Under the pieces are notes generated by a model. The model was not told the origin of the DNA. It was given only the letters and a program-made list of their open reading frames with translations, and did not search any database. From positions 1 to 64,000 of the forward strand of contig JAGHQL010000126.1 of the NCBI GenBank assembly GCA_020080175.1: a stretch of 64,000 bases of DNA, read 5' to 3'. The translations under genes and the position numbers were made by a program. The DNA comes from Glutinoglossum americanum (taxonomy: Eukaryota; Ascomycota; Geoglossomycetes; Geoglossales; Geoglossaceae). Below, piece by piece: positions 1-64,000 of this stretch. How positions within the stretch are numbered: the first letter of the stretch is position 1; every line of letters begins with the position of its first letter.

Positions 1-431
1 GGCCGGGTTGAAGGTGCCAAAACCCGACCCTACCCGACCCGATGCGCAGCCTAGTTTGATTATAACAATATATAAAGTTAAAATTTAAATTTGCTTAAAG
101 TATAAGAATTAGCAGTTAGAGGACTAGAAAAATATGATTTAATAAGATATTAATTATATTAGTTTATTAGTGAGATGCAACAAAGGTTTGAAGATCAAAA
201 GAAAAAATATTTGATAAGACTGTTATCAAAACTTAATATTGAAGTATTTTTCTTATAATAAGAAAGGCTTAATACATATCTGAAATATAGAGATAAAAAC
301 ATCATGTAAGTAGATATAAAGTTGGCTGCAGTCAATTTTATATGAGAACTAGAACTTAAAGCTCAATGAGATCTCTAAATAGGCTGCGCATCAGGTCGGG
401 TAGGGCCGGGTTTCGGCACCTTCAACCCGGC
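1..431. mobile_element. MITE-like inverted-repeat element, left end cut by window edge
   Basis: The first ~52 bases (ggccgggttgaaggtgcc...gatgcgcagcct) return as a near-perfect reverse complement at about 380-431, with only a few transitions. The arms are GC-rich and carry CCCGACCC/GGGTCGGG motifs. The ~325 bases between them are very AT-rich and have no credible reading frame. This is the layout of a small non-autonomous DNA transposon; CCCGACCC-rich ends recall hAT-type termini, but that family placement is inference. Similar GC-rich sequence continues to about 480, and the left arm begins at base 1, so the true ends are not fully visible. Confidence 0.7.
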
Positions 432-654
432 CGCTTGGCGACCCACGGATAGGGTCGGGGTTGGGTTTGCCAAGATACCCTGTGTTAAACCCAATTAGAT
501 TAGATTTTGACAAGATATTATGCGCTGAGCCAAGGTGAGTAATTGGAAAAAAGGTTGAAATTTTGGTTGGTGCTGTAGGACCCCTAAAATGACTGCTAGA
601 AAAGGTAAAATGCCCTGGGTAGGGTTTTGAACATTGTAACCCTACCCTACCCGA

Positions 655-867
655 TGGCCGGGTTTTACCCAGGGTCGGGTCGGGTCGGGTACCCGAAACC
701 CGTTGCGCAGTCTAGCCAAGTCGCTACTATCATAATCTCTCCATTTCTCCCAAAATAAAAATAATTCTGAAATATTTTCATGCTAACCTCGAAAGCTTTA
801 TCATACTAGGCTGCGCATCAGGTCCAGTAGGGCCGGGTTTTGCACCTGCAGCCCGGCCTTACCCGCG
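655..867. mobile_element. Second, shorter inverted-repeat element of the same family
   Basis: The left arm (about 655-714, ggccgggttttaccc...gcgcagtctag) and right arm (about 815-867, ctaggctgcgcatcaggt...cagcccggcc) share the outer GGCCGGG and inner GCGCAG-CTAG sequences of the element at 1-431. They enclose only ~100 AT-rich bases. Flanking GGGTAGGG/CCCTACCC sequence (about 617-655 and 868-910) suggests the original termini were longer. It reads as a diverged or internally deleted relative of the first element; no transposase is present. Confidence 0.6.
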
Positions 868-1737
868 GGTTGCCGAGTGGCTGGATTGTACTGTCAAAAC
901 TCGACCCTACGTGGCCTAGCTGTACCTACACCATACCTGATTTTTCAGATGTGATGTCGCAGCTTGCAAATCTCGTACCCCCCCTTTTTTAGCCTTAGTA
1001 AATCTTTACCCTATAACAAAATCCACTTACAATAATTTACATGTTAACGTCCTCAGAAGTATTTAAGAAAGGATGAAATCCAACTTACTGTCGATATTAA
1101 AAACCAACCCATCCACTTCTGGAGAATGGTACTATCAAATCTTAGCTTCATAACCCACGAGCAAGAACATCTGGAGCTTAAACTTCATAATATTTTTGGT
1201 AATCGGGCCTCCAACACCATAGCTAACATTGGGGTTGGGACAAGGTTTGTTTGTAATACTTGAGCGTCTAAATATATATATATATTTTGTGTCGCCTGGA
1301 ACCTCCGGGTATTTAAGTAGACTCTCGACAAGTACCGGCCAACGTAAAGAAGCCGAACGACCTGGCGATTCAGCACGAATTCACTGTCCTCGTGATTTTA
1401 GAAGCAGAGGAAGCCGAAGCGGCTGCAAAGTCTAGAGATGATGCGCTTACAAAAGACTCACTTCTAAAAGAGACAAACCTCAAGGCGTGCATCGCTCGTT
1501 TAGAAAGAAGGGCTCTGGACCACAGACGGAAACAGCCTGTGTGAGCATCCACGATTTAAAGTGAAGGAGGGCGGTGCGGTGCATGTTGAAGCACCGATAG
1601 TCGAGTAAAATATCGCGCGGAACATCATATGCTGTGATCGAGGGTGCAAAGTTGCGGCACCCCCCCAATGGTTCGTAGCTGTGTGGTGACGATAGGGTTT
1701 TGCGTCCTGTGGGTTATATAGATAGAGTGGCAGGATA

Positions 1738-1792
1738 TGGGTGTGTATGCGCGTGTGGGTGTGGGTGTGTGGTTTGGTTTGGTTTGGTTTGA
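1738..1792. repeat. GT-rich and (GGTTT)n simple repeat
   Basis: A purine/GT-rich strand runs from alternating GTGTG and GGGTGT units into about four GGTTT units. It is a simple low-complexity tract just upstream of the tRNA-like segment. No protein reads through it. Confidence 0.75.
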
Positions 1793-1835
1793 TGTGGTTG
1801 CATTATCGGGTCAACCCCGGCATTAAAGCTTCGGG

Positions 1836-1917
1836 TCGACAGTCGGACTTGAACCGAACGCGGTTTAGCACAAAGCCCAACCGTTAGATCCAACGCATCA
1901 CCGCATATCTGACCCCC
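1836..1917 (-). tRNA. tRNA-like segment, possibly a degenerate or pseudo-tRNA
   Basis: On the minus strand there is a B-box-like sequence GGTTCAAGTCC with a mostly pairing T stem (CGG/CCG core). Upstream is a possible anticodon arm with CGGTT pairing AACCG. The outer ends GGGTC and GACCC can pair as part of an acceptor stem. However, the A box is poor, the T stem has a mismatch and the acceptor stem is only partly paired, so no clean cloverleaf or anticodon can be assigned. It may be a decayed tRNA or a tRNA-derived repeat. Confidence 0.3.
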
Positions 1918-2166
1918 AAGTATTCATAAACCAAACCAGCTGTCGCCTTGATTGGGGGGAGAAGGGTCCCCTCCCCACACAAAAGGTCAATACTTGTCGA
2001 TCCCAATTGGAATCCTCTCCATTCGTCCAGCGAAGCTGTCTGTGTCAGTCCTGTAAATTGTTCTTGCTCCCGCCGCCGCTCTCTTTCCGCGTGGCTTCCC
2101 GCTCGCCCTCTCTCTGCCCCCGAAATAGGAGAGCTCGATACTGCACGCCCTTGAAAAGAAGCGAGT

Positions 2167-3879
2167 ATGACTTCGCAGGGCAATGGCCAACCTCAATCGC
2201 AACTCAAACGACCTCCAGCAGGGGCCAGCGCATCGTCGGAACAAAGACAAAACGGGTACGCCTACACTCATTCTTCTCCGGCAATATCGCCATCGAGCAC
2301 GCAAAGACCTCACCACAAGGTGCATGCACGGCAACATGTGGTTGGCCATGCCCGTATAGGCGCGAGGGTGCCGTCGTACGGCAAGAACCTCAATAAACAT
2401 GCTGGGGAGACCACTACAGCTGGGAAACATCATCGTCGTTCCCATTCACATACCCCTTCTACAAGTCCCAGAGGAGGGCAACAAAAGCGGACTGGATCCA
2501 ACTTGTCACTGACCCGTAACGGTTCGAAGGCGCATGTTCCGCTGAAGGCCAATGGGTCGGCTGCAGATGTGGGGAGATATGCAGGAGCAGCGGTCTCTCC
2601 GCTACTGTCTTCCATGCAGCGCTCTCTGTCCCAGCCCGTGAGAAGCGAACGAATCACCAAGGGTGCGGTCAAATTTGATCTTGGAAGTGATGGTCGAGAC
2701 GCCAGCTGGACTAGCACTTCAGAATCGCCTAACAATACACGATCGGCGGCCTTCACTCAGAATCAAGACCGTACAGGTCGGAGTAGAAGAACTTCAAAAA
2801 CGGAACTCCGCAATCCCGCTGCAGATGTTCGCGGGGCTTTAGTGTCTACGTCTCCAACGTCGTCCAAGTTTCGCGACGTTGATGCGGCGTCAGATCATTC
2901 CGTAAGTCACTGGTCAAATAGATCCAATCCGAACAAACGTCTGTCAACAACGCCTCCTCAAGCGGAGATAATCACCTCTCGACTACTTCAACGACATCCA
3001 CCACAGAACGCCCCTCCTCAGATGTCTACCCTATCCGCTACAGGCACTCCCGGTAATCGCAGTCCAAGCTCATCGTCGCATGACCAACCCTTCACAAATG
3101 GTACCCCGGGTACTCAGGAGAACGTGGTATCACGGTTTATCGGTGGTAGCTCGGACACCCACGGCATTAACTCCATTTCACCCGGCAAAAACATACTGGA
3201 TGTCTCCAACATCGGCGCAGAAACTGACACCAAAGCCAAAGCGGAAACTTCGACATCACTACCAAATCAACGAACTACAGAAATAAAATCTTCTAGTGGG
3301 CGGCCTAATAAATCACCACTATCCTCATATAACCATCCTTCACGAACACAACAAAAGCTGTGGCTGCAACGAGCAAGCTCCGGCATCGAACCGCCACAGA
3401 TAGCACCGTCCGCAGGTGTCGGTGGCATGCCTGGTGTTCGCACATCCGCGGGTGGCATTAGTACAATTGGAAGCGGCTACGGTGATGTACGAGATCCAAG
3501 GTTGCAACGGGAATTTGAACGCACTGGTCTCGAATACCTCGTTGTTCGTCGCTACAAGAACCCTGTGGGTGACTCGATTGCTCGTCTTGCTGAATTACCA
3601 GGGGCTCAGAAGAACAGAAGGATCCCGGCGCAGTTTAGTAGGGGCTATGCTAACAGCGGGGACGGACCGATGGGGTTGAGTCAGAGTCTTAGGGAGAGGG
3701 GTGGTCGGGACCTTGAGGATTCTGGGAGTGCTAGAGTTAGCCTTGATGGGACGCGAGGGAGTAAAGATGATAGTAGAGTAAACCGACCAGATTCTCAGGG
3801 ACTTGGGCGAAATTCGGATGAAGTTGAGCAGGTTTTGCGGAGAATGTGGGATCGGGTTGAGATGGCTGGTGGGGAGTAA
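2167..3879 (+). CDS. TCO89-like protein, putative TORC1 subunit
   Basis: A single uninterrupted exon encodes 570 residues. Most of the protein is low-complexity, rich in Ser, Thr, Pro and Asn, as in disordered regulatory proteins. Three short ordered islands resemble what I recall of the filamentous-fungal TCO89 family: VPSYGKNLNK near residue 60-75, SRTQQKLWLQRASS near 395, and the helical block LQREFERTGLEYLVVRRYKNP near 445-465. The C-terminus is charged and ends in a helix (RMWDRVEMAGGE). TCO89 is a TORC1-specific subunit acting at the vacuole in growth and stress signalling; that role is inferred from the family. The ATG at 2167 opens the frame and is followed at once by the typical Gln/Ser-rich start. 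The family call rests on short motifs only. Confidence 0.6.
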   Translation: MTSQGNGQPQSQLKRPPAGASASSEQRQNGYAYTHSSPAISPSSTQRPHHKVHARQHVVGHARIGARVPSYGKNLNKHAGETTTAGKHHRRSHSHTPSTSPRGGQQKRTGSNLSLTRNGSKAHVPLKANGSAADVGRYAGAAVSPLLSSMQRSLSQPVRSERITKGAVKFDLGSDGRDASWTSTSESPNNTRSAAFTQNQDRTGRSRRTSKTELRNPAADVRGALVSTSPTSSKFRDVDAASDHSVSHWSNRSNPNKRLSTTPPQAEIITSRLLQRHPPQNAPPQMSTLSATGTPGNRSPSSSSHDQPFTNGTPGTQENVVSRFIGGSSDTHGINSISPGKNILDVSNIGAETDTKAKAETSTSLPNQRTTEIKSSSGRPNKSPLSSYNHPSRTQQKLWLQRASSGIEPPQIAPSAGVGGMPGVRTSAGGISTIGSGYGDVRDPRLQREFERTGLEYLVVRRYKNPVGDSIARLAELPGAQKNRRIPAQFSRGYANSGDGPMGLSQSLRERGGRDLEDSGSARVSLDGTRGSKDDSRVNRPDSQGLGRNSDEVEQVLRRMWDRVEMAGGE

Positions 3880-4183
3880 ACGGTCTTGTGTTTTTCTGTT
3901 CTTTTTACATATTCTGGCCCCTCACGCATCTGCAAAACGAAAATATTTGGCAAGAAAACCGGCGAAAACCAGGCGGACGACTTGACGAATAAGACTCTGT
4001 ACACAATACTTTTGACGCACCAGTAGCAGCTTATCTGAATGAAGAGTCATTTGTGATTGCTGTCTAAGCACTTAACCTCTTGTTTTCCTTTCCATTTTTA
4101 ATCCTCCACCGTCGGGGAGCAATTCTTTGTATATTATCTGATACAAGACCACTGGCATCATTGTACATGATTGAGCCAAGGCT
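3880..4183. other. Convergent 3' intergenic region (TCO89-like / PAN2)
   Basis: About 300 bases lie between two genes that end toward each other. Nothing beyond 3' untranslated sequence can be seen; short frames here are not supported. Confidence 0.6.
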
Positions 4184-7100
4184 TCATCTAAGCGGGCTGG
4201 TGAAATATCCACCCGGCCCTGATATCCAAGGCTGTCCGTGCTGCCCTGTGCTAAGTGATGCTTCTCTCTTAACAGGTGTTTTGGGGGCCGACGCCCTTTC
4301 GTGCAGGATTGGGGGTGTATCTCTTCGATCTACCATACCACTTTCCGTCTTCTGTGCACTGGGCGCTTTGTAATTAACTTCTCTGCCTCTGGCGTAGATG
4401 TCGTTCAACATCGGCTCCAGGATACCCGCATCTTGGAACTCCTCATACTTGCGATATAGCTTCAACGCTGTCCTTGCATCTTCGATAGAATCGTGAGTTT
4501 CCAACTGTATATCCTCCTTTAGGAGGAACCATGATAGGAAGCGAAGAGACAGCTTTCTTTGCCGCGACTTGATAAAGAATAAATCTACTGTATCAATCAC
4601 TTGATTCTTTGGGACGTGTATGTTGATGGTTCGAAAATCTTTCGGCAAGCCGTGACCGACGAAAACGCAACCCAAGTTGAGGAGTAACCAGAGCTTCTTG
4701 TACGCCACTTTTAATGGCACTAGGTTGTGTTCAGATCGCTTGGGATCTAAATCACCAGCTCTTATTCCGGAAAAGGCTGTGAGGTAGTCGACCACCGGTT
4801 CATTTGTGACAATATAGTCGTCAATGAACGGAAGGCCCTCGTCGATTCCTGAGCCTCGGAGGACAGAGACACGGGCCAGCCCTAACCTGCTGGGTCGGAT
4901 CGTTTCGCGCGAGCCATCTGCCTTTATTTCAATCTCCTCTTGCTGTAAGGCAACAAACTCTGCATCTATTGCAACGTGGGTCCCCGCATGTGGCGCCTCA
5001 GTCTGTGGAGAGAGAAGGTGGTATCCTCTTGATGTGTTGCGCTGGCTGAGGGATTGTCAGCGCTAGCTCTATAAATACAGCAACTAAATATCCATACTTC
5101 AATGAATAGTCAAAATACAGCAACGAAGTATCCAGCTTTTCTTTCCAAGAGTTATCAACCGCATTGCTGGCTGTTTTAACTTGATATGCTAGCACAGATG
5201 GTGCTTTCCAAGAGGGAGAAAATTCAAGCGCCTCCTCTTTAGTTACTTTTCGAACTAAGAAGTCATTAAATAGATGCCACTGGTTCTCTGGCTGCCGCTC
5301 ACGAGCGGATATGGCAACTTCTTAGATTAGCGGGAGTAGAGAAGTGAGGGCTGGAGTTATACCGTTGACTAGAGAGACCAAATGTGATGCCTGGTTTTCT
5401 CCGCTGTTGATGTCTGCCACTAGCCCGACGAGTTCATAGACGGTGATGTAATGTATCCCTCTTTGGAGGTGCAACTGCAGGTCTTCACCCTCATAGCAGA
5501 AGAATTGCCCACCCTCAATAATAACGCCAATCTCCTCCGGGAGCCACCCAGGGGCAGCCCAGAGCTCTTTGGCTTCCGGAGAATTTACCGCCGCGTTGAT
5601 CATCAGAACATGGGGGATATCCTGAATTGATTTCCTTGTGGCGAGAGACTGGTATCGGCGGCACTTGTCACACCAACCGCGTGTTTGATTTTCGCGCTCT
5701 ACGCTCGCCTTCAGAATTTGAGAAAAGGACAGCCGTGGGTTTCGCGGGTGACTTTTGCCCGTATTCTAAGTCATCAGTGCTTAGCGCTGATGGGCTTCAG
5801 TGTTGGAACTAGATGGCTAACTTTCTGTGGATAAACCAACTCATTTACGTAGGTGCTTCCAGGCCGCACCGTCTCAGAGTTGCATTTCACGCATCTTATC
5901 CCCGTAAGAGCCACGGTCGCGAGCGTCTGGAATGGTCAAAACAAATCCGGAAGATAGTAACACAGTGTCGTACCTGATCTAACAATGGTGACTGCGGAAG
6001 CACATGCTTATAGTCGATGGAAATTCGCTCTAGTAAGAAGCGATTCACGGCTTGAATCATCAAAGCAAGTGAGCTGTTCGGCGAGTCTTCTTCTAGCAAG
6101 CCAAGAGCACCGGCTTCGACAGGTTAGCCGGGATGCTTCCCCTTATTATCCCACAGACATACCTTGAGGTATGCTACTGAAAGTCTTTAGAAAGTTCGTA
6201 GCTTGACAGTTTTGACCGCCAGCCTTGTCTAGCATATCAAACAAGAAACCCATCTCACACAACAGACATGTTTCCGTAAGACAATTTGTGGCAGTGTGGT
6301 GGAGAGCAAGATTTCGAAGCAAAGGGGTGAACTTGAAGAGCTGCAACAGCGGGTTGGAGTAAGAATTTGCGATGTGAATTTCGAGCCCAGAATATTTAGT
6401 CTTGTTATAGAACCTGCCGTATCATCAGTAGAGCTTTGGTCATAACATCATGGAATATAAACCTACTCAAAGTCAAAGTCGTCTACCCCAAACTTACTAT
6501 ATTTGATCTCTACGCTTCTATACATGACAGGGACATCAGCTTTCAAACCACTAGCAGAAGCATCTCCCAAGGCGTCGCCAACATCACTGGCTCTCCGCTC
6601 GTTCCCGCTAGTAACCGCCGATTCTCTAGCCTTTTCACTCAGGAATTTGGGTGCCATCAGTGGAACAGATGCCTTGTCTATGATGCGTGTGTTTTCCACC
6701 TGATTTCTCCGTGTTTTTCTGGGGTTCGGCGCCCAGCCTCCAAATTCTGTAGGAGTCATCGCAATAAGGATGTCCGGGTCGATCTTCGCGGGCGGGTTAC
6801 CAACCTCGAAGACAAGATGGCTTGGCCAAGCTGAGAGAAGCTGCTCGCGATAATGAGGCAGGCCAATAGAGCTTAGTGGTCTGACATGAGGAGTTATGTT
6901 AGGAGATTTTAGTAGCCCTGACAAAATGGAAAGCAAGACTAACGTTTCAGCTGTCCATTCAATTGGCGGCAAAGAGGCGGGGACATCGGGCAGTTCCGTG
7001 GGATTACTGAACTCAGAAAATCGGAGCTTTTCGGGGGAGCCCCAGAGGTGAATCGAGCAATCTGCATCGGCTAATGCAAGAGCATCGCCAGATGGGGCAA

Positions 7101-8229
7101 GCTCCAGGGTTGTCAGGTAACTCGAAACGTTTGCCTGGCGGAGGTTGACTGTATTTGGATTCATTAGATCAACGACTTGCAATTGCCCGCTTTGAGAAGC
7201 GACGATACTGGTCGTAGACATCTTAGGATGCATTCGTACGAACGCCGCTCCAGCATGGAACGGGATCGGCGGCAGCGGACGAAGCATTCTCAGATCATAT
7301 ACATTAGCTAAAGGATCAAGCATGAAGCTCTGCTGATGTCGTGGAGAATATCCGCAGGTCACCAAAAAGTTGTTCTGGGCGTCCATATCGCTAATTGCCG
7401 CAGCATGCGCCTTCCAAGTCTTTATGACCTTGAAGGTGTTCGGATCTAACATATTGACTGTACCAGATGTTGTAGCAGCACATATATATCGGCTTCGCTT
7501 CATCATTGTATAGCTATCTTCTGTTGTGATCTGTGTCATTGTTAGGCCCGTGCCGCATCAAGAAGGTCTGACATACTTCTCTTGTAACCTGTCCTCGATC
7601 TGCATCTATTGTGAACATTGTATTCTGTAAGCCTCCTACAAGTACTTCAGAATTTCCTTTGGACGTATAGCTCATGCATCGCAGGTCTTTCATGCTATCG
7701 TGTCTGCAGGAACATGGGGCGTTTGCCAATCAGCATTAACAGATTCAGCCAAGCATGAAGGCGGCCAGACGCTCGACCAAACTCAGAAGCATACACAATA
7801 TTCCATTGCGCCAGGCCCCTGCGTAGGGACATATGCACACTCTTCGCCGCTATTGATATGACTCCTCTGTCATTGAACAGCAGCTGCCTTATTGCGCCTT
7901 CTGTCGACGAATGTGCTTTGAAGGAAGTATATTTCTGTAGGTCCGGCCCGTAGAAGGACATGACTCGACCCTTGCGGATTATCGAGCAGTGAGCATTTTC
8001 AGACTTGGGATCGCCAGGCCGACTGTCACAGAAGGGTTCCCTACATATTCGTTGCCGGCCCAAAGCAATTCTTGATTGGTGTCAAAGGCTAACGTGGTTA
8101 CTGGTGTGGGAAGGCTATGGATTCCTGGGCGAGGGAACGCTGTGCGCGCCACCTTGAAGCGTTCGTATCAGTACCTGAGCATAACACGAGGTATTAAAGT
8201 ATCGTCACCTCGTCCCAGTCGGCTTCCAT
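4184..8229 (-). CDS. PAN2: PAN2, catalytic subunit of the PAN2-PAN3 poly(A) nuclease
   Basis: A multi-exon gene encodes the cytoplasmic deadenylase subunit that trims mRNA poly(A) tails together with PAN3. It starts at 8229 with MEADWDE, and a short first exon joins [10 protein letters not shown]. The WD40 region follows ([20 protein letters not shown], about 8000 downward; [15 protein letters not shown], about 7470). The linker ends in [15 protein letters not shown] near 6465. The UCH-like domain reads [10 protein letters not shown] near 6370, with Ser where an active enzyme has Cys, as expected for the inactive fold of PAN2. The C-terminal DEDD exonuclease shows DAEFV (about 4960), [10 protein letters not shown] (about 4650) and [11 protein letters not shown] (about 4480), so the catalytic residues are present. 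Introns are short. The first has the unusual donor GTGACG, so the first junction is less certain than the rest. Confidence 0.93.
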
Positions 8230-8764
8230 GTTCAACTTTGGTAATCAACCGTCCATCATGGCAGAGCGGGTTCCACAGAATAAGTGTCGGCGAAGTCCAG
8301 GTTGCGGCTCCAATAGATCGAGCCAAGCTTATTTTGGGGTGCATAAAGTCTCCCCCCATTTTTGCGGGTGAGCAAAGACGGTGCAGGGGTATTTTGGCAG
8401 GCGAAAAATAAGTCCAAGTTTTCGACAATATTCTTAACCATATTTCGGCATAATTGCCTAGTTTCTGTTTTTAAGAAATTGAAAGCATTTTGGCAGCCAG
8501 GCCTCTCTCTTTGAGAAGGTTTGGTGACGTCCAGGAGCACATCTGCCCTTGCTCTAAATACATGAATATCTGGCAGCGAATATTCCGTCGTACTGCAATA
8601 CATATTCGTCTTCATGTATGCTACAGTGCAAGCAAGCACAGTAATTGTAATTCTAATATAACAAGAGTATCACACGGCTTGAAAAACCTTCCTTGGACGA
8701 GACTTCGCAGTTGGCTAACAGTAGTTTATTTTCCCATTTTCTAATTTTTTTTTTAATTTATTTT
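8230..8764. other. Intergenic region between PAN2 start and PCK end
   Basis: This holds the presumed PAN2 promoter and the 3' end of the PEP carboxykinase transcript. The frames across it have no conserved content. There is a T-rich tract at about 8744-8765. Confidence 0.55.
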
Positions 8765-11157
8765 CTAGTTCCCGGCTGCGAGCACCTTTTGAATCTCTTC
8801 TAAATAACTGGACCTAAAATATGGAATTAGATGTTGTCAATGAATGCTGTTCACTGCTTCTCACGAATACTCACCTGCCTTAATGACCTCAGGAGTCGCC
8901 TCGTCTGAATACTTCTTGAAATTTTCTACAAAGAGCGTGCCTAATTTGGTCACCTCTTCCTTGAAGTCCGACTCTCCTGTCGTCCATGATTTCTTAGGAT
9001 TGAGGAGCTCGGACGGGACACCGGTGACCGCAGTTGGAACAAAGAGGTTGAAGGTGTCATAGACCTCGTACTCCGCTTTAGCTAGCTCGCCGGAGTGGAT
9101 TGCATCCAGTATTGCGCGAGTGTACTTTAGTCTATCCCAGATGTCAGTAAGCTTAATAAAAAAAGCCTCCAGGTAGGAACTCACGGGCAACGCTTGCCAC
9201 CTTTGGTGGCGCCGGCACCCACCCAACCGGTGTTTAAAAGCCATGCGTTGGCTTTGTGATGGGCAATCTTGTCTGCTAACATCTTTGCATAGCGCATGGG
9301 ATGTAGAGCCAAAAACGGTTGGGCGAAGCATGACGAAAAGGTTGCTTGTGGCTCAGTAACGCCGTCTTCCGTGCCAGCCATTTTTGAGGTGTATCCCGAA
9401 ATGAAATGGAACATGGTTTGATCGGTCGTGAGCTTGGAGATTGGTGGAAGGACACCTCTAGCATCGCAGGTAAGGAGAATGATGTTGCTGGGGTGATTCA
9501 TGGACGTGCAAGGTATTTTAGCGTTATTGATGTACTCGATGGGGTAGGCACTGTGAAAGAATGGCATTAGAAGCTTCATAAGATCTTCCATATGCGTCTC
9601 GGCTTACCATCTAGTATTCTCGGTGAGTGTTGCGTCATCGTAATCGACTACGCGAGTCTCTGGGTTGAAAACCACATTTTCAAGGACGGAACCGAAGCGA
9701 ATGGCGCCGTGAATGTCAGGCTCTTTCTCGGCGGAAAGTCCTATACACTTGGCGTAGCACTAGATTGATGTTAGCTGAAGACACACTGTATGGAGCTGGT
9801 ATTGCACGTACGCCGCCCTCAATATTGAAGATCCCGCGATCGCTCCAACAGTGCTCATCATCACCGATGAGCGCGCGATTAGGGTCTGCCGATAGAGTTG
9901 TTTTCCCCGTTCCTGAAAGACCGAAAAAGACGGTAACATCACCATTCTTACCCTCGTTCGCGGACGAGTGTAGTGTTAGGACTCCGTGATTTACCGGCAT
10001 CTCGTAAAAGAGAACCGTAAAGACGCCTTTCTTCATCTCTCCAGCATACTCTGTTCCTAGGATGACCATCTCTTTCTCGGCGAAGTTTATGGATACTGAA
10101 GTTGCAGAGGTCATGCCCTCCGTGTACCTGTTGGCTGGGAACGTCCCGGCATTGTATATCACATAGTCGGGGTGAAAATGTTCGAGCTCTTCTGGAGTCG
10201 GCCGGATAAGCATGTTTCGCATGAAAAGAGCGTGGTAGGCTCTGGCGCAAACAACTCGAACGTTAATTCTGTAGCGTTCATCCCATCCCGCAAAACCATC
10301 GATGACGTAAATTCTGTTTCTCGTGTTGAGGTAGTCAACAGCGCGCTCTCTGTTGATTCGCCAAACCTGTGATGTGTTAGCGAGGCGAATTTTCTGGAAA
10401 AGTTGGGCTTGGTGGCTTTTCCCCGCATTTTGAATAGCCGATGGCGGGGAATCCAACAACCGGAACAATGGGATTTTCTGTCGATGAGCGACGATGCAGT
10501 TTCAGGAAGACAGGAGGCAGAAGCGCGTGACATTAACCATACGAATAAAATCAAATTACCTCAGGGCTCATAGGCTTGTTGACAGGTCCCCACCAGACAT
10601 TTTTCTCGGATCCTTCTTCTTTCACAATTCGTTTGTCCAATGGCGACCGGCCGGTCTTTGCGCCGGAGTATGCCGTGAGTGCACCTGACGACGTGATAGC
10701 CGAACCGGTCTCATACACGAGAGCGTCTTCGTACAGTGCAGCAACAGAAGGATTGGGAACCTGTTCACCAAGGAGTCAGTGTCGCTATATTGTAGTAGTT
10801 CGTAATTTGCTTACAATGGCAACACGATCGTAGTCAATGTTTGCTTTCTCATGGAGCTCCTCTTCAATCTCAGTGTGTTCTTTGGAGGGCCTACCCAAGA
10901 CGAGGAAAAACTCTAATTAGCTAAAAGCTTCAAGACACCCGGGCGGTGGCATAGGCGGTCGGGTAGAAGCGGACTTACACCACACCGCTAGGATGGAGGG
11001 CGGTCTTGTTGACGCTGGAAACCATGTCGCGGAGCTTGGAGGGTGGTAGAGTGGAGATATTTCTAGAGTATAGCTGACGAGCGAAGGACGATGAGCCTGG
11101 GCCAGGGGAAGAGTTTCGGAAGTTGGGGGATGACTGTTTTATAGTGTCAGAGGCCAT
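8765..11157 (-). CDS. PCK1: Phosphoenolpyruvate carboxykinase (ATP), gluconeogenesis
   Basis: The enzyme converts oxaloacetate and ATP to PEP, ADP and CO2, the committed cytosolic step of gluconeogenesis (acuF in Aspergillus). Exons join to give [21 protein letters not shown], then the second-exon block ending NKPMSPE, then [16 protein letters not shown]. The P-loop [14 protein letters not shown] lies near 9890, followed by GDDEHCWSD and the GGCYAKC-type join across an intron at about 9760-9810. The 3' exons read [18 protein letters not shown] and [16 protein letters not shown]. About eight exons are visible. The start at 11157 (MASDTIKQ, strong Kozak with A at -3 and G at +4) gives a 44-residue leader; the conserved [14 protein letters not shown] start lies at 11025. 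The last intron is uncertain: splicing at TTATTTAG gives a tail ending VLAAGN at 8765, whereas a nearer acceptor would end the protein a few codons earlier. Confidence 0.93.
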
Positions 11158-12221
11158 TTTGAACGATCGGGTACTGCATCGTTCGACATGGATAGAACTT
11201 GCAGTGCGTTCGGGAAGTGTTTGCTTGGACATGGCTAACGCTTGCTCGAAAGCTCCGTTGGCCCCACATCCACGCACATCACGGGTCATCACAGACAGGA
11301 ACCGTGCCCTGTGATTGGCGTTGGTTGCTCTAATTCTAGAATCGGGCGTAATTAGGGGGAAGATCCGGCTTGACGGAGGGAAACGGGATGTCAAGGACAG
11401 ACACTTCGGGCGATTCAGGAACGCACTGGCTGCGCCGCGGGTGATACTCGCTTTGCCGCGGATCATTAGAAGCCGTGGCCCTGGCTCTGCTTATAATGTC
11501 GTCTATTTGATGTGATTAAGGCGAAAGACAAGGAAGATGTAGGCATGTTAACCATTCCCGATTTCCCAGCAGTTGAGCTCACCCGTTGAAGATGGGGCGG
11601 ATAGGGAAGGATAGGAGCGTTCTCGGAGAAGGCGAAGCTAACAATACTGTGACCGGAACCAGTTTGTGGGATTCATTGATGGATGGAAAATCATGAAGGG
11701 ATCGGGTCCCATTGGCGCCGCGGGAGGGGCACGCGACACACCGATGACATCGCGCTTGCCACTTGCCACATTCAAATACGGCATTGTACATTGAATTCAC
11801 AAGGCAGGGTCGTGACACGTCTATGTGACATTGTGACACTTCTATCTCATAGGATGTTTTTTCTTGGGCAATTCGTGAAATTAGGGCACCGGCTCACTTT
11901 GCGCGATTTCTTTTTTACTGGCATCAAATATAGTGAGTGTATTGCATAGCTTTAGCCGCATATTAAGATAGTTCTCGAACCGCAGGCATCGGAACAATTC
12001 AGCTCAGCTCTACCGACATGGCAAGGGTAGGACAAGCACTTATTAGAGTCGTGCGTTTCCCATTGCGGAATTGTCGAAAAACTCTGCCAAACTAGACCTT
12101 CCTCGGACTCGGGATCGAGAGGTTATTGACGGCCGCTACAGGGACAAGGATTATGATGACATAATCTTTACCCGATTCTGAAAAGTTCGACTTGTCTCAC
12201 GCTACGACTTAAACAATCATC
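11158..12221. other. Divergent promoter region, PCK (-) and ICP55 (+)
   Basis: About 1.06 kb lies between two divergent starts. It holds a CGG-N7-CGG site (annotated separately), two CCGCGG palindromes near 11436 and 11456, and no supported gene. Confidence 0.6.
11374..11386 (-). promoter_or_regulatory. Candidate AcuK/AcuM site (CGG-N7-CGG) upstream of PCK
   Basis: The plus strand reads CGGAGGGAAACGG, that is CCG-N7-CCG on the strand of the gene, 217 bases upstream of the PCK start at 11157. The Zn2Cys6 regulators AcuK and AcuM of Aspergillus are known to bind CCG-N7-CCG repeats in gluconeogenic promoters, including that of the PEP carboxykinase gene. The match and its position are seen directly; that it works here is inference. 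A 6-base-specific site can occur by chance in 1 kb. Confidence 0.45.
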
Positions 12222-14251
12222 ATGCGATCAAGCCTTTGTGCCTGTAGGCACCTGCGTGAATTTCGGTTATGGAACGCCCTCCGGGCTGGGCCCAATCGTT
12301 TATCTAGTGTGCCCGCGCGATCATATGCTTCCATTTCTGCAGCAGACCTTAAGTTTGGTCAGCCATTGCACGAAACGCACGCTCATATTCTGGCCGCTGG
12401 TGAACGTGAGTCTATGAAACAGGGCTGTATTGCCAATGTGCTATTAACACCATAGGAATTCCAGTTACACCCGGTATCAGCGCTCTTGAGTATGCCACCC
12501 GTCGGGCGAAACTGGCAGCACATTTGCCTGATAATGCCATTGCTGTTCTTGCTTCCTCCAATATCAAGTATCGGTCAGGAACGGTGTTCTATGAATTCCA
12601 CCAGGACCCAGATTTTTTCTATCTCACAGGCACGAGCTTGCCACACTCTGCCCTTGAGGTATTGTCTAACAGGGAGTAGGATTCAATGAACCTGATGCCG
12701 CAGCCGTGATAGGTACGTTGCCAATGTGAATGCTAAATTAAATGGTGTTGCTTATTGGTAGTAGAAAAGACGGGGCCTAGTGGGCAACATATATTCCACC
12801 TTTTTGTTAGGCCAAAGGACATAAGGGCTGAATTGTGGGATGGAGCTCGTTCAGGAGTACGGGCTGCATTGGATGTCTTTAATGCTGATGAGGTTGGCGA
12901 TCTCTATTGGGAGGCCTTCGGGAGAAGATGAATCTCACGTTTCCAGGCAGGCGATATAAACCAGCTTCACCAACTATTACCTCCTGTAGTTGCAGAAGCT
13001 AGTGTTGTTTATACTGACATCCCTAAGGGCGGTAATGTGTTGTCAACGCTGTCAGAATCTTATCCCGATAGTTCCAGAAAACCAGGCTGGCTGCTGGAGG
13101 TTCTGGGTGCGGGTAAAACTATGCCCTTGAAGCCAGTTCTGAATGAGCTTCGCGTTTTTAAAAGCCCCGCGGAGGTTGGAAACATGAGGTTGGCCGGAAA
13201 GTTCTCGGGAAGGTCGTTCACCAATGTTATGCGTAGGAATTTCACCAAAGAAAAAGACTTGCGCGCTGTCTTAGAATGCGAGTTTAGATTGCGGGGATGC
13301 GATAATTCAGCATACGTTCCAGTTGTTGCAGGAGGCGAGGTAGGGTGTCTAGCATTCTTGTTTCTGGTCTAGCACTGATATTTAAAAGAACGCACTTAGC
13401 ATTCATTATGTGCGTAACGACGATATTCTTAGGTAAGACACTACAATCGTAGGTTGGGAACATGGATAACGAGGAAAACATAAAAATGACAATAGGGGCG
13501 GCGATTTAGTCTTGGTTGATGCTGGTGGGGTGAGCACAATATCTCGAAGGTGCTTTGCGGCACGCTAATTGATGCCACCAGGAATATGGAGGCTATATTA
13601 CCGATATAACCAGAACTTGGCCGGTAAATGGCAAATTTTCTCCCGCGCAGAAGGATCTATACCAGGCTATTCTCGACGTGCAGAGAACTTGTGTGGCCCT
13701 GTGTCGAGAGAATGCTAGTGTATCGCTCGATAAGCTCCACGATATAGCTGAGCATGGACTGGAAGATCAACTGAAGCAGCTTGGCTTCGATTTGTCTGGA
13801 AGGGTGGGTCTTCTTGAGTATAAGGATCTCGGGATGAAAATATTTACACGCCCGATAGGCCTTGGAGACTCTTTTCCCTCACCATGTTGGCCATTATATT
13901 GGCCTTGATGTCCATGACTCTCCTGGATACCCGAGAACCGGAGAACTAAAGGCTGGGCAGTGTATAACAATTGAGCCGTAAGGTAACCTACAGTGGATGG
14001 AACAGGACTTGTGGCTTACGTCTGTAGTGGTATTTACGTACCTAACAACGACCGGTGGCCTAGACACTTCAGAGGACTGGGTATTCGAATAGAGGACAGT
14101 GTGTGTGTTCAAGAGGAGGGACCATTAGTGCTGACCACGGAGGCTGTGAAAGAGGTTGGCACTTCCGAAATCTGGTGGAACTCAATGAAGGAATTGCAAA
14201 CTGATTTTTGGATTATAGATCGCTGATATCGAAGCCTTAATGGAACAATAA
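12222..14251 (+). CDS. ICP55: Intermediate-cleaving peptidase 55 (mitochondrial Xaa-Pro aminopeptidase family)
   Basis: This M24B metallopeptidase trims one residue from mitochondrial proteins after presequence removal, stabilising them. The N-terminus (MRSSLCACRHLREFRLWN...) is basic and lacks acidic residues, as in a mitochondrial targeting sequence. The AMP_N domain begins after the first intron with ITPGISALEYATRR and includes SNIKYRSGTVFYEFHQDPDF. The metal site is spread over several exons: VDAGG and YITDITRTWP (two Asp), HHVGHYIGLDVHD (His), IEPGIYVP and IRIEDSV (two Glu). At least eight introns are needed. Two of them, at about 12892 and 14156, use the donor GTTGGC. The last exon reads ADIEALMEQ and ends at 14251, replacing the unspliced stop at 14226. 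Confidence 0.9.
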
Positions 14252-14868
14252 GATAGAAAACTGTAGGTATCCAGCCTTGGCTCTGTAAGTTTTGCGGGGT
14301 GAAGATGCCGCGTTTTCATACAAGAGTAGTTGTGGAGGTGTATTTTAGGTGCTAAGAGCAGTGCTATTGGGCACGTGGAAAAATTTGACTCCAGTATTTC
14401 TTGTTTTAATAATTGGGGTGAAAACTACTAGTACTGTAGCATAGGCGTGTATATAGAATACAGGGAAGGAGCCAACCATGAGAGGGATCCGACGTTATGA
14501 ACAACTTGAGGAACTGAAACTCCGTGGTTGCGTGCCAAGCCGCCGTTGTCGTGAAAGCGGCGTCCGTGTGTAATACAAACAGAGCCAGTTACCACAACAA
14601 CGTTAGTCTCGCTACTGGTACCAAACATCACGCACTCTCGTGTCTGAACAACAGTCCAATTCTCAGTGCTGCACCTCTTACTCCCACCACGTTCCTTGTT
14701 TCGAAATACCTGTGTCCATTGCTCATGCGCAGTTGAAGCCACCTAGCTTATTCTAAAATGTCCTCACTCTAGTTTTGGAGCCTCGATCGTGCAAAGTCGC
14801 GTGCAAGCGCCGTACGGGACCCCTCCCTTAGAAGGATTTGGCTGGTATTTATCTGCATCATATTACTT
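14252..14868. other. Intergenic region, ICP55 to DBF4
   Basis: The two genes are in the same orientation. Open frames on both strands near 14430-14740 mirror one another and show no conserved content. Nothing else is visible apart from the presumed promoter of the downstream gene. Confidence 0.55.
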
Positions 14869-17156
14869 ATGGCCACAGTATCTATATCGCCTTCGCCACA
14901 GAATATCTCTATGATGTCGACTAGGAGAGTTCCGCTATCAAGTAATCCGAACGCCGCCAATTCGCCATTTCGGCCTCAGGCTACCGCTGCTGGAAAACGA
15001 TCTCGGTCATATAGTAGCGTCCAGCGTGAACTTCCTTATGGCCAACCTCCGCCGCTTAAGAAGCAGATGATGGAGGTTGATCAATCTGTCCTGCGGACCC
15101 CCCCTCGGCAGCAACCTTCTCAGGTGGTCTTTCGAAAGTTGGCGAATCCGCAACCGGGATTGTTTGACCGGAAGAGTGTTACTGTTAGAGACAGACAAAT
15201 GCAACAGAGGGGCTCCAAGATCGACCGAACCTCTAGAGAGAATCTTGAAACCATACGACAATGGCAGAGGCATTATCGTCGCGTTTTCCCAGAATATGTG
15301 TTTTACTTTGAGAGCATACCCGAGGAGCTTCGCCTGAAATGCTCCCGACAAGTTCTTAGTCTTGGTGCGGTGCGTGCCTTCGCTTCCTTTATTTTGCTAC
15401 TGTTGAAGTATTTGGTGTTTTCTGTTTAGTTGCTGACCTCCCCGGCTTCGGTTTTAGAGGGAAGAGAAATTCTTCTCTGCCGAAGTTACACATGTTGTCA
15501 CTACGCGGTCTATTCCGCCGGAGCTTGACAATGTAAATTCTACTGATGCTGGGGGGTCATCATCAACCGTGGCTACCTCGCAAGTGAATCAGCTCCGGAC
15601 GATAAACCCTTCGCTGCTCGAAAGATCCTCAGAATCTGCTCCATCGCAGGCCCAATATCCACACCATCCACCAAAGGGTAAATTCACCTTCGAGACTTCC
15701 TTGGGGAGGAAGCCCCAAAACCAAGCTCGACTAGATGCGTACGTCAATAACTGTTACCATTCAGTGCTTCGTTTACTGACCAACATCAGATTGGCTCACC
15801 TCAATGGAGCCCAAGAAGATGCTCGGAGACAATCTGGACGCAACGTTGATGTTTTGTCGAGAGCTAGAGAGTATGGTATGAAGATATGGGCATTGGAAAA
15901 GCTACAGCGCATGATGGCTACTATGTTCGATGCTGATCCTGGCGTTCCTCAACATGGTCACAACACACGCAGTAACACAACGAATGTTGTTGTTGGCGTG
16001 CCCAAGCACAGCCGGAATGCAGATCTATCGAACTTACTACGCAATGAACGCCTTAATGGGCCCCTGGATCGCGACCCTACTGTTGCCAGCAAGGACCTGA
16101 TTCCGTTCAAAGGCGTTTTCATATACGTTCGGGATATGAAAGAAAAGTGTCGCCCCATTATGGTGCGTGAGTACTCGAAGGTCGCGAATCGTGAGGAAGG
16201 CCAATGGCCTCAGTTTCGAAGCGTTAGTCAAGGAAAGTGCCCATTTGTAGAAGAAGTTGTACATTCGCGTCAAAGGGCGAGGATACATGTGAAAGAGGGA
16301 TGTAGGGGACAAGAGAAGGAAAGCCAGGGCATCCCTAGGACACGAGCAATGGCCGCAGTTGAGACAGCGAACGGGACTTCTAAGAGGATCTTGGCTGAGG
16401 TCGAAAATGGTGCATCTCGTGTTTCGAGATCGGCTCGAGAAGCCCCGCCGGCAAAATTATTTGAGCCTCCCAAGGTTGTCCCGGCGAAAAGAGGAAGTCC
16501 CCCAAATGCTATAAGCGGGCCTCACAATACTCACACTAACCACGGTGGGACCCCACGATACTTCGGTGGTGAGCCAATAGCTTCTGGAGTCCAGCCGTCT
16601 AATATCACGTCTGCGATTCGGTCACAAATGATATCTTCAACTGCAGCCGCACCTGGAGTGAAGGCCGGAACGAGCAAGGAAATCTATGGGCTGCAAAGAA
16701 AGGTGCTTGAAAGGACCAGCCAACCTCCGCAGAATACTAATCCGCAATCACTTCGCGTAACAGACCTTGCTAGCGCCAGCACTGCGGAGAAGGTCAGTGT
16801 TGGAGAGAGAGTACCAAAGAGAAAGCTCCATGAGAAGCTTGAAGTGCTGGATGAGGAGGATGCTTCGGGCTCAGACGAGGAAAATATTCGAAACACCGAA
16901 GTGACTAAGAGAACTTCTTACAGAAGGAAATTGCATGCGGAGGATGCAAAACCAGGCTACTGTGAAAACTGTAAGGATAAGTTTGATGACTTTGACAAGG
17001 TTTGTTGTTAAACTCTTGCTATATTCAAAGCCCAGCTGATCAAAATAGCATACAATGTCACGCAAACACCGCAAGTTTGCTGTTAACAAGGACAATTGGA
17101 GCGATTTAGATGCGGTGTTGGAAAAGCTTGGTCGCCCTCCAAAAACGGAATTGTGA
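14869..17156 (+). CDS. nimO: Dbf4/NimO, regulatory subunit of the Cdc7 replication kinase
   Basis: This protein activates Cdc7 kinase at replication origins. The N-terminus STRRVPLSSNPNAANSPF matches the filamentous-fungal NimO start. Exon 1 ends SRQVLSLGA and joins AREEKFFSAEVTHVVTTR after an intron with donor GTGCGT; together they form the BRCT-like motif N. Motif M (KDLIPFKGVFIYVRDMKEKCRP) lies near 16105-16165. The C-terminal motif C zinc finger is YCENCKDKFDDFDK joined across the last intron to HTMSRKHRKF, giving C-x2-C and H-x5-H ligands. The protein ends with a conserved helix, DAVLEKLGRPP. An in-frame ATG pair at 14911/14914 (MMSTRRVP) is an alternative start. Confidence 0.92.
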
Positions 17157-17658
17157 ACATGAGCTTTGATGAGGACGTCCTTATTGGTGTAACGCGGCTT
17201 TCTCATGATCGTAGGCAAGTTTAATGCGCTTAAACCCATTTGATGCTGAGCGGCCCTCTTCACCTAATCACGGCCCATGCATGCCTCTTAATGGTGAATA
17301 TCAGGCTTCGAAATATGTATTTCTGTTCATATGTTTGATATTGTTGAGTGGGAGTTTGTTTCGACCATAGCTTCTTTCTGCATGGAGGTGTCCCAGCATC
17401 AATGGCAAGCGCATGGCGGGGTTGTACCTATCTTATGCTCATGGACGTCTACATGACATTCTAGCTCTAGCTGCCAACCTGAGCATTTATTGTACAGTAA
17501 CTTGACAAATACAGCATTTGAGAAGTTATGCGTTTGTTGTATGTTGAGGTTATAAGCTTGCTTGGCGGTTAGAGCATACGGTAAATTCCGAGTACAGAAG
17601 TTAAAACATTCTTAAAACTGGTTATTCGTGAAGTGGGTAAACCTCCTGCCGTATCACG
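17157..17658. other. Intergenic region, DBF4 to ATG12
   Basis: About 500 bases, probably the 3' end of DBF4 and the promoter of ATG12. No gene or repeat could be supported. Confidence 0.55.
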
Positions 17659-18199
17659 ATGGCAAGCTCCTCTCAAACTCCAAACAGCTCAGCTGTAGCT
17701 CCTATACCAGATGATGAGCACACCGCTGATCTTCCTCTAACTATGTCTGCGTCGATCAACCTGATGAGTTTGCCGCGTGATGCTCACGCAGCTTTGGCAG
17801 ACGTAGGAGAATCAGAACTGAAAAAAGGTAGAAAACTTACTCCTTGTTCATTTAAGAGTGTATACTGCTTACAACTATATGCAGTCACAGTCCGTTTCAA
17901 AGCCGTAGGTGCAGCTCCAATGCTAGTAAGGCAGGTATACAAGATCTCCAGCACACAGCGATTTGAGACTGTCGTCAACTTCTTGCGGAAGCAACTCAAG
18001 TGCAAGCCCACGGATTCTGTCTTTTTGTACGTGAATTCTGTGTTTGCTCCTGCTTTGGATGAGATTGTTGGAAACCTATTCAGAGTGAGTACTCGAAACT
18101 CCTGTCTACTCGAGGGCAAGACATTTACCGAAATGCCAGTGCTTCAAGGTAGACGATCAACTTATACTGGCCTATTCGATGACTCCGGCTTTCGGATAG
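17659..18199 (+). CDS. ATG12: Ubiquitin-like autophagy protein ATG12
   Basis: ATG12 is conjugated through its C-terminal glycine to ATG5, and the conjugate promotes ATG8 lipidation during autophagosome formation. Three exons are visible. Exon 1 is a disordered N-terminal region ending ESELKK. Exon 2 is the start of the ubiquitin fold, [20 protein letters not shown] through [21 protein letters not shown]. Exon 3 reads [19 protein letters not shown] followed directly by a stop at 18197-18199. The free C-terminal Gly is the conjugating residue. Introns run from 17827 (donor GTAGAA) to the AG before VTVRF, and from 18085 (GTGAGT) to the AG before TGCTTCAAG. Reading straight on past exon 2 would lose the conserved C-terminus, so the long unspliced frame to 18798 is not used. 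Confidence 0.92.
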
Positions 18200-18413
18200 G
18201 GTTTGGTCTGTGGACTGTCACTAGCTCTATGTTTTGCATTGCATCTACACCTAAAGCTATCTATGGTATCATCCCTTCCGTCCATCAGGATGAAGCGAGA
18301 AGAAAAAGACCGCCGGCCAACATGAAATCTAAAGCAGCAATGAACACGCACGACATATCGTGCATCGCGGCAGCTACCTCGCCTTTTCAAAGCAACAGAA
18401 ATGACACCTCCTT

Positions 18414-19528
18414 TCACTCAATTAAGCTTTCAAATTCCATTAATTCACCTTTCGCTATAGAGTATGTATGCTCTGGAGAGGGGTATGCTCGACTTTTGAC
18501 CTCTTCTGTATTTCGGGTTAGCCGTTACCGGCGCCACTGTGGTGGTAGTTGCTTACCTCGATATTTTTCGATCGCTCTCATGCTCTCGCTCCAAACATCG
18601 CCATATTTTTTCACAAACCTGGGCAAGAATCTCCCAGGGGGAAAATTGCCCGTCATGTCTACCTGGACTAAGACCTGTCCTGAGCAACCGTTTCCAGCGC
18701 CTATTCCGATCGTTGGAATCTTGAGCCTCTTTGTTATAACGCTTGCTATTTCTGCGGGCACAGCTTCTAGTACCGTGGCGAAACATCCGGCTTCTTGAAC
18801 CGCCAACGCATCTTCAAATACCCTGAAAGCTGATCCAGCGGTCTTCCCTTGCACACGAAAGCCACCTAGGGAATTCTGCCTCTGAGGTGTTAGGCCGACA
18901 TGCCCGAGCACAGGAATACCAGCTGCAGTAATCCGGGCTATTGTCGGTGCCATCTCTTGGCCGCCCTCAAGCTTCACACCTTGGACTCTCCCCTCTTTTA
19001 CGAGACGAATTGCGGATGTGATGGCTTGCTTCGGAGATACCTCATAGCTTCCCATCGGGAGGTCTCCGATCTGGTGATACAAGAGAAATCAGTAATTGAA
19101 ATAGAGATTCAGCAATACCCTGGCCAGCTTACTGTGAATGCCGCCTTCGTTGCTCGGGCCACAGCGCGACAATGGAGGATCATATCTTCTAGCGCAACCT
19201 CACTTGTGTCCTCCATCCCTAAGGCTACCATGGCTAAGCTGTCTCCGACGAGGATAATATCCATATTGGCGGCGTCAGCGACATGAGCACTTGGAAAGTC
19301 ATGGGCGGTAATCATTGCGATGGGGTCTCCAGCTTTGTGCAGAGATTGCAGTGTATTAAGAGTGACCTTCTTGCGTGGATTCGCGGGTGGGGTACCCATG
19401 GGCGAGTGCGTACTCTTCCTGAGCTGGCGCTGCGCCACCCCCGAAATTCGAGGAGCAAAATACCCAAAATTAGTTGGGAGTGAGAGGATTTGCTGTAAGA
19501 CCTTGGGTCGTGCTATGACGTGCGACAT
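18414..19528 (-). CDS. panB: Ketopantoate hydroxymethyltransferase (pantothenate biosynthesis)
   Basis: The enzyme adds a hydroxymethyl group from methylene-tetrahydrofolate to 2-oxoisovalerate, the first committed step to pantothenate and coenzyme A. The Arg/Ser-rich leader ([18 protein letters not shown]) suits mitochondrial import. The PanB barrel reads [45 protein letters not shown], then after an intron at about 19085-19135 [30 protein letters not shown] and [15 protein letters not shown] second intron (donor GTAAGC after EKYR, acceptor near 18485) brings in the conserved tail EEVKSRAYP...FESLIE, ending at 18414; reading through the intron would stop at 18525. The gene converges on ATG12 with 214 bases between stops. 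Confidence 0.93.
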
Positions 19529-20289
19529 CGCAGATTCTGTGGGTTTTGCAGCTGGCGAGAGTTGACTGATTCACGGAAAGGCCGTGGCGAGTAGCGCCCG
19601 GAAGTTGGCGGCATTGTGGGCGAGAAGGGTTTTATCTGAGTCAACTCTATTGTCGTGATGTTAACTTCTGCGGACAATCGGTCCCAGCTTGGAGTTTTCG
19701 AGGAAATTTTCGTCTCTAACCTTTATAAGTTCCGAGGTATAGAGTGGGGTGGAAGGATTAGATCAGCCACTCGACGCCCAATTTCAAGTTGTGCCAAGAC
19801 CTGGGTCGCCCCAACGAAAGCGAATAACGTTGAAACAAATCATGTACTGGGCTTTGTGTCCTGACTTCCTAGGAACTACGGATAAGACTCACAAGTCCCT
19901 ATGCATGTGCCGGATAGGCTAGATAGAAGAAGTAGAAACAGCAGAGCAGGCGGTATGCGAAAGTAGTAGATCATGTGAGAACCTTGTCTAGGGTGTTGTT
20001 ATAAGTCGGCCAACATAGCTGCCCCACGTTCGTCTTCACTAGCAAGTCAACCCGCCAACAGACCATTTTTAAACACTCTCAGGCCTCCCCCCCAGAAAAA
20101 AGCTTGACTGTAGTTTCCAACTAGCTACTACAGCTGTGTTTAAGCAGCGGAGGTCAAAGCCCCATCAGATATCGGACCCGCGACTTTGTCCAAATACGCT
20201 GCAGCTTTCGAAATACCCAAGGCTTTATCGCTGCGCATCCTCTTTGTACGCTTGATCTGGTGTTGAGGACGAACAGATAAGCTGGCAAA
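19529..20289. other. Divergent promoter region, panB (-) and UBC8 (+)
   Basis: About 760 bases. No conserved frame, RNA gene or repeat is evident. Confidence 0.55.
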
Positions 20290-21368
20290 ATGAGCAGCCC
20301 AAAGCGAAGGATCGAGACGGATGTAAGTCAAGTCTCAAAACACGACACCGTTGCAAGCCCTCGGCGCTGACCGGACACCTATCATGAGTAGGTTATGAAG
20401 TAAGTTCCTCTTGACAGAGTATCTACGGTCACCTATAGGCTAACAGCTTATTAGGATGTACGTTTCGGCTGAAGTCATCCAGCTCTCTGAAGATACTGAC
20501 GAAAATAGGCTCATGAGTGACTATGAAGTCACACTCGTGAATGATAATAGTAAGTGAGCCTCACACCGCCTGGGAAGTGCTGGGCGCACGGCGCCGAAAC
20601 TATCTGACCTCTGGGCAGTGTATGTTACGGAAAGTCCTTGTTATCCTACATGACCCGCTGTGAATAGTTTCTCAATAGTTAACCGTCCTGAAGGCAAGAA
20701 TTCTATGTGCGCTTCAAGGGCCCTGAAGAAAGTTAGTGGATCGCAACGTAGCCATGGATATACGCACTGCTAATGGGAAATTGCTTGCAGCCCCATTTTC
20801 CGGTGGCCTATGGAAGGTGCACGTCGAACTACCAGATCAGTACCCGTACAAGAGCCCCAGCATCGGCTTTGTGAACCGTATTTTCCACCCCAACATTGAC
20901 GAACTGTATGCGCTTCCCTCTCACTTCATTGGAGCTAAACTAACCATACAGCTCTGGCTCGGTCTGCCTTGACGTCATCAACCAAACTTGGTCTCCGATG
21001 TTCGACATGATCAATATCTTTGAGGTATTTCTGCCTCAGCTCCTCAGGTACCCAAACCCTACAGACCCTCTGAACGGAGAAGCGGCCGCTCTTCTTATGC
21101 GGGAGCCAAAGGGCTATGAAGCGAAAGTCAAAGGTTAGTCCCGACTATAGCGAGGTTCGCCCGCGGGCATTTGAGCACGCCAATTGGTTCTACTCTTATT
21201 GTGGTGGAAATAGCTAATTATACAACGCTTATAGAGTATGTATCAAAATATGCCACGAAGGATGCTGCAGATGAGGCAGGGGACGATAGTGAATCAGACG
21301 ACGAGATGAGTTCGGTGGGCAGTTTTGAGTCTGGAGACGAGGAGCCAGCTGGGACAATGGAAGTCTGA
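20290..21368 (+). CDS. UBC8: Ubiquitin-conjugating enzyme E2, UBC8/UBE2H type, with micro-exons
   Basis: This E2 works with the GID/CTLH ligase; in yeast it drives turnover of gluconeogenic enzymes. The 184-residue protein reads [61 protein letters not shown] (catalytic Cys) and ends in an acidic tail. Nine exons fit the frame exactly (555 nt): 20290-20322, 20392-20399 (8 nt, GTTATGAA), 20455-20457 (3 nt, GAT), 20509-20549, 20619 (1 nt, T), 20694-20731, 20791-20905, 20952-21133, 21235-21368. Every intron has a GT donor (GTAAGT, GTACGT, GTATGT and similar), an AG acceptor and a CTRAY-like branch point 8-25 nt before it. Omitting the tiny exons breaks or shortens segments that match yeast Ubc8 (DVMKLLMSD, DSMQEF). 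The structure is inferred from conservation and splice signals, not from transcripts. Confidence 0.93.
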
Positions 21369-23503
21369 TCGTCGGGCAGACGGTACTCTTCTTTTCATAT
21401 CTAAACTATATGAGATTTGGTTTCGGGGGCGATGGTGTTGCATTTGGCTGTTTCCCTTTATTTTCTGGAGCAATTTTTAAGGCGTCGAGACCTGTTGACC
21501 CCGTATATGGATCCCTTGTGAATATTTCTAGCCTGTGCTGAACATACACATGACGCACTATGTAACAGTTCACCCGGATTTTTGCCCTTTTTGGGGGGTG
21601 AAAGGACCACATGCGCACCGGAGAACCTGGGTTAAATAACGCTATGACGGGGAACCATGCTTCCATGCCTGCGAATAATAGGGTGCGTAGGTAAAGACTT
21701 AATTCCTTCGAATGTGCTATGACCAATATTATCGCCACGCGTCCAGCACATCCTCTGGATGAGCCTTCTTTACATGTCCATCTGGTGGGAATACCAGTGA
21801 GCTAACGTAGCTGTCGCGAGTTTGTTTCTTCTGGTGTAACCTGCAAATCCACGATGCGCCCCAGTGCCACGTAAGTGTGCATTCAACGGGTAACTAACAC
21901 CCGGCGCCGTTCTTTCAGCACACGCCGGAGTCCCGCTCTTCATCAGCTCAGCGTGTAATTTGGGCCATACCCACTCAAAGCTTGTTGGCATGACCTGTCA
22001 GATTTCGTTCAAAGCCGCCTCGAGAAGCCGGAGATTATTGCTGACTTATTTGCAGAGCGCTTAGCCTATTGCCTTTGAACCGTCCCTCGGGTCTTAGCAT
22101 TCACCAGCCGTATACGAAGGAGGCGTTTCTGCTGCAGTAAGGCGGTGTGCACCTTTGGGGTATGTGCCAAAGGACGTACAAACCGTTGATTGAGATCGCC
22201 GATTGGGTGCCTAGACTTGGAAGGTGAAGAAGTTGGGATAAGTCCTTCCAATACGCCCCTTATATGCACAGCAGCCGGGAATAAAAAACGTGCTCAAAGT
22301 CTTGCCACATGCTGATCGACATGCATGGCTCCTCCTGAATTCGTTCGGGACAGATAAGCGAAGCTGACTCAAATCTATCTGACGTGCATTTTTTCTCTCC
22401 TTTAGCGTTTCTCGGCCACATGGCGGAGATGGTAGGGCGGAGCATGGGCAGACCATGGGCGGACCGTGGGCAGTTCGACACGAATCGTCGCATTGACCAA
22501 CGCTTGCCGGACCAAGTTTATCGAGTTACCAAGTGGAGTGAGCTGAGTTCTGGTGGAGGCGCCCGGCAGGAAGTGGTGCTGCTCGGAAGTTTGTGGAAAT
22601 TAAAACCACGTCTGATGACGCCGGGCCACGGGCCTCTCAATCCCTTTCATCCTTTTCGTTTGTCGCGTTCTAGAAGGGTGACCACGAGGCTTGGCGTCAT
22701 GTTTCAACCCAGCCATCCTTGCCCTGACTCAGTGCAGCCACGCGTTCTGGGCCAGAATCTGGCAGCTACCCGGCCCCTGAATCTTTGAGGCAGTTACCGA
22801 GTGCTTTTTGTCGTTTTGTCAGGGTGTGCGTACAAGGTAGTCAAAGGAAGCCGCGGATGGAGTTGTGCAGACAAAGACGCTTGCATCGGAAGTGTGCTTC
22901 GGAGTTTTGCAATATGCATCTCGGTTCCGTTCAGGAGTCGCCCCGAAGATGGTGGAAGGGAGACGAACCGTGCGACGCTTGCTCTTCCAGGAGTTTCGCA
23001 TCCTGTGGAACAGAGAAAGGGAATGTTATCCTAGCGTGTCACTTCCACGTGGTGCATGTGCAGATGTCAGGAACCCCCTTGCATCAACGGCTCCCCAACT
23101 TCTGCCTGTCGCGGGTCTTTGCCAATATTTCTATCTGTGTTCCGTAAAGCGAACTTTTGAGCGTGTATTTTACACCTTAGTTGATAATTAAGTTAGCTTG
23201 TCAGTTATCCCGGCCCTGTCTTTTGGCGTCTGCGCGTCGGCTCGTAAGTCTTTTTTCTCTTCCGACACGTTGTTCTTCCTTTACATATCGTTCGTGTCAG
23301 CTCCTTCAAATCTCCCTTCGTCGGTAACACCCCCACAGCTTCACTTTACTCGCAACCGCAGTCCAGATCACTTGTCAACACTTGACTTGATCGCTTGACA
23401 TGCAAACTTCTATAACCTCACCATAGCTGACAGCCTCTCACCTGAATAACCCCGAACAAGCCATATCGGTCTCAACACCAATTTTCTGCAAGCTTTTGCG
23501 CAG
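21369..23503. other. 2.1-kb gene-free stretch before the YANK kinase
   Basis: Several open frames on both strands (for example at 22384-22788 and 22785-23147) overlap one another and have no recognisable domain, so none is called. The last ~350 bases are rich in C and T (about 23220-23400), as in fungal promoters and leaders. A long 5' leader of the kinase gene or an unseen non-coding RNA would both fit. Confidence 0.5.
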
Positions 23504-25556
23504 ATGGGAAATTCCAATGGCAAGCCAGTAGTTTTTACCGATGAAGGTTTGTTTGATAACCTCCTCTTGGCCGATCCGGATGCGCGAGCCTTCTGCCACC
23601 TTCTCCTCGTTAACTGTTCTGAGTTGAAGTGACGTTGCGTCTCGCCGCGCTCTTTTGCGCTGAATGTGAAAAGTTAATAGCTGACCCGATTCTCGTTGTC
23701 CAGTCAACCTCAATCACTTCAGACTTCTGCGGGTAGTTGGGAAAGGAGCTTTCGGCAAAGTGCGGATCGTCGAGCGCAAGGATACAGGCTTGACATTTGC
23801 GTTGAAGTATATCCGCAAAGATGAAGGTCGGGCTCTGGCGTGCTTTCCACTGCTTGAGGACTCGCATGTTGACTATAACTTCACTGTAGTGGTGCGATCT
23901 GAGAGTGTCAGAAATATAATTCGGGAGCGGCGGATGCTTGAACATCTCAACCATCCTTTTCTTTGTAACTTGCGCTATAGTTTTCAGGACATGGAGTATT
24001 TGTAAGGAGATGACCTGCATTTTCCTTGGGAACAAGAGTGCTAATTTACGCAGATACATTGTGGTTGACTTAATGAACGGGGGTGATCTACGATTTCACA
24101 TATCGAGGAAAACGTTTACTGAAGAGGCTGTTCGGTTCTGGATTGCAGAACTCGGATGCGCCCTGCGGTATATACACAAGCAGGGCATTGTTCACCGCGA
24201 CGTCAAGCCGGACAATGTCTTATTGGATGCAGAAGGCCATGTCCATCTGGCAGACTTTGTACGTTGTCGCCTATAAAGCCTAGCTAATCCTGTTCTCAAT
24301 TGCTAACTTACCTGTCTGAAGAATGTGGCGTCTGATTGGAGCCCGGAAAAACCACTGACGAGCAAGTCAGGAACTTTAGCCTATCTCGCACCTGAAGTTT
24401 ATGGGGGAAGAGGATATGGGAGTGAGGTAGATTGGTGGTCCTTGGGAGTGCTATTCTATGAATGCGTCTATAATACAGTACGTTCCGCAACGCGTTTGAG
24501 TTGACCCGGGTATGTAAATCGGGTATTACATAATACTAAATTTGTGCTGCAGAGACCGTTCGAGGGGAATTCTCACGAAAACCTGGCCAAAGACATTGTG
24601 AAAGCTAACCCAAAATATCCCATTACCCAGCCTCCGGTGTCAATGCCATGTCTGCACGCCATTAGCTCTCTATTGGAGAAGGATAAACGGAGGCGAATTG
24701 GCGCCGCTGGATTCCGAACCTTTACGGAGAACCCTTTCTTCCAGCCTATAGACTTTGCACTCCTTGAGCAGAAGGAAATCCAGCCAATTTTCACGCCGTC
24801 AAGCGAAAAGACTAATTTTGATGCAACTTATGACCTGGAGGAGCTTTTACTGGAAGAGGCGCCATTGGAAGCAAGGGCTCGCCGGCAAAGACCGAGGGAA
24901 CAACTGAAAGACGATGCGACGGAAAAAGAAATCCGGGAGGATGAACTTCACCGCATGATAGAGAGCTTATTTGAGCCTTTCGACTACACGGCAGTTTCAT
25001 ATGACAAGTAAGATCATATCTCTAGCGCCTTCACGGTCAATAGTGGCTGACATAGTATAGATACCAAGGCAAGGTCGATGAAGCGGGCAGCTATGCGGGC
25101 AATGCGCCCGATTGGGCCCACAGCTCATCACAATCAAAGTCTAGTACGGAGGAATCCGGTACAGCAGTTGGCTCGCCTACGCGTTATGGTAGACAAACCT
25201 CACCCAATGGCTCGCCGCCATTACGGACATTAAACGCTGTTTATCCCGAATCTCAAGATAAGCAATTACATTCAGCTCCTCCACCTAACAATTTTCAAGG
25301 CCGAGCATTTGTTAGTGGGGGAACACGGAGCCCCTCTATGGGAGGTGGTGTTCAAATGGTTCTGGACGAAACAGGTAGCTGGTCAGAACTGGCAAACCAA
25401 TCGAGTAGTATGGGCACTGATGGAAAGGGTGATGGAAAGAACAAATCTCATGGGATGCTGGGGTTTCTATCGCGAAAGCGAGGGAGAGGCAGTAGCCCGA
25501 GGCCGCAGGAACCAGGAATTCTTGGAAGAGAAGGAGCGAGGGTCGTTATCGGTTGA
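23504..25556 (+). CDS. AGC-family protein kinase, YANK/STK32 type
   Basis: The start [14 protein letters not shown] places a Gly at position 2, as for N-myristoylation. Exon joins give [20 protein letters not shown] (Gly-rich loop), FALKYIRK (ATP lysine), [22 protein letters not shown] (C-helix Glu), [11 protein letters not shown] (catalytic loop), then LADF joined over an intron to NVASDW. The usual DFG is therefore DFN, the hallmark of STK32/YANK kinases. [11 protein letters not shown] and [12 protein letters not shown] follow. After the kinase core comes a Glu/Arg-rich helix ([14 protein letters not shown]) and a disordered Ser/Pro tail ending [10 protein letters not shown]. Six or so introns of 50-90 bases are needed. 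Substrates in fungi are not established, and I give no gene name. Confidence 0.9.
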
Positions 25557-26373
25557 GAGACTTTCAAGGACGAAATTGACGGAGAATCGTTTGCATCTGC
25601 TGGGGGACAGAGGCATAGCCCACAGATAGGGCGGCGGTTTATAATGAGGTCCTATTTCCTTTTCCCTTTGGCCGCGACTGGGTATGAGGATGGTAGCAAA
25701 GAGCGATGACTGAAACTGGAGTTCGTTATCACTTACAATTCCTCATGGGCGTATCATATGCATAGCAAGCGGGCACTTTTCATTTTGCTATTTCAAGCTC
25801 GCTGTTCTCTTATTTGTCTAGACTAAAAAACTATGTAAATAAATGATTTCACGCATCATTACGAAAACTCGATGATGGGGAGGACATTGCATCTAAGTAT
25901 GTAGTATGTATCCTACACAACTTCAGAGAAGTACCAGTAGGCTATTTTACCCACCCAATATGCACATCCACTAACGATCACTGGGCTGTTGTTCGTGGAA
26001 CAAGCAAATACGTCATTAGCGAAGGCTGCAAGCCGTGCTGGATAAGAGTGCGTTATCAACGCAAACACAAATCGCTCGCCTTTTCCCCCACCGTCTTTTC
26101 ATTTGCTGGCATTGCCATTGTCGTTCGTTATAGCCGCCTAGTCATAGTTGCAGCTCCATCTCATCCGTTGGTGTTGTATTTTTGGTCGGTCGTTGTGGTT
26201 GGCGCTATCGTTGCTCTGGAGACGCTTGCATCAACTAAAATTTCATTGCGACTTAATCCTGGACCATCAAGGACCACATTCTGCTCACCGCACCCCGAAT
26301 ACTTCATTCTTCCATCTTCGCTGAATATATCGCCTACAGCAGATATAGTAGCTTTGGCGGTTGCTTATGATTG
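25557..26373. other. Intergenic region, YANK kinase to exgD
   Basis: About 800 bases. A frame at 26048-26374 begins at GTG, lacks conserved content and ends at the exgD start, so it is treated as leader. Nothing else is seen. Confidence 0.55.
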
Positions 26374-28479
26374 ATGGCACCCCCGCGTCGAGAGTCTCGA
26401 AGGGCGGAGTATCAACACAAGTCGCAACGGCATCCAGCGACTGCGCGGGACTCTCGAGGACGTGGGGATAGATCATCAGGAAATGGAGAAAAGAGTTCGA
26501 AGGGGGGCAGCTCATTATTGTCGGAGGAGTTATTGGCGAAACTGAATGCAGAAAATGAGAAGGCAGATCGGAGTAGGAGAGAGACAAGACGCCCCCACCG
26601 AATAACCAAGAAGCCAAATCAACGTCATAGGGGAAAGAGGAGAGTAGTTTCTGGACCTGCGCTAGAGGAAGGGCGGAAGAGACGGAGTAGTGGCAAGCAA
26701 AGATATAGCCCTCGCGTCTGTATGTACCAAACTAAGGATGTTCTTGAGCCAGAGTAAAAGCTAACAGCCTGTAAAAATTGAAGGGATTATTCTTGGAATC
26801 TTGGGATTGCTTTTGGTGGTATTAGTACCTGTGGGTGTGTTGGTTGTGGGGAAAAAGTCCTCGAAAGGCGGAAACCCGTCAAAGGGAGGTTTGGATTCGA
26901 TATCGCATTCAGACATACCAGTCAGTTAATTCCGGGTGGAAATAAGAAAAACATTCACAAGCTAACCTGGATTAGGCATCTGCTAAAGGATCTGAACTCG
27001 ACCCTTTCACCTGGTACGATACCACTGATTTTAATGTTACTTATACCGATGCGACGGTAGGCGGCCTTTCGGTCATGGGCTTAGCTTCTACATGGGACGA
27101 CAGTAAGAAACCAAACGACAACGTTCCTGCGCTTGACCAGAAGTTTAAATATGGCACCATGCCTATCCGCGGGGTGAATATTGGGGGTTGGTTGGTGTTG
27201 GAGCCTTTTATCACACCATCCCTTTTCAGTTCGTACGATCCTAAGCTAGGCGTCGTGGATGAGTACACACTATCGCAGCACCTCGGATCCACGGAAGCTG
27301 CCAAAACAATCGAGAAGCACTATGCTACCTTTGTTACTGAAGAGACGTTCTCAGGTATTGCGGCGGCCGGACTCGACCATATCCGTATACCTTACCCGTA
27401 TTGGGCTGTGACGACGTATCCAGAGGACCCGTATGTTCCGAAGATCTCCTGGCGGTACCTCCTGCGGGGCATCGAATGGGCAAGGAAGTATGGTCTCCGA
27501 GTCAATCTAGATCTTCATAGCGTCCCAGGAAGCCAGAATGGGTGGAGTCACAGTGGCCGACAAGGAAGCGTAGGCTGGATAAACGGGACGGATGGGTTGT
27601 TGAACGTCCAGAGGTCTTTGGATATCCACAATCAGCTTTCGCAGTTCTTTGCTCAGCCCCGCTACAAAAATATCGTCACGATATACGGTCTTTTGAATGA
27701 GCCGAAGATGATTGCCCTGCCAATTGAACCAGTGCTAAATTGGACGCAAAATGCGTTTAACATAGTCCGCAAAAACGGAGTCCAGGCGTATATTGCCTTT
27801 GGAGACGGGTTTTTGGGACTACCAAACTGGCAAGGGAAGCTGCAAGGCCTTGAAGGCCTTGTACTGGACGTGCATCAATACGTTATCTTTAACGTTGACC
27901 AGATCGCCTATACACACCAGAACAAGATCCAATTTACCTGTTCAGGTTGGGGCACACAGATGACCCAAAGTGTGAATGTTGCTACTGGGTAAGTTCCTTC
28001 AGTGTCTATTTCGAGGATCCCTGGCGAGAAAAATAACTAACACCTGTAGGTTTGGACCAACTCTGTGTGGCGAGTGGTCACAGGCGGATACCGACTGCAC
28101 TCGATATCTTAATAATGTGAATGTTGGTGCACGATGGGACGGGACATTGAACACAGGCGACCCAAGGACTCAAGTACTCTCCCCAGCTTGCCCGAAGGGT
28201 AGTGGCACTTGCGAATGTAGCGACGCTAATGCGGATCCGTCGAAATATTCGAGTGAATATAAACAATGGTTACGAATGTTTGCGGAAGCGCAGATGGTTA
28301 GTTTTGAGAAGGCATGGGGTTGGTTCTATTGGAACTGGGACACAGAAGCCGCCGTGCAATGGTCATGGAAGAAGGGTATGGCTGCGGGTATCCTTCCCCC
28401 TCGAGCTTATCAACGGGATTTCAATTGCAGCGCCATGGTGCCGGACTTCGCCGCATCGGGTCTGCCAGAGACTTATTGA
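26374..28479 (+). CDS. exgD: Glucan 1,3-beta-glucosidase D, membrane-anchored GH5 enzyme
   Basis: A type II membrane protein of the cell wall system that releases glucose from beta-1,3-glucan ends. The cytosolic N-terminus is highly basic (MAPPRRESRRAEYQ, RRPHRITKKPNQRHRGKRR). After the first intron (donor GTATGT near 26719) comes a hydrophobic anchor, IILGILGLLLVVLVPVGVLVV. The GH5 catalytic domain follows: MPIRGVNIGGWLVLEPFITPS, AGLDHIRIPYPYWAV, NLDLHSVPGSQNGWSHSG, YGLLNEPKM with the acid/base Glu, and, after an intron near 27989-28049, LCGEWSQADTDC with the nucleophile Glu. The C-terminus has Cys pairs (CPKGSGTCECSD) typical of the family. ATG at 26374 is the first in this frame. Confidence 0.92.
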
Positions 28480-29202
28480 GTCATGGCTATCCCTTTGGTT
28501 TTGAGGGTTGTTGGCAGTACATGGCCGGTTCTTTCTAATGCATATAATTTCCTTGTCGTTTTGCGAGGATGCCTCCACGTTTCGATCTAGGGCGGTTGCA
28601 TGGGCTGAGTTTGGCGTCTTTGTTTTAAATCCGGGGGAAGCCGACCTTTCACAATAACGTAGCCATGATTGTTAGGCTTCACAAGCACTTGTACCCCATG
28701 ATAGATGATATGCGCAGGCAAACTGTTGAGCTGTTAGTGTTCAGAGAGAGAGAGTGAGTGAACTGATTGTTGACGACACTGCTATCACCTATCGATTTTG
28801 TCGTGTGATATGTGTACTTGGTGTAACTCCTGGTATGGGTGACCAACCCCACTAAAGCCCCCCCCACCCTACGAGTGTACTAAAGTTCGATGTTGTGGTT
28901 TGCTTTAAATTAGCCCTGTGCTATATACATACACTTGCATGAACGGCCACGTCATGATGTCATACATCATGAGTCATGTAACTGAATTGTTGACGCGGGA
29001 CCCGGTTGACATGGCAACTATATTTTTGCCACCCAGTTTGTTCCGCCTCCACTCACGTACTCAGTACGGTACTCACTATTTCACCTAACGCTCAGTTGGC
29101 CCCCAACGAAGCCATTCGTACTAGTTACTCTACATCTCGTTCTCCAACATTGATATCGTTGGCGAGTGCAATCCTGTCATTCAGTCAGCAAACTTCGTCG
29201 TG
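28480..29202. other. Intergenic region, exgD to the split-barrel gene
   Basis: About 720 bases with a short GA run near 28745-28757. Frames on either strand show nothing conserved. It contains the 3' end of exgD and the promoter of the next gene. Confidence 0.55.
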
Positions 29203-30156
29203 ATGCCGAACCTCACATACCCAAAGGTACCCCGTGGCACCGTCAATCGATACAATCACCGCGGTTAGTACTATCACCTTAGGCTCTGTGTCAATCAACC
29301 ACTTACGTGACTTGAATTAAAAGCCACGTATGACCTCCGTGCTATACACTCTATTGTCAACAGCACTCCTGTCCTCCACGTCTCCTTTACACCCGACCCT
29401 GATGAACCATTCCCGGCCATCCTTCCTATGATTGGGGCTTTGGGGTCGTTTGAATATCCTAGCTCTGACATTGGCGAGCCGCTTGACTGCTATCTGCATG
29501 GATATGTGAGCTCGCGTATCATGAATCTTGCGAGAGAGGCCGCGAAGCAAGAGGGTAGTAAGGGGCTTCCAGTCTGCGTTGCCGCCACAAGCGTAAGCAG
29601 CTCTATGTGCCTGCGTGTCACTATATGCCTTGCTGGAATACGGGCTAATTCGAACATTAAGGTTGATGGTCTCGTTCTCTCTTTGACGCCTAATAGTCAC
29701 AGCTACAATTACCGCTCAGCTATCTTACATGGCTACGCTTCTCTTGTCATTTCGGACGAGGAGAAACTTTGGGCAATGGAGCTCATCACCAACTCTATTG
29801 TCCCAAACCGCTGGAGCAACTCACGGGTTCCGCCGGACAAAGCGGAGATGGACTCGACACGGATTCTGCGAGTGCAGATAGAGTCGGGGAGCGGGAAGGT
29901 GAGAGAAGGGATGCCTAGCGACGAAAAGAAGGACCTAGATCGAGCGGAGGTGTTGGATAAGGTGTGGACGGGGGTGGTACCAATGTGGGAGCGATTTGGA
30001 GAGCCCATTCCGGGGCCATATAACAAGGTCTCCGAAGTTCCAGAGTATTTGAAGGGATATGTATCTGCGACAAACGGTCAACATGAACAGCATGCCGTAG
30101 CTGCGGCTAATAAATCGACGGTGCCTAAGCGGGCGAAGAAAGCCGATGAGGAGTAG
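29203..30156 (+). CDS. FMN-binding split-barrel (pyridoxamine 5'-phosphate oxidase-like) protein
   Basis: A predicted flavin-nucleotide-binding protein. Exon 1 encodes MPNLTYPKVPRGTVNRYNHR; exon 2 continues with ATYDLRAIHSIVNSTPVLHVSF, the first strand pair of the split barrel; after an intron near 29593-29660 exon 3 reads VDGLVLSLTPNSHSYNYRSAILHG. The R-G-T-V-N-R-Y N-terminus, HSIVN and NYRSA-HGYA blocks match the family of fungal pyridoxamine-5'-phosphate-oxidase-like proteins. The C-terminal part includes WTGVVPMWERFGEPIPGPYN and a basic, Ala-rich tail. The substrate is not known. PDX3, the true PNP oxidase, is a different and more conserved protein, so only the fold is called. Confidence 0.8.
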
Positions 30157-30478
30157 AGTAGCTGCAGGCCTCACCTGCATCACGGTTGCTAGTCTTGCCT
30201 CGATATTAAATGCACAAGCTTAATGCAACGTGGAGGGTCAGAGTCACGTGGGGGGGAGCTGTCTCGCTCATAAGTTCCACTGAATAATGGGATAGGTTGG
30301 CAATAACGCAGGGTCAACCGAAAACGTTCCAATCGTGGTGCTGCTGCATTCCAGCTGCGTTCCATGGCAGGCGTGCCGTTCGATGTTAGTTAGAGTGCGG
30401 AATCCCCACCAACTCCCCCAGCCATTCCTCACTAGAGCCCACCCCATAGCCCATCGTCCTAGGCGTCACCCTACTGCC
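30157..30478. other. Intergenic region, split-barrel gene to sirtuin
   Basis: About 320 bases. The last ~96 bases are open in frame with the sirtuin and include an upstream in-frame ATG at 30383. No other feature is seen. Confidence 0.5.
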
Positions 30479-31550
30479 ATGGCATCATCATTCCCCGCTC
30501 TCTCCACCGCGGACCTAGAGTCCTTCTCCAAGCATCTCCAATCCTCCCACCGGATCCTCGCACTCCTTGGAGCTGGCCTCTCAGCCTCCTCCGGCCTCCC
30601 GACCTTCCGCGGCGCAGGCGGTCTCTGGAGGAGCCACGATGCCGTCGCCCTCGCAACCCCTGGAGCTTTTGATGCCGATCCAGGGCTAGTGTGGCAATTC
30701 TACAGCTACAGGAGGCATATGGCGACGTTGGCGAAGCCTAATCGGGCGCATTACGCTCTGGCGGAGCTGGCGAGGCGGAAGGAGGGGTTCGTGACGCTGA
30801 GCCAGAACGTCGATGGTTCGGGATAACCAAGCCTCACTTAGAATTTCGTGGCACTGACGGGATTCCCTTCGTCCATTGCGGCGATGGTTAGGCCTATCTC
30901 AGCGAGCGAACCACCCAGAGTCGCAGCTGCACCTGCTACATGGCTCGCTGTTCGACGTGAAATGCACCTCGTTCTACTGCACGTACTCGGGGAAGAACTT
31001 CAACGACCCCATCGTCCCGGCTCTCGCTATCCCGCGGGGCCGCCCAGAACCTAAGCCGGCCTCTGACGAGCAAGACGCAACGGATTCCCTCTACGCCGCC
31101 ATGGGCAACAATATGAGACCGGACGACACCGACTCCGCATCCGCTGAACTCGACATCGCCGACGAACGCACCTCCCTCCCGGGTATCCCTCTCCACGACC
31201 TCCCGCACTGCCCCGCGTGTAAGACGGGTCTGCTCCGTCCCGGCGTTGTGTGGTTCGGCGAGATGCTCCCCGAGGCCACTGTCGACGCTATCGAAGACTG
31301 GATCATTTCGTCCCCAACCATCGACCTCATTGTTGTCATTGGCACGAGCTCGAAGGTGTATCCGGCGGCGGGGTATACGGACCGCGCGAGAGAAAAGGGG
31401 GCGCGTGTAGCGGTGGTGAACGTTGACCGGGGAGATGCACCAGGGAGCGGTTTGACGGAGAGGGATTGGTTTTTTGAGGGAGATGCAGGGACAATAGTAC
31501 CGGAGATATTGAAGTCGGTAATTGGGGAGATTGAGGTCCCTTCAAATTGA
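30479..31550 (+). CDS. Class III (SIRT5-like) sirtuin, NAD-dependent protein deacylase
   Basis: A Sir2-family enzyme. GAGLSASSGLPTFRGAGGLW forms the NAD-binding start; QNVDG joins LSQRA across one intron (about 30815-30889) to give the catalytic-site motif, followed by LLHGSL with the catalytic His. Zinc ligands are KCTSFYC and PHCPACKTG, with about 85 residues between them, part of it an acidic insertion. GVVWFGEMLP and VIGTSSKVYPAAGY complete the Rossmann fold. FYSYRR carries Y-x-x-R at the position that in SIRT5 and CobB recognises acidic acyl groups, so desuccinylase or demalonylase activity is likely. The start at 30479 is the conventional one; an in-frame ATG at 30383 would add a basic 32-residue leader. 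Confidence 0.9.
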
Positions 31551-31973
31551 TTCGGCATCAACTCCGAAGATATTTGCGGTTCTTACGATATTGCCGGACC
31601 GTTTTGAGGTTGGGTTTTTAGAGGTAACTATCATCTATCATTAGGGAATGGATGTTGCATCCAGCAATCTAAAGGAGACATTGGCCCCTTTTTGTCTCTA
31701 TCATGGTACACAGGCCGCGAGCCCCTTCGATCAAACAGTGCTCGGTGAGAATAGAGATCGGTTAACTAAAGAAAAGATTTCTATTCTATTCCAGGCATGA
31801 CCCAGGGGACTTTCATGTAGCTCCATCCAGAACAGAAGGCTAGCCATCCACCATAAGAAGACCCGATAGCCCAACACCCCAACACCGCAACTAGGGAGCC
31901 TTTATATACCCGTAAAACCTCCACCGCTCTCAAGAAACAGCTGACGTAACCACTATGACGGAAGTTCAGGATC
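31551..31973. other. Convergent 3' region, sirtuin and SNF2 ATPase
   Basis: About 420 bases between two converging genes. Only 3' untranslated sequence is likely. Confidence 0.55.
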
Positions 31974-34900
31974 TTACCACCAGCGCCTGCCCCAGGCCGG
32001 ATCCCCTGCTGAGGCAACCTGTTTGTGTATGGGTTGCGAAATCTTTCTCACGCCCTGTTGCTCGATTCCCCCCTTTCCTAACCCGCTGCTTTCCACCCAG
32101 CTTCCGGGGTTAGCAGTAAGAACTCTCATCTTGGCCCCCAGTGAGACATCTTTGGGGTCAGGAGGTGCTTGATGATTATGTTGGAATAGAGACATGATAT
32201 CTTTCATAGACAGCTTGGCAACCGCCTTGCCCTCAATTGCCGCATTCGCAAGTTCCCGCTTTTTCTTTTGGAGCTCAAGGATACGCTCTTCCACAGTGTT
32301 TTTGATGGTGATTTTGTAGACCACAACGTCGACCGTCTGATTTAGACGGTGGACACGATCGATAGCTTGTTCTTCGACGAACTACCAATTGTGTTAGGAA
32401 GAGGCCAGACGGAGATATACGGAAATCTTACCGGGTTCCAAAACGGCTCTAAGATCACGACTCTGCTAGCCGCCGTAAGGTTCAGACCCAGAGAACCGCA
32501 TTTCAGACTGCAGAGAAGGATCCTGCAATTTTGGGAATTGCGTAGGCGGTCGAGGCTAGCCTCACGTTGGTCATTCCTCATACTCCCGTCATAACGCGCA
32601 TAATTGAAGCCGTCATGCTCCAGGAAGGGCTCAATCAAATCTAGCATAGATGTGAACTGAGAAAAGACAATGAACTTATGTTTCGCCGCCTCCCTGTGCA
32701 ATATTTCCAACAAACATTCTGTCTTTGTTGACGCGGCCAGTGAGGAAATATCTTCTTCGTCAGATGAGTTATCTCCTTCGAGATCCTCCTCGGGTAAGCT
32801 GCCTTCATCGGAAGTATAGGGGGGAAAGACCCTCTCCCGCTTAAGTCTTGCGATCTCAGAGTCAGACTCATCGACGACAGATGTGTCCTCGTCCCCGACC
32901 CACTCCCCACCGCCCTCAGCATTTTCATCATCACTGCCCCCCGCCTTACCGGGGTTCTTCCTATTTCTCTGCTTCTCCGGCACAATCCACTCGCCCTGAT
33001 CGTCATCTTCATCATCGCTATCGACAACCCTAGGCCTATGTTTTAGGACTCGGTTTCGAGGATTTGTGGTTTTTGTCTTTGATTTTCCCTTCGAGCCATG
33101 GGTTCCCTTCCGCGACTTCATCTCAACAATATCACTCTGGCAACCCGAGCAACGTATAGCCCCATTTGCCACCTCCTTATGGCTCAATTCCAACATACAG
33201 ACTTCGCAATTCGTGGTCACTACAGCTAGACCTCCGAGCAAGTTGGTTATATCATCCACTTCCGTTGCAGAGGCCTTAGATTTCCTTGGTACTTGGCCTG
33301 TGCCGTTAGAAACTGCGAGAGCGTCTTTGTCCTCAGCTAGTTTGCCAGCCACAAGTTCTGGATGGTTGCAAGCCTGTCTAAGACGAAGCAGCAATACTAA
33401 AGCATTAGCATAGTTGAGCTTTCCTCCGCCTTCCATTTGCTGGAGGCTACGGTCTGTTCGTTTCTCCAGGCGACCGTAGAATTCGCGCTCCTTTTCTGAA
33501 AAGGTTGCCTTTATCTCCTCTATTTTTCGTTCTGTAATCTGAAACCCGCCCTGCTCTCCTTCTTTAGGAGCCTTACCACCGGGGTTTAGCGCGCCATCTT
33601 TTTTCAAGACATCTTTCGTACGACGTTTCATGACCGCTTTAAGAAAGTACTGCAAACGTGTGATAGCTGTTCTGCCTTGGCCATTCTTCATCGGTAAAGT
33701 GATTTGCTCCTTCCATACCTTCGGATTGTCGTACGGTTTAATCGCCAGAAATCGGATCAAGCTCTGCAACTCATCGAGGTTGTTCTGCATTGGTGTGCCA
33801 GTCAAGCACCACCGGTATTTTGCGCGTAGAGCGTAGCACGCTTTTGAGGATTTTGCAAGGTGATTTTTGATAGAGTGCGCCTCGTCGAGGATGACGCGGT
33901 ACCAGTATACACCAAAGCAGCCCACTTGCAGTCCACCTTCTTTGTCCGAAGAGTTGGCATGTTCCGAAGCGAGTATTTGATATGTAGTAATTACCACATC
34001 ATATCTCTGTAGATCTTGGTAGCGTTTTGTTCGATTTGGCCCGTGGTGGACACACACGCTCAATTTATGCGACCCGGACACTCGATCCTTGATCTCCTTT
34101 TCCCATTGCTTGATTAGAGCCAAAGGTGCAACGACCAACGTCGATCTTGCCGTTTTTTTGTCCGTAGACGGGTTTGATTCCAGAGTGTTCATCAAGATAA
34201 GGGCGATTGACTGAATTGTCTTGCCCAATCCCATCTATATAATGTCAGTATATTGGCGAGTATACTGAAGGAAGAGAACTGCACATCATCAGCCAAGATA
34301 CCGCCCTTAGGTTTACCCTTCTCTTTTTCTTTCATCCACTTCACACCATGTACTTGGTGAGGCAGGAGTTTCACATTAAGTCCTTCCACGGTGCCGTCGT
34401 CCTCCACTTCTTCTTCCTCGTCGCTCTCATCCTTGCTCACACCACTCTCATCATTTGTTCCCACGCCCAAGCTCTCCATCTTACCGACTAGGCCTGTTGC
34501 TTCCGCTTCCTGCTTTTTCTTGCGCGATCTGGTCTTTGGTTTGTCGTCATCGTCGTCAAAAGCTCCCTCGAGAAGTGCTTTAATAGTCTCCGCCGTCTTT
34601 GCCGGATCAATATAGGCATATGTGTCGGCGGCGCCAAATCGGTCAGGGACCACAGAGGACATCCCATAGAAGTCTTTGCTACCACCCGTTAGATCTATAG
34701 GCGCCTTCTTGTCCATACCCTGGTTAACTGAAACGAATCCCCTATCAGTTCCTCCAAGAGAGGAGAATGCCAGTCTCTCTGAAGGCCGAATCGCTGGAAA
34801 GACCTGATTTGTTGGTTTGGGTATTTCTTGAACATCACTGTCTCTAGAGATATTGTATCTTTGGTCGGAGGAACTAGATCCAGCTCTGTCACTAGGGTAG

Positions 34901-35637
34901 CCTATTAAGGAACGGGTGAGCAGAAGGTCAGGGATTGCAGTTCAGCAAGATCGATCCATATGGCACTTACGCAGCTCGCCAATGGCACTTATACCGCTGT
35001 TAACAGGTCGGTGGTGTTCCGGCCTTGGCTTATTCCCAGGTGGTATGTTGAAAACCTTAGTTAGGGTCGATCGGAGTGGACTAGGGGATCCAAACGCCGG
35101 CTGGTGTAGCCGCTGGTTGTCCTTTTGAGGAGATCCTGGAGCCTTTGAAGGCGGCTCTCGCTCGATTACCATGCCGTTTGGAGCTTGAAAGCTAAAGTTG
35201 GTGTTTTGCGGAACCGAATAACCAAAATTGGTCAATCCCTCCTCTTGAATGGGACTAGATGTGGTCTCTTTCCATGTAACAGAAGGTGATCCTGCTGGTG
35301 AGGCAAATGTAAAGTTAGCATGAGCGTAACGCGGAGAATCAAATAGCAACGTGGAATTGCCAAGCTCCTGGTTGCTTGCTGGAGACCCTGAGGACGACAG
35401 CGACTGACAAAACACGGGTGTTTTTTGGTGTTGTAGTCCAGAAGTTAGTTCAGGGGGCAGTGGAGCAATGGGTTTGCCACAAGATAGCCTGTCAAGGTCG
35501 GATTTGTATGCCCGAAACCATGCTGCATTTGGAGAAGTTTCTGTTGTTGATAGGTCTGCTACCGGAAATGTTGGTGGAATTTTGGGGGTCAAGGAGTCGA
35601 GCGGGTGGTGAGTGCCGCCTCGCGGATCTTTGTCCAT
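31974..35637 (-). CDS. SNF2-family DNA-dependent ATPase with an internal Cys-rich insertion
   Basis: A chromatin-remodelling or repair-type SWI2/SNF2 ATPase of about 1,150 residues. The N-terminal ~240 residues (34942-35637) are disordered. An intron with donor GTAAGT near 34975 leads to an acidic region and LLPHQVHGVKWM. The ATPase motifs are DDMGLGKTIQS (joined across an intron with donor GTGCAG), VVAPLALIKQWEKEI, ILDEAHSIKN and LTGTPMQNN. Between the two lobes lies an insertion with CEVCMLEL and CSGCQSD (a C4 mini-zinc or decayed RING) and a long acidic segment. The second lobe reads KFIVFSQFTSMLDLIEPFL, YDGSM, LNLTAASRVV and RVHRLNQT. The pattern is nearest to the Rad5/Rad16 branch, but no exact orthologue is claimed. 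Confidence 0.85.
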
Positions 35638-35933
35638 ACTCGTGCGGGGTTCATAGAAAAGATAGGCTGATGGGAGGAAAAGTCACGTACCTTTGATCCT
35701 TATACGCGATCTTCTCTTGCGCAGATTGAGCACTGTAGTGTGTGCAAGGGCGTGCGGTGTTTACCGAGACTAAGTGTGGGAATGTTGCTAGGGACAACAC
35801 CACCAGAGCTAGCTTAATCGGGTACACTCAGCCATGTCGTCATTTGAATGATTTTGGCAACTTATTCTAATCTACTTCGTACTTTGGTCCGATATCTACC
35901 CCAGTCATCTCTAGTACCAGCGACGTGTGAGAC

Positions 35934-37217
35934 TTAGTCGTAGTATCCTGGAAATAGCCAACTCAATTTCTTGACTGCCTCCTCGGTCCTCCCCTCCTTT
36001 CCAGTCATCGCCGTTGCATATTTACTCTGCTCCCTCAGACGCCCGCCAGACACAACATCCGCATGCTCGTCCTTGCTCAATTCATCAAGAACAGCGCCAA
36101 CAAAGCGGCGTGCGTTTCCAGAGTTAGCTTTCATGTGAGACATGACGAGCTCGACACTTACGCTTTCGCTGGTGGAGTGCCAACAGTCGTAGTCCGTTGC
36201 CATGCATATCATTTGATATGATATTTCGGCCTCCCTGGCAAGTTTGGCTTCCGGAAGAGCTGACATGTTGATGACGCTAGCTCCCCAGCTCCGGTAGAGG
36301 TTACTCTCTGCGCGAGTGCTGAATTGGGGTCCCTCTTTTTCATCGGCATTCTCGTTAAATCCCCTTCAGAGGAAAATGGTGCTTCACTTACCCATGCAAA
36401 CCAACGTCCCCGAGTCATGCAATTTGACACCGTCGCCCTCTAAACTATGCCCGCATTTGCTCACAATAGCGGAAACGGCAGCGTCAAATGGATTGGCGAA
36501 TCCAACGTGGCCCACCATTCCTCCGTCAAAGAACGTCCACGGCCTCACACCTTTGGTACGATCGATGATCTGGTCAGGGATAAGGAAATCCCTTGGTCGG
36601 ATCTCCTCCTGCAAGCTTCCGACGGCAGAAAACGCGATGAGCGTCCTTACGCCGATGGAGCGGAGCGCCGCGATATTTGCACGAGAAGGGACTTCGTGCG
36701 GGGCATACTCGTGATGAAGTCCATGGCGAGAGAGGAATGCGATAGGGATTGGTTTTCCTGACGAAGGGGAGGGATGGTGGAGAATGGCTATTGGGGAGGA
36801 GGGCCTGCCCCAAGGTGTTTCGACTGAGAGTGTTGCAACTTGGGTGAAGCCAGGAAGTTCCCTTAAGCCAGTACCGCCAATGACGGCTATTTGCACCGGA
36901 TCTGCAGAGTAGGAAATTTTAGAGAAAGTAATAGGATCATGTGGTTTGAGGATTCAAAATGTTCGCCGAAGAAAGCCGCGGGGAAAAGCGGAAAGACCAA
37001 AGTCAAATAAATGAGTGTTTAGAGAGCCACAGGATGGAGAACGTATTCGTTGCATCCAAGCACACAATGCTTATAAGTCACCATAACTCATTAAATCGCG
37101 CTTGGTACTTGATATCACGACACTCTAGACGAAAAGTCTTGTCCTAACGTGTGAAGCGGGAAAGACATAATTCTTTTTGGTTATCTCACCTGGGTATGTA
37201 GTGGCCGGGTTGGCCAT
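35934..37217 (-). CDS. MEU1: S-methyl-5'-thioadenosine phosphorylase (methionine salvage)
   Basis: The enzyme splits methylthioadenosine with phosphate to adenine and 5-methylthioribose-1-phosphate. Exon 1 is only MANPATTYP (start 37217). A relatively long intron (about 290 bases, to about 36908) joins it to DPVQIAVIGGTGLRE. SRHGLHHEYAPHEVPSRAN, SAVGSLQEEIRPRDFLIP and QIIDRTKGVRPWTFFD follow. A third exon begins GPQFSTRAESNLYRSWGA and contains INMSALPEAKLAREAE, MATDYDCWH and the SVS-EL-helix end of the fold. These match the trimeric MTAP/PNP family over its whole length. Unlike its neighbours the first intron is long, which may hide regulatory sequence. Confidence 0.92.
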
Positions 37218-37436
37218 CTTTCGCGGGGGTAGTAGGTTGCGTCTTGCGTGGGTAGAAACGTGGAGTCGTTAGCATGGACTAAGGGCTCGGTCTGTTCGCA
37301 GGCAGGGGTCTTTGATAAGTTGAAACGAGTCACAGCAGCGATCATGGTCTACCATACAATTAAGGGAAAGTTCAGGGGCAACCATCTACATAGGTGCAGT
37401 ATTTCATGGTACTACATATAAAGCAAGACGACGAGC

Positions 37437-38896
37437 TTAGTCAAAAACAATCTTCTTGCCCTGGAACGTGGCCTGCATCGCCTGCTTCTTCGCCTTTTTA
37501 GCAGCCTCCCACGACGGATGAAGCGGGCCCTCGTTAATCTTGACCGACGAGCGAGGCTTGTCTGGGCCTTTCCTTTCACTCGGCTTGTCACCTGTTCTAG
37601 AATGCTTCGTTGCGACATTAGTGCCGCGGAAGCCATCCAGTTTGGGCCTTGGCACTCCTCCATTATCAATCACTCTAGCTCCTCTCTTGGGATCCCAATC
37701 TCTATCCTTTTCAATCCCTTTTAGATGATTCGCCTTCGCGCCAAATTTCCTCTCCCACAGTTGCCTTCTTGCACGCTGACCCATCCTGTTTTTTCGTGGC
37801 TGTGCGTCCACAGTCTGGTCTTCTGCAGCGGATTCAGATCCAGACCAGTAGCCGCCCATTAACGATGGAAGGAAGGTTGACTTAGGAGTAGCCGGCGATT
37901 TGTTTTGTTTCCGTGATTTGAGAGGTGGCGGGGAGGGCGAAGAGCTTTCTGAGGGCGGAGGTGATAGTGAGAGATCTGCTTCAGGGTCATAGGCCCTCGG
38001 CGAGATTTCACCAAGTCTCTGTGTTGCCCCTTTGCCGTCCCCACTATCATAACTGAGCTCGCTCTCCTCATCCTCAGCTCCGGCTATCTGATTGTCGTAT
38101 TTTGATAAACCAGGACCATCTTGCTCATCCTCAGGGCCGGAAACGCCAGTAGCTCTATTAGAAGATAGCCAATCTTTGTCCCCGATCCTTGGCTCTACTG
38201 CAGTGCTCATATTTTCACCCACTAGGTTACTGTCTGGTGCAAGGCGCCCAAAACTGGAGGCCTGCGCTCTACTACCCTCCTGGGTCTTTTGGACTCTTTG
38301 ACTTCCATTATTCCCAATATTCCAAAGCCCAAGGCATGACTGAACAGCCCCCAATAGATCCGCCATTGCCTCTTTCACAGGGTTCGAATTGTATAATCGT
38401 GCTGTGACATTATTCTCAACCAGAAATTGGTGGGTCTTTCGGTCATCAGGGCCCGTTCGGCTCGCTTTAGCGGCGGTCGAGACCCATTGTGGAAATGCAG
38501 GAGAAGAAGATATGGATTTCGACCTGGCGAGAGATTTATAGATGTAAGATTCTGCTAACCTAGGCAAATTTAGTACCTTCGAGTTCAGGAATTAGCTTGC
38601 TACTAGCGTAGTCGAAGGCGTCCCCAAAGAAAGCACACCTTCAAAACCTCTACCTCAGAGGCTAGACGCACAACATCCGCCGTACTCCCCTCCACCCGGG
38701 CAGCTTTGAGTCTCCTCCCAAGCTTCCGCCGCTCGAACCCTTTGGCTAGTTTCAATGCTCTATTGAGTGCCTTCTTGCCAATGGCGATCCTCTGCTCCAC
38801 CTGCTTTTCCTGAATGCTAAACGCCCGATCTGGTAGCGTTCCCAGGTTGTCATCGACCACCTTTAGCTCGTTATAGGGCCGCTTGCGTTTGGGCAT
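37437..38896 (-). CDS. BUD22: BUD22-like ribosome biogenesis protein
   Basis: A nucleolar protein family required for 18S rRNA maturation. The start MPKRKRPYNEL is basic; the helical N-terminal domain reads QEKQVEQRIAIGKKALNRALKLAKGFERRKLGRRLK. A short intron near 38600-38635 separates it from the exon with YASSKLIPELE, followed by another intron and LAESYIYKSLARSKSI. The middle is disordered and Ser/Pro/Asp-rich. The C-terminus LHPSWEAAKKAKKQ...FQGKKIVFD is the diagnostic end of BUD22-domain proteins. It is divergent from NSE2, with only 233 bases between the two starts, so they share a bidirectional promoter. Confidence 0.88.
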
Positions 38897-39129
38897 CACT
38901 TTCCATTCCTGTGCAAAGGACCCAGCATTAGTGTGGATAATTGTGGTCAGGTCGGAAGATAAGTACCAGATCAAATCGATTGGTGGCCCAAGCGAACTCT
39001 AGTGATCTCACTCGCAAAATCTACTTTCACCTCTTGAAATAAACAACATTCAAAATAAAGGCTAGAAGACATTGTTAGCAGCAAATAATAAATACAAATT
39101 CCTCAAGAACTTGGGCTGTTATAACGAAT

Positions 39130-40611
39130 ATGCCAGCGCAGGCAAGGACTTCGAATGCGGCGCGGGCACGAGCGGAAATACCGCCGTATCAACCCCACGA
39201 GTATCCAATAACTACAGCACAAGCCCGCCAAATCGAATCTTTGTCACAGAGCCATTCCTTTGCGAAGCTTAAGAAGCACCTACAGGATGCAAACGATACA
39301 ATATCTACTATGGCGGGTGATATTAATGATCGGTCAATGATAATGCAAGAGACACATAAGCGGAGGAGGGCAAGACGAGCTGAACAGGGCCTAGACGATG
39401 ACGAGAACGAGGAAGAGCGAGTGCAAGAGGTCGGAGAGTATAAAGAGACTGCCGAGAGGATGACAGACGAGATGGAAGTGATCACGCGTGATATTATAGA
39501 TAGCAGTGAGCGGGTTAAGGCAACGGAGAATACGTTGAAGGACCTTGCTGGGAACACCGTAATAGGCCCTAGGGCATCGCAAGCTCGGATTAATGGCCAT
39601 CGACGGAGGAGACTGAGAGGCTCAATCAGCTCGGGGAGCGACGATTCCGAGTATGGTGGGAGTCAGGATGAAGATCCGGCTGAGAACCATCCCAGACCGT
39701 TAGAGATGCTACAGAAAACGTTGTCCCAACACAAGACGCAATATGAGAGCCAGTCGTTGCGAGCTCGGTATGTCCCATTGTGACGCGGCTTATTATACAC
39801 AAAAGACCGGCTGACCTAAGCCTATACAGGTATGCCAACCATAATAATTATATTGGATTCAAGAGAGTTGTCCATGACTCTCGAAACCCCGATGATAACG
39901 CACCTCCCCTGCCAAATTCAAGTACCTGGTTCCCTTCGGAGGAGAGGAGTTCGGGGGTTGCAGTCAGTCGAACACGACGCGGACCTCCAGCACCGGCAGA
40001 GAATGGCGATGATGACGATATCGAGATCGAGGGAGAGCGAATCTCCCTCACCTGCCCTTTGACACTCTTATTATTCAAAGACCCCGTTTCGAGCAAGAAG
40101 TGCCCTCACAGTTTCGAGCGGAATGCAATTTTACCCATGATTGAAAATAGCGAGGCCAGGATAGGAGGTTTCAGGAGAGGGGAGGGTGAGAGGGCAGTGA
40201 AGTGCCCAGTTTGTGAACAAGTGTGTCTTGAATTCCATTCTAGCAATAGAAACCTAGCTAACATAAGTCTTGCAGATGATCACTGTTAACGACCTCTACT
40301 CTGACAAAGTGCTTTTGCGGCGCATCAAACGACATGAACACGGGGCCGGTGGCTCCGATGGAGAGGGCGAGGGAGGGCCCGGAGGCACTCAACTTGAGGA
40401 GATCAGTGAAGATTTCGGAGAAGATATTGACGGGTTTGACGACAGGGGAAGGATCTCCGCTGCAAGGAGATCGATCGCGCCGAAGGTAAAGGCTGAGAGA
40501 GCCAAGGCTGGGAGAGTTTCTGCGACTTCAAGTAGACCCCAGGTCGAATATAATAGTTCGGGTGCAGTCACCTTGGATCTGGGGGAGGAGGAAGACGATG
40601 GGAGCGAATAA
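39130..40611 (+). CDS. NSE2: NSE2/MMS21-type SUMO E3 ligase of the SMC5-SMC6 complex
   Basis: An SP-RING SUMO ligase that acts in DNA repair as part of SMC5/6. The N-terminal half is helical and charged (SFAKLKKHLQDANDTISTMAGDIND, EYKETAERMTDEMEVITRDI), suited to binding the SMC5 coiled coil. After an intron near 39765-39828 it continues RYANHNNYIGFKRVVHD. The SP-RING reads ISLTCPLTLLLFKDPVSSKKCPHSFERNAI...VKCPVCEQ, keeping the Cys and His zinc ligands, and the last exon begins MITVNDLYSDKVLLRRIKRH. The acidic tail after the RING is long (about 80 residues, LDLGEEEDDGSE at the end) and has a SUMO-interaction-like hydrophobic/acidic pattern. Confidence 0.9.
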
Positions 40612-41000
40612 ACGGCTTCCGACTGTACACATATCAATGAAGAGATATCTCTCATTATTACCCAGTAAAGAAAATCAATCCTGAGAATTCGCCGGTAAGA
40701 GAACCAGGACCTTTAAGAAGGAAAAAACCCAGTAATGCGATGCAGTTTCAATGCAGACAGAGAGCTGGCACTGTAAGGAACCCAACTCGCTTCGCTTTTT
40801 CGTGAATCACGGAAAAGAAATACCCGGCCCCAAAGTACAAAAGAGAGCCATGTTGAAGCTCCTCTTTTACTCACTCTTATGTACGTTCGTCCACAAACTC
40901 TACGCAAACCTAAGAAATACGTGCGTCTCTCTCGCCTGTTCCCTTTTAACATGATACATAAAAAGAGGTCATCATCGGCTCGTTTCGGTAAAGAATCCCT
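40612..41000. other. Convergent 3' region, NSE2 and mitochondrial carrier
   Basis: About 390 bases of presumed 3' untranslated sequence; no gene seen. Confidence 0.55.
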
Positions 41001-42066
41001 TCACTTGGTAATCCACCCGAGATAGTCGGCAACAATCAGGGTCACCATGCTGTGTCCCATACAAGTTTAGCTTCCAATTATTCGGCGTATTCAGAGGCAC
41101 TTTCACTTACGCATGCGGTGCGATTCTAACATAGTAGGTTGTGAACCCTCTATAGAACCTCAAGAGGCCCTCCTCCTTCGCTACCTTGCCAAAGCAGTGT
41201 ATCATCCCTCTGTACGGTAGCTTCCCGTCTGGTCCTTTCTGCTGCTTCTGCAGTCTCGTCTTCACGAAATCGAATGGCAACGAGAAGAAACTAGCGAAGA
41301 ATCCGGCGATGGCACTGGCGGTCAGGGTTTGCGTTTTTGTTGAGAGATTACTGCGGGTTTTCAGCTGCTGTTTGGCCTCCGAGAAGAACGCGAGCTGGCC
41401 GAAATTGAGCGCCATGGCGCGGACGACAGTTGGGTACGCTCCAGCCCAGAGAGCTGTGATACCCTCTGATTTTGCGATGCGCGAGAGAGCATCTACAACG
41501 GATTTGTAGTTTGCTCGTGCTTCCTTGGGCTTCAATCCATCCGATTGCATTCGAATTAAAGCTAAATCAGCAGGATTTCCCACTACGGCCGCAAGACCTC
41601 CTGCCGCCAAACCCGCGCCGGCCCGCTCAGAAAAGCCGACTTGCCGGCCAGATTCTTTAGCACGAGTTGTCAAGGTCCCCATGAAGGTGTCGAAGATGCC
41701 TAGACGAGCGGTGGTGTAGACAGCTTGACGTAGCAACCCCGCACTCAAGCCAGTATACAGATCCATGACCTTTCCAGCTTTAATGATGTCCCGCGTCACC
41801 TTCATAGCAGTCGGTCGAGGGCCAGACTTTGCGCCCTCACCTGCCAGCTGCAGACGGACCTTCACCATGTCGATCGGTTGGATCACGGTCGTTGCAGTCA
41901 TACCCGCTAGTCCACCATTTACGAATGGGAGTAATGAGCGTACCCATGGCTGATGGAGAAAATCTTTCTTAGGGCTTTTCGCCGTGGATACGGTATTATT
42001 CGTACTAGGAATCGCCATGTCGGCACTACCTTTCGACGTCTCGACCTTGGACGCTGTGACCGACAT
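41001..42066 (-). CDS. Mitochondrial carrier, oxoglutarate/malate type
   Basis: A six-helix inner-membrane transporter of the SLC25 family. Three repeats carry the signature: PIDMVKVRLQLAG (repeat 1), PADLALIRMQSDG (repeat 2) and PFDFVKTRLQKQQ (repeat 3). RMQSDG and the YTTARLGIF block match the 2-oxoglutarate/malate carrier group. The N-terminal ~40 residues are Ser/Thr/Lys-rich. The unspliced frame stops at 41107, but a GTAAGT donor there and an acceptor ACAG near 41048 add the expected end MVTLIVADYLGWITK, with the stop at 41001-41003. Substrate assignment by motif is probable, not proven; a dicarboxylate carrier is the alternative. Confidence 0.88.
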
Positions 42067-43110
42067 GGTATTCGGACTGCTAATTGACTCCGGCAGATCC
42101 CTCGCAAGGGAAACGAAGAGAATGGGGAAGTCCAGTTGGATTTATGGAAACTAGAGGCCCTATCAGCTCCTTGCAGATCTGGTTGAATACTCAACAACCG
42201 ACGTCGGAGCTATTGAAACGGGGTTGAACGGATGCATGGGTAAATTCGGAATTGCACTGCGGCAGTCCTGAATTGGGAGAGGCATATACCCGGTGGCGAA
42301 TAAAACCAAAAGGAACTTACATTTAATATTTACGCTTTATATTTTGGCAGTGATGGTATTCCCCCACAACGTGAGTACGGTCGGACGGTGGCGGAATTTC
42401 GAAATACCGGCTCTGCAATACGAACGGCCTTCCGTTATGATTTAAAGATGGAGGAGACTTCGCGATCGAGAAATAAAAACCTTCGAGGCGGTGACGAGGA
42501 AAGCAGTCACTGATTCTTATAGGCTCTTTAGTTAGGTTACCTTTTCACAAAGGGTAGAGGGGGAGGGTGCCTGGCCCGGTACAGCCGTTCGCCCGCCCAT
42601 TTCCTAGGATGCGGGGAGAACTTGGACTCGTACAAAGCAGGAACCACCAGATGATCACTTCTTCCACCTCCACACAAACTTTTTCTTTTCTTTTGCGACA
42701 GAACGGGTCACGCTCCCAGTTTCTTTACGGGGGAAGGGGAAAAGGAATAAACAATACTTTATTTTTTGACCCCTTCGACACAGGCTCTCGGAGAAGGCTG
42801 TCTTGAGAGGATGTCCCCGATAGGATGCCTTGCGGGGTATCTGTTACTTTGACCCCACCCACGCGACCGCGTAATCTATGGCGATTACGATACCCTTTCA
42901 CTAAACTTCCAAAGAACGGGTCGTACAGATAATCAAACTGAACCCAAATGAATCAAGAATATCAATTATCAATTTATCCCACACGCAAGCCGAAACATAA
43001 CAAATGCGTCGCCTTACTTAACCCGTGCATAAGATGATGACCAATAGGTGATGTCGTCATTCACCTCCCGTGCGTCCCAACGAGCCGGAATGCTCCCAAC
43101 AAAAGGTAGG

Positions 43111-43189
43111 ATACAATGTTATATTGGAGCTTCTCAAAGAAATTGGGTGGCATACAATATATATTAGAGCTTCTCGAAGAAATTTGGTT
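43111..43189. repeat. Two tandem copies of a ~40-bp unit
   Basis: ATACAATGTTATATTGGAGC, then TTCTCAAAGAAATT, is followed after GGGTGGC by ATACAATATATATTAGAGC, then TTCTCGAAGAAATT. The copies start at 43111 and 43152 and differ at a few bases. No coding frame crosses them. Confidence 0.8.
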
Positions 43190-44041
43190 TAAATTTAATT
43201 TATCCTTTATTGTATTTTAGTAGTTCTTTCTTATTCTTTTTTCCTTCCTTTTTTCTTTTTTTGTAGACCCATGTATCATGGGAGCCGAAGAACAAATGCT
43301 TATTCGGACACTAAAACTCCATTGCCGGCCGAGGCCATCGCCGGACGTTCCATTCTCATAGCAACTCAATCGCATGTGTTACGGAGTTGGGAATGTGGTC
43401 TAGTCGGTTAACTGCAACTGCGTATTACAACACCACTAGGGACTTGCGGGTAGCGATATAATTGGCCACGAGGTTTTTATTGGGTGATACCCAGGATGAC
43501 TTGCTCGCATTTACCTCTTTGGGCGCTCTAGAACCACATCAGCGTGTACAATATACCTAAAGGAGACGATTCCTAATTGAAGTAGCGCCGGTAGCGACAG
43601 CACTCCCTATGTCTCGTGAAATATACCCTTTTTTTTTTTTTTAATTTTCTGTTTTCAGCGACGTTCAAGGCAGACAGCGCGGATTATCCAAAATTTATGG
43701 ACTTTCCTGCGTGATTCATTGTCCGTATTATCGGGGTGCAGATAACGTGAGATGATATTGGACAAGGGGAGGGATCTTTTCAGCACGTCAAATGGTGCAT
43801 GCTCCATCATAAAGATTCTATAGAGGTGGAGGAAGCCCTAAGGTGAACTCTTGCTGCCCTGTGGGATGGCTGAAGAACATTCTAAAGCATAATGAGCGGA
43901 ACCGGCTACGGAGGTACTCTAGGTGAGTTTCTCAATGCCACCATCAACGATATATGTACCACTAGAGTCACGGGAGGTACGCCCTATTGATTCCAGAGCT
44001 GGTGTTTGCGCGAGCCAGAAAAAAAGTGGCAAAAACTCAAC

Positions 44042-44128
44042 GGGGCCCGGATTCGAACCCGGGCCCACTCGAAGGCCGAGAAAAGGCTATCATCTGGTAC
44101 AAACAAGTTCTATCCATCATGCCTTTTT
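44042..44128 (-). tRNA. tRNA-like or tRNA-derived segment
   Basis: The minus strand has the B box GGTTCGAATCC inside a near-palindrome of GGGCCC. About 60 bases upstream is a weak A box (GGCATGATGG) and a stem-loop CTCG-GCCTT-CGAG that could be a long variable arm, as in Leu or Ser tRNAs. The T stem has a G-G mismatch and no acceptor stem pairs, so a working tRNA is unlikely. A tRNA pseudogene or the head of a short interspersed element fits better. Confidence 0.3.
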
Positions 44129-44767
44129 TTCGGAAGGAGCAAGCTTATGTTCGATTGTGGCCCTTCTGAGGTCTCCCGACCGACCCCCCCTTTTTTTTCG
44201 ACACGGCATGGTTGACCACAACGGTCAACATAGCACGCTATTCTATCCATCTATTTCTTTCCCTTATGCTCGGCTTTTGGCATGACACCTACAATCCTTC
44301 TGCATCTCGCACTCTTCTTCAACGCATCATCTAAATCTCTACGCTCTCCTGCACTGTGCTTCGACACAACGTCTATAGGTCCTTAGCGTGTTGTACTGCA
44401 TCTCTCTGTCCATTATAGGTAGGCTAGCACAGCGCGCGCAAATCTCCTGTCCCCCGCACTCTTGTTTGCCTTGTTTGGTGTCCCACCTCTCACACAACAC
44501 CCACATTCATCAATCCAGTAGGTGCTGCTTAACACAGTCTCTATATACTTCTGTGTTTTGCACATAGGTTAGTGCCAAACCTACGTCTATCTCTCTATTT
44601 TATGCGGCTTAGTATAACACCCACTTTTATTACGATACATCTTAACACGTTCCTTTGTCATTAAGGTCATTTTATCTGGAAAACCGTACCTCTCTTCAAC
44701 TGCCTATCTACTGTCTTTAAAGGGATCAACACGAAGCACCTCATTGACGTCTCCACAACTAGAAAAC

Positions 44768-45541
44768 ATGCCAGGCAAGTCTATCAAGTCTCTAGGAATA
44801 ATCCTCCGTAAGTCTCCATATATTTATAACCTCTTTGTCGAATTTTTTTTCTTGTGCTGATGCAAGCTACAACAGCCCAGGCGCCCAAGGAGGGCTTGAG
44901 GAAGAAGGAGAAGAAGGTTAAGCGTGAGTCTTTATTCTTTCATCATCTTTTCACAGAAGCCGCATTCTTTATCTTGCTAACACCCACCACAGGCGATGTG
45001 GCGAAGGTCATTCGTGATGAATCTCGTGAGTCTGCATGCACTCCCCTTTTCTAAGAGGAAGCCGTTCCATTTCCCCCTCTAACATACATGTTGTAGGCAC
45101 AATGATTGAGAAAACTAGGGATGACGTGGATGAGCTGGTTGGGGCTGGTTATAGGAATATAGAGGGCCGTATGGCACATAAGGGCTTAGGTGGGGTTGCA
45201 CGGTCTCTCCTCGAACTAGAGGAGAAGACTAAGGTATTTTCCTGCCCGCCTAAGCACTTGCACCCAGACGTGCCGCTCGATGTCCTTAGAGAGGTTTGGG
45301 ATAAGCTCTCGAGTGAACCCATGTTACCGCCTCTGACCCTAGTTTCTGGTGAGTGATAGGACTCCTACTTTGAGGACCCTTTAGGCCGGGCGACGGGTAA
45401 AGGCTTACTGCTTTCGCGCAATTAGGTAGATCAGGTAAATCGCCCCGGAAGGCTCCGGTCCAGAACCCTCCTCCCACTGAGTACTCTTCTGAGAGCTCCT
45501 CCGGTAACTCTCACGAGGATTCGACCCAGGAATCACCATGA
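44768..45541 (+). CDS. Unrecognised 162-residue protein, five exons, all introns phase 1
   Basis: Exons at 44768-44807, 44876-44923, 44993-45025, 45097-45348 and 45426-45541 give one open frame of 489 bases. Every donor is GTAAGT or GTGAGT, and the introns at 44924 and 45026 have perfect CTAAC branch points. The protein starts MPGKSIKSLGIIL, has a Lys-rich stretch (PKEGLRKKEKKVKR), a helical middle (TMIEKTRDDVDELVGAGYRN, SLLELEEKTK), then PDVPLDVLREVWDKLSSE, and a Ser/Glu/Pro-rich tail ending DSTQESP. I recognise no family. All four introns interrupt codons after the first base, so each internal exon can be added or skipped without a frame change. It lies in a gene-poor stretch and may be lineage-specific. 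Confidence 0.65.
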
Positions 45542-46249
45542 GAATCCCCTGGAAAATTTCCCCAAAGCTTCCTCATAGTATCCATCCTGGACTCCTCTGG
45601 AACTCCGGATGTCCAGGGATGCGAGCAACGAATGAAACCTACCTAAGGGGTCCAAGGAGTTAGATCGGAGGGAACTGAATTGTAAATGGAGAGTTTGTGA
45701 CGGCAATGATGCTTGCTAGGTGATCAAAATTTGTTTCTTAAACCACCGGTTTTTTTTAAGACTACGTCTTCTAATTCTAATTCTCTAGCCTAGTTGGTTT
45801 TATCTCATGAGGCGATAACAAGACTTAACTGAGTCTCTTGGTACATGATGGTGATACATTAGAAGAGTGTAGCTGTGCACAAGGCCGAGTATCCACTATC
45901 GCCCACTAATCTGTTGTGTGAACAATATCCATCAGACAAACATTCACGGATCCTAAGAAGTGGTTCTAAAATGGTAGTAGTAGTATCCGGAAGCGTGAAG
46001 TATAACTTAACTTTACATAGTGGTGAGGGGTAAGGAGTTGTAAATATATAAAGGGAATTATGTCGAGCATGAGCGTGGCTAGCACTCTGGCTCAAACATA
46101 ATGAAATCGTCACAACAAACCATCCTAGAGTAGTAACAAGGAAAGGACAGGGAGCGGTAGATAACAGCCAACTCTTTGAATGCGAGCAAAGTGAGGATGA
46201 CAATTTGTGACTAGTAATACTCTCCTAAAGTCTACACCCCCCCAATCAG
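45542..46249. other. Convergent region, orphan gene and PEX11
   Basis: About 700 bases, AT-richer than the genes around it. A minus-strand frame at 45859-46203 has a hydrophobic start but no conserved content or splice partner and is not called. Confidence 0.5.
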
Positions 46250-47171
46250 TTACGCCGTCTTTTTCCACACGCCATAAACGCCAATTAAGCTGCTAACGGT
46301 TCCCGCAAGGCCAACGAATCCGTCATCGAAATTAGTCAAGCCAAGGGCGGAACTAGGAACTGTGAGATCGCAGAGGTCGGAAATGAGCTGGAGATTGGTT
46401 GCAGCACGCTCTCTGTGAACATGTCAACTTTTTCATTCCACTATCGCCAAGGTTGAGAAACGAGCAAAGTAACGCACCTCTCAAGTCTTTTGCACTCGAC
46501 CAGACCCTCACCATCTTTCTTGTCGATGCTCCGCTCCCGCTGGCGCAGCTGGTGCAGGGTATATAACCCGGCCACAGTATTGAAGAGGAGTCCAACCAGC
46601 CATGCTCGATAAGCTTCCCTCTGAATGCGGCCCGCTATGGAGATTGGTTTAATGCCCGAGGCATCCAGCTGAACAAAGCACACATTAGCACATACGCACA
46701 GAACTACAGCAACCCAGAAGATATGATCTTCCTACATAAGTGATCGAATCCAAGCTCAGATACATCCCATACCCCAGCTGCCTCCCAATAGCACAGTACC
46801 TCATCACTGGGTCCAACGACTTCTTATCCAAAGCCTCCGCCGCAGCCTTAAAGTGCTCCACAAACTTCCCTACACGCATCAGCTTCCGGGCGAGCCCAAA
46901 TTGCTTCTTTATTGCCTCATAGGTCTTGATCTGCGATGCAGGGTGGTTCGTGCGGAAGAGGTACCAGGCGTAGAAGCGGGAGAAGTATTGGAGCGTTCGG
47001 AGGATCTTGTCGCGGCCAACTGGGGCAAATCAGTTAACCGCTTGGTCTCCGAGACAAGTGAGAAAGGGGGGTAGGGGACTGCGCTCGGTGAGCTGAAAAC
47101 TTACCTGTGGTCGCGATGAATTTCAGATAGTGGGCCACTGAGGGGTGGTAGACTAGTGCGTCTGCAACCAT
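46250..47171 (-). CDS. PEX11: Peroxisomal membrane protein PEX11
   Basis: PEX11 drives peroxisome elongation and proliferation. The start MVADALVYHPSVAHYLKFIATT is the canonical N-terminus and forms the amphipathic helix used in membrane remodelling. Exon joins give VGRDKILRTLQYFSRFYAWYLFRTN, FGLARKLMRVGKFVEHFKAA, YCAIGRQLGYGMYLSLDSIT, then LDASGIKPISIAGRIQREAYRAWLVGLLF, ECKRLE and AATNLQLISDLCDLTVPSS. The end FDDGFVGLAGTVSSLIGVY...WKKTA is the conserved C-terminal membrane segment, with the stop at 46250-46252. Four introns lie inside this range. An upstream exon can be joined in frame and would lengthen the N-terminus (see findings). Confidence 0.9.
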
Positions 47172-47707
47172 TGCGAAGGTGAGTCCTGTAGGTCAATGGA
47201 GCGTTCTGAATAGAGGGTAAACCGTGAAAGGCAAGGTGATGTCTAGTCCAAAGTCGTTGGACAAGATGTGGGTGAATTAATACCAAATGCTGGGGGGTGG
47301 GCATCTAAGAAAAGCTCGTCGAGCTTGGACCTCGGCAATTCATCACAGGTATTTTCAACAGAGGTACTACGTAAATCGCCATCATATGCAAGGTAGGGAG
47401 GGGCTTCTTTAACGTTTTTGCGCCACGCCTTCATGATGGATGATGGCTAATGGATATTTAGGGATAATTTGCGGAAGTGACGGAGTGGTAATTTAAGCAA
47501 CAGTGAGGAATCATATGCCGAAAGCTCTACCCAAGATTGTCGCTTTTCGTACGCCTCGTCTCGCACGCTTTACTTTGGGGGATTGTCTGCATTGTAAGAA
47601 GCTATTCGGGAATGTTGCACGTGTCCCCGCGAAGTGAACCACTAGGTTCTGCTACCTCACCAGTGAATAACAAACCCAATACAACGAAGCTGATAAGTAG
47701 ACATGCT

Positions 47708-49930
47708 CTAGACCTTGTAAAAGCAAAAGGCTACATAAAAGCCTATGAAGGAACGCTATCAGTTGAAGCTTCTATAGGTATTAAGGGTCTCAATATGAAT
47801 ACTCACTCGCCGCTTCCATCTCCTCCTTGGAAACTGTCAGCGGTCCTCTCCCTCTCTCTCTAACCCCCATCCTCTCACTCAATGGGCCAAGGATGGGATC
47901 ATCTCTCTCCTCCTTCCATACATCCGCAAAGGGCTTGCGATATGAAAGCTCCAAGTTATAGTCTTCTGCTAGGCTGATGGCCGAAATCGAAAGTAAGCGA
48001 ATACCCTATACCACGACGGGATTTTCTGCGGCGACTTACGCTCTGAAAGCTTCCCAAGGAACAACATATTCCGGAACATCTTCCACAGACTCTTCCATAA
48101 AGTAGCTGTACTTCCACCCAAACGGAGGCCTAAATATCCCATCTTGCGGGGTCTTGCCCGGAAATCGTACTCGATATATGCTGTTTCCCCACTCCGCCAC
48201 CTCCTCTGCCTCCCCTTCCTCCTTTTCCTCCCCCTTCTGTGAAGATGCATCGTTCTCGTTAGCAGCAGAACTATCTTCTTTCTTCGCCATGGTCTTGTGG
48301 AACTCGACGACCCTCTCGCTTAGTACATCTGAGTTAGGAATGACGCCGATGAATCTTCCACCTTTTTTTAAACTTCCCGCAACGTTCCTTAACATCCCTC
48401 TTGCTTTCTCTGGGCTTTCGAAGGCATAGTGCATACAGAACATCATTGATACAATGTCAAACCCACCGCCCCCCCACCTCGCGCTTGCAGCCCCCCCTAC
48501 CCCGGGATCGATCCCCACATCTCTGATCAGCGGAATATCTCCCAGCCACTCCCCGTAAGCGTCTTTTACAAAGAAGCGCCCTTCGAATACCCCCCGTCCT
48601 CGCCCGCCCCTGAAACCGCCCCGGCCGCCTCTGCCACCCCTGCCACCCCGTCCACCTTCTCTCATGTCCCGGTATCTATCCCTCGCCTGCTGAATTGAAA
48701 CATCTGCAGGATCAACGCCAACATACAATTCGACTGGCTGCGGGGCTTGAGCCCATTTTCCAAGGTCCCCTCCTTTACCACATCCGATGTCTAGAACTAG
48801 TAAACCCGGTTTTTCGTCATGCATGCCTTCTAATCCTCCGCCTTCCATACCTTCAGCCCATTTAGCTTGCTCAGAGCCGCCTGGTGTGAAATCTTCATTA
48901 GGAGAAAACTTCTGTATCACTGTGCTCTTAACCCAGTTGTTAAAACTTCTTAGCCCGCGGATCTTGCTCGAGTTGTTCCGCCACTCGCGCCCTCGCTGTG
49001 GAACTGTGTTGTAATGCTGTTTAACCACATCATGTACACCTCGCGTCGCGGCTGCCCTTTGTGCATCCCGGATTTGTTCTTGTTCGCGTTCGATTTGCCG
49101 TTGGCGAAGTGTCTCCCTCTCGGTAGCGGAAATACGAGAAGCGCCACCCGGGCGTTTCAATTTACGCGGAGGAGAGCGAGGAGGAGGAGAGGGCGTACGA
49201 TCTTTTGGCTTCGGGGAAGGAGAGCGCCGACGATAGGAATAGTGTCGTTCTCTTCTGCGGTCATGCGAGAATCGGTGACCCGGTGAGCGCGATCGGTTGT
49301 GGCGAGAGTGAGCATCAGCTGGACTTCGAGTGCGCCGAGGAGGTCTAGTGGGATCCGACGAAGTTTTCTTTGAGAAGCGCGGTAGATTTGCCGTTGTCAT
49401 CGGAACTGGAGAGGCATCATAGCCCCCAACATGACTTTCTGATGACCCTTTCTTAACCCTCTTAAACACAGTAGCGGCTAAGCTGCCGTCTTGGGCATCC
49501 GCAGCTTGTGGCGAGCTTGACCTCTTAGCTGAATGTATGGGCGAAGAAGAGGCTGCGTTGGTCTCAGAGTTGAGCTCCGGCGACCGCGGACGTTTTTTGC
49601 GCTTCTGTGGCAGTGCTGGCGACGACCCTCCATAGTGTGGGTCTTCAGTGTTCTGCATTTTGGACTGTTCTTCACGTACTACGTCTCCGTGCTCGGAATG
49701 CCCGTTAGGAGGGAGACCTCGCTTGCGTACCTGACAAAGGGATTAGGCCCTGATCTACACTAAAGCAGACGCTGGGAAGAGAAATAGTAACTCGCTTCAG
49801 TATCCGCTACGGCGTCATCTGGTACATCTTTGCCATCTGCTGTGTCACTCTTCCTGCGAGCCCCCGGCTCATTTGACTCGGCTGCTGCATCCTCAGAGGA
49901 AGTGAATATGTCCCGCGCCGGGTCATACAT
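47708..49930 (-). CDS. ABD1: mRNA cap guanine-N7 methyltransferase
   Basis: The enzyme methylates the guanine cap of nascent mRNA with S-adenosylmethionine. The start MYDPARDIFTSSEDAA is typical. A short intron near 49735-49795 leads to a basic, Ser/Arg-rich region (RRSPSPKPKDRTPSPPPRSP). The catalytic domain begins VHDVVKQHYN and RSFNNWVKSTVIQKF, with VLDIGCGKGGDLGKW as the SAM-binding loop, YVGVDPADVS, FDIVSMMFCMHYAFES and RFIGVIPNSD. A Gly/Arg-rich insertion (GGRGGRGG...) sits after motif II at about 48590-48660. The end is restored by two introns: ALAEDYNLELSYRKPF, then EAAS joined to FYVAFCFYKV, stop at 47708-47710. Divergent from RPN7. Confidence 0.93.
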
Positions 49931-50240
49931 GGTTAGGGATAGTTAAATGTTAAATGTATTTCAATAGGCTACTGCTGCGCATAGATCCGACACCTCAGCA
50001 TTTGCGAGAATCTGAGCTTTCGGAAAGGGAAATCGAAAACAAAGGCGAAAATCGAAATGTCGAGCCGGAATGGAGGTTGATCCATCAAACATGTGACTTC
50101 GATACCCTGACCGGGTAAGCAGGCGTTGTTATAGCTTAAACGACATCCTTGCGCATTGGAGCATCAACAACAACTCTTACCATCCTCCTTACGCCTGAAT
50201 ATATCTTGCCAACCCTCATCTCTACCGCCCAGATCCTACG
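49931..50240. other. Bidirectional promoter, ABD1 (-) and RPN7 (+)
   Basis: 310 bases between two housekeeping starts. No TATA box or RNA gene is evident. Confidence 0.55.
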
Positions 50241-51881
50241 ATGGGTTCTGATCCTCAATATGCTAGATATCCCGATCTTGCCCTTGCGCAGCACATTTTC
50301 GCTCTTACCAACCCGTCGTCTTCAAACACAGCTCAGCTGTCATCGCTGAAAATCCTTCAAGATGCGATCACTGAGCATAAAATGGCACCTCTCTACAGGC
50401 ATCTTGCACATCCGGTTGACGGCGTACTCAACTTAGGTGGTGAAGGCTCTTCGCAAAAGCCTATGGCTGCTTCCAAGAAGGGTAGCGCGGCAGCCAATAT
50501 AATAGCAGGCAGGAAAATTCCTCACAAGCTTGACTTCCCATGGGATGAGAAGCTGTATGAGAAGCTGGAGAAAGAGAACAAAAGTGAGCTCGAAAGTTTT
50601 CAGAAGGAAGAGGATGAAGCAGCAGAGAAGGCTGGGGAGACGGAAGTACAAGCAGCAAAAGGCAAGAGAGCTGAATTCTGGGCCCGAGTTGGTGACAAGG
50701 TGAGGCGCCCTATCACAATATGAGAGCTTCAATGCAATGGAGCGTTGAACAGCTCCGGTTAGGAGGACTAGCAAGCCAAATTCTAACACATCTTATTTAA
50801 TTATCAGGATAAAGCGATCTCATCCTACGAGTCGGTTTTTGAAAAGACAGGCGTGCTGGGTACAAAAATAGACCTAGTTCTTGCCATAATACGTGTGGGT
50901 ATGTTCTTCGCAGATAAGCAACTTGTCAAGAAGAACGTCGATAGGGCAAAAGCGCTCGTCGACACCGGTGGCGATTGGGATCGCCGTAATCGTTTGAAAG
51001 CTTACCAGGGCCTCTATCTTCTTACTGTCCGGTCTTATAACCTCGCAGCTCCGCTATTACTCGACAGTCTCTCAACATTCACAAGCTACGAACTTTGTAC
51101 TTATTCCAGCCTTGTAGTCTATTCCGTTCTTGCTGGCTCGGTTGCATTGAAACGTGTCGATTTCAAAGCCAAGGTTGTTGATGCACCTGAAATCAAGGCT
51201 ATTCTTGGGGATGGTGAAGACAAACTAGCTGCTCTCACAGGCGCTGCATCTGCTGGGCCTGGAGCAGGGGACGAGGAGATGCAAGATGTACCTAAGGCTA
51301 CATCCACTGCGTCATCTGCAGCTGTGAATCTCACTGCTCTCGGCTCTTCCGCCAGTGGGCAATTAGATGTGGAGACTTCTGTGGATTTCTCACCCCTAGC
51401 GTCCTTGGTAAAGAGCCTATACAATGGTGATTACCGCTCCTTCTTCGCCGCTCTAGCGGCAGTTGAAGAGAATTTTTTGAGTCAGGACAGATATCTGTGG
51501 GAACACAGGGGTTGGTTTGTCCGAGAGATGCGACTTAGGGGTTATCAGCAGTTGCTACAGAGCTACAGAGTGGTTGGGCTGGGAAGTATGGCGCATGATT
51601 TCGGGGTGTCTGTGGATTTCCTAGATCGGTGAGATATTTTTTTCGCATCGACCACGAACTAAATCTCCTTGCTGACTCTTGACCTTAGTGATCTGGCAAA
51701 ATTTATCGCTGCTGACCGTATACCTTGCACCATTGACCGTGTTAACGGAATTATTGAGACCAACCGGCCAGACGATAAGAATAAACAGTATAACGACGTG
51801 GTAAAGCAGGGCGATGCCCTAATCACCAAGCTGCAGAAATATGGGCAGGCTGTTAGGTTACGGGGGAGCGAGCGTGGATAA
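50241..51881 (+). CDS. RPN7: 26S proteasome regulatory subunit RPN7 (PSMD6)
   Basis: A lid subunit of the 19S regulatory particle. The start MGSDPQYARYPDLALAQHIF is characteristic. HKMAPLYRHL and helical repeats (DEKLYEKLEKENKSELESFQKEEDEAAEKA) fill exon 1, followed by an intron from about 50700 to 50808. Exon 2 continues with KAISSYESVFEKTGVLGTKIDLVLAIIRVG, NRLKAYQGLYLL and the PCI domain (YELCTYSSLVVYSVL). A ~60-residue Ala/Ser-rich insertion lies in the PCI region near 51205-51385. The PCI domain then resumes with FSPLASLVKSLYNGDYRSFF and YLWEHRGWFVREMRLRGYQQ. After a short intron, DLAKFIAADRIPCTIDRVNGIIETNRPD forms the winged helix. Length and ends agree with the family. Confidence 0.94.
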
Positions 51882-52962
51882 GTTAGGTATAGCGGCGTCC
51901 TTGTCGTTTTTAAGGACGCAGTGCATCGCGTCGACATACTAGGAATAGGGGATGGTGGGGGCCGGTATTAGGCTGAAATTGGATGAAGATTCTCAGACCA
52001 GAACGCCCATACACTCTGGCAAACATTTTCTTCTCAACTGGGAGAGTAGCTGGTAATGAAGCAGCGACACTTGCATGTGTACCAATAGATTACTGCTAGA
52101 AAATCTTCGTGTTCCTATTCGCGTCCTTTCTTGACCGGAGCAATGCTTTATCCTATCGCCATGCCAAATCACTCCAGCGACCCAACCATCTCACAAGTCA
52201 ATCCGACAGTTCGGTTCGCGTATCGCCTCATCTGACAATGGACTTAAGTGAAGGAGGGCAAGAGAGATGGTGCATGCATTGCATAGAGACATTTTAGAAG
52301 GCCTGAAAGGAGGATCAGGTGAATATGAACCAAGAATTAGTAACCTATTTAGGGCAAGGACTCTGGGAGGGGATTGCTAGTCTAACATCTTGTCGAAGCA
52401 GAAATTTCACCGGCTGGGAAAATTGTTTTTGCAAGAAAATTTTCAGATGGTTTTCTTATCGCTCACAGCTTTTTTGGCGAATCGTTTTTTCTCAGCCCTC
52501 ACCATCGTCTATCCTAATCGATCAATTCATTCGCCGGCTCGGCTGGAGAGATTGATCGATGCCTACGATTTGATAGCCATAATTGAGGCCAGACCGGGCG
52601 AGAGAGGCTGCCCTATATGTCGTCATGGAACTTTCTACGAGTGAGAGTTGCACCTTCTATGCCGCTTTGCAGGCACCTTGATGGTGGACGAAAACCGATC
52701 GTGGGGTTTCGAAATGCATGTAGGTGCTTCCTTGATAAGGTTTACTTTTCGATTCCTCCCGATACCGGTCGCTTTTTTTTTCTCTGCGATTGTTTTTCCC
52801 TGCAAGTCTGCTGACTCGGGACCTGTTTGCTTCTGTTGACGTTCCATTCCACCGTATATAAAGGTTTAATCTCTTTGGTAAAGTCCCGCTCCAAGCTTAC
52901 CAGTAATTTCTCCGCAGACACCATTCCATCGTTACCACTTTCACCGACCCTCACTAGAAGCA
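51882..52962. other. Intergenic region, RPN7 to alanine aminotransferase
   Basis: About 1.08 kb. Overlapping frames at 52109-52820 lack conserved content. The 3' part holds T-rich tracts near 52775-52800 and a TATA box at 52855-52862. Confidence 0.6.
52855..52862 (+). promoter_or_regulatory. TATA box of the alanine aminotransferase gene
   Basis: TATATAAA lies 101 bases upstream of the ATG at 52963 and is followed by CT-rich sequence (CCACTTTCACCGACCCTCAC) typical of a fungal transcription start region. Confidence 0.6.
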
Positions 52963-54539
52963 TGTCTTCCACGCCGCAACTTCGCAGTCTATCCATTGAC
53001 AACATCAATCCTCACGTTAAGGAAGCCAAGTATGCCGTGAGAGGTGAACTGGCAGTTCGAGCCGAAACATACCGTTCGCAGCTTGCCCAGCAGCAGGGTG
53101 GGAGCCTCCCTTTCGACAAGATCATTTCAGCAAACATTGGAAATCCACAGCAGCTAGACCAAAAACCAATCACATTCTTTCGTCAAGTACTAAGCTTGTT
53201 GGAATACCCACCTCTACTGGAAAAGGAAGACGTCCTGCTGAACAATCTGGGATATCAACAAGACGTACTTGAGAGAGCTAGATTTCTGCTGAAGGAATGC
53301 CGTAGTATTGGTGCGTATAGTCACAGTCAAGGTGTTCCCGGAATACGGAATAGCGTTGCACGGTTTATCGCCGGTTAGTCCCCCATGTCTCTTGAACTAC
53401 GGTTCGAATACTAATCCCTGTTACCCTGCAGAGCGAGATGGTCACCCCTCCGACCCGGGTTCAGTCTATCTTAGCGGTGGTGCTTCTTCTGGTGTTAACA
53501 CGCTTTTACACATCATTTGCTCGACGCCTGAGACGGGAGTTCTAGTTCCCATCCCCCAGTATCCGCTCTACACGGCTACGCTAGCTGTGCTTAACGCCCG
53601 TTGTGTGCCATACTATCTCGACGAGAATCATGCATGGGGAACTGACATGGATGCTATCCGATCCGCATTAGCGAAAGCAAAAGCGGAAGGCACGGATGTA
53701 CGTGCTATCGCAGTCATCAACCCCGGAAACCCAACTGGCGCAAGTCTCGGGGAAGAGGATATTAAGAACGTCCTGGAAATCGCGGCCAATGAGAAGTTGG
53801 TAGTTATTGCGGATGAGGTATACCAAACCAATGTCTTTCTGGGCAAATTCCATTCCTTCAAAAAAGTTCTCCGAGATTTACAGTCGGCCGAGCCCGGAAA
53901 ATATGACAACATCGAGCTAGGGTCACTGCATAGCGTCTCTAAGGGGATGGTAGGCGAATGCGGACACCGAGGAGGCTATTTCGAACTTGTGGGATTTGAC
54001 CCAAAAGTTGTAGAGCAAATCTACAAGTTCGTCAGCATCAGTCTTTGCCCACCTGTCATTGGTCAGTGCCTTGTGGAGTTGATGGTCAATCCACCCAGAG
54101 AGGGGGAACCAAGTCATGCTCTATATAAACAAGAATACAACGATATCTTCGCAGGACTGAAGGCCAGAGCTACCGCACTTTACGAGGCATTTAAGGAGAT
54201 GGAGGGCGTGGAGTGTCAGGAACCTCAGGTAATTTTGCCCCAGCACTCCTAAATCCCGTGATTGTTGACTTAAATACGCAGGGCTCTATGTACCTTTTCC
54301 CGACCATCCGATTGCCCCCGTGCGCCGTTGAGGCCGCGGCGAAGGAAGGCCGCAAGGCAGATGAGTTCTACTGCTTCCGGCTCCTGGACTCTACTGGCGT
54401 GTGCGTCGTGCCTGGCTCAGGCTTTGGCCAGAAGGAAGGCACACTGCACTTCCGAACCACGTTCCTGGCCCCTGGGACAGAATGGGTTGGCCGGATCGTG
54501 AAATTCCACAAAGAGTTCATGGATGAATTCAAAGGATAA
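52963..54539 (+). CDS. ALT1: Alanine aminotransferase (glutamate-pyruvate transaminase)
   Basis: A PLP enzyme that interconverts alanine and 2-oxoglutarate with pyruvate and glutamate. The start MSSTPQLRSLSIDNINPHVK has A at -3. Conserved blocks are KIISANIGNPQQLDQKPITF, GAYSHSQGVPGIRNSVARFI, then after a short intron ERDGHPSDPGSVYLSGGASSGV, PIPQYPLYTA, INPGNPTGASL, VIADEVYQTN, and SLHSVSKGMVGECGHRGGYFE with the PLP-binding Lys. A second intron (54227-54282 region) leads to GSMYLFPTIRLP and CVVPGSGFGQKEGTLHFRTTFL. The length is as expected and no mitochondrial presequence is seen, so a cytosolic form is likely. Confidence 0.94.
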
Positions 54540-55213
54540 TTTGGGGGTATATATATAGAAAAGAGGGGCTCTATTTGTGTCGCTTTGTTGGACGATAGAG
54601 CTCCATCGGCATATGTGCTTTTCGTTTGTAGATACGGCAGTACTATTTCAAATATAGATTTCCCCTCGAAAAGAGAGACACTAGCGTCACCCAACGCCAA
54701 CTTCACGAAAAGCGATACGATAAGCTCCCATCGGGTTTCTCGGTTATGTTGGAACCGAAGTGGTTGGGTCCGGGTATCCAAAATCTCGAGACGTTGAGAT
54801 GTGTCAAAACATTATGAAGCGTGAATCGATAAGACATGTCCTTAAAATATGATCCAAAGATCATGCCCTAGGGCGATATAATGCAAGATTTAGGATACAG
54901 GACCCTATTGTGGGGGAACTAAAAATGCTGTCCTCCAACACGGCCGACGAAGTATAAATAAATATCGCGAAATAAACAGTAACGCCGCATGAATACTCCT
55001 AACAGGGGAAAGCGACGTCTACACGTGAGAGCATGTGATATGTATGTACCAACGGAAAACCCTGGTTCAACTAACCCAGCGTTCGGATAATATGCTCCTC
55101 GTGTTCAGTGTAGTGAGATGAGACATCACCAAAGACTCCGTGTCTATGCATGTCACCCGTCCAGAATTATATATCATCTGCCGACCGAATTTCCCCCTTC
55201 CCGGCTGAGGCGG
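54540..55213. other. Convergent 3' region, alanine aminotransferase and membrane protein
   Basis: About 670 bases. A minus-strand frame overlapping 54368-54781 is a shadow of the aminotransferase exon and is not called. Nothing else is seen. Confidence 0.55.
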
Positions 55214-55911
55214 TTAGGCTTCAAACTGGCTCTTGACTTCCGGGGTAGTGGTCTTGGGGGTCTTGGGGGTCTTGGGGGTCTTGGCCGTTGGTGTCGTGTT
55301 GCCCTTTTCCAGGTCTCGATTTTTATTTAGGCGGGGTGTGGGGGGTTCTGAGAGCTTCGTGACGCCTGATTGTCTCCGTGCGGCCTTTTGTTGGGCGAGG
55401 TTCGTGGAGGAGAAGTTGTTTTTGAGACGGGCTGCAGAGCGGCGGATGGATTTGCGGACTTCCCATTGACGTTTCTTGGCTATGTAATAGAATATGGCTG
55501 ATGCAACTGCGGATGGGGATGCAAATTAGTATCTGATGCGAGTGGTGTTTGGTAGACGCGGATAGACTCACTCCCACCGCCGCCAACTATGACAACCACC
55601 ACAATGATGGCGATCTCGACGCCCTTGGACATGTGCACAAATCCATTATCCGATCCGGATGCCCCCGCAGATACCCCTCCCTGTGGGCTGGAAGGGGTAC
55701 CACCATCTGGTGATGATCCAGCAGAGCCCGGTGGGAGAGCAGAGCCTATTCCCGCACCATTGCTGCCATCTGTTGGGGTCGAGTATTGCGAAGCTATGGT
55801 TGTCGAGATGACCATAGAGCTTAACGCGCTGGAACTGCTTGATTGCGCAATGACAGAAAGGGGTGCGAAGAGCGCAAGAACCAAGGCGAGAGCGGTAGTC
55901 TTCTTAACCAT
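55214..55911 (-). CDS. Single-pass membrane protein with signal peptide and basic cytosolic tail
   Basis: The start MVKKTTALALVLALFAPLSVIAQ is a signal peptide. A ~70-residue Ser/Thr/Gly/Pro-rich outer segment follows, likely O-glycosylated, then a membrane helix EIAIIVVVVIVGGGG that continues across an intron (donor GTGAGT near 55570, acceptor CAG near 55507) with IASAIFYYIAKKR. The cytosolic tail is strongly basic (RKSIRRSAARLKNN, AQQKAARRQS), contains KLSEPPTPRLNKNRDLEKG and ends in TPK repeats and VKSQFEA. This layout recalls fungal wall-sensor-like or Mid2-like proteins, but I do not recognise a named orthologue. The role as a sensor is only a guess from architecture. Confidence 0.8.
55244..55286. 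repeat. Nine-base minisatellite in a coding region
   Basis: The unit GTCTTGGGG repeats about four times on the plus strand. On the minus strand it encodes repeated Lys-Thr-Pro in the cytosolic tail of the membrane protein. Because the unit is a multiple of three, length changes keep the frame. Confidence 0.8.
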
Positions 55912-57049
55912 TATTGCTGTGATGCGCACAGATGAGAGAGTAGAGAGATATACACAAAGCTCTTAGAATCTCGCTTTGTGTCCAATTTGATATGGAGGTG
56001 GTAGAAAATCAGGGTACGATTAGAGCATGCGACATGATGGGAATATGTATTCGAACATCCTCGAACCGGAAGGCTGTGTGCCGGCCACACAGCGCTTAGA
56101 ACTGTTATCCCCAAACATGCTCCGTATAGGGACGGCTTAAGCCTCAGCGATACTGGAATCACACATCAGCATCCTGCAGTCAATCACAGCAACTTTAGGA
56201 TATTCAGGAACGTTGGCATACATGGTCATTGGTGCGACGTACCCGCCAAGTTAAACCCCAGAGACCATGGGCGGTTCCACGGCAATGCGGCTATTTCTGT
56301 CGCCAATCGGATGCGAAAATGCCCCGGTCCAACGCCTCCTGAGCCCAGGATAGACAGAAGTGATGCAAGTCCATCACATTCCTTGCAGCGAGTCAGTGCA
56401 CAGGCGGCAAGGACTAAATCTGATGAATGCGAGATCGCTAACCACTATCATCGGTGTGGATAGATAGTAAGTCCTACGACAGCATTTAAGTGTGGGCGAT
56501 TATGAATAGCAAAACCAACACCAGGACTGGACTTACAGATAGGGGAACAATTTGCAGATCCAAGTTTCAGTCCAGAGGCGTTTCTAGGAGGTATCCCTCA
56601 AATAGGATGAACTCATCCCTCAATCCTTTCAACCACCGGAAGTTAGATTACCACGTGATAGATATTGCGGAGATTTAGAGTATCTGGTATTTTTTTCGGA
56701 TGATATTTTACTTGATCTGGAAATAATAGATTCCGTGGTGTTCAAGTAAACTTGTCTAGTTTTATGCCTTGTCTAAGATGGTATCCATTTTGCTTCTCTC
56801 TCGCTCCTTCCCTCTCATGGCCATGGCAAATCCTCGATTGGCCTTTCGCTTCAATTCGATGAGAAGATCTAGCTTCAATTCCCCATAGATTTTACATTTC
56901 GTATATTATATTACATCTACAAGTCGCCTAGACTAGCCTCTAGACGGTTTTCACACTATAATTACCCTAACTTAACTTCATATCTGCAATCTCTCCTAGA
57001 ACCCCCTTTCCCTTCGTCACCATTGGTAAACTTGGCCTACTATTCGAAT
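55912..57049. other. Divergent promoter region, membrane protein (-) and coiled-coil gene (+)
   Basis: About 1.14 kb. It becomes CT- and AT-rich toward 57000, as in a leader. No gene or RNA is supported. Confidence 0.55.
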
Positions 57050-60000
57050 ATGGACCACCGAGGGGTTTCTCCACTTCCCTCGGTTCAGCCCGCACCTCTG
57101 GCTGCTGACGGGGATGATGGCTGTGCTAGCGGAATGGGTTTACAGCTACCTCAGCTTTACTCTGGTGGCCTTGACGGCCAGTTTGACAGTAATACGGCTT
57201 GCGGCACTGACATACAGCTGGAAAATGCGGATCTCCACAATGATAAATCCGGACATGTTGGAGTCATAGCGGGTGCCGATCGTAACATGGCCCCGCCAGA
57301 CCTACCGCTAAAACAGAGGCCACCGGCTCCTCACATAGAGCCATTTTTACGTCTCGAAAGGCCTCCTTCGACAGAGGCCATCCATCAGTTCAAATACGGC
57401 AAGCCTGAAGCCCTGAAATTAAACCTTAAGGGACGCAGCAAAGATGCTCAAGTGGAAAAACCAGCTCCGAGCCAGGCGTCTCAGCCCACTCACAATGGGA
57501 ATAACACGGATGCTGCCAATGCGAATGTATCTAATTCAGGTTGGTTATATCCTCAATCACCTGGCTCCCCTTGGGAAAGTTGCCGAATGAAATTGTTTGA
57601 TTTGGGCGCCTTTCGGCCGCTGACCGAGGGTACTTTTAATGGCCATGGTAATCCAGAGGCCTCAAGTATTACCTATTTCAAGATTAAAAAGGATACTAAA
57701 TTTCCGCCGACTCTTATCGTTTCTAGGCATCTCTCATGAATTCTCAGAGGCGAGAAGTACTCCTCAAATACGCGATTGTGTGACGGCTAGCCGGAATGTG
57801 GCAGCTGGGAATACATATAGTACTCTGTATGTTGTACCCTGAGCCTTTAGGGTGATCCAATTGTTCTCTGTTGGCTGTGCTCCCCCTAACTGGAGCTATG
57901 TTAAGTCTATGTGGATCGGAGGCTACCGGCGACTCGCGAGGTGTCGACACTACTGAGCACCCACCACCTTCCAATAGCAGGCAGAGAAAAAAGTCCAAGC
58001 ATAACAAGTACAAAGGGACTGGCTCACGGGATAATATTGCCCTCAATTCTAACCAATCTCCGCTAGGACACCTTCAAGAGAAATCGAGCAGGCCAACCAG
58101 TCGTGGCGGGCGGCTAGATGAAAACGACCCATTCCAGCATCACCCGTACGCAGAATCCGCTTTAGGTAGCACATGGCCCTTTCTTGACCTCCAACATGAC
58201 ACCGCGCGGCCGTCTGAATGCCAACCGCCGCTTGGTGTTGTTTCAGGAAGGGCCGAGAAAAGCCCTAGCGAGGCAGCACTGAAGCCCCGAGTCTTGCCAC
58301 CACAAGTTGTGGTTATTATTGATGACGATGACGACAGTGTAGCCGTCACTTCTAGTGATGATGTATTGGGGTCCGCAGCCCGAACTCTGGACAAGGGAGA
58401 CGGTGGCGAAAAAGCCTCCTCTAGTGGCACCAACGGCTGCCCTTCACTTCAAGAAAAACCATATTCCATCCAGAATACCGATGTGATAAGAGAAGACTGC
58501 ACGGCCCGTGGTACATCTCACCTCTCGGCCCAGGACAGAGGACTCCCACTTCGGACTCCCACAGCACCTCAGGGTAGGCTAACATCTATAGCTTGCCAGC
58601 TTACAAAGAGTTCGCACATGACAAGGCCGATACCTCGGCAAAAAACGATGAGCGGCTGCAGTAGGGTTAGCCCTGCTGCATCCCACACCAGAGTAATTCC
58701 TACCCTGGAAAGGCAAAGCTTATGGGGACTTAAGGCACAAAAGAGCCAGCCAAAATGCAACAACCCACCCCCCCCCGGCGCCTCTGGGGTTGCCCAGGTT
58801 TCAACTACGACGGTAGCGGGCCTCTTAGAGATGGCTGTTGGCCGCGCACAGCAAAACGATGAAGAACTTGAAGCGAAGGAAGCAGAGATTCGATCAGGAC
58901 AGGCTAAAATTAAGGCTTTCCAATACGAAAATGCAGAGCAAAGGGCCCAGCTGGAATTAGCTACGAATGATCTCAGAAAGTGTCAAACCAAATACAACGG
59001 GCTTCAGAAATTTCTGGAAGGACTGGCTAATGATCGAAACGCCCTTAAACAGGAGATTCAAGCACTAAACAAGCGTTTTGATGAAGTTGTAGACGAAAGA
59101 CGAGAGCTCGAAAGTTTGCTAAAGGAAAGTGAACAATCTATGGGAAACCTAGCAAACAGAGTTAGAGAATTGGGAGACCTTGAGAGGCTTTCAAATGAAG
59201 CAAAGCATGAAATACTACAACGTAAGTCGTGAATCCAGATCCCCATTATTGCCCGGAATGACCAGTCAACCACACTATAGTCCAGTCTACGGTGGAAATC
59301 CTTCGGGGAGAACTAGACGAAAAATCCGGGCTTCTTGCTGCAGAACGAGATCGGACTCTGAGGCTAGAAACAGAACGTGGCGTGAGCCACCAAAGACATG
59401 AAGAACTCAAGGAATTATATGCCAATGGCCAACGGAACGTGTCAGAACTTCATCAAGCACAGTACAAACCATTTTGCTTGTTCTTTTGTAAGTTGAACTT
59501 ACTTACATTTAGCAGGCGTGACGAATATAACCGTCTGACCAACGAACTTAAGGAAGGCGAAAACTTCAAGTCTGAGTCTCTCATGAAAATTAGTGATCTG
59601 ATCACTTCACTTTCGAACGGGTATGCCTCGACCCCTTCATTACAAAGTTTACAACCTACTAACTATGCCGACGAACTTAACAGAATCCCTGAGCGCCTGT
59701 CCGTGGTAGAGCAGATGTATTGTGACAGCATAGAAGCTGGGAAAGAACGAGAACAGCTTCTTGGGGAGATATTCGCGTTGAAGGTCGATATAGTGTCGCG
59801 GGAGCAGCAAAACTTGTCCCTAAGGGAATCTAATGATGCAGCAGTCGGAAAGCTACAATGCAGCAATAAGATGGTGTCTGAACTTAAAGAAGAGATCGCT
59901 ACTATGCAGACAGAGTCTTGGACGTTAAATGAGACGTTCGTCGACTGATATCCCCCTTCGGTACTTTCTCTCAAAGTACTGACACCTCCTGTTTTCTTCA

Positions 60001-61687
60001 GGATTTCAGCCCTACAGATAGACATGGCTCAGCTTTCAGCTTTGCCCCGGGTTGACCCTCAAACCCTCGCCCAACTACAGGAATTTAAAACCACCAACGA
60101 AGAGCTTCGCGCCAAAATAGGAGAGGAAAGTAGCAAGATCTTAACTCACAAAGAAGATATTCGGCAGGTAACAGAAAAGCTCGCGCTGGCGCTAGAAGAA
60201 ACGCAGGGCTTGAAGGTGGGAATCGGGCCGCCGTGTGATTAGAGGAGCATTGGCTAATTTTCCGGAAAGAATCGCGTCGCCAACTTCGATCAGGACAGGG
60301 CTGAATATGAGCAACAGGTATACCGACTCGCCCTATCCCAAATAGCCTAACGCTATTAGCTAATCCTTCAATCGATACAGATTAAACAGACCCTCGAAAA
60401 AGATCGCGCCTCTCTTGAGAAAATAGCAGCTAGCGTTCGCCAGCGAGAATTGCACCGGTATGAAAACTCGATCCGACAGCTTACAGAAGCGAAGAATAAA
60501 GCAGAGGAGAAAGTCGCACTCTCTGAGCGTCAAAGGCAACTTTCTGAAGATAGCTTTTTTGCCTTGGAGGATAGGTTTGAGGCGCTAAAAAAATCCGAAG
60601 AAGCTGCGGTAGGTTAGCCTAGTTCCAGAAAAGTTTCTTGCCCTCATGAGATTTAGGCGCAGGGTGCTACTCGTCTGAAAGCCGAAATGGCTGCTCAAGA
60701 AGCCAAGGTTGGCCTTTCTAGCTATGAGCTGGAGGGAGCTGCTGATTTTGATTTGCATAGATTGTGAGCCAGCGAGAGCAAAATCATGCGTTAGAAATAC
60801 TAAACCAAGAGCTCGCCTCTCGGGCTACGGAGGCAGAGTGCCGTCTGACTGAGTCCGAGCGGAGAAGAGATGCCGCTGAAGCCAATGCGATCGAACGAGC
60901 GCATATAATTACTAAATTAAAAGGAACTTACGAGATGGAGGTCATCTCTAAATCTCAAATGGAAGATACTCTCCGGTGCCATTTCCTCCTATACCCGGAC
61001 GAGCCTTTTTCTCCCGGTGCTTTGGAACGCGTGATATTGGATCTGATAAGAAAAGGCACGCCATGTAGAGCTCGGAGCGGAACGCCCCCCGAAATCAGGG
61101 CGGATAGAAAACAAGAACCACTGAAATATATGAGCCAGAAAGGCCTCAATAGCCTCGGTGGCTCCCCAGCTAGAGAGATGGACACAGGGGGCAGTCCGCC
61201 GGTCGCGGAGACTGGAACTAGGAAATCCAATGCTAAAGCCCTCGTCACTGCCGGTTTGCATCCGAGACTAGACAGACAGCTGCTTGATGAAGAGAGCTTT
61301 TCCATACCGGAAACACAGCTGATCGAAAACCCAGTAACAAGCTTCTCAGAGATTGGCAGGCCTGGCAATCCTGGTGGGAGTGGTGATCTATCAGACTCTG
61401 AACTGTCCGAGGCCCCTGTCAGTCCCCAGAATAATACTCCAAGTGGGGACCTCCGAAAGAGCAACATATCCAAGGCAAAGCAGAAATCCCCCAAGGCTGC
61501 ATCCAAGCTAGCTGTTGGCCAGGCCAAGAATAAAATCTCCCCAATGACGCCTAACCTACCAACCCGGACTTGCACAAAGCGTCTAAGGGGCGCGGACCCG
61601 GGCACGTCCAAGGCTCATGGAAAGAAGCGGGCAAAGCTAAACGGCATAAGTCTCATAACCCCTGATTCCCAAACTCCGAACCACTAG
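57050..61687 (+). CDS. Large coiled-coil protein of unknown function, about ten exons
   Basis: The frame can be followed over at least nine introns, giving roughly 1,300 residues. The first third (57050-58800) is disordered, with an acidic patch VVIIDDDDDSVAVTSSDD near 58310 resembling a SUMO-interaction motif, and basic stretches. From about 58820 to 60960 it is almost all heptad-rich coiled coil (QQNDEELEAKEAEIRSGQAK, ALNKRFDEVVDERRELESLL, ENSIRQLTEAKNKAEEK). The C-terminal ~250 residues are again disordered and basic, with Ser/Thr-Pro sites and KKRAKL, a likely nuclear signal. Joins checked by frame include 57629/57727, 57826/57906 and the exons near 59222, 59474 and 59928. A nuclear structural or chromosome-axis role is possible, but no family is recognised. 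The first two joins are the least certain; a separate short gene ending at 57739 is the alternative. Confidence 0.65.
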
Positions 61688-62295
61688 CTAACAACCCCCA
61701 CAGCGCAAAAAGAATGGTAAGATATACTTTCCCCTCCAAGGGATGTAGCTAAAGAGGGTGTTCCCCGAAAGTTAGGCTAGAAGATGCCAAACTCGGACCG
61801 TGAAAGGCAAGCCTATCTGAAAGGGTTGGCTTTGTCTTGATGATAGACTTGATATGCCTTTGAATCGTTCTATATAGCTCTTATGTGCGACTGACGCTGG
61901 GTCTGATCTTGGCGAACCTTTCACTTTTGAATGTGCTGGTTTGCTACCTAGATTCTGTAGCCTCCACAGGCTATTCTTGCTTAAAATACGGGTACATGTA
62001 GCCCAGCGAAACATGGATCCGAGCGTTGCATAATAGTACTGAGTGGGAACCTTGCAGTATACCTTATGATGGCCAACCAACTCCATTCAATTGAGAAAGG
62101 CAATTGATACAGATGCCGCCATTAAGCGCGACGCTCCCTAAAAGTACACAGAAGTACCACAGCAATGACACCCAACGGGGATACATCCTCTCGACTCCCA
62201 GCTCGCGATACCTCGTTGACCAATGGAGCGGGCTTCTAAGTCCAATCCGTACTCCAAATCTCTATGAACCTAACCCATTCTCAGCACCTCCCACC
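61688..62295. other. Convergent 3' region, coiled-coil gene and bL33m gene
   Basis: About 600 bases without conserved frames on either strand. Confidence 0.55.
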
Positions 62296-62663
62296 CTACC
62301 GCTGCCCCCCACGCTTCTGCTCCAAAAATAGGACCTTCTTCCTTACTATCAAGACAACCAGATTTGTCAGTCTCATCCAACTAAAGGACCAATTACCCGC
62401 ACCAGACGCTCTAGCCGTGATTCCAACAAAGCGATGCGATGGAGGAAAAGTAAACGTACCGACGGGATCATATTTTAACATGGACAAGGGACGGTGCGTT
62501 CGGGGTCGGACGAACGTCTTGAAGTAGCCCGTCATGGCCATACTGATGAGGCGGACGGAAATGGTGCGAGATTTTGCTGGGAGGGTGGGATAGCTAGTTA
62601 GTAGGAACCCTAGAGGTGTGGGGTGGGAGATGTAGGGAGATTGAATGCACCTTTTTTCGCCAT
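62296..62663 (-). CDS. MRPL39: Mitochondrial large-subunit ribosomal protein bL33m
   Basis: A very small protein of about 60 residues in three exons. Exon 1 is MAKK (start 62663). The donor GTGCAT, a CTAAC branch point and an acceptor CCCAG near 62573 join it to [20 protein letters not shown] and then [20 protein letters not shown] second intron (donor GTACGT near 62451, acceptor GATAG near 62346) leads to [29 protein letters not shown], the LSMLKYDP block and the VLFLE-K end are the diagnostic L33 pattern. It is too small for simple frame finding, because the unspliced frame starts and reads elsewhere. Confidence 0.88.
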
Positions 62664-63480
62664 TTCTTGCTGAGGTAGATGACCTTAAGTGAGGTTGGAA
62701 AGGTTGTGAGGGCTCTTCGGTTGTCCTCCCGCGTGCCAAGAAAACAGAAAACTGCCATCCCGTTTGGGCGGGCGAGCCACGCCGCCCTGTGCTCGCGCCA
62801 GCCGACTCGACCCCTCCTTCGCTCTTGTGCCCCTGTTAGGCTTCAGGCCCTGAGCCGGTGGCGTTGAAGCGGCAAGAAGTTGTGGGCAAGGGTCGCTAAA
62901 CTAGATCACATAACCAAGACCCGCTTTCATAAACCTTTTCGTGAAATCTTATTTAATCTAAAAAATATAAATAATAATGTAATTTACACACGATATCATC
63001 TTTCATGTCGTTAGTGATACGGAAGTTGTCCCTAGCGAATTTCTAGCGAGACTGCGGGGAAGCAGTGGATCTCATGGTGACCAATTAGTTCCTACCAATG
63101 CTACAGCGAGGTGAAGGATTCTCAACACACCTCCAGAGGAAGCCTTGAGAGCTTGTCGACAGCTTGAGGAGTCATGCTAGAAGTGAGGGTTATACGGCCA
63201 GTATTCGCCACACCAGACTACACGTGCTTTCGATGCGGTGAACCAATGGCCTGTTGCATCAACGGCTTCAATATTTTCCCGGGTTCTGCAAACAGAACCT
63301 CCGCCAATAAAATTTCGCCGCTTATTTTACGCGTCGGCGCGTTAGCAATATCGGATGGCGGTCAACCATCGGCCATGAGGTTTCTGCCCAATGTGGCCTT
63401 GCTGCGACCTTCTTCACACGAATATCTACGCTCCTGAGCTCGTCGTTTCGTAGCCTTTCAATAACTGACCGCAAGTCTTC
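62664..63480. other. Divergent intergenic region, bL33m (-) and NLR-like gene (+)
   Basis: About 820 bases with an AT-rich part at 62935-63000. No conserved frame is seen; it is probably promoter sequence of both genes. Confidence 0.55.
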
Positions 63481-64000
63481 ATGGGAACTAGCAACAAGTC
63501 GATTGTTTTCCGTGTCACCGGCCTTCCCGTCGGTGAGACTGATGATGATGTCAAATCGGCGCTGAGCAAGACGATCACAGGTCTTTTGTCGAAGGACGAG
63601 ATGCAGCCGGAAATGACCATCGCCCTTGCGCCGTCATGCGACGACGATAAAACTTCAATTGCGCTAGTAGAATTCGGAAGCGGCATCCCGCATTTTCTAT
63701 CCCCCCTCGTCGGAGATCCGCTTAAAGACCGCCAATGTCAGATGGGTAGTGACACAGACATTACCTTTGACAGACACTTCTTTGGATTCACCCAACTCTA
63801 TGCCACAGAGCCTGGGCATCCAGTGACTGCCGAGTAAGACGTTCTCCCCAATCCTACTTCGCGTCGCGCCTATAAAACTAACGCGGAGTTCTACAGTATA
63901 ATCGCAATCACCGAACTAGATGGACACGCATATGGATCTTGGAGGGGAAAGGGAATACTCCGTCGGATGTGGCTGCGCGATTTCCTTTCAAAAGATATGC
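63481..64000 (+). CDS. Start of a fungal NOD-like-type protein (alpha/beta-hydrolase-like N-terminus), cut by window edge
   Basis: Exon 1 (63481-63833) encodes MGTSNKSIVFRVTGLPVGET, a hydrophilic domain with FFGFTQLYATEPGHPVTA. An intron (63834-63896, donor GTAAGA, branch ACTAAC, acceptor CTACAG) joins it to IIAITELDGHAYGSWRGKG and MWLRDFLSKD. The I-x-GLDGHAYGSW-type block followed by WLRDFL is what I recall from the hydrolase-like (SesB-type) N-terminal domain of fungal NACHT or NB-ARC proteins with ankyrin or TPR repeats. Here the second Gly of the usual GL-GH motif is replaced (TELDGH). The remainder lies outside the window, so the effector and repeat parts cannot be judged. Confidence 0.7.

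Follow-up and report, generated by a model that had tools for sequence, protein, structure and literature searches.

Exons of a single base are already known, and the plant case to which the initial annotation referred is that of APC11, where one is found in Arabidopsis and most land plants (Guo and Liu 2015, PMC4674806; Yu et al. 2022, PMC8831610). In the available passages of these papers, APC11 resembles the UBC8 gene described here in having a single base between AG and GT that is essential for the frame, missed by annotation, conserved in a large clade and part of a ubiquitin-system gene. It differs in being a plant gene, in that the base is an A and in having been tested by RT-PCR and reporters; neighboring exons of 8 and 3 nt are a feature of UBC8 and are unmentioned for APC11 in those passages (PMC4674806). 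Replacing the A with T or G left splicing undisturbed, and deleting it gave a cDNA lacking the base (PMC4674806), results that fit the intron-defined, stepwise splicing proposed below for UBC8. The same authors favor this combined model as the most plausible, and cite potato invertase, in which the second intron is removed first (PMC4674806).

To APC11 we can add two other genes. The one-base exon of VPS55 in land plants (PMC8831610) is, according to the passages available, conserved and absent from annotations as in UBC8, but it lies in a plant gene and is alternatively included in some lineages. A one-base exon was reported in February 2026 for CYP621A of Fusarium (Nelson and Syed 2026, PMC12940212), and its authors describe it as the first for a fungal gene. 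As far as the accessible text goes, CYP621A is, like UBC8, a mis-annotated fungal nuclear gene, with AG-G-GT inside an apparent 139-nt intron of F. graminearum, and its exon is backed by 18 public reads from two species (PMC12940212). It concerns one genus, a rarely expressed P450 and one micro-exon, whereas UBC8 is a conserved ubiquitin-conjugating enzyme (E2) with three micro-exons and an apparently subphylum-wide distribution. Stwintrons of Pezizomycotina genes, which the available parts of PMC9024468 and other papers describe as removed by two standard splicing reactions in succession at a single site, are like UBC8 in their two successive reactions but leave no exon behind, whereas UBC8 would have to keep one base. 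A one-base exon has also been described in the mitochondrial cox1 gene of placozoans, and the portion available of a 2024 Trichoderma paper calls functional micro-exons previously undescribed in filamentous fungi. Among the matches listed in our literature search (titles and abstract starts, with most subscription journals outside its coverage), there was no report of a micro-exon in UBC8/UBE2H. The only match listed for UBC8, introns and filamentous fungi was an Alternaria genome paper (PMC5007530), and the term-matched passages of PMC5677156 (Fusarium introns) and PMC13149111 (a splicing review) held no fungal micro-exon case. Against this background, the UBC8 case is notable for its depth, its clustering and the frequency of database error.

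The window, a stretch of 64,000 nt, is contig 31 of the Glutinoglossum americanum genome (25.77 Mb in 317 contigs). The gene within it is read as follows.

20290..20322, + strand: exon 1, 33 nt, 11 residues
20323..20391, + strand: intron 1, 69 nt, phase 0, GTAAGT, CTGAC, TAG
20392..20399, + strand: micro-exon 2, 8 nt, GTTATGAA, from the path search and shuffles
20400..20454, + strand: intron 2, 55 nt, phase 2, GTAAGT, CTAAC, TAG
20455..20457, + strand: micro-exon 3, 3 nt, GAT, from the path search; skipping it gives VMKLMSD
20458..20508, + strand: intron 3, 51 nt, phase 2, GTACGT, CTGAC, TAG
20509..20549, + strand: exon 4, 41 nt, 3' end ...AATA
20550..20618, + strand: intron 4, 69 nt, phase 1, GTAAGT, CTGAC, CAG
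20619, + strand: micro-exon 5, 1 nt, T, the middle base of the Met codon in NDN-M-QEF
20620..20693, + strand: intron 5, 74 nt, phase 2, GTATGT, TTAAC, AAG
20694..20731, + strand: exon 6, 38 nt, 5' start G-CAA-GAA-TTC
20732..20790, + strand: intron 6, 59 nt, phase 1
20791..20905, + strand: exon 7, 115 nt, mostly within the UQ_con match
20906..20951, + strand: intron 7, 46 nt, phase 2
20952..21133, + strand: exon 8, 182 nt, with SGSVCLDV, its Cys where E2 enzymes usually have the active site
21134..21234, + strand: intron 8, 101 nt, phase 1
21235..21368, + strand: exon 9, 134 nt, acidic tail and stop

Re-reading the sequence returned every exon coordinate of the initial annotation, including GTTATGAA at 20392-20399, GAT at 20455-20457 and T at 20619, and the order CTGAC-CTCTGGGCAG-T-GTATGT at the one-base exon. 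Its exon total of exactly 555 nt and its intron range of 46-101 nt were recomputed with the same result. Its claim of a branch-like motif in every intron also held, with CTRAY in seven introns and TTAAC in intron 5. Joined and translated, the nine exons, stop included, encode a 184-aa protein. By sequence comparison, the gene is a UBC8/UBE2H ubiquitin-conjugating enzyme, the identity that the initial annotation had assigned: yeast Ubc8 was the best solved-structure match (8pmq_E, E 1.8e-70), followed by human UBE2H (8pjn_2, E 1.2e-66), and the UQ_con domain (PF00179) scored 133.6 bits in the spliced protein against a cut-off of 27. The alignment with yeast Ubc8 was ungapped across both micro-exon regions. 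The spliced translation shows an HPN motif, a Cys in SGSVCLDV, which we take to be the E2 active-site residue, and an acidic tail. In yeast and human, Ubc8/UBE2H partners the GID/CTLH ligase. The protein matched no NCBIfam family, and Rfam (gathering score) and ARAGORN (bacterial code) gave no match in the whole window.

Other genes of the same window include APG12 (PF04110; 17641-18795, + strand) and RPN7 (PF10602; 50787-51629, + strand), which are ubiquitin-like or proteasome genes. About 10 kb from UBC8, on the - strand at 9719-10501, lies an exon of PEPCK (PF01293). The GID ligase of yeast, for which Ubc8 is the E2, destroys gluconeogenic enzymes, and the proximity of PEPCK to UBC8 is at least a curious coincidence.

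To judge the splice signals, we used a simple spliced aligner to place eight E2 proteins on 12 of 15 E2 regions from the same genome. This yardstick comprised 23 introns of 50-146 nt, with G at donor position +5 in 20, CTRAY in 19 and YAG in 19. The UBC8 introns all start with GTNNG, and thus have G at +5 in 8/8, with CTRAY in 7/8 and a YAG end in 7/8; on these signals they look like ordinary introns. The weakest signals of all eight introns are those of intron 5 (TTAAC and AAG). No internal exon of 8 nt or less was found among the aligned E2 paralogues, the smallest being 24 and 30 nt (L019 and L018), although this is no census of micro-exons because the codon-based aligner misses 1- and 2-nt exons that fall within a codon. 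At the T, a single base stands between an AG and a GT, with a complete intron on each side. In 20550-20693, AGNGT occurs once, at this T, and AGGT is absent.

We then enumerated every path of GT-AG introns (40-200 nt) through 20290-20731 that keeps the length and has at most three mismatches to the expected 41 residues. There were three such solutions, all of which contain the T, and only one was exact, namely that of the initial annotation. As the target was that annotation's own reading, the search shows that the path is unique rather than that it is correct. The path search and translations also agree with the initial claim that all three tiny exons are required for the conserved E2 start and NDNMQEF. 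Without the T, the translation stops after 68 codons, and without the 8-mer it stops after 15; the T is therefore needed for the reading frame. Skipping GAT leaves an in-frame protein one residue shorter, which is a possible second isoform. The T must derive from inside the interval because a G follows AATA and a G also precedes GCAAG. A single intron of any splice-site type at this place was rejected, as neither flank supplies the T for NDNMQEF; two ordinary introns explain it. In 20,000 dinucleotide shuffles of 20550-20693 with the first six and last three bases fixed, AG-T-GT with both introns of at least 40 nt arose 1567 times, 122 times with a donor-like hexamer in addition, and twice with a branch motif and YAG as well, by criteria that, for both intervals, were written after the gene had been seen. 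Among shuffles of 20323-20508, 0/20,000 offered a single micro-exon or a pair that encodes V-M-K-M or V-M-K-L, as the 8- and 3-nt pair does.

The comparison with relatives was strongly supportive of the initial annotation; it covers 254 listed UBC8 proteins, and is thus one of proteins, not of genomes. Three protein searches returned 5781, 5620 and 6173 matches, and the best 120 of each gave the 254 distinct proteins, which we sorted into 66 short-contig proteins, 67 annotated proteins of other taxa and 121 annotated Pezizomycotina proteins. Sorting by organism was our own assignment, with eleven taxa looked up. The other-taxon set holds 8 Saccharomycotina, 4 Taphrinomycotina, 3 Basidiomycota, 3 plant-labeled entries and 49 others, nearly all of them other fungi. 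One of the plant-labeled entries, P0212 (Anthurium amnicola), has a Mortierella-like sequence, 94% identical to the Gamsiella query over 86% of the query, and is probably a fungal contaminant. The short-contig set came from the sources jgi, lgn and ena plus one merc entry, with longest contigs of 0.9-7.3 kb (no figure for merc). We took these proteins to be transcript-derived because the contigs are short and the frame runs without introns. Judged by the first 108 residues from VELP, the nearest annotated relative of the 66 was a Pezizomycotina protein for 53 and one of another taxon for 10, with 3 ties. Among the matches listed, the best score belonged to the oak-labeled P0001 (302 aa, 61%), and the next named Pezizomycotina were Geoglossum umbratile (86%), Watsoniomyces obsoletus of the Lichinomycetes (91%), Peltula (89%) and Psora (89%); Tuber indicum (92%) scored slightly lower. 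These matches place the window in the Pezizomycotina. A related-locus search with P0002 for the DNA of relatives returned three distant prokaryotic genome loci, no viral locus and no fungus, so that intron positions in relatives are read from scars in their proteins.

By a strict pattern for the T codon (NDN, then M, then Q or S, then E), 66/66 of the listed short-contig proteins and 66/67 of the other-taxon proteins were intact, as against 16/121 of the annotated Pezizomycotina proteins. The other-taxon exception was P0001, which reads L-N-E-F. P0035 and P0109 read NDNSMQEF and were scored as broken, and P0120 is among the 16 intact. These also include both recognized Lichinomycete entries (Watsoniomyces and Peltula) and both Gaeumannomyces entries, and may reflect correct annotation or intron loss. 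As control junctions in the same 121 listed proteins, 119 kept exon 6/7 intact and 116 kept exon 7/8 intact; the exon 8/9 pattern proved too stringent for use as a control (112/121 Pezizomycotina, 55/66 short-contig and 35/67 other-taxon). The first site (DVMKMLMSD and accepted variants) was intact, among the matches listed, in 47/121 Pezizomycotina, 64/66 short-contig and 65/67 other-taxon proteins, and the two short-contig proteins without it begin downstream of it. In other species, the 8- and 3-nt exons are therefore less well supported than the T.

The way in which the proteins are broken can be compared with the misreadings expected of UBC8 in this genome. Translation that continues into intron 4 reads NDNSK and then a stop, and translation that continues into intron 5 reads NDNMYV...; a splice to the following AG produces NDNKFYV, retention of intron 3 produces VMKMYV, and loss of GAT produces the VMKLMSD already mentioned. 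Among the matches listed, the 105 broken Pezizomycotina proteins showed NDNS in 51 and NDNSK in 24, and M[YF] followed NDN in 10 annotated Pezizomycotina proteins. KF[YF]V was found in 11/121, VMKLMSD or VMRLMSD in 38/121 and VMKMY in 5/121. M-Y-V can be encoded only as ATG-TAY-GTN, which is A, T and then a GTAYGT donor. Many of the scars thus match what skipping these introns or reading through them yields in the G. americanum gene; the remainder fit no single simple error. In P0049, P0090 and P0116, the frame was read from M to R across the whole of the putative intron 5 (63, 75 and 60 nt).

The edges of the scars were also informative. NDN was kept in 100 of the 105 broken proteins, followed by S (51), T (13), K (13), M (12), R (8), N (2) or I (1), and QEF/SEF with YV/FV was kept in 90, preceded by R in 39. 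Among the matches listed, the residue after NDN can have a codon beginning with A in 100/100 (background 34% in intact proteins), and the residue before QEF/SEF can have a codon ending with G in 89/90 (background 70%), tallies that are not independent tests since the proteins are related. In the relatives too, an upstream exon with A as its last base thus seems to face a downstream exon with G as its first. A phase-1 end that faces a phase-2 start is one base short, so that annotators damage the protein to bridge the gap, and this mismatch is what a one-base exon repairs. Scarred and intact versions also occur as matched pairs that are identical from VELP to the end: annotated P0147 and short-contig P0140 of Ilyonectria (133/133), P0090 and P0007 of Aspergillus nanangensis (133/133), P0040 and P0010 of Penicillium chrysogenum (133/133), and P0065 and P0115 of Morchella importuna (132/132), the scarred protein being named first and the intact one being from a short contig in each pair.

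Two further features of the listed proteins were noted. Nine of the 66 short-contig proteins (P0063, P0076, P0088, P0102, P0103, P0115, P0140, P0189 and P0244) start just before, inside or after the array, with the letters MDVMK, MKML, MRLL, MKLL or MSDYEV. In these, upstream introns could have been retained and introns 4 and 5 removed, or the contigs could be cut. An insert between HPNIDE and SGSVC, at the exon 7/8 junction, was present in 5/121 (P0162, P0174, P0177, P0178 and P0179), and may be a similar misreading of a junction in some Sordariomycetes.

The interval around the T could be read differently. A single intron at 20550-20698 would dispense with the one-base exon and start exon 6 at AATTC, giving NDNKFYV and a protein of 182 aa. 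This product is in frame and open, and 11/121 of the listed annotated Pezizomycotina proteins are written in this way, but the form occurs in 0/66 short-contig and 0/67 other-taxon proteins among the matches listed. The AG used by this intron sits within the CAA-GAA codons for Q-E and is therefore present wherever Q-E is so encoded. Its length of 149 nt exceeds those of all 23 reference introns, and in P. chrysogenum the same later sequence carries KFYV in P0040 and MQEFYV in P0010. We consider this reading very improbable. Removal of the interval in two steps with nothing left behind, as a stwintron or through a zero-base recursive splice site, is suggested by the known stwintrons of Pezizomycotina, in the text available on them, and by the resemblance of the 144-nt interval, with its inner acceptor and donor, to one. 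Removing the whole of 20550-20693 however shifts the frame and brings a stop after 68 codons, so the T must stay in the product, and the AGGT of a zero-base recursive site does not occur there. Although the order of splicing events may resemble recursive splicing, we give this proposal almost no chance of being right.

It could also be that the one-base exon is real but private to the Glutinoglossum lineage, the scars elsewhere being other local annotation errors. The intron positions of relatives are read from protein scars, and the two recognized Lichinomycete entries are intact, both of which leave room for this. Against it, the T codon is broken in 105/121 listed Pezizomycotina proteins and in 1/67 of other taxa; the edges agree in nearly all cases with one exon that ends in A and another that starts with G, and NDNS (A-GT), NDNSK and M[YF] after NDN recur as counted above. 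An exon restricted to this lineage is thus highly unlikely. We have high confidence in the reading as a whole, in which UBC8 has micro-exons, is spliced stepwise by intron definition and carries an array ancestral to the Pezizomycotina.

Under this micro-exon reading, the 5' third of UBC8 would be cut by five short GT-AG introns into pieces that include exons of 8, 3 and 1 nt, which we infer to be included in the G. americanum mRNA. Exon definition would be impossible on one base, and the complete flanking introns would permit intron definition: each intron brings a donor, a branch motif and an acceptor of its own, and could therefore be recognized across itself rather than across an exon. Intron 4's acceptor and intron 5's donor overlap (AG-T-GT), so that the two could be assembled only in turn. 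Once the first intron was out, the T would become the end of an ordinary exon, and the second intron could then be removed. Intron definition with stepwise removal is most likely the mode of splicing. Intron 4 is somewhat the better candidate for being spliced before intron 5, because its GTAAGT...CTGAC...CAG is nearer the consensus than GTATGT...TTAAC...AAG.

The listed species with a scar at the T site come from the Pezizomycetes (Tuber, Morchella), Geoglossomycetes, Coniocybomycetes, Lecanoromycetes, Eurotiomycetes, Dothideomycetes, Leotiomycetes and Sordariomycetes, and none of the 67 listed other-taxon proteins has a T-site scar of the Pezizomycotina kind. The 8-3-1 array therefore appears to be common to the Pezizomycotina and not peculiar to the G. 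americanum genome. Together, the broken T codon in most listed Pezizomycotina proteins and the scars indicate that the array is very probably ancestral and widely mis-annotated. The simplest reading would be a single origin in the Pezizomycotina ancestor, with later losses or correct annotations. The divergence of the Pezizomycotina is several hundred million years old. The array would be retained because every base is needed for the conserved DVMKMLMSD and NDNMQEF. It is also conceivable, but in our view unlikely, that the array was fixed in the Pezizomycotina ancestor and kept for a function, with AG-T-GT forcing ordered, slow splicing that gates the output of UBC8 mRNA and with it the GID-type degradation of gluconeogenic enzymes.

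If the reading is right, this would be the most widely shared fungal one-base exon among those that our searches found, in a conserved regulatory enzyme, and 105/121 of the listed annotated Pezizomycotina UBC8 proteins would be wrong at the T codon. Whether or not a UBC8 model reads NDNMQEF would be a cheap test of a gene finder, and a codon-level comparison of annotated and transcript-like proteins, together with the bases implied by scar residues, could reveal more such exons. The mis-read arrangement of UBC8 is apparently common to molds, lichens, truffles and their relatives, and would offer a natural, replicated system, with laboratory organisms such as Aspergillus nidulans and Neurospora crassa, for studying how the spliceosome deals with exons that are too small for it to see.
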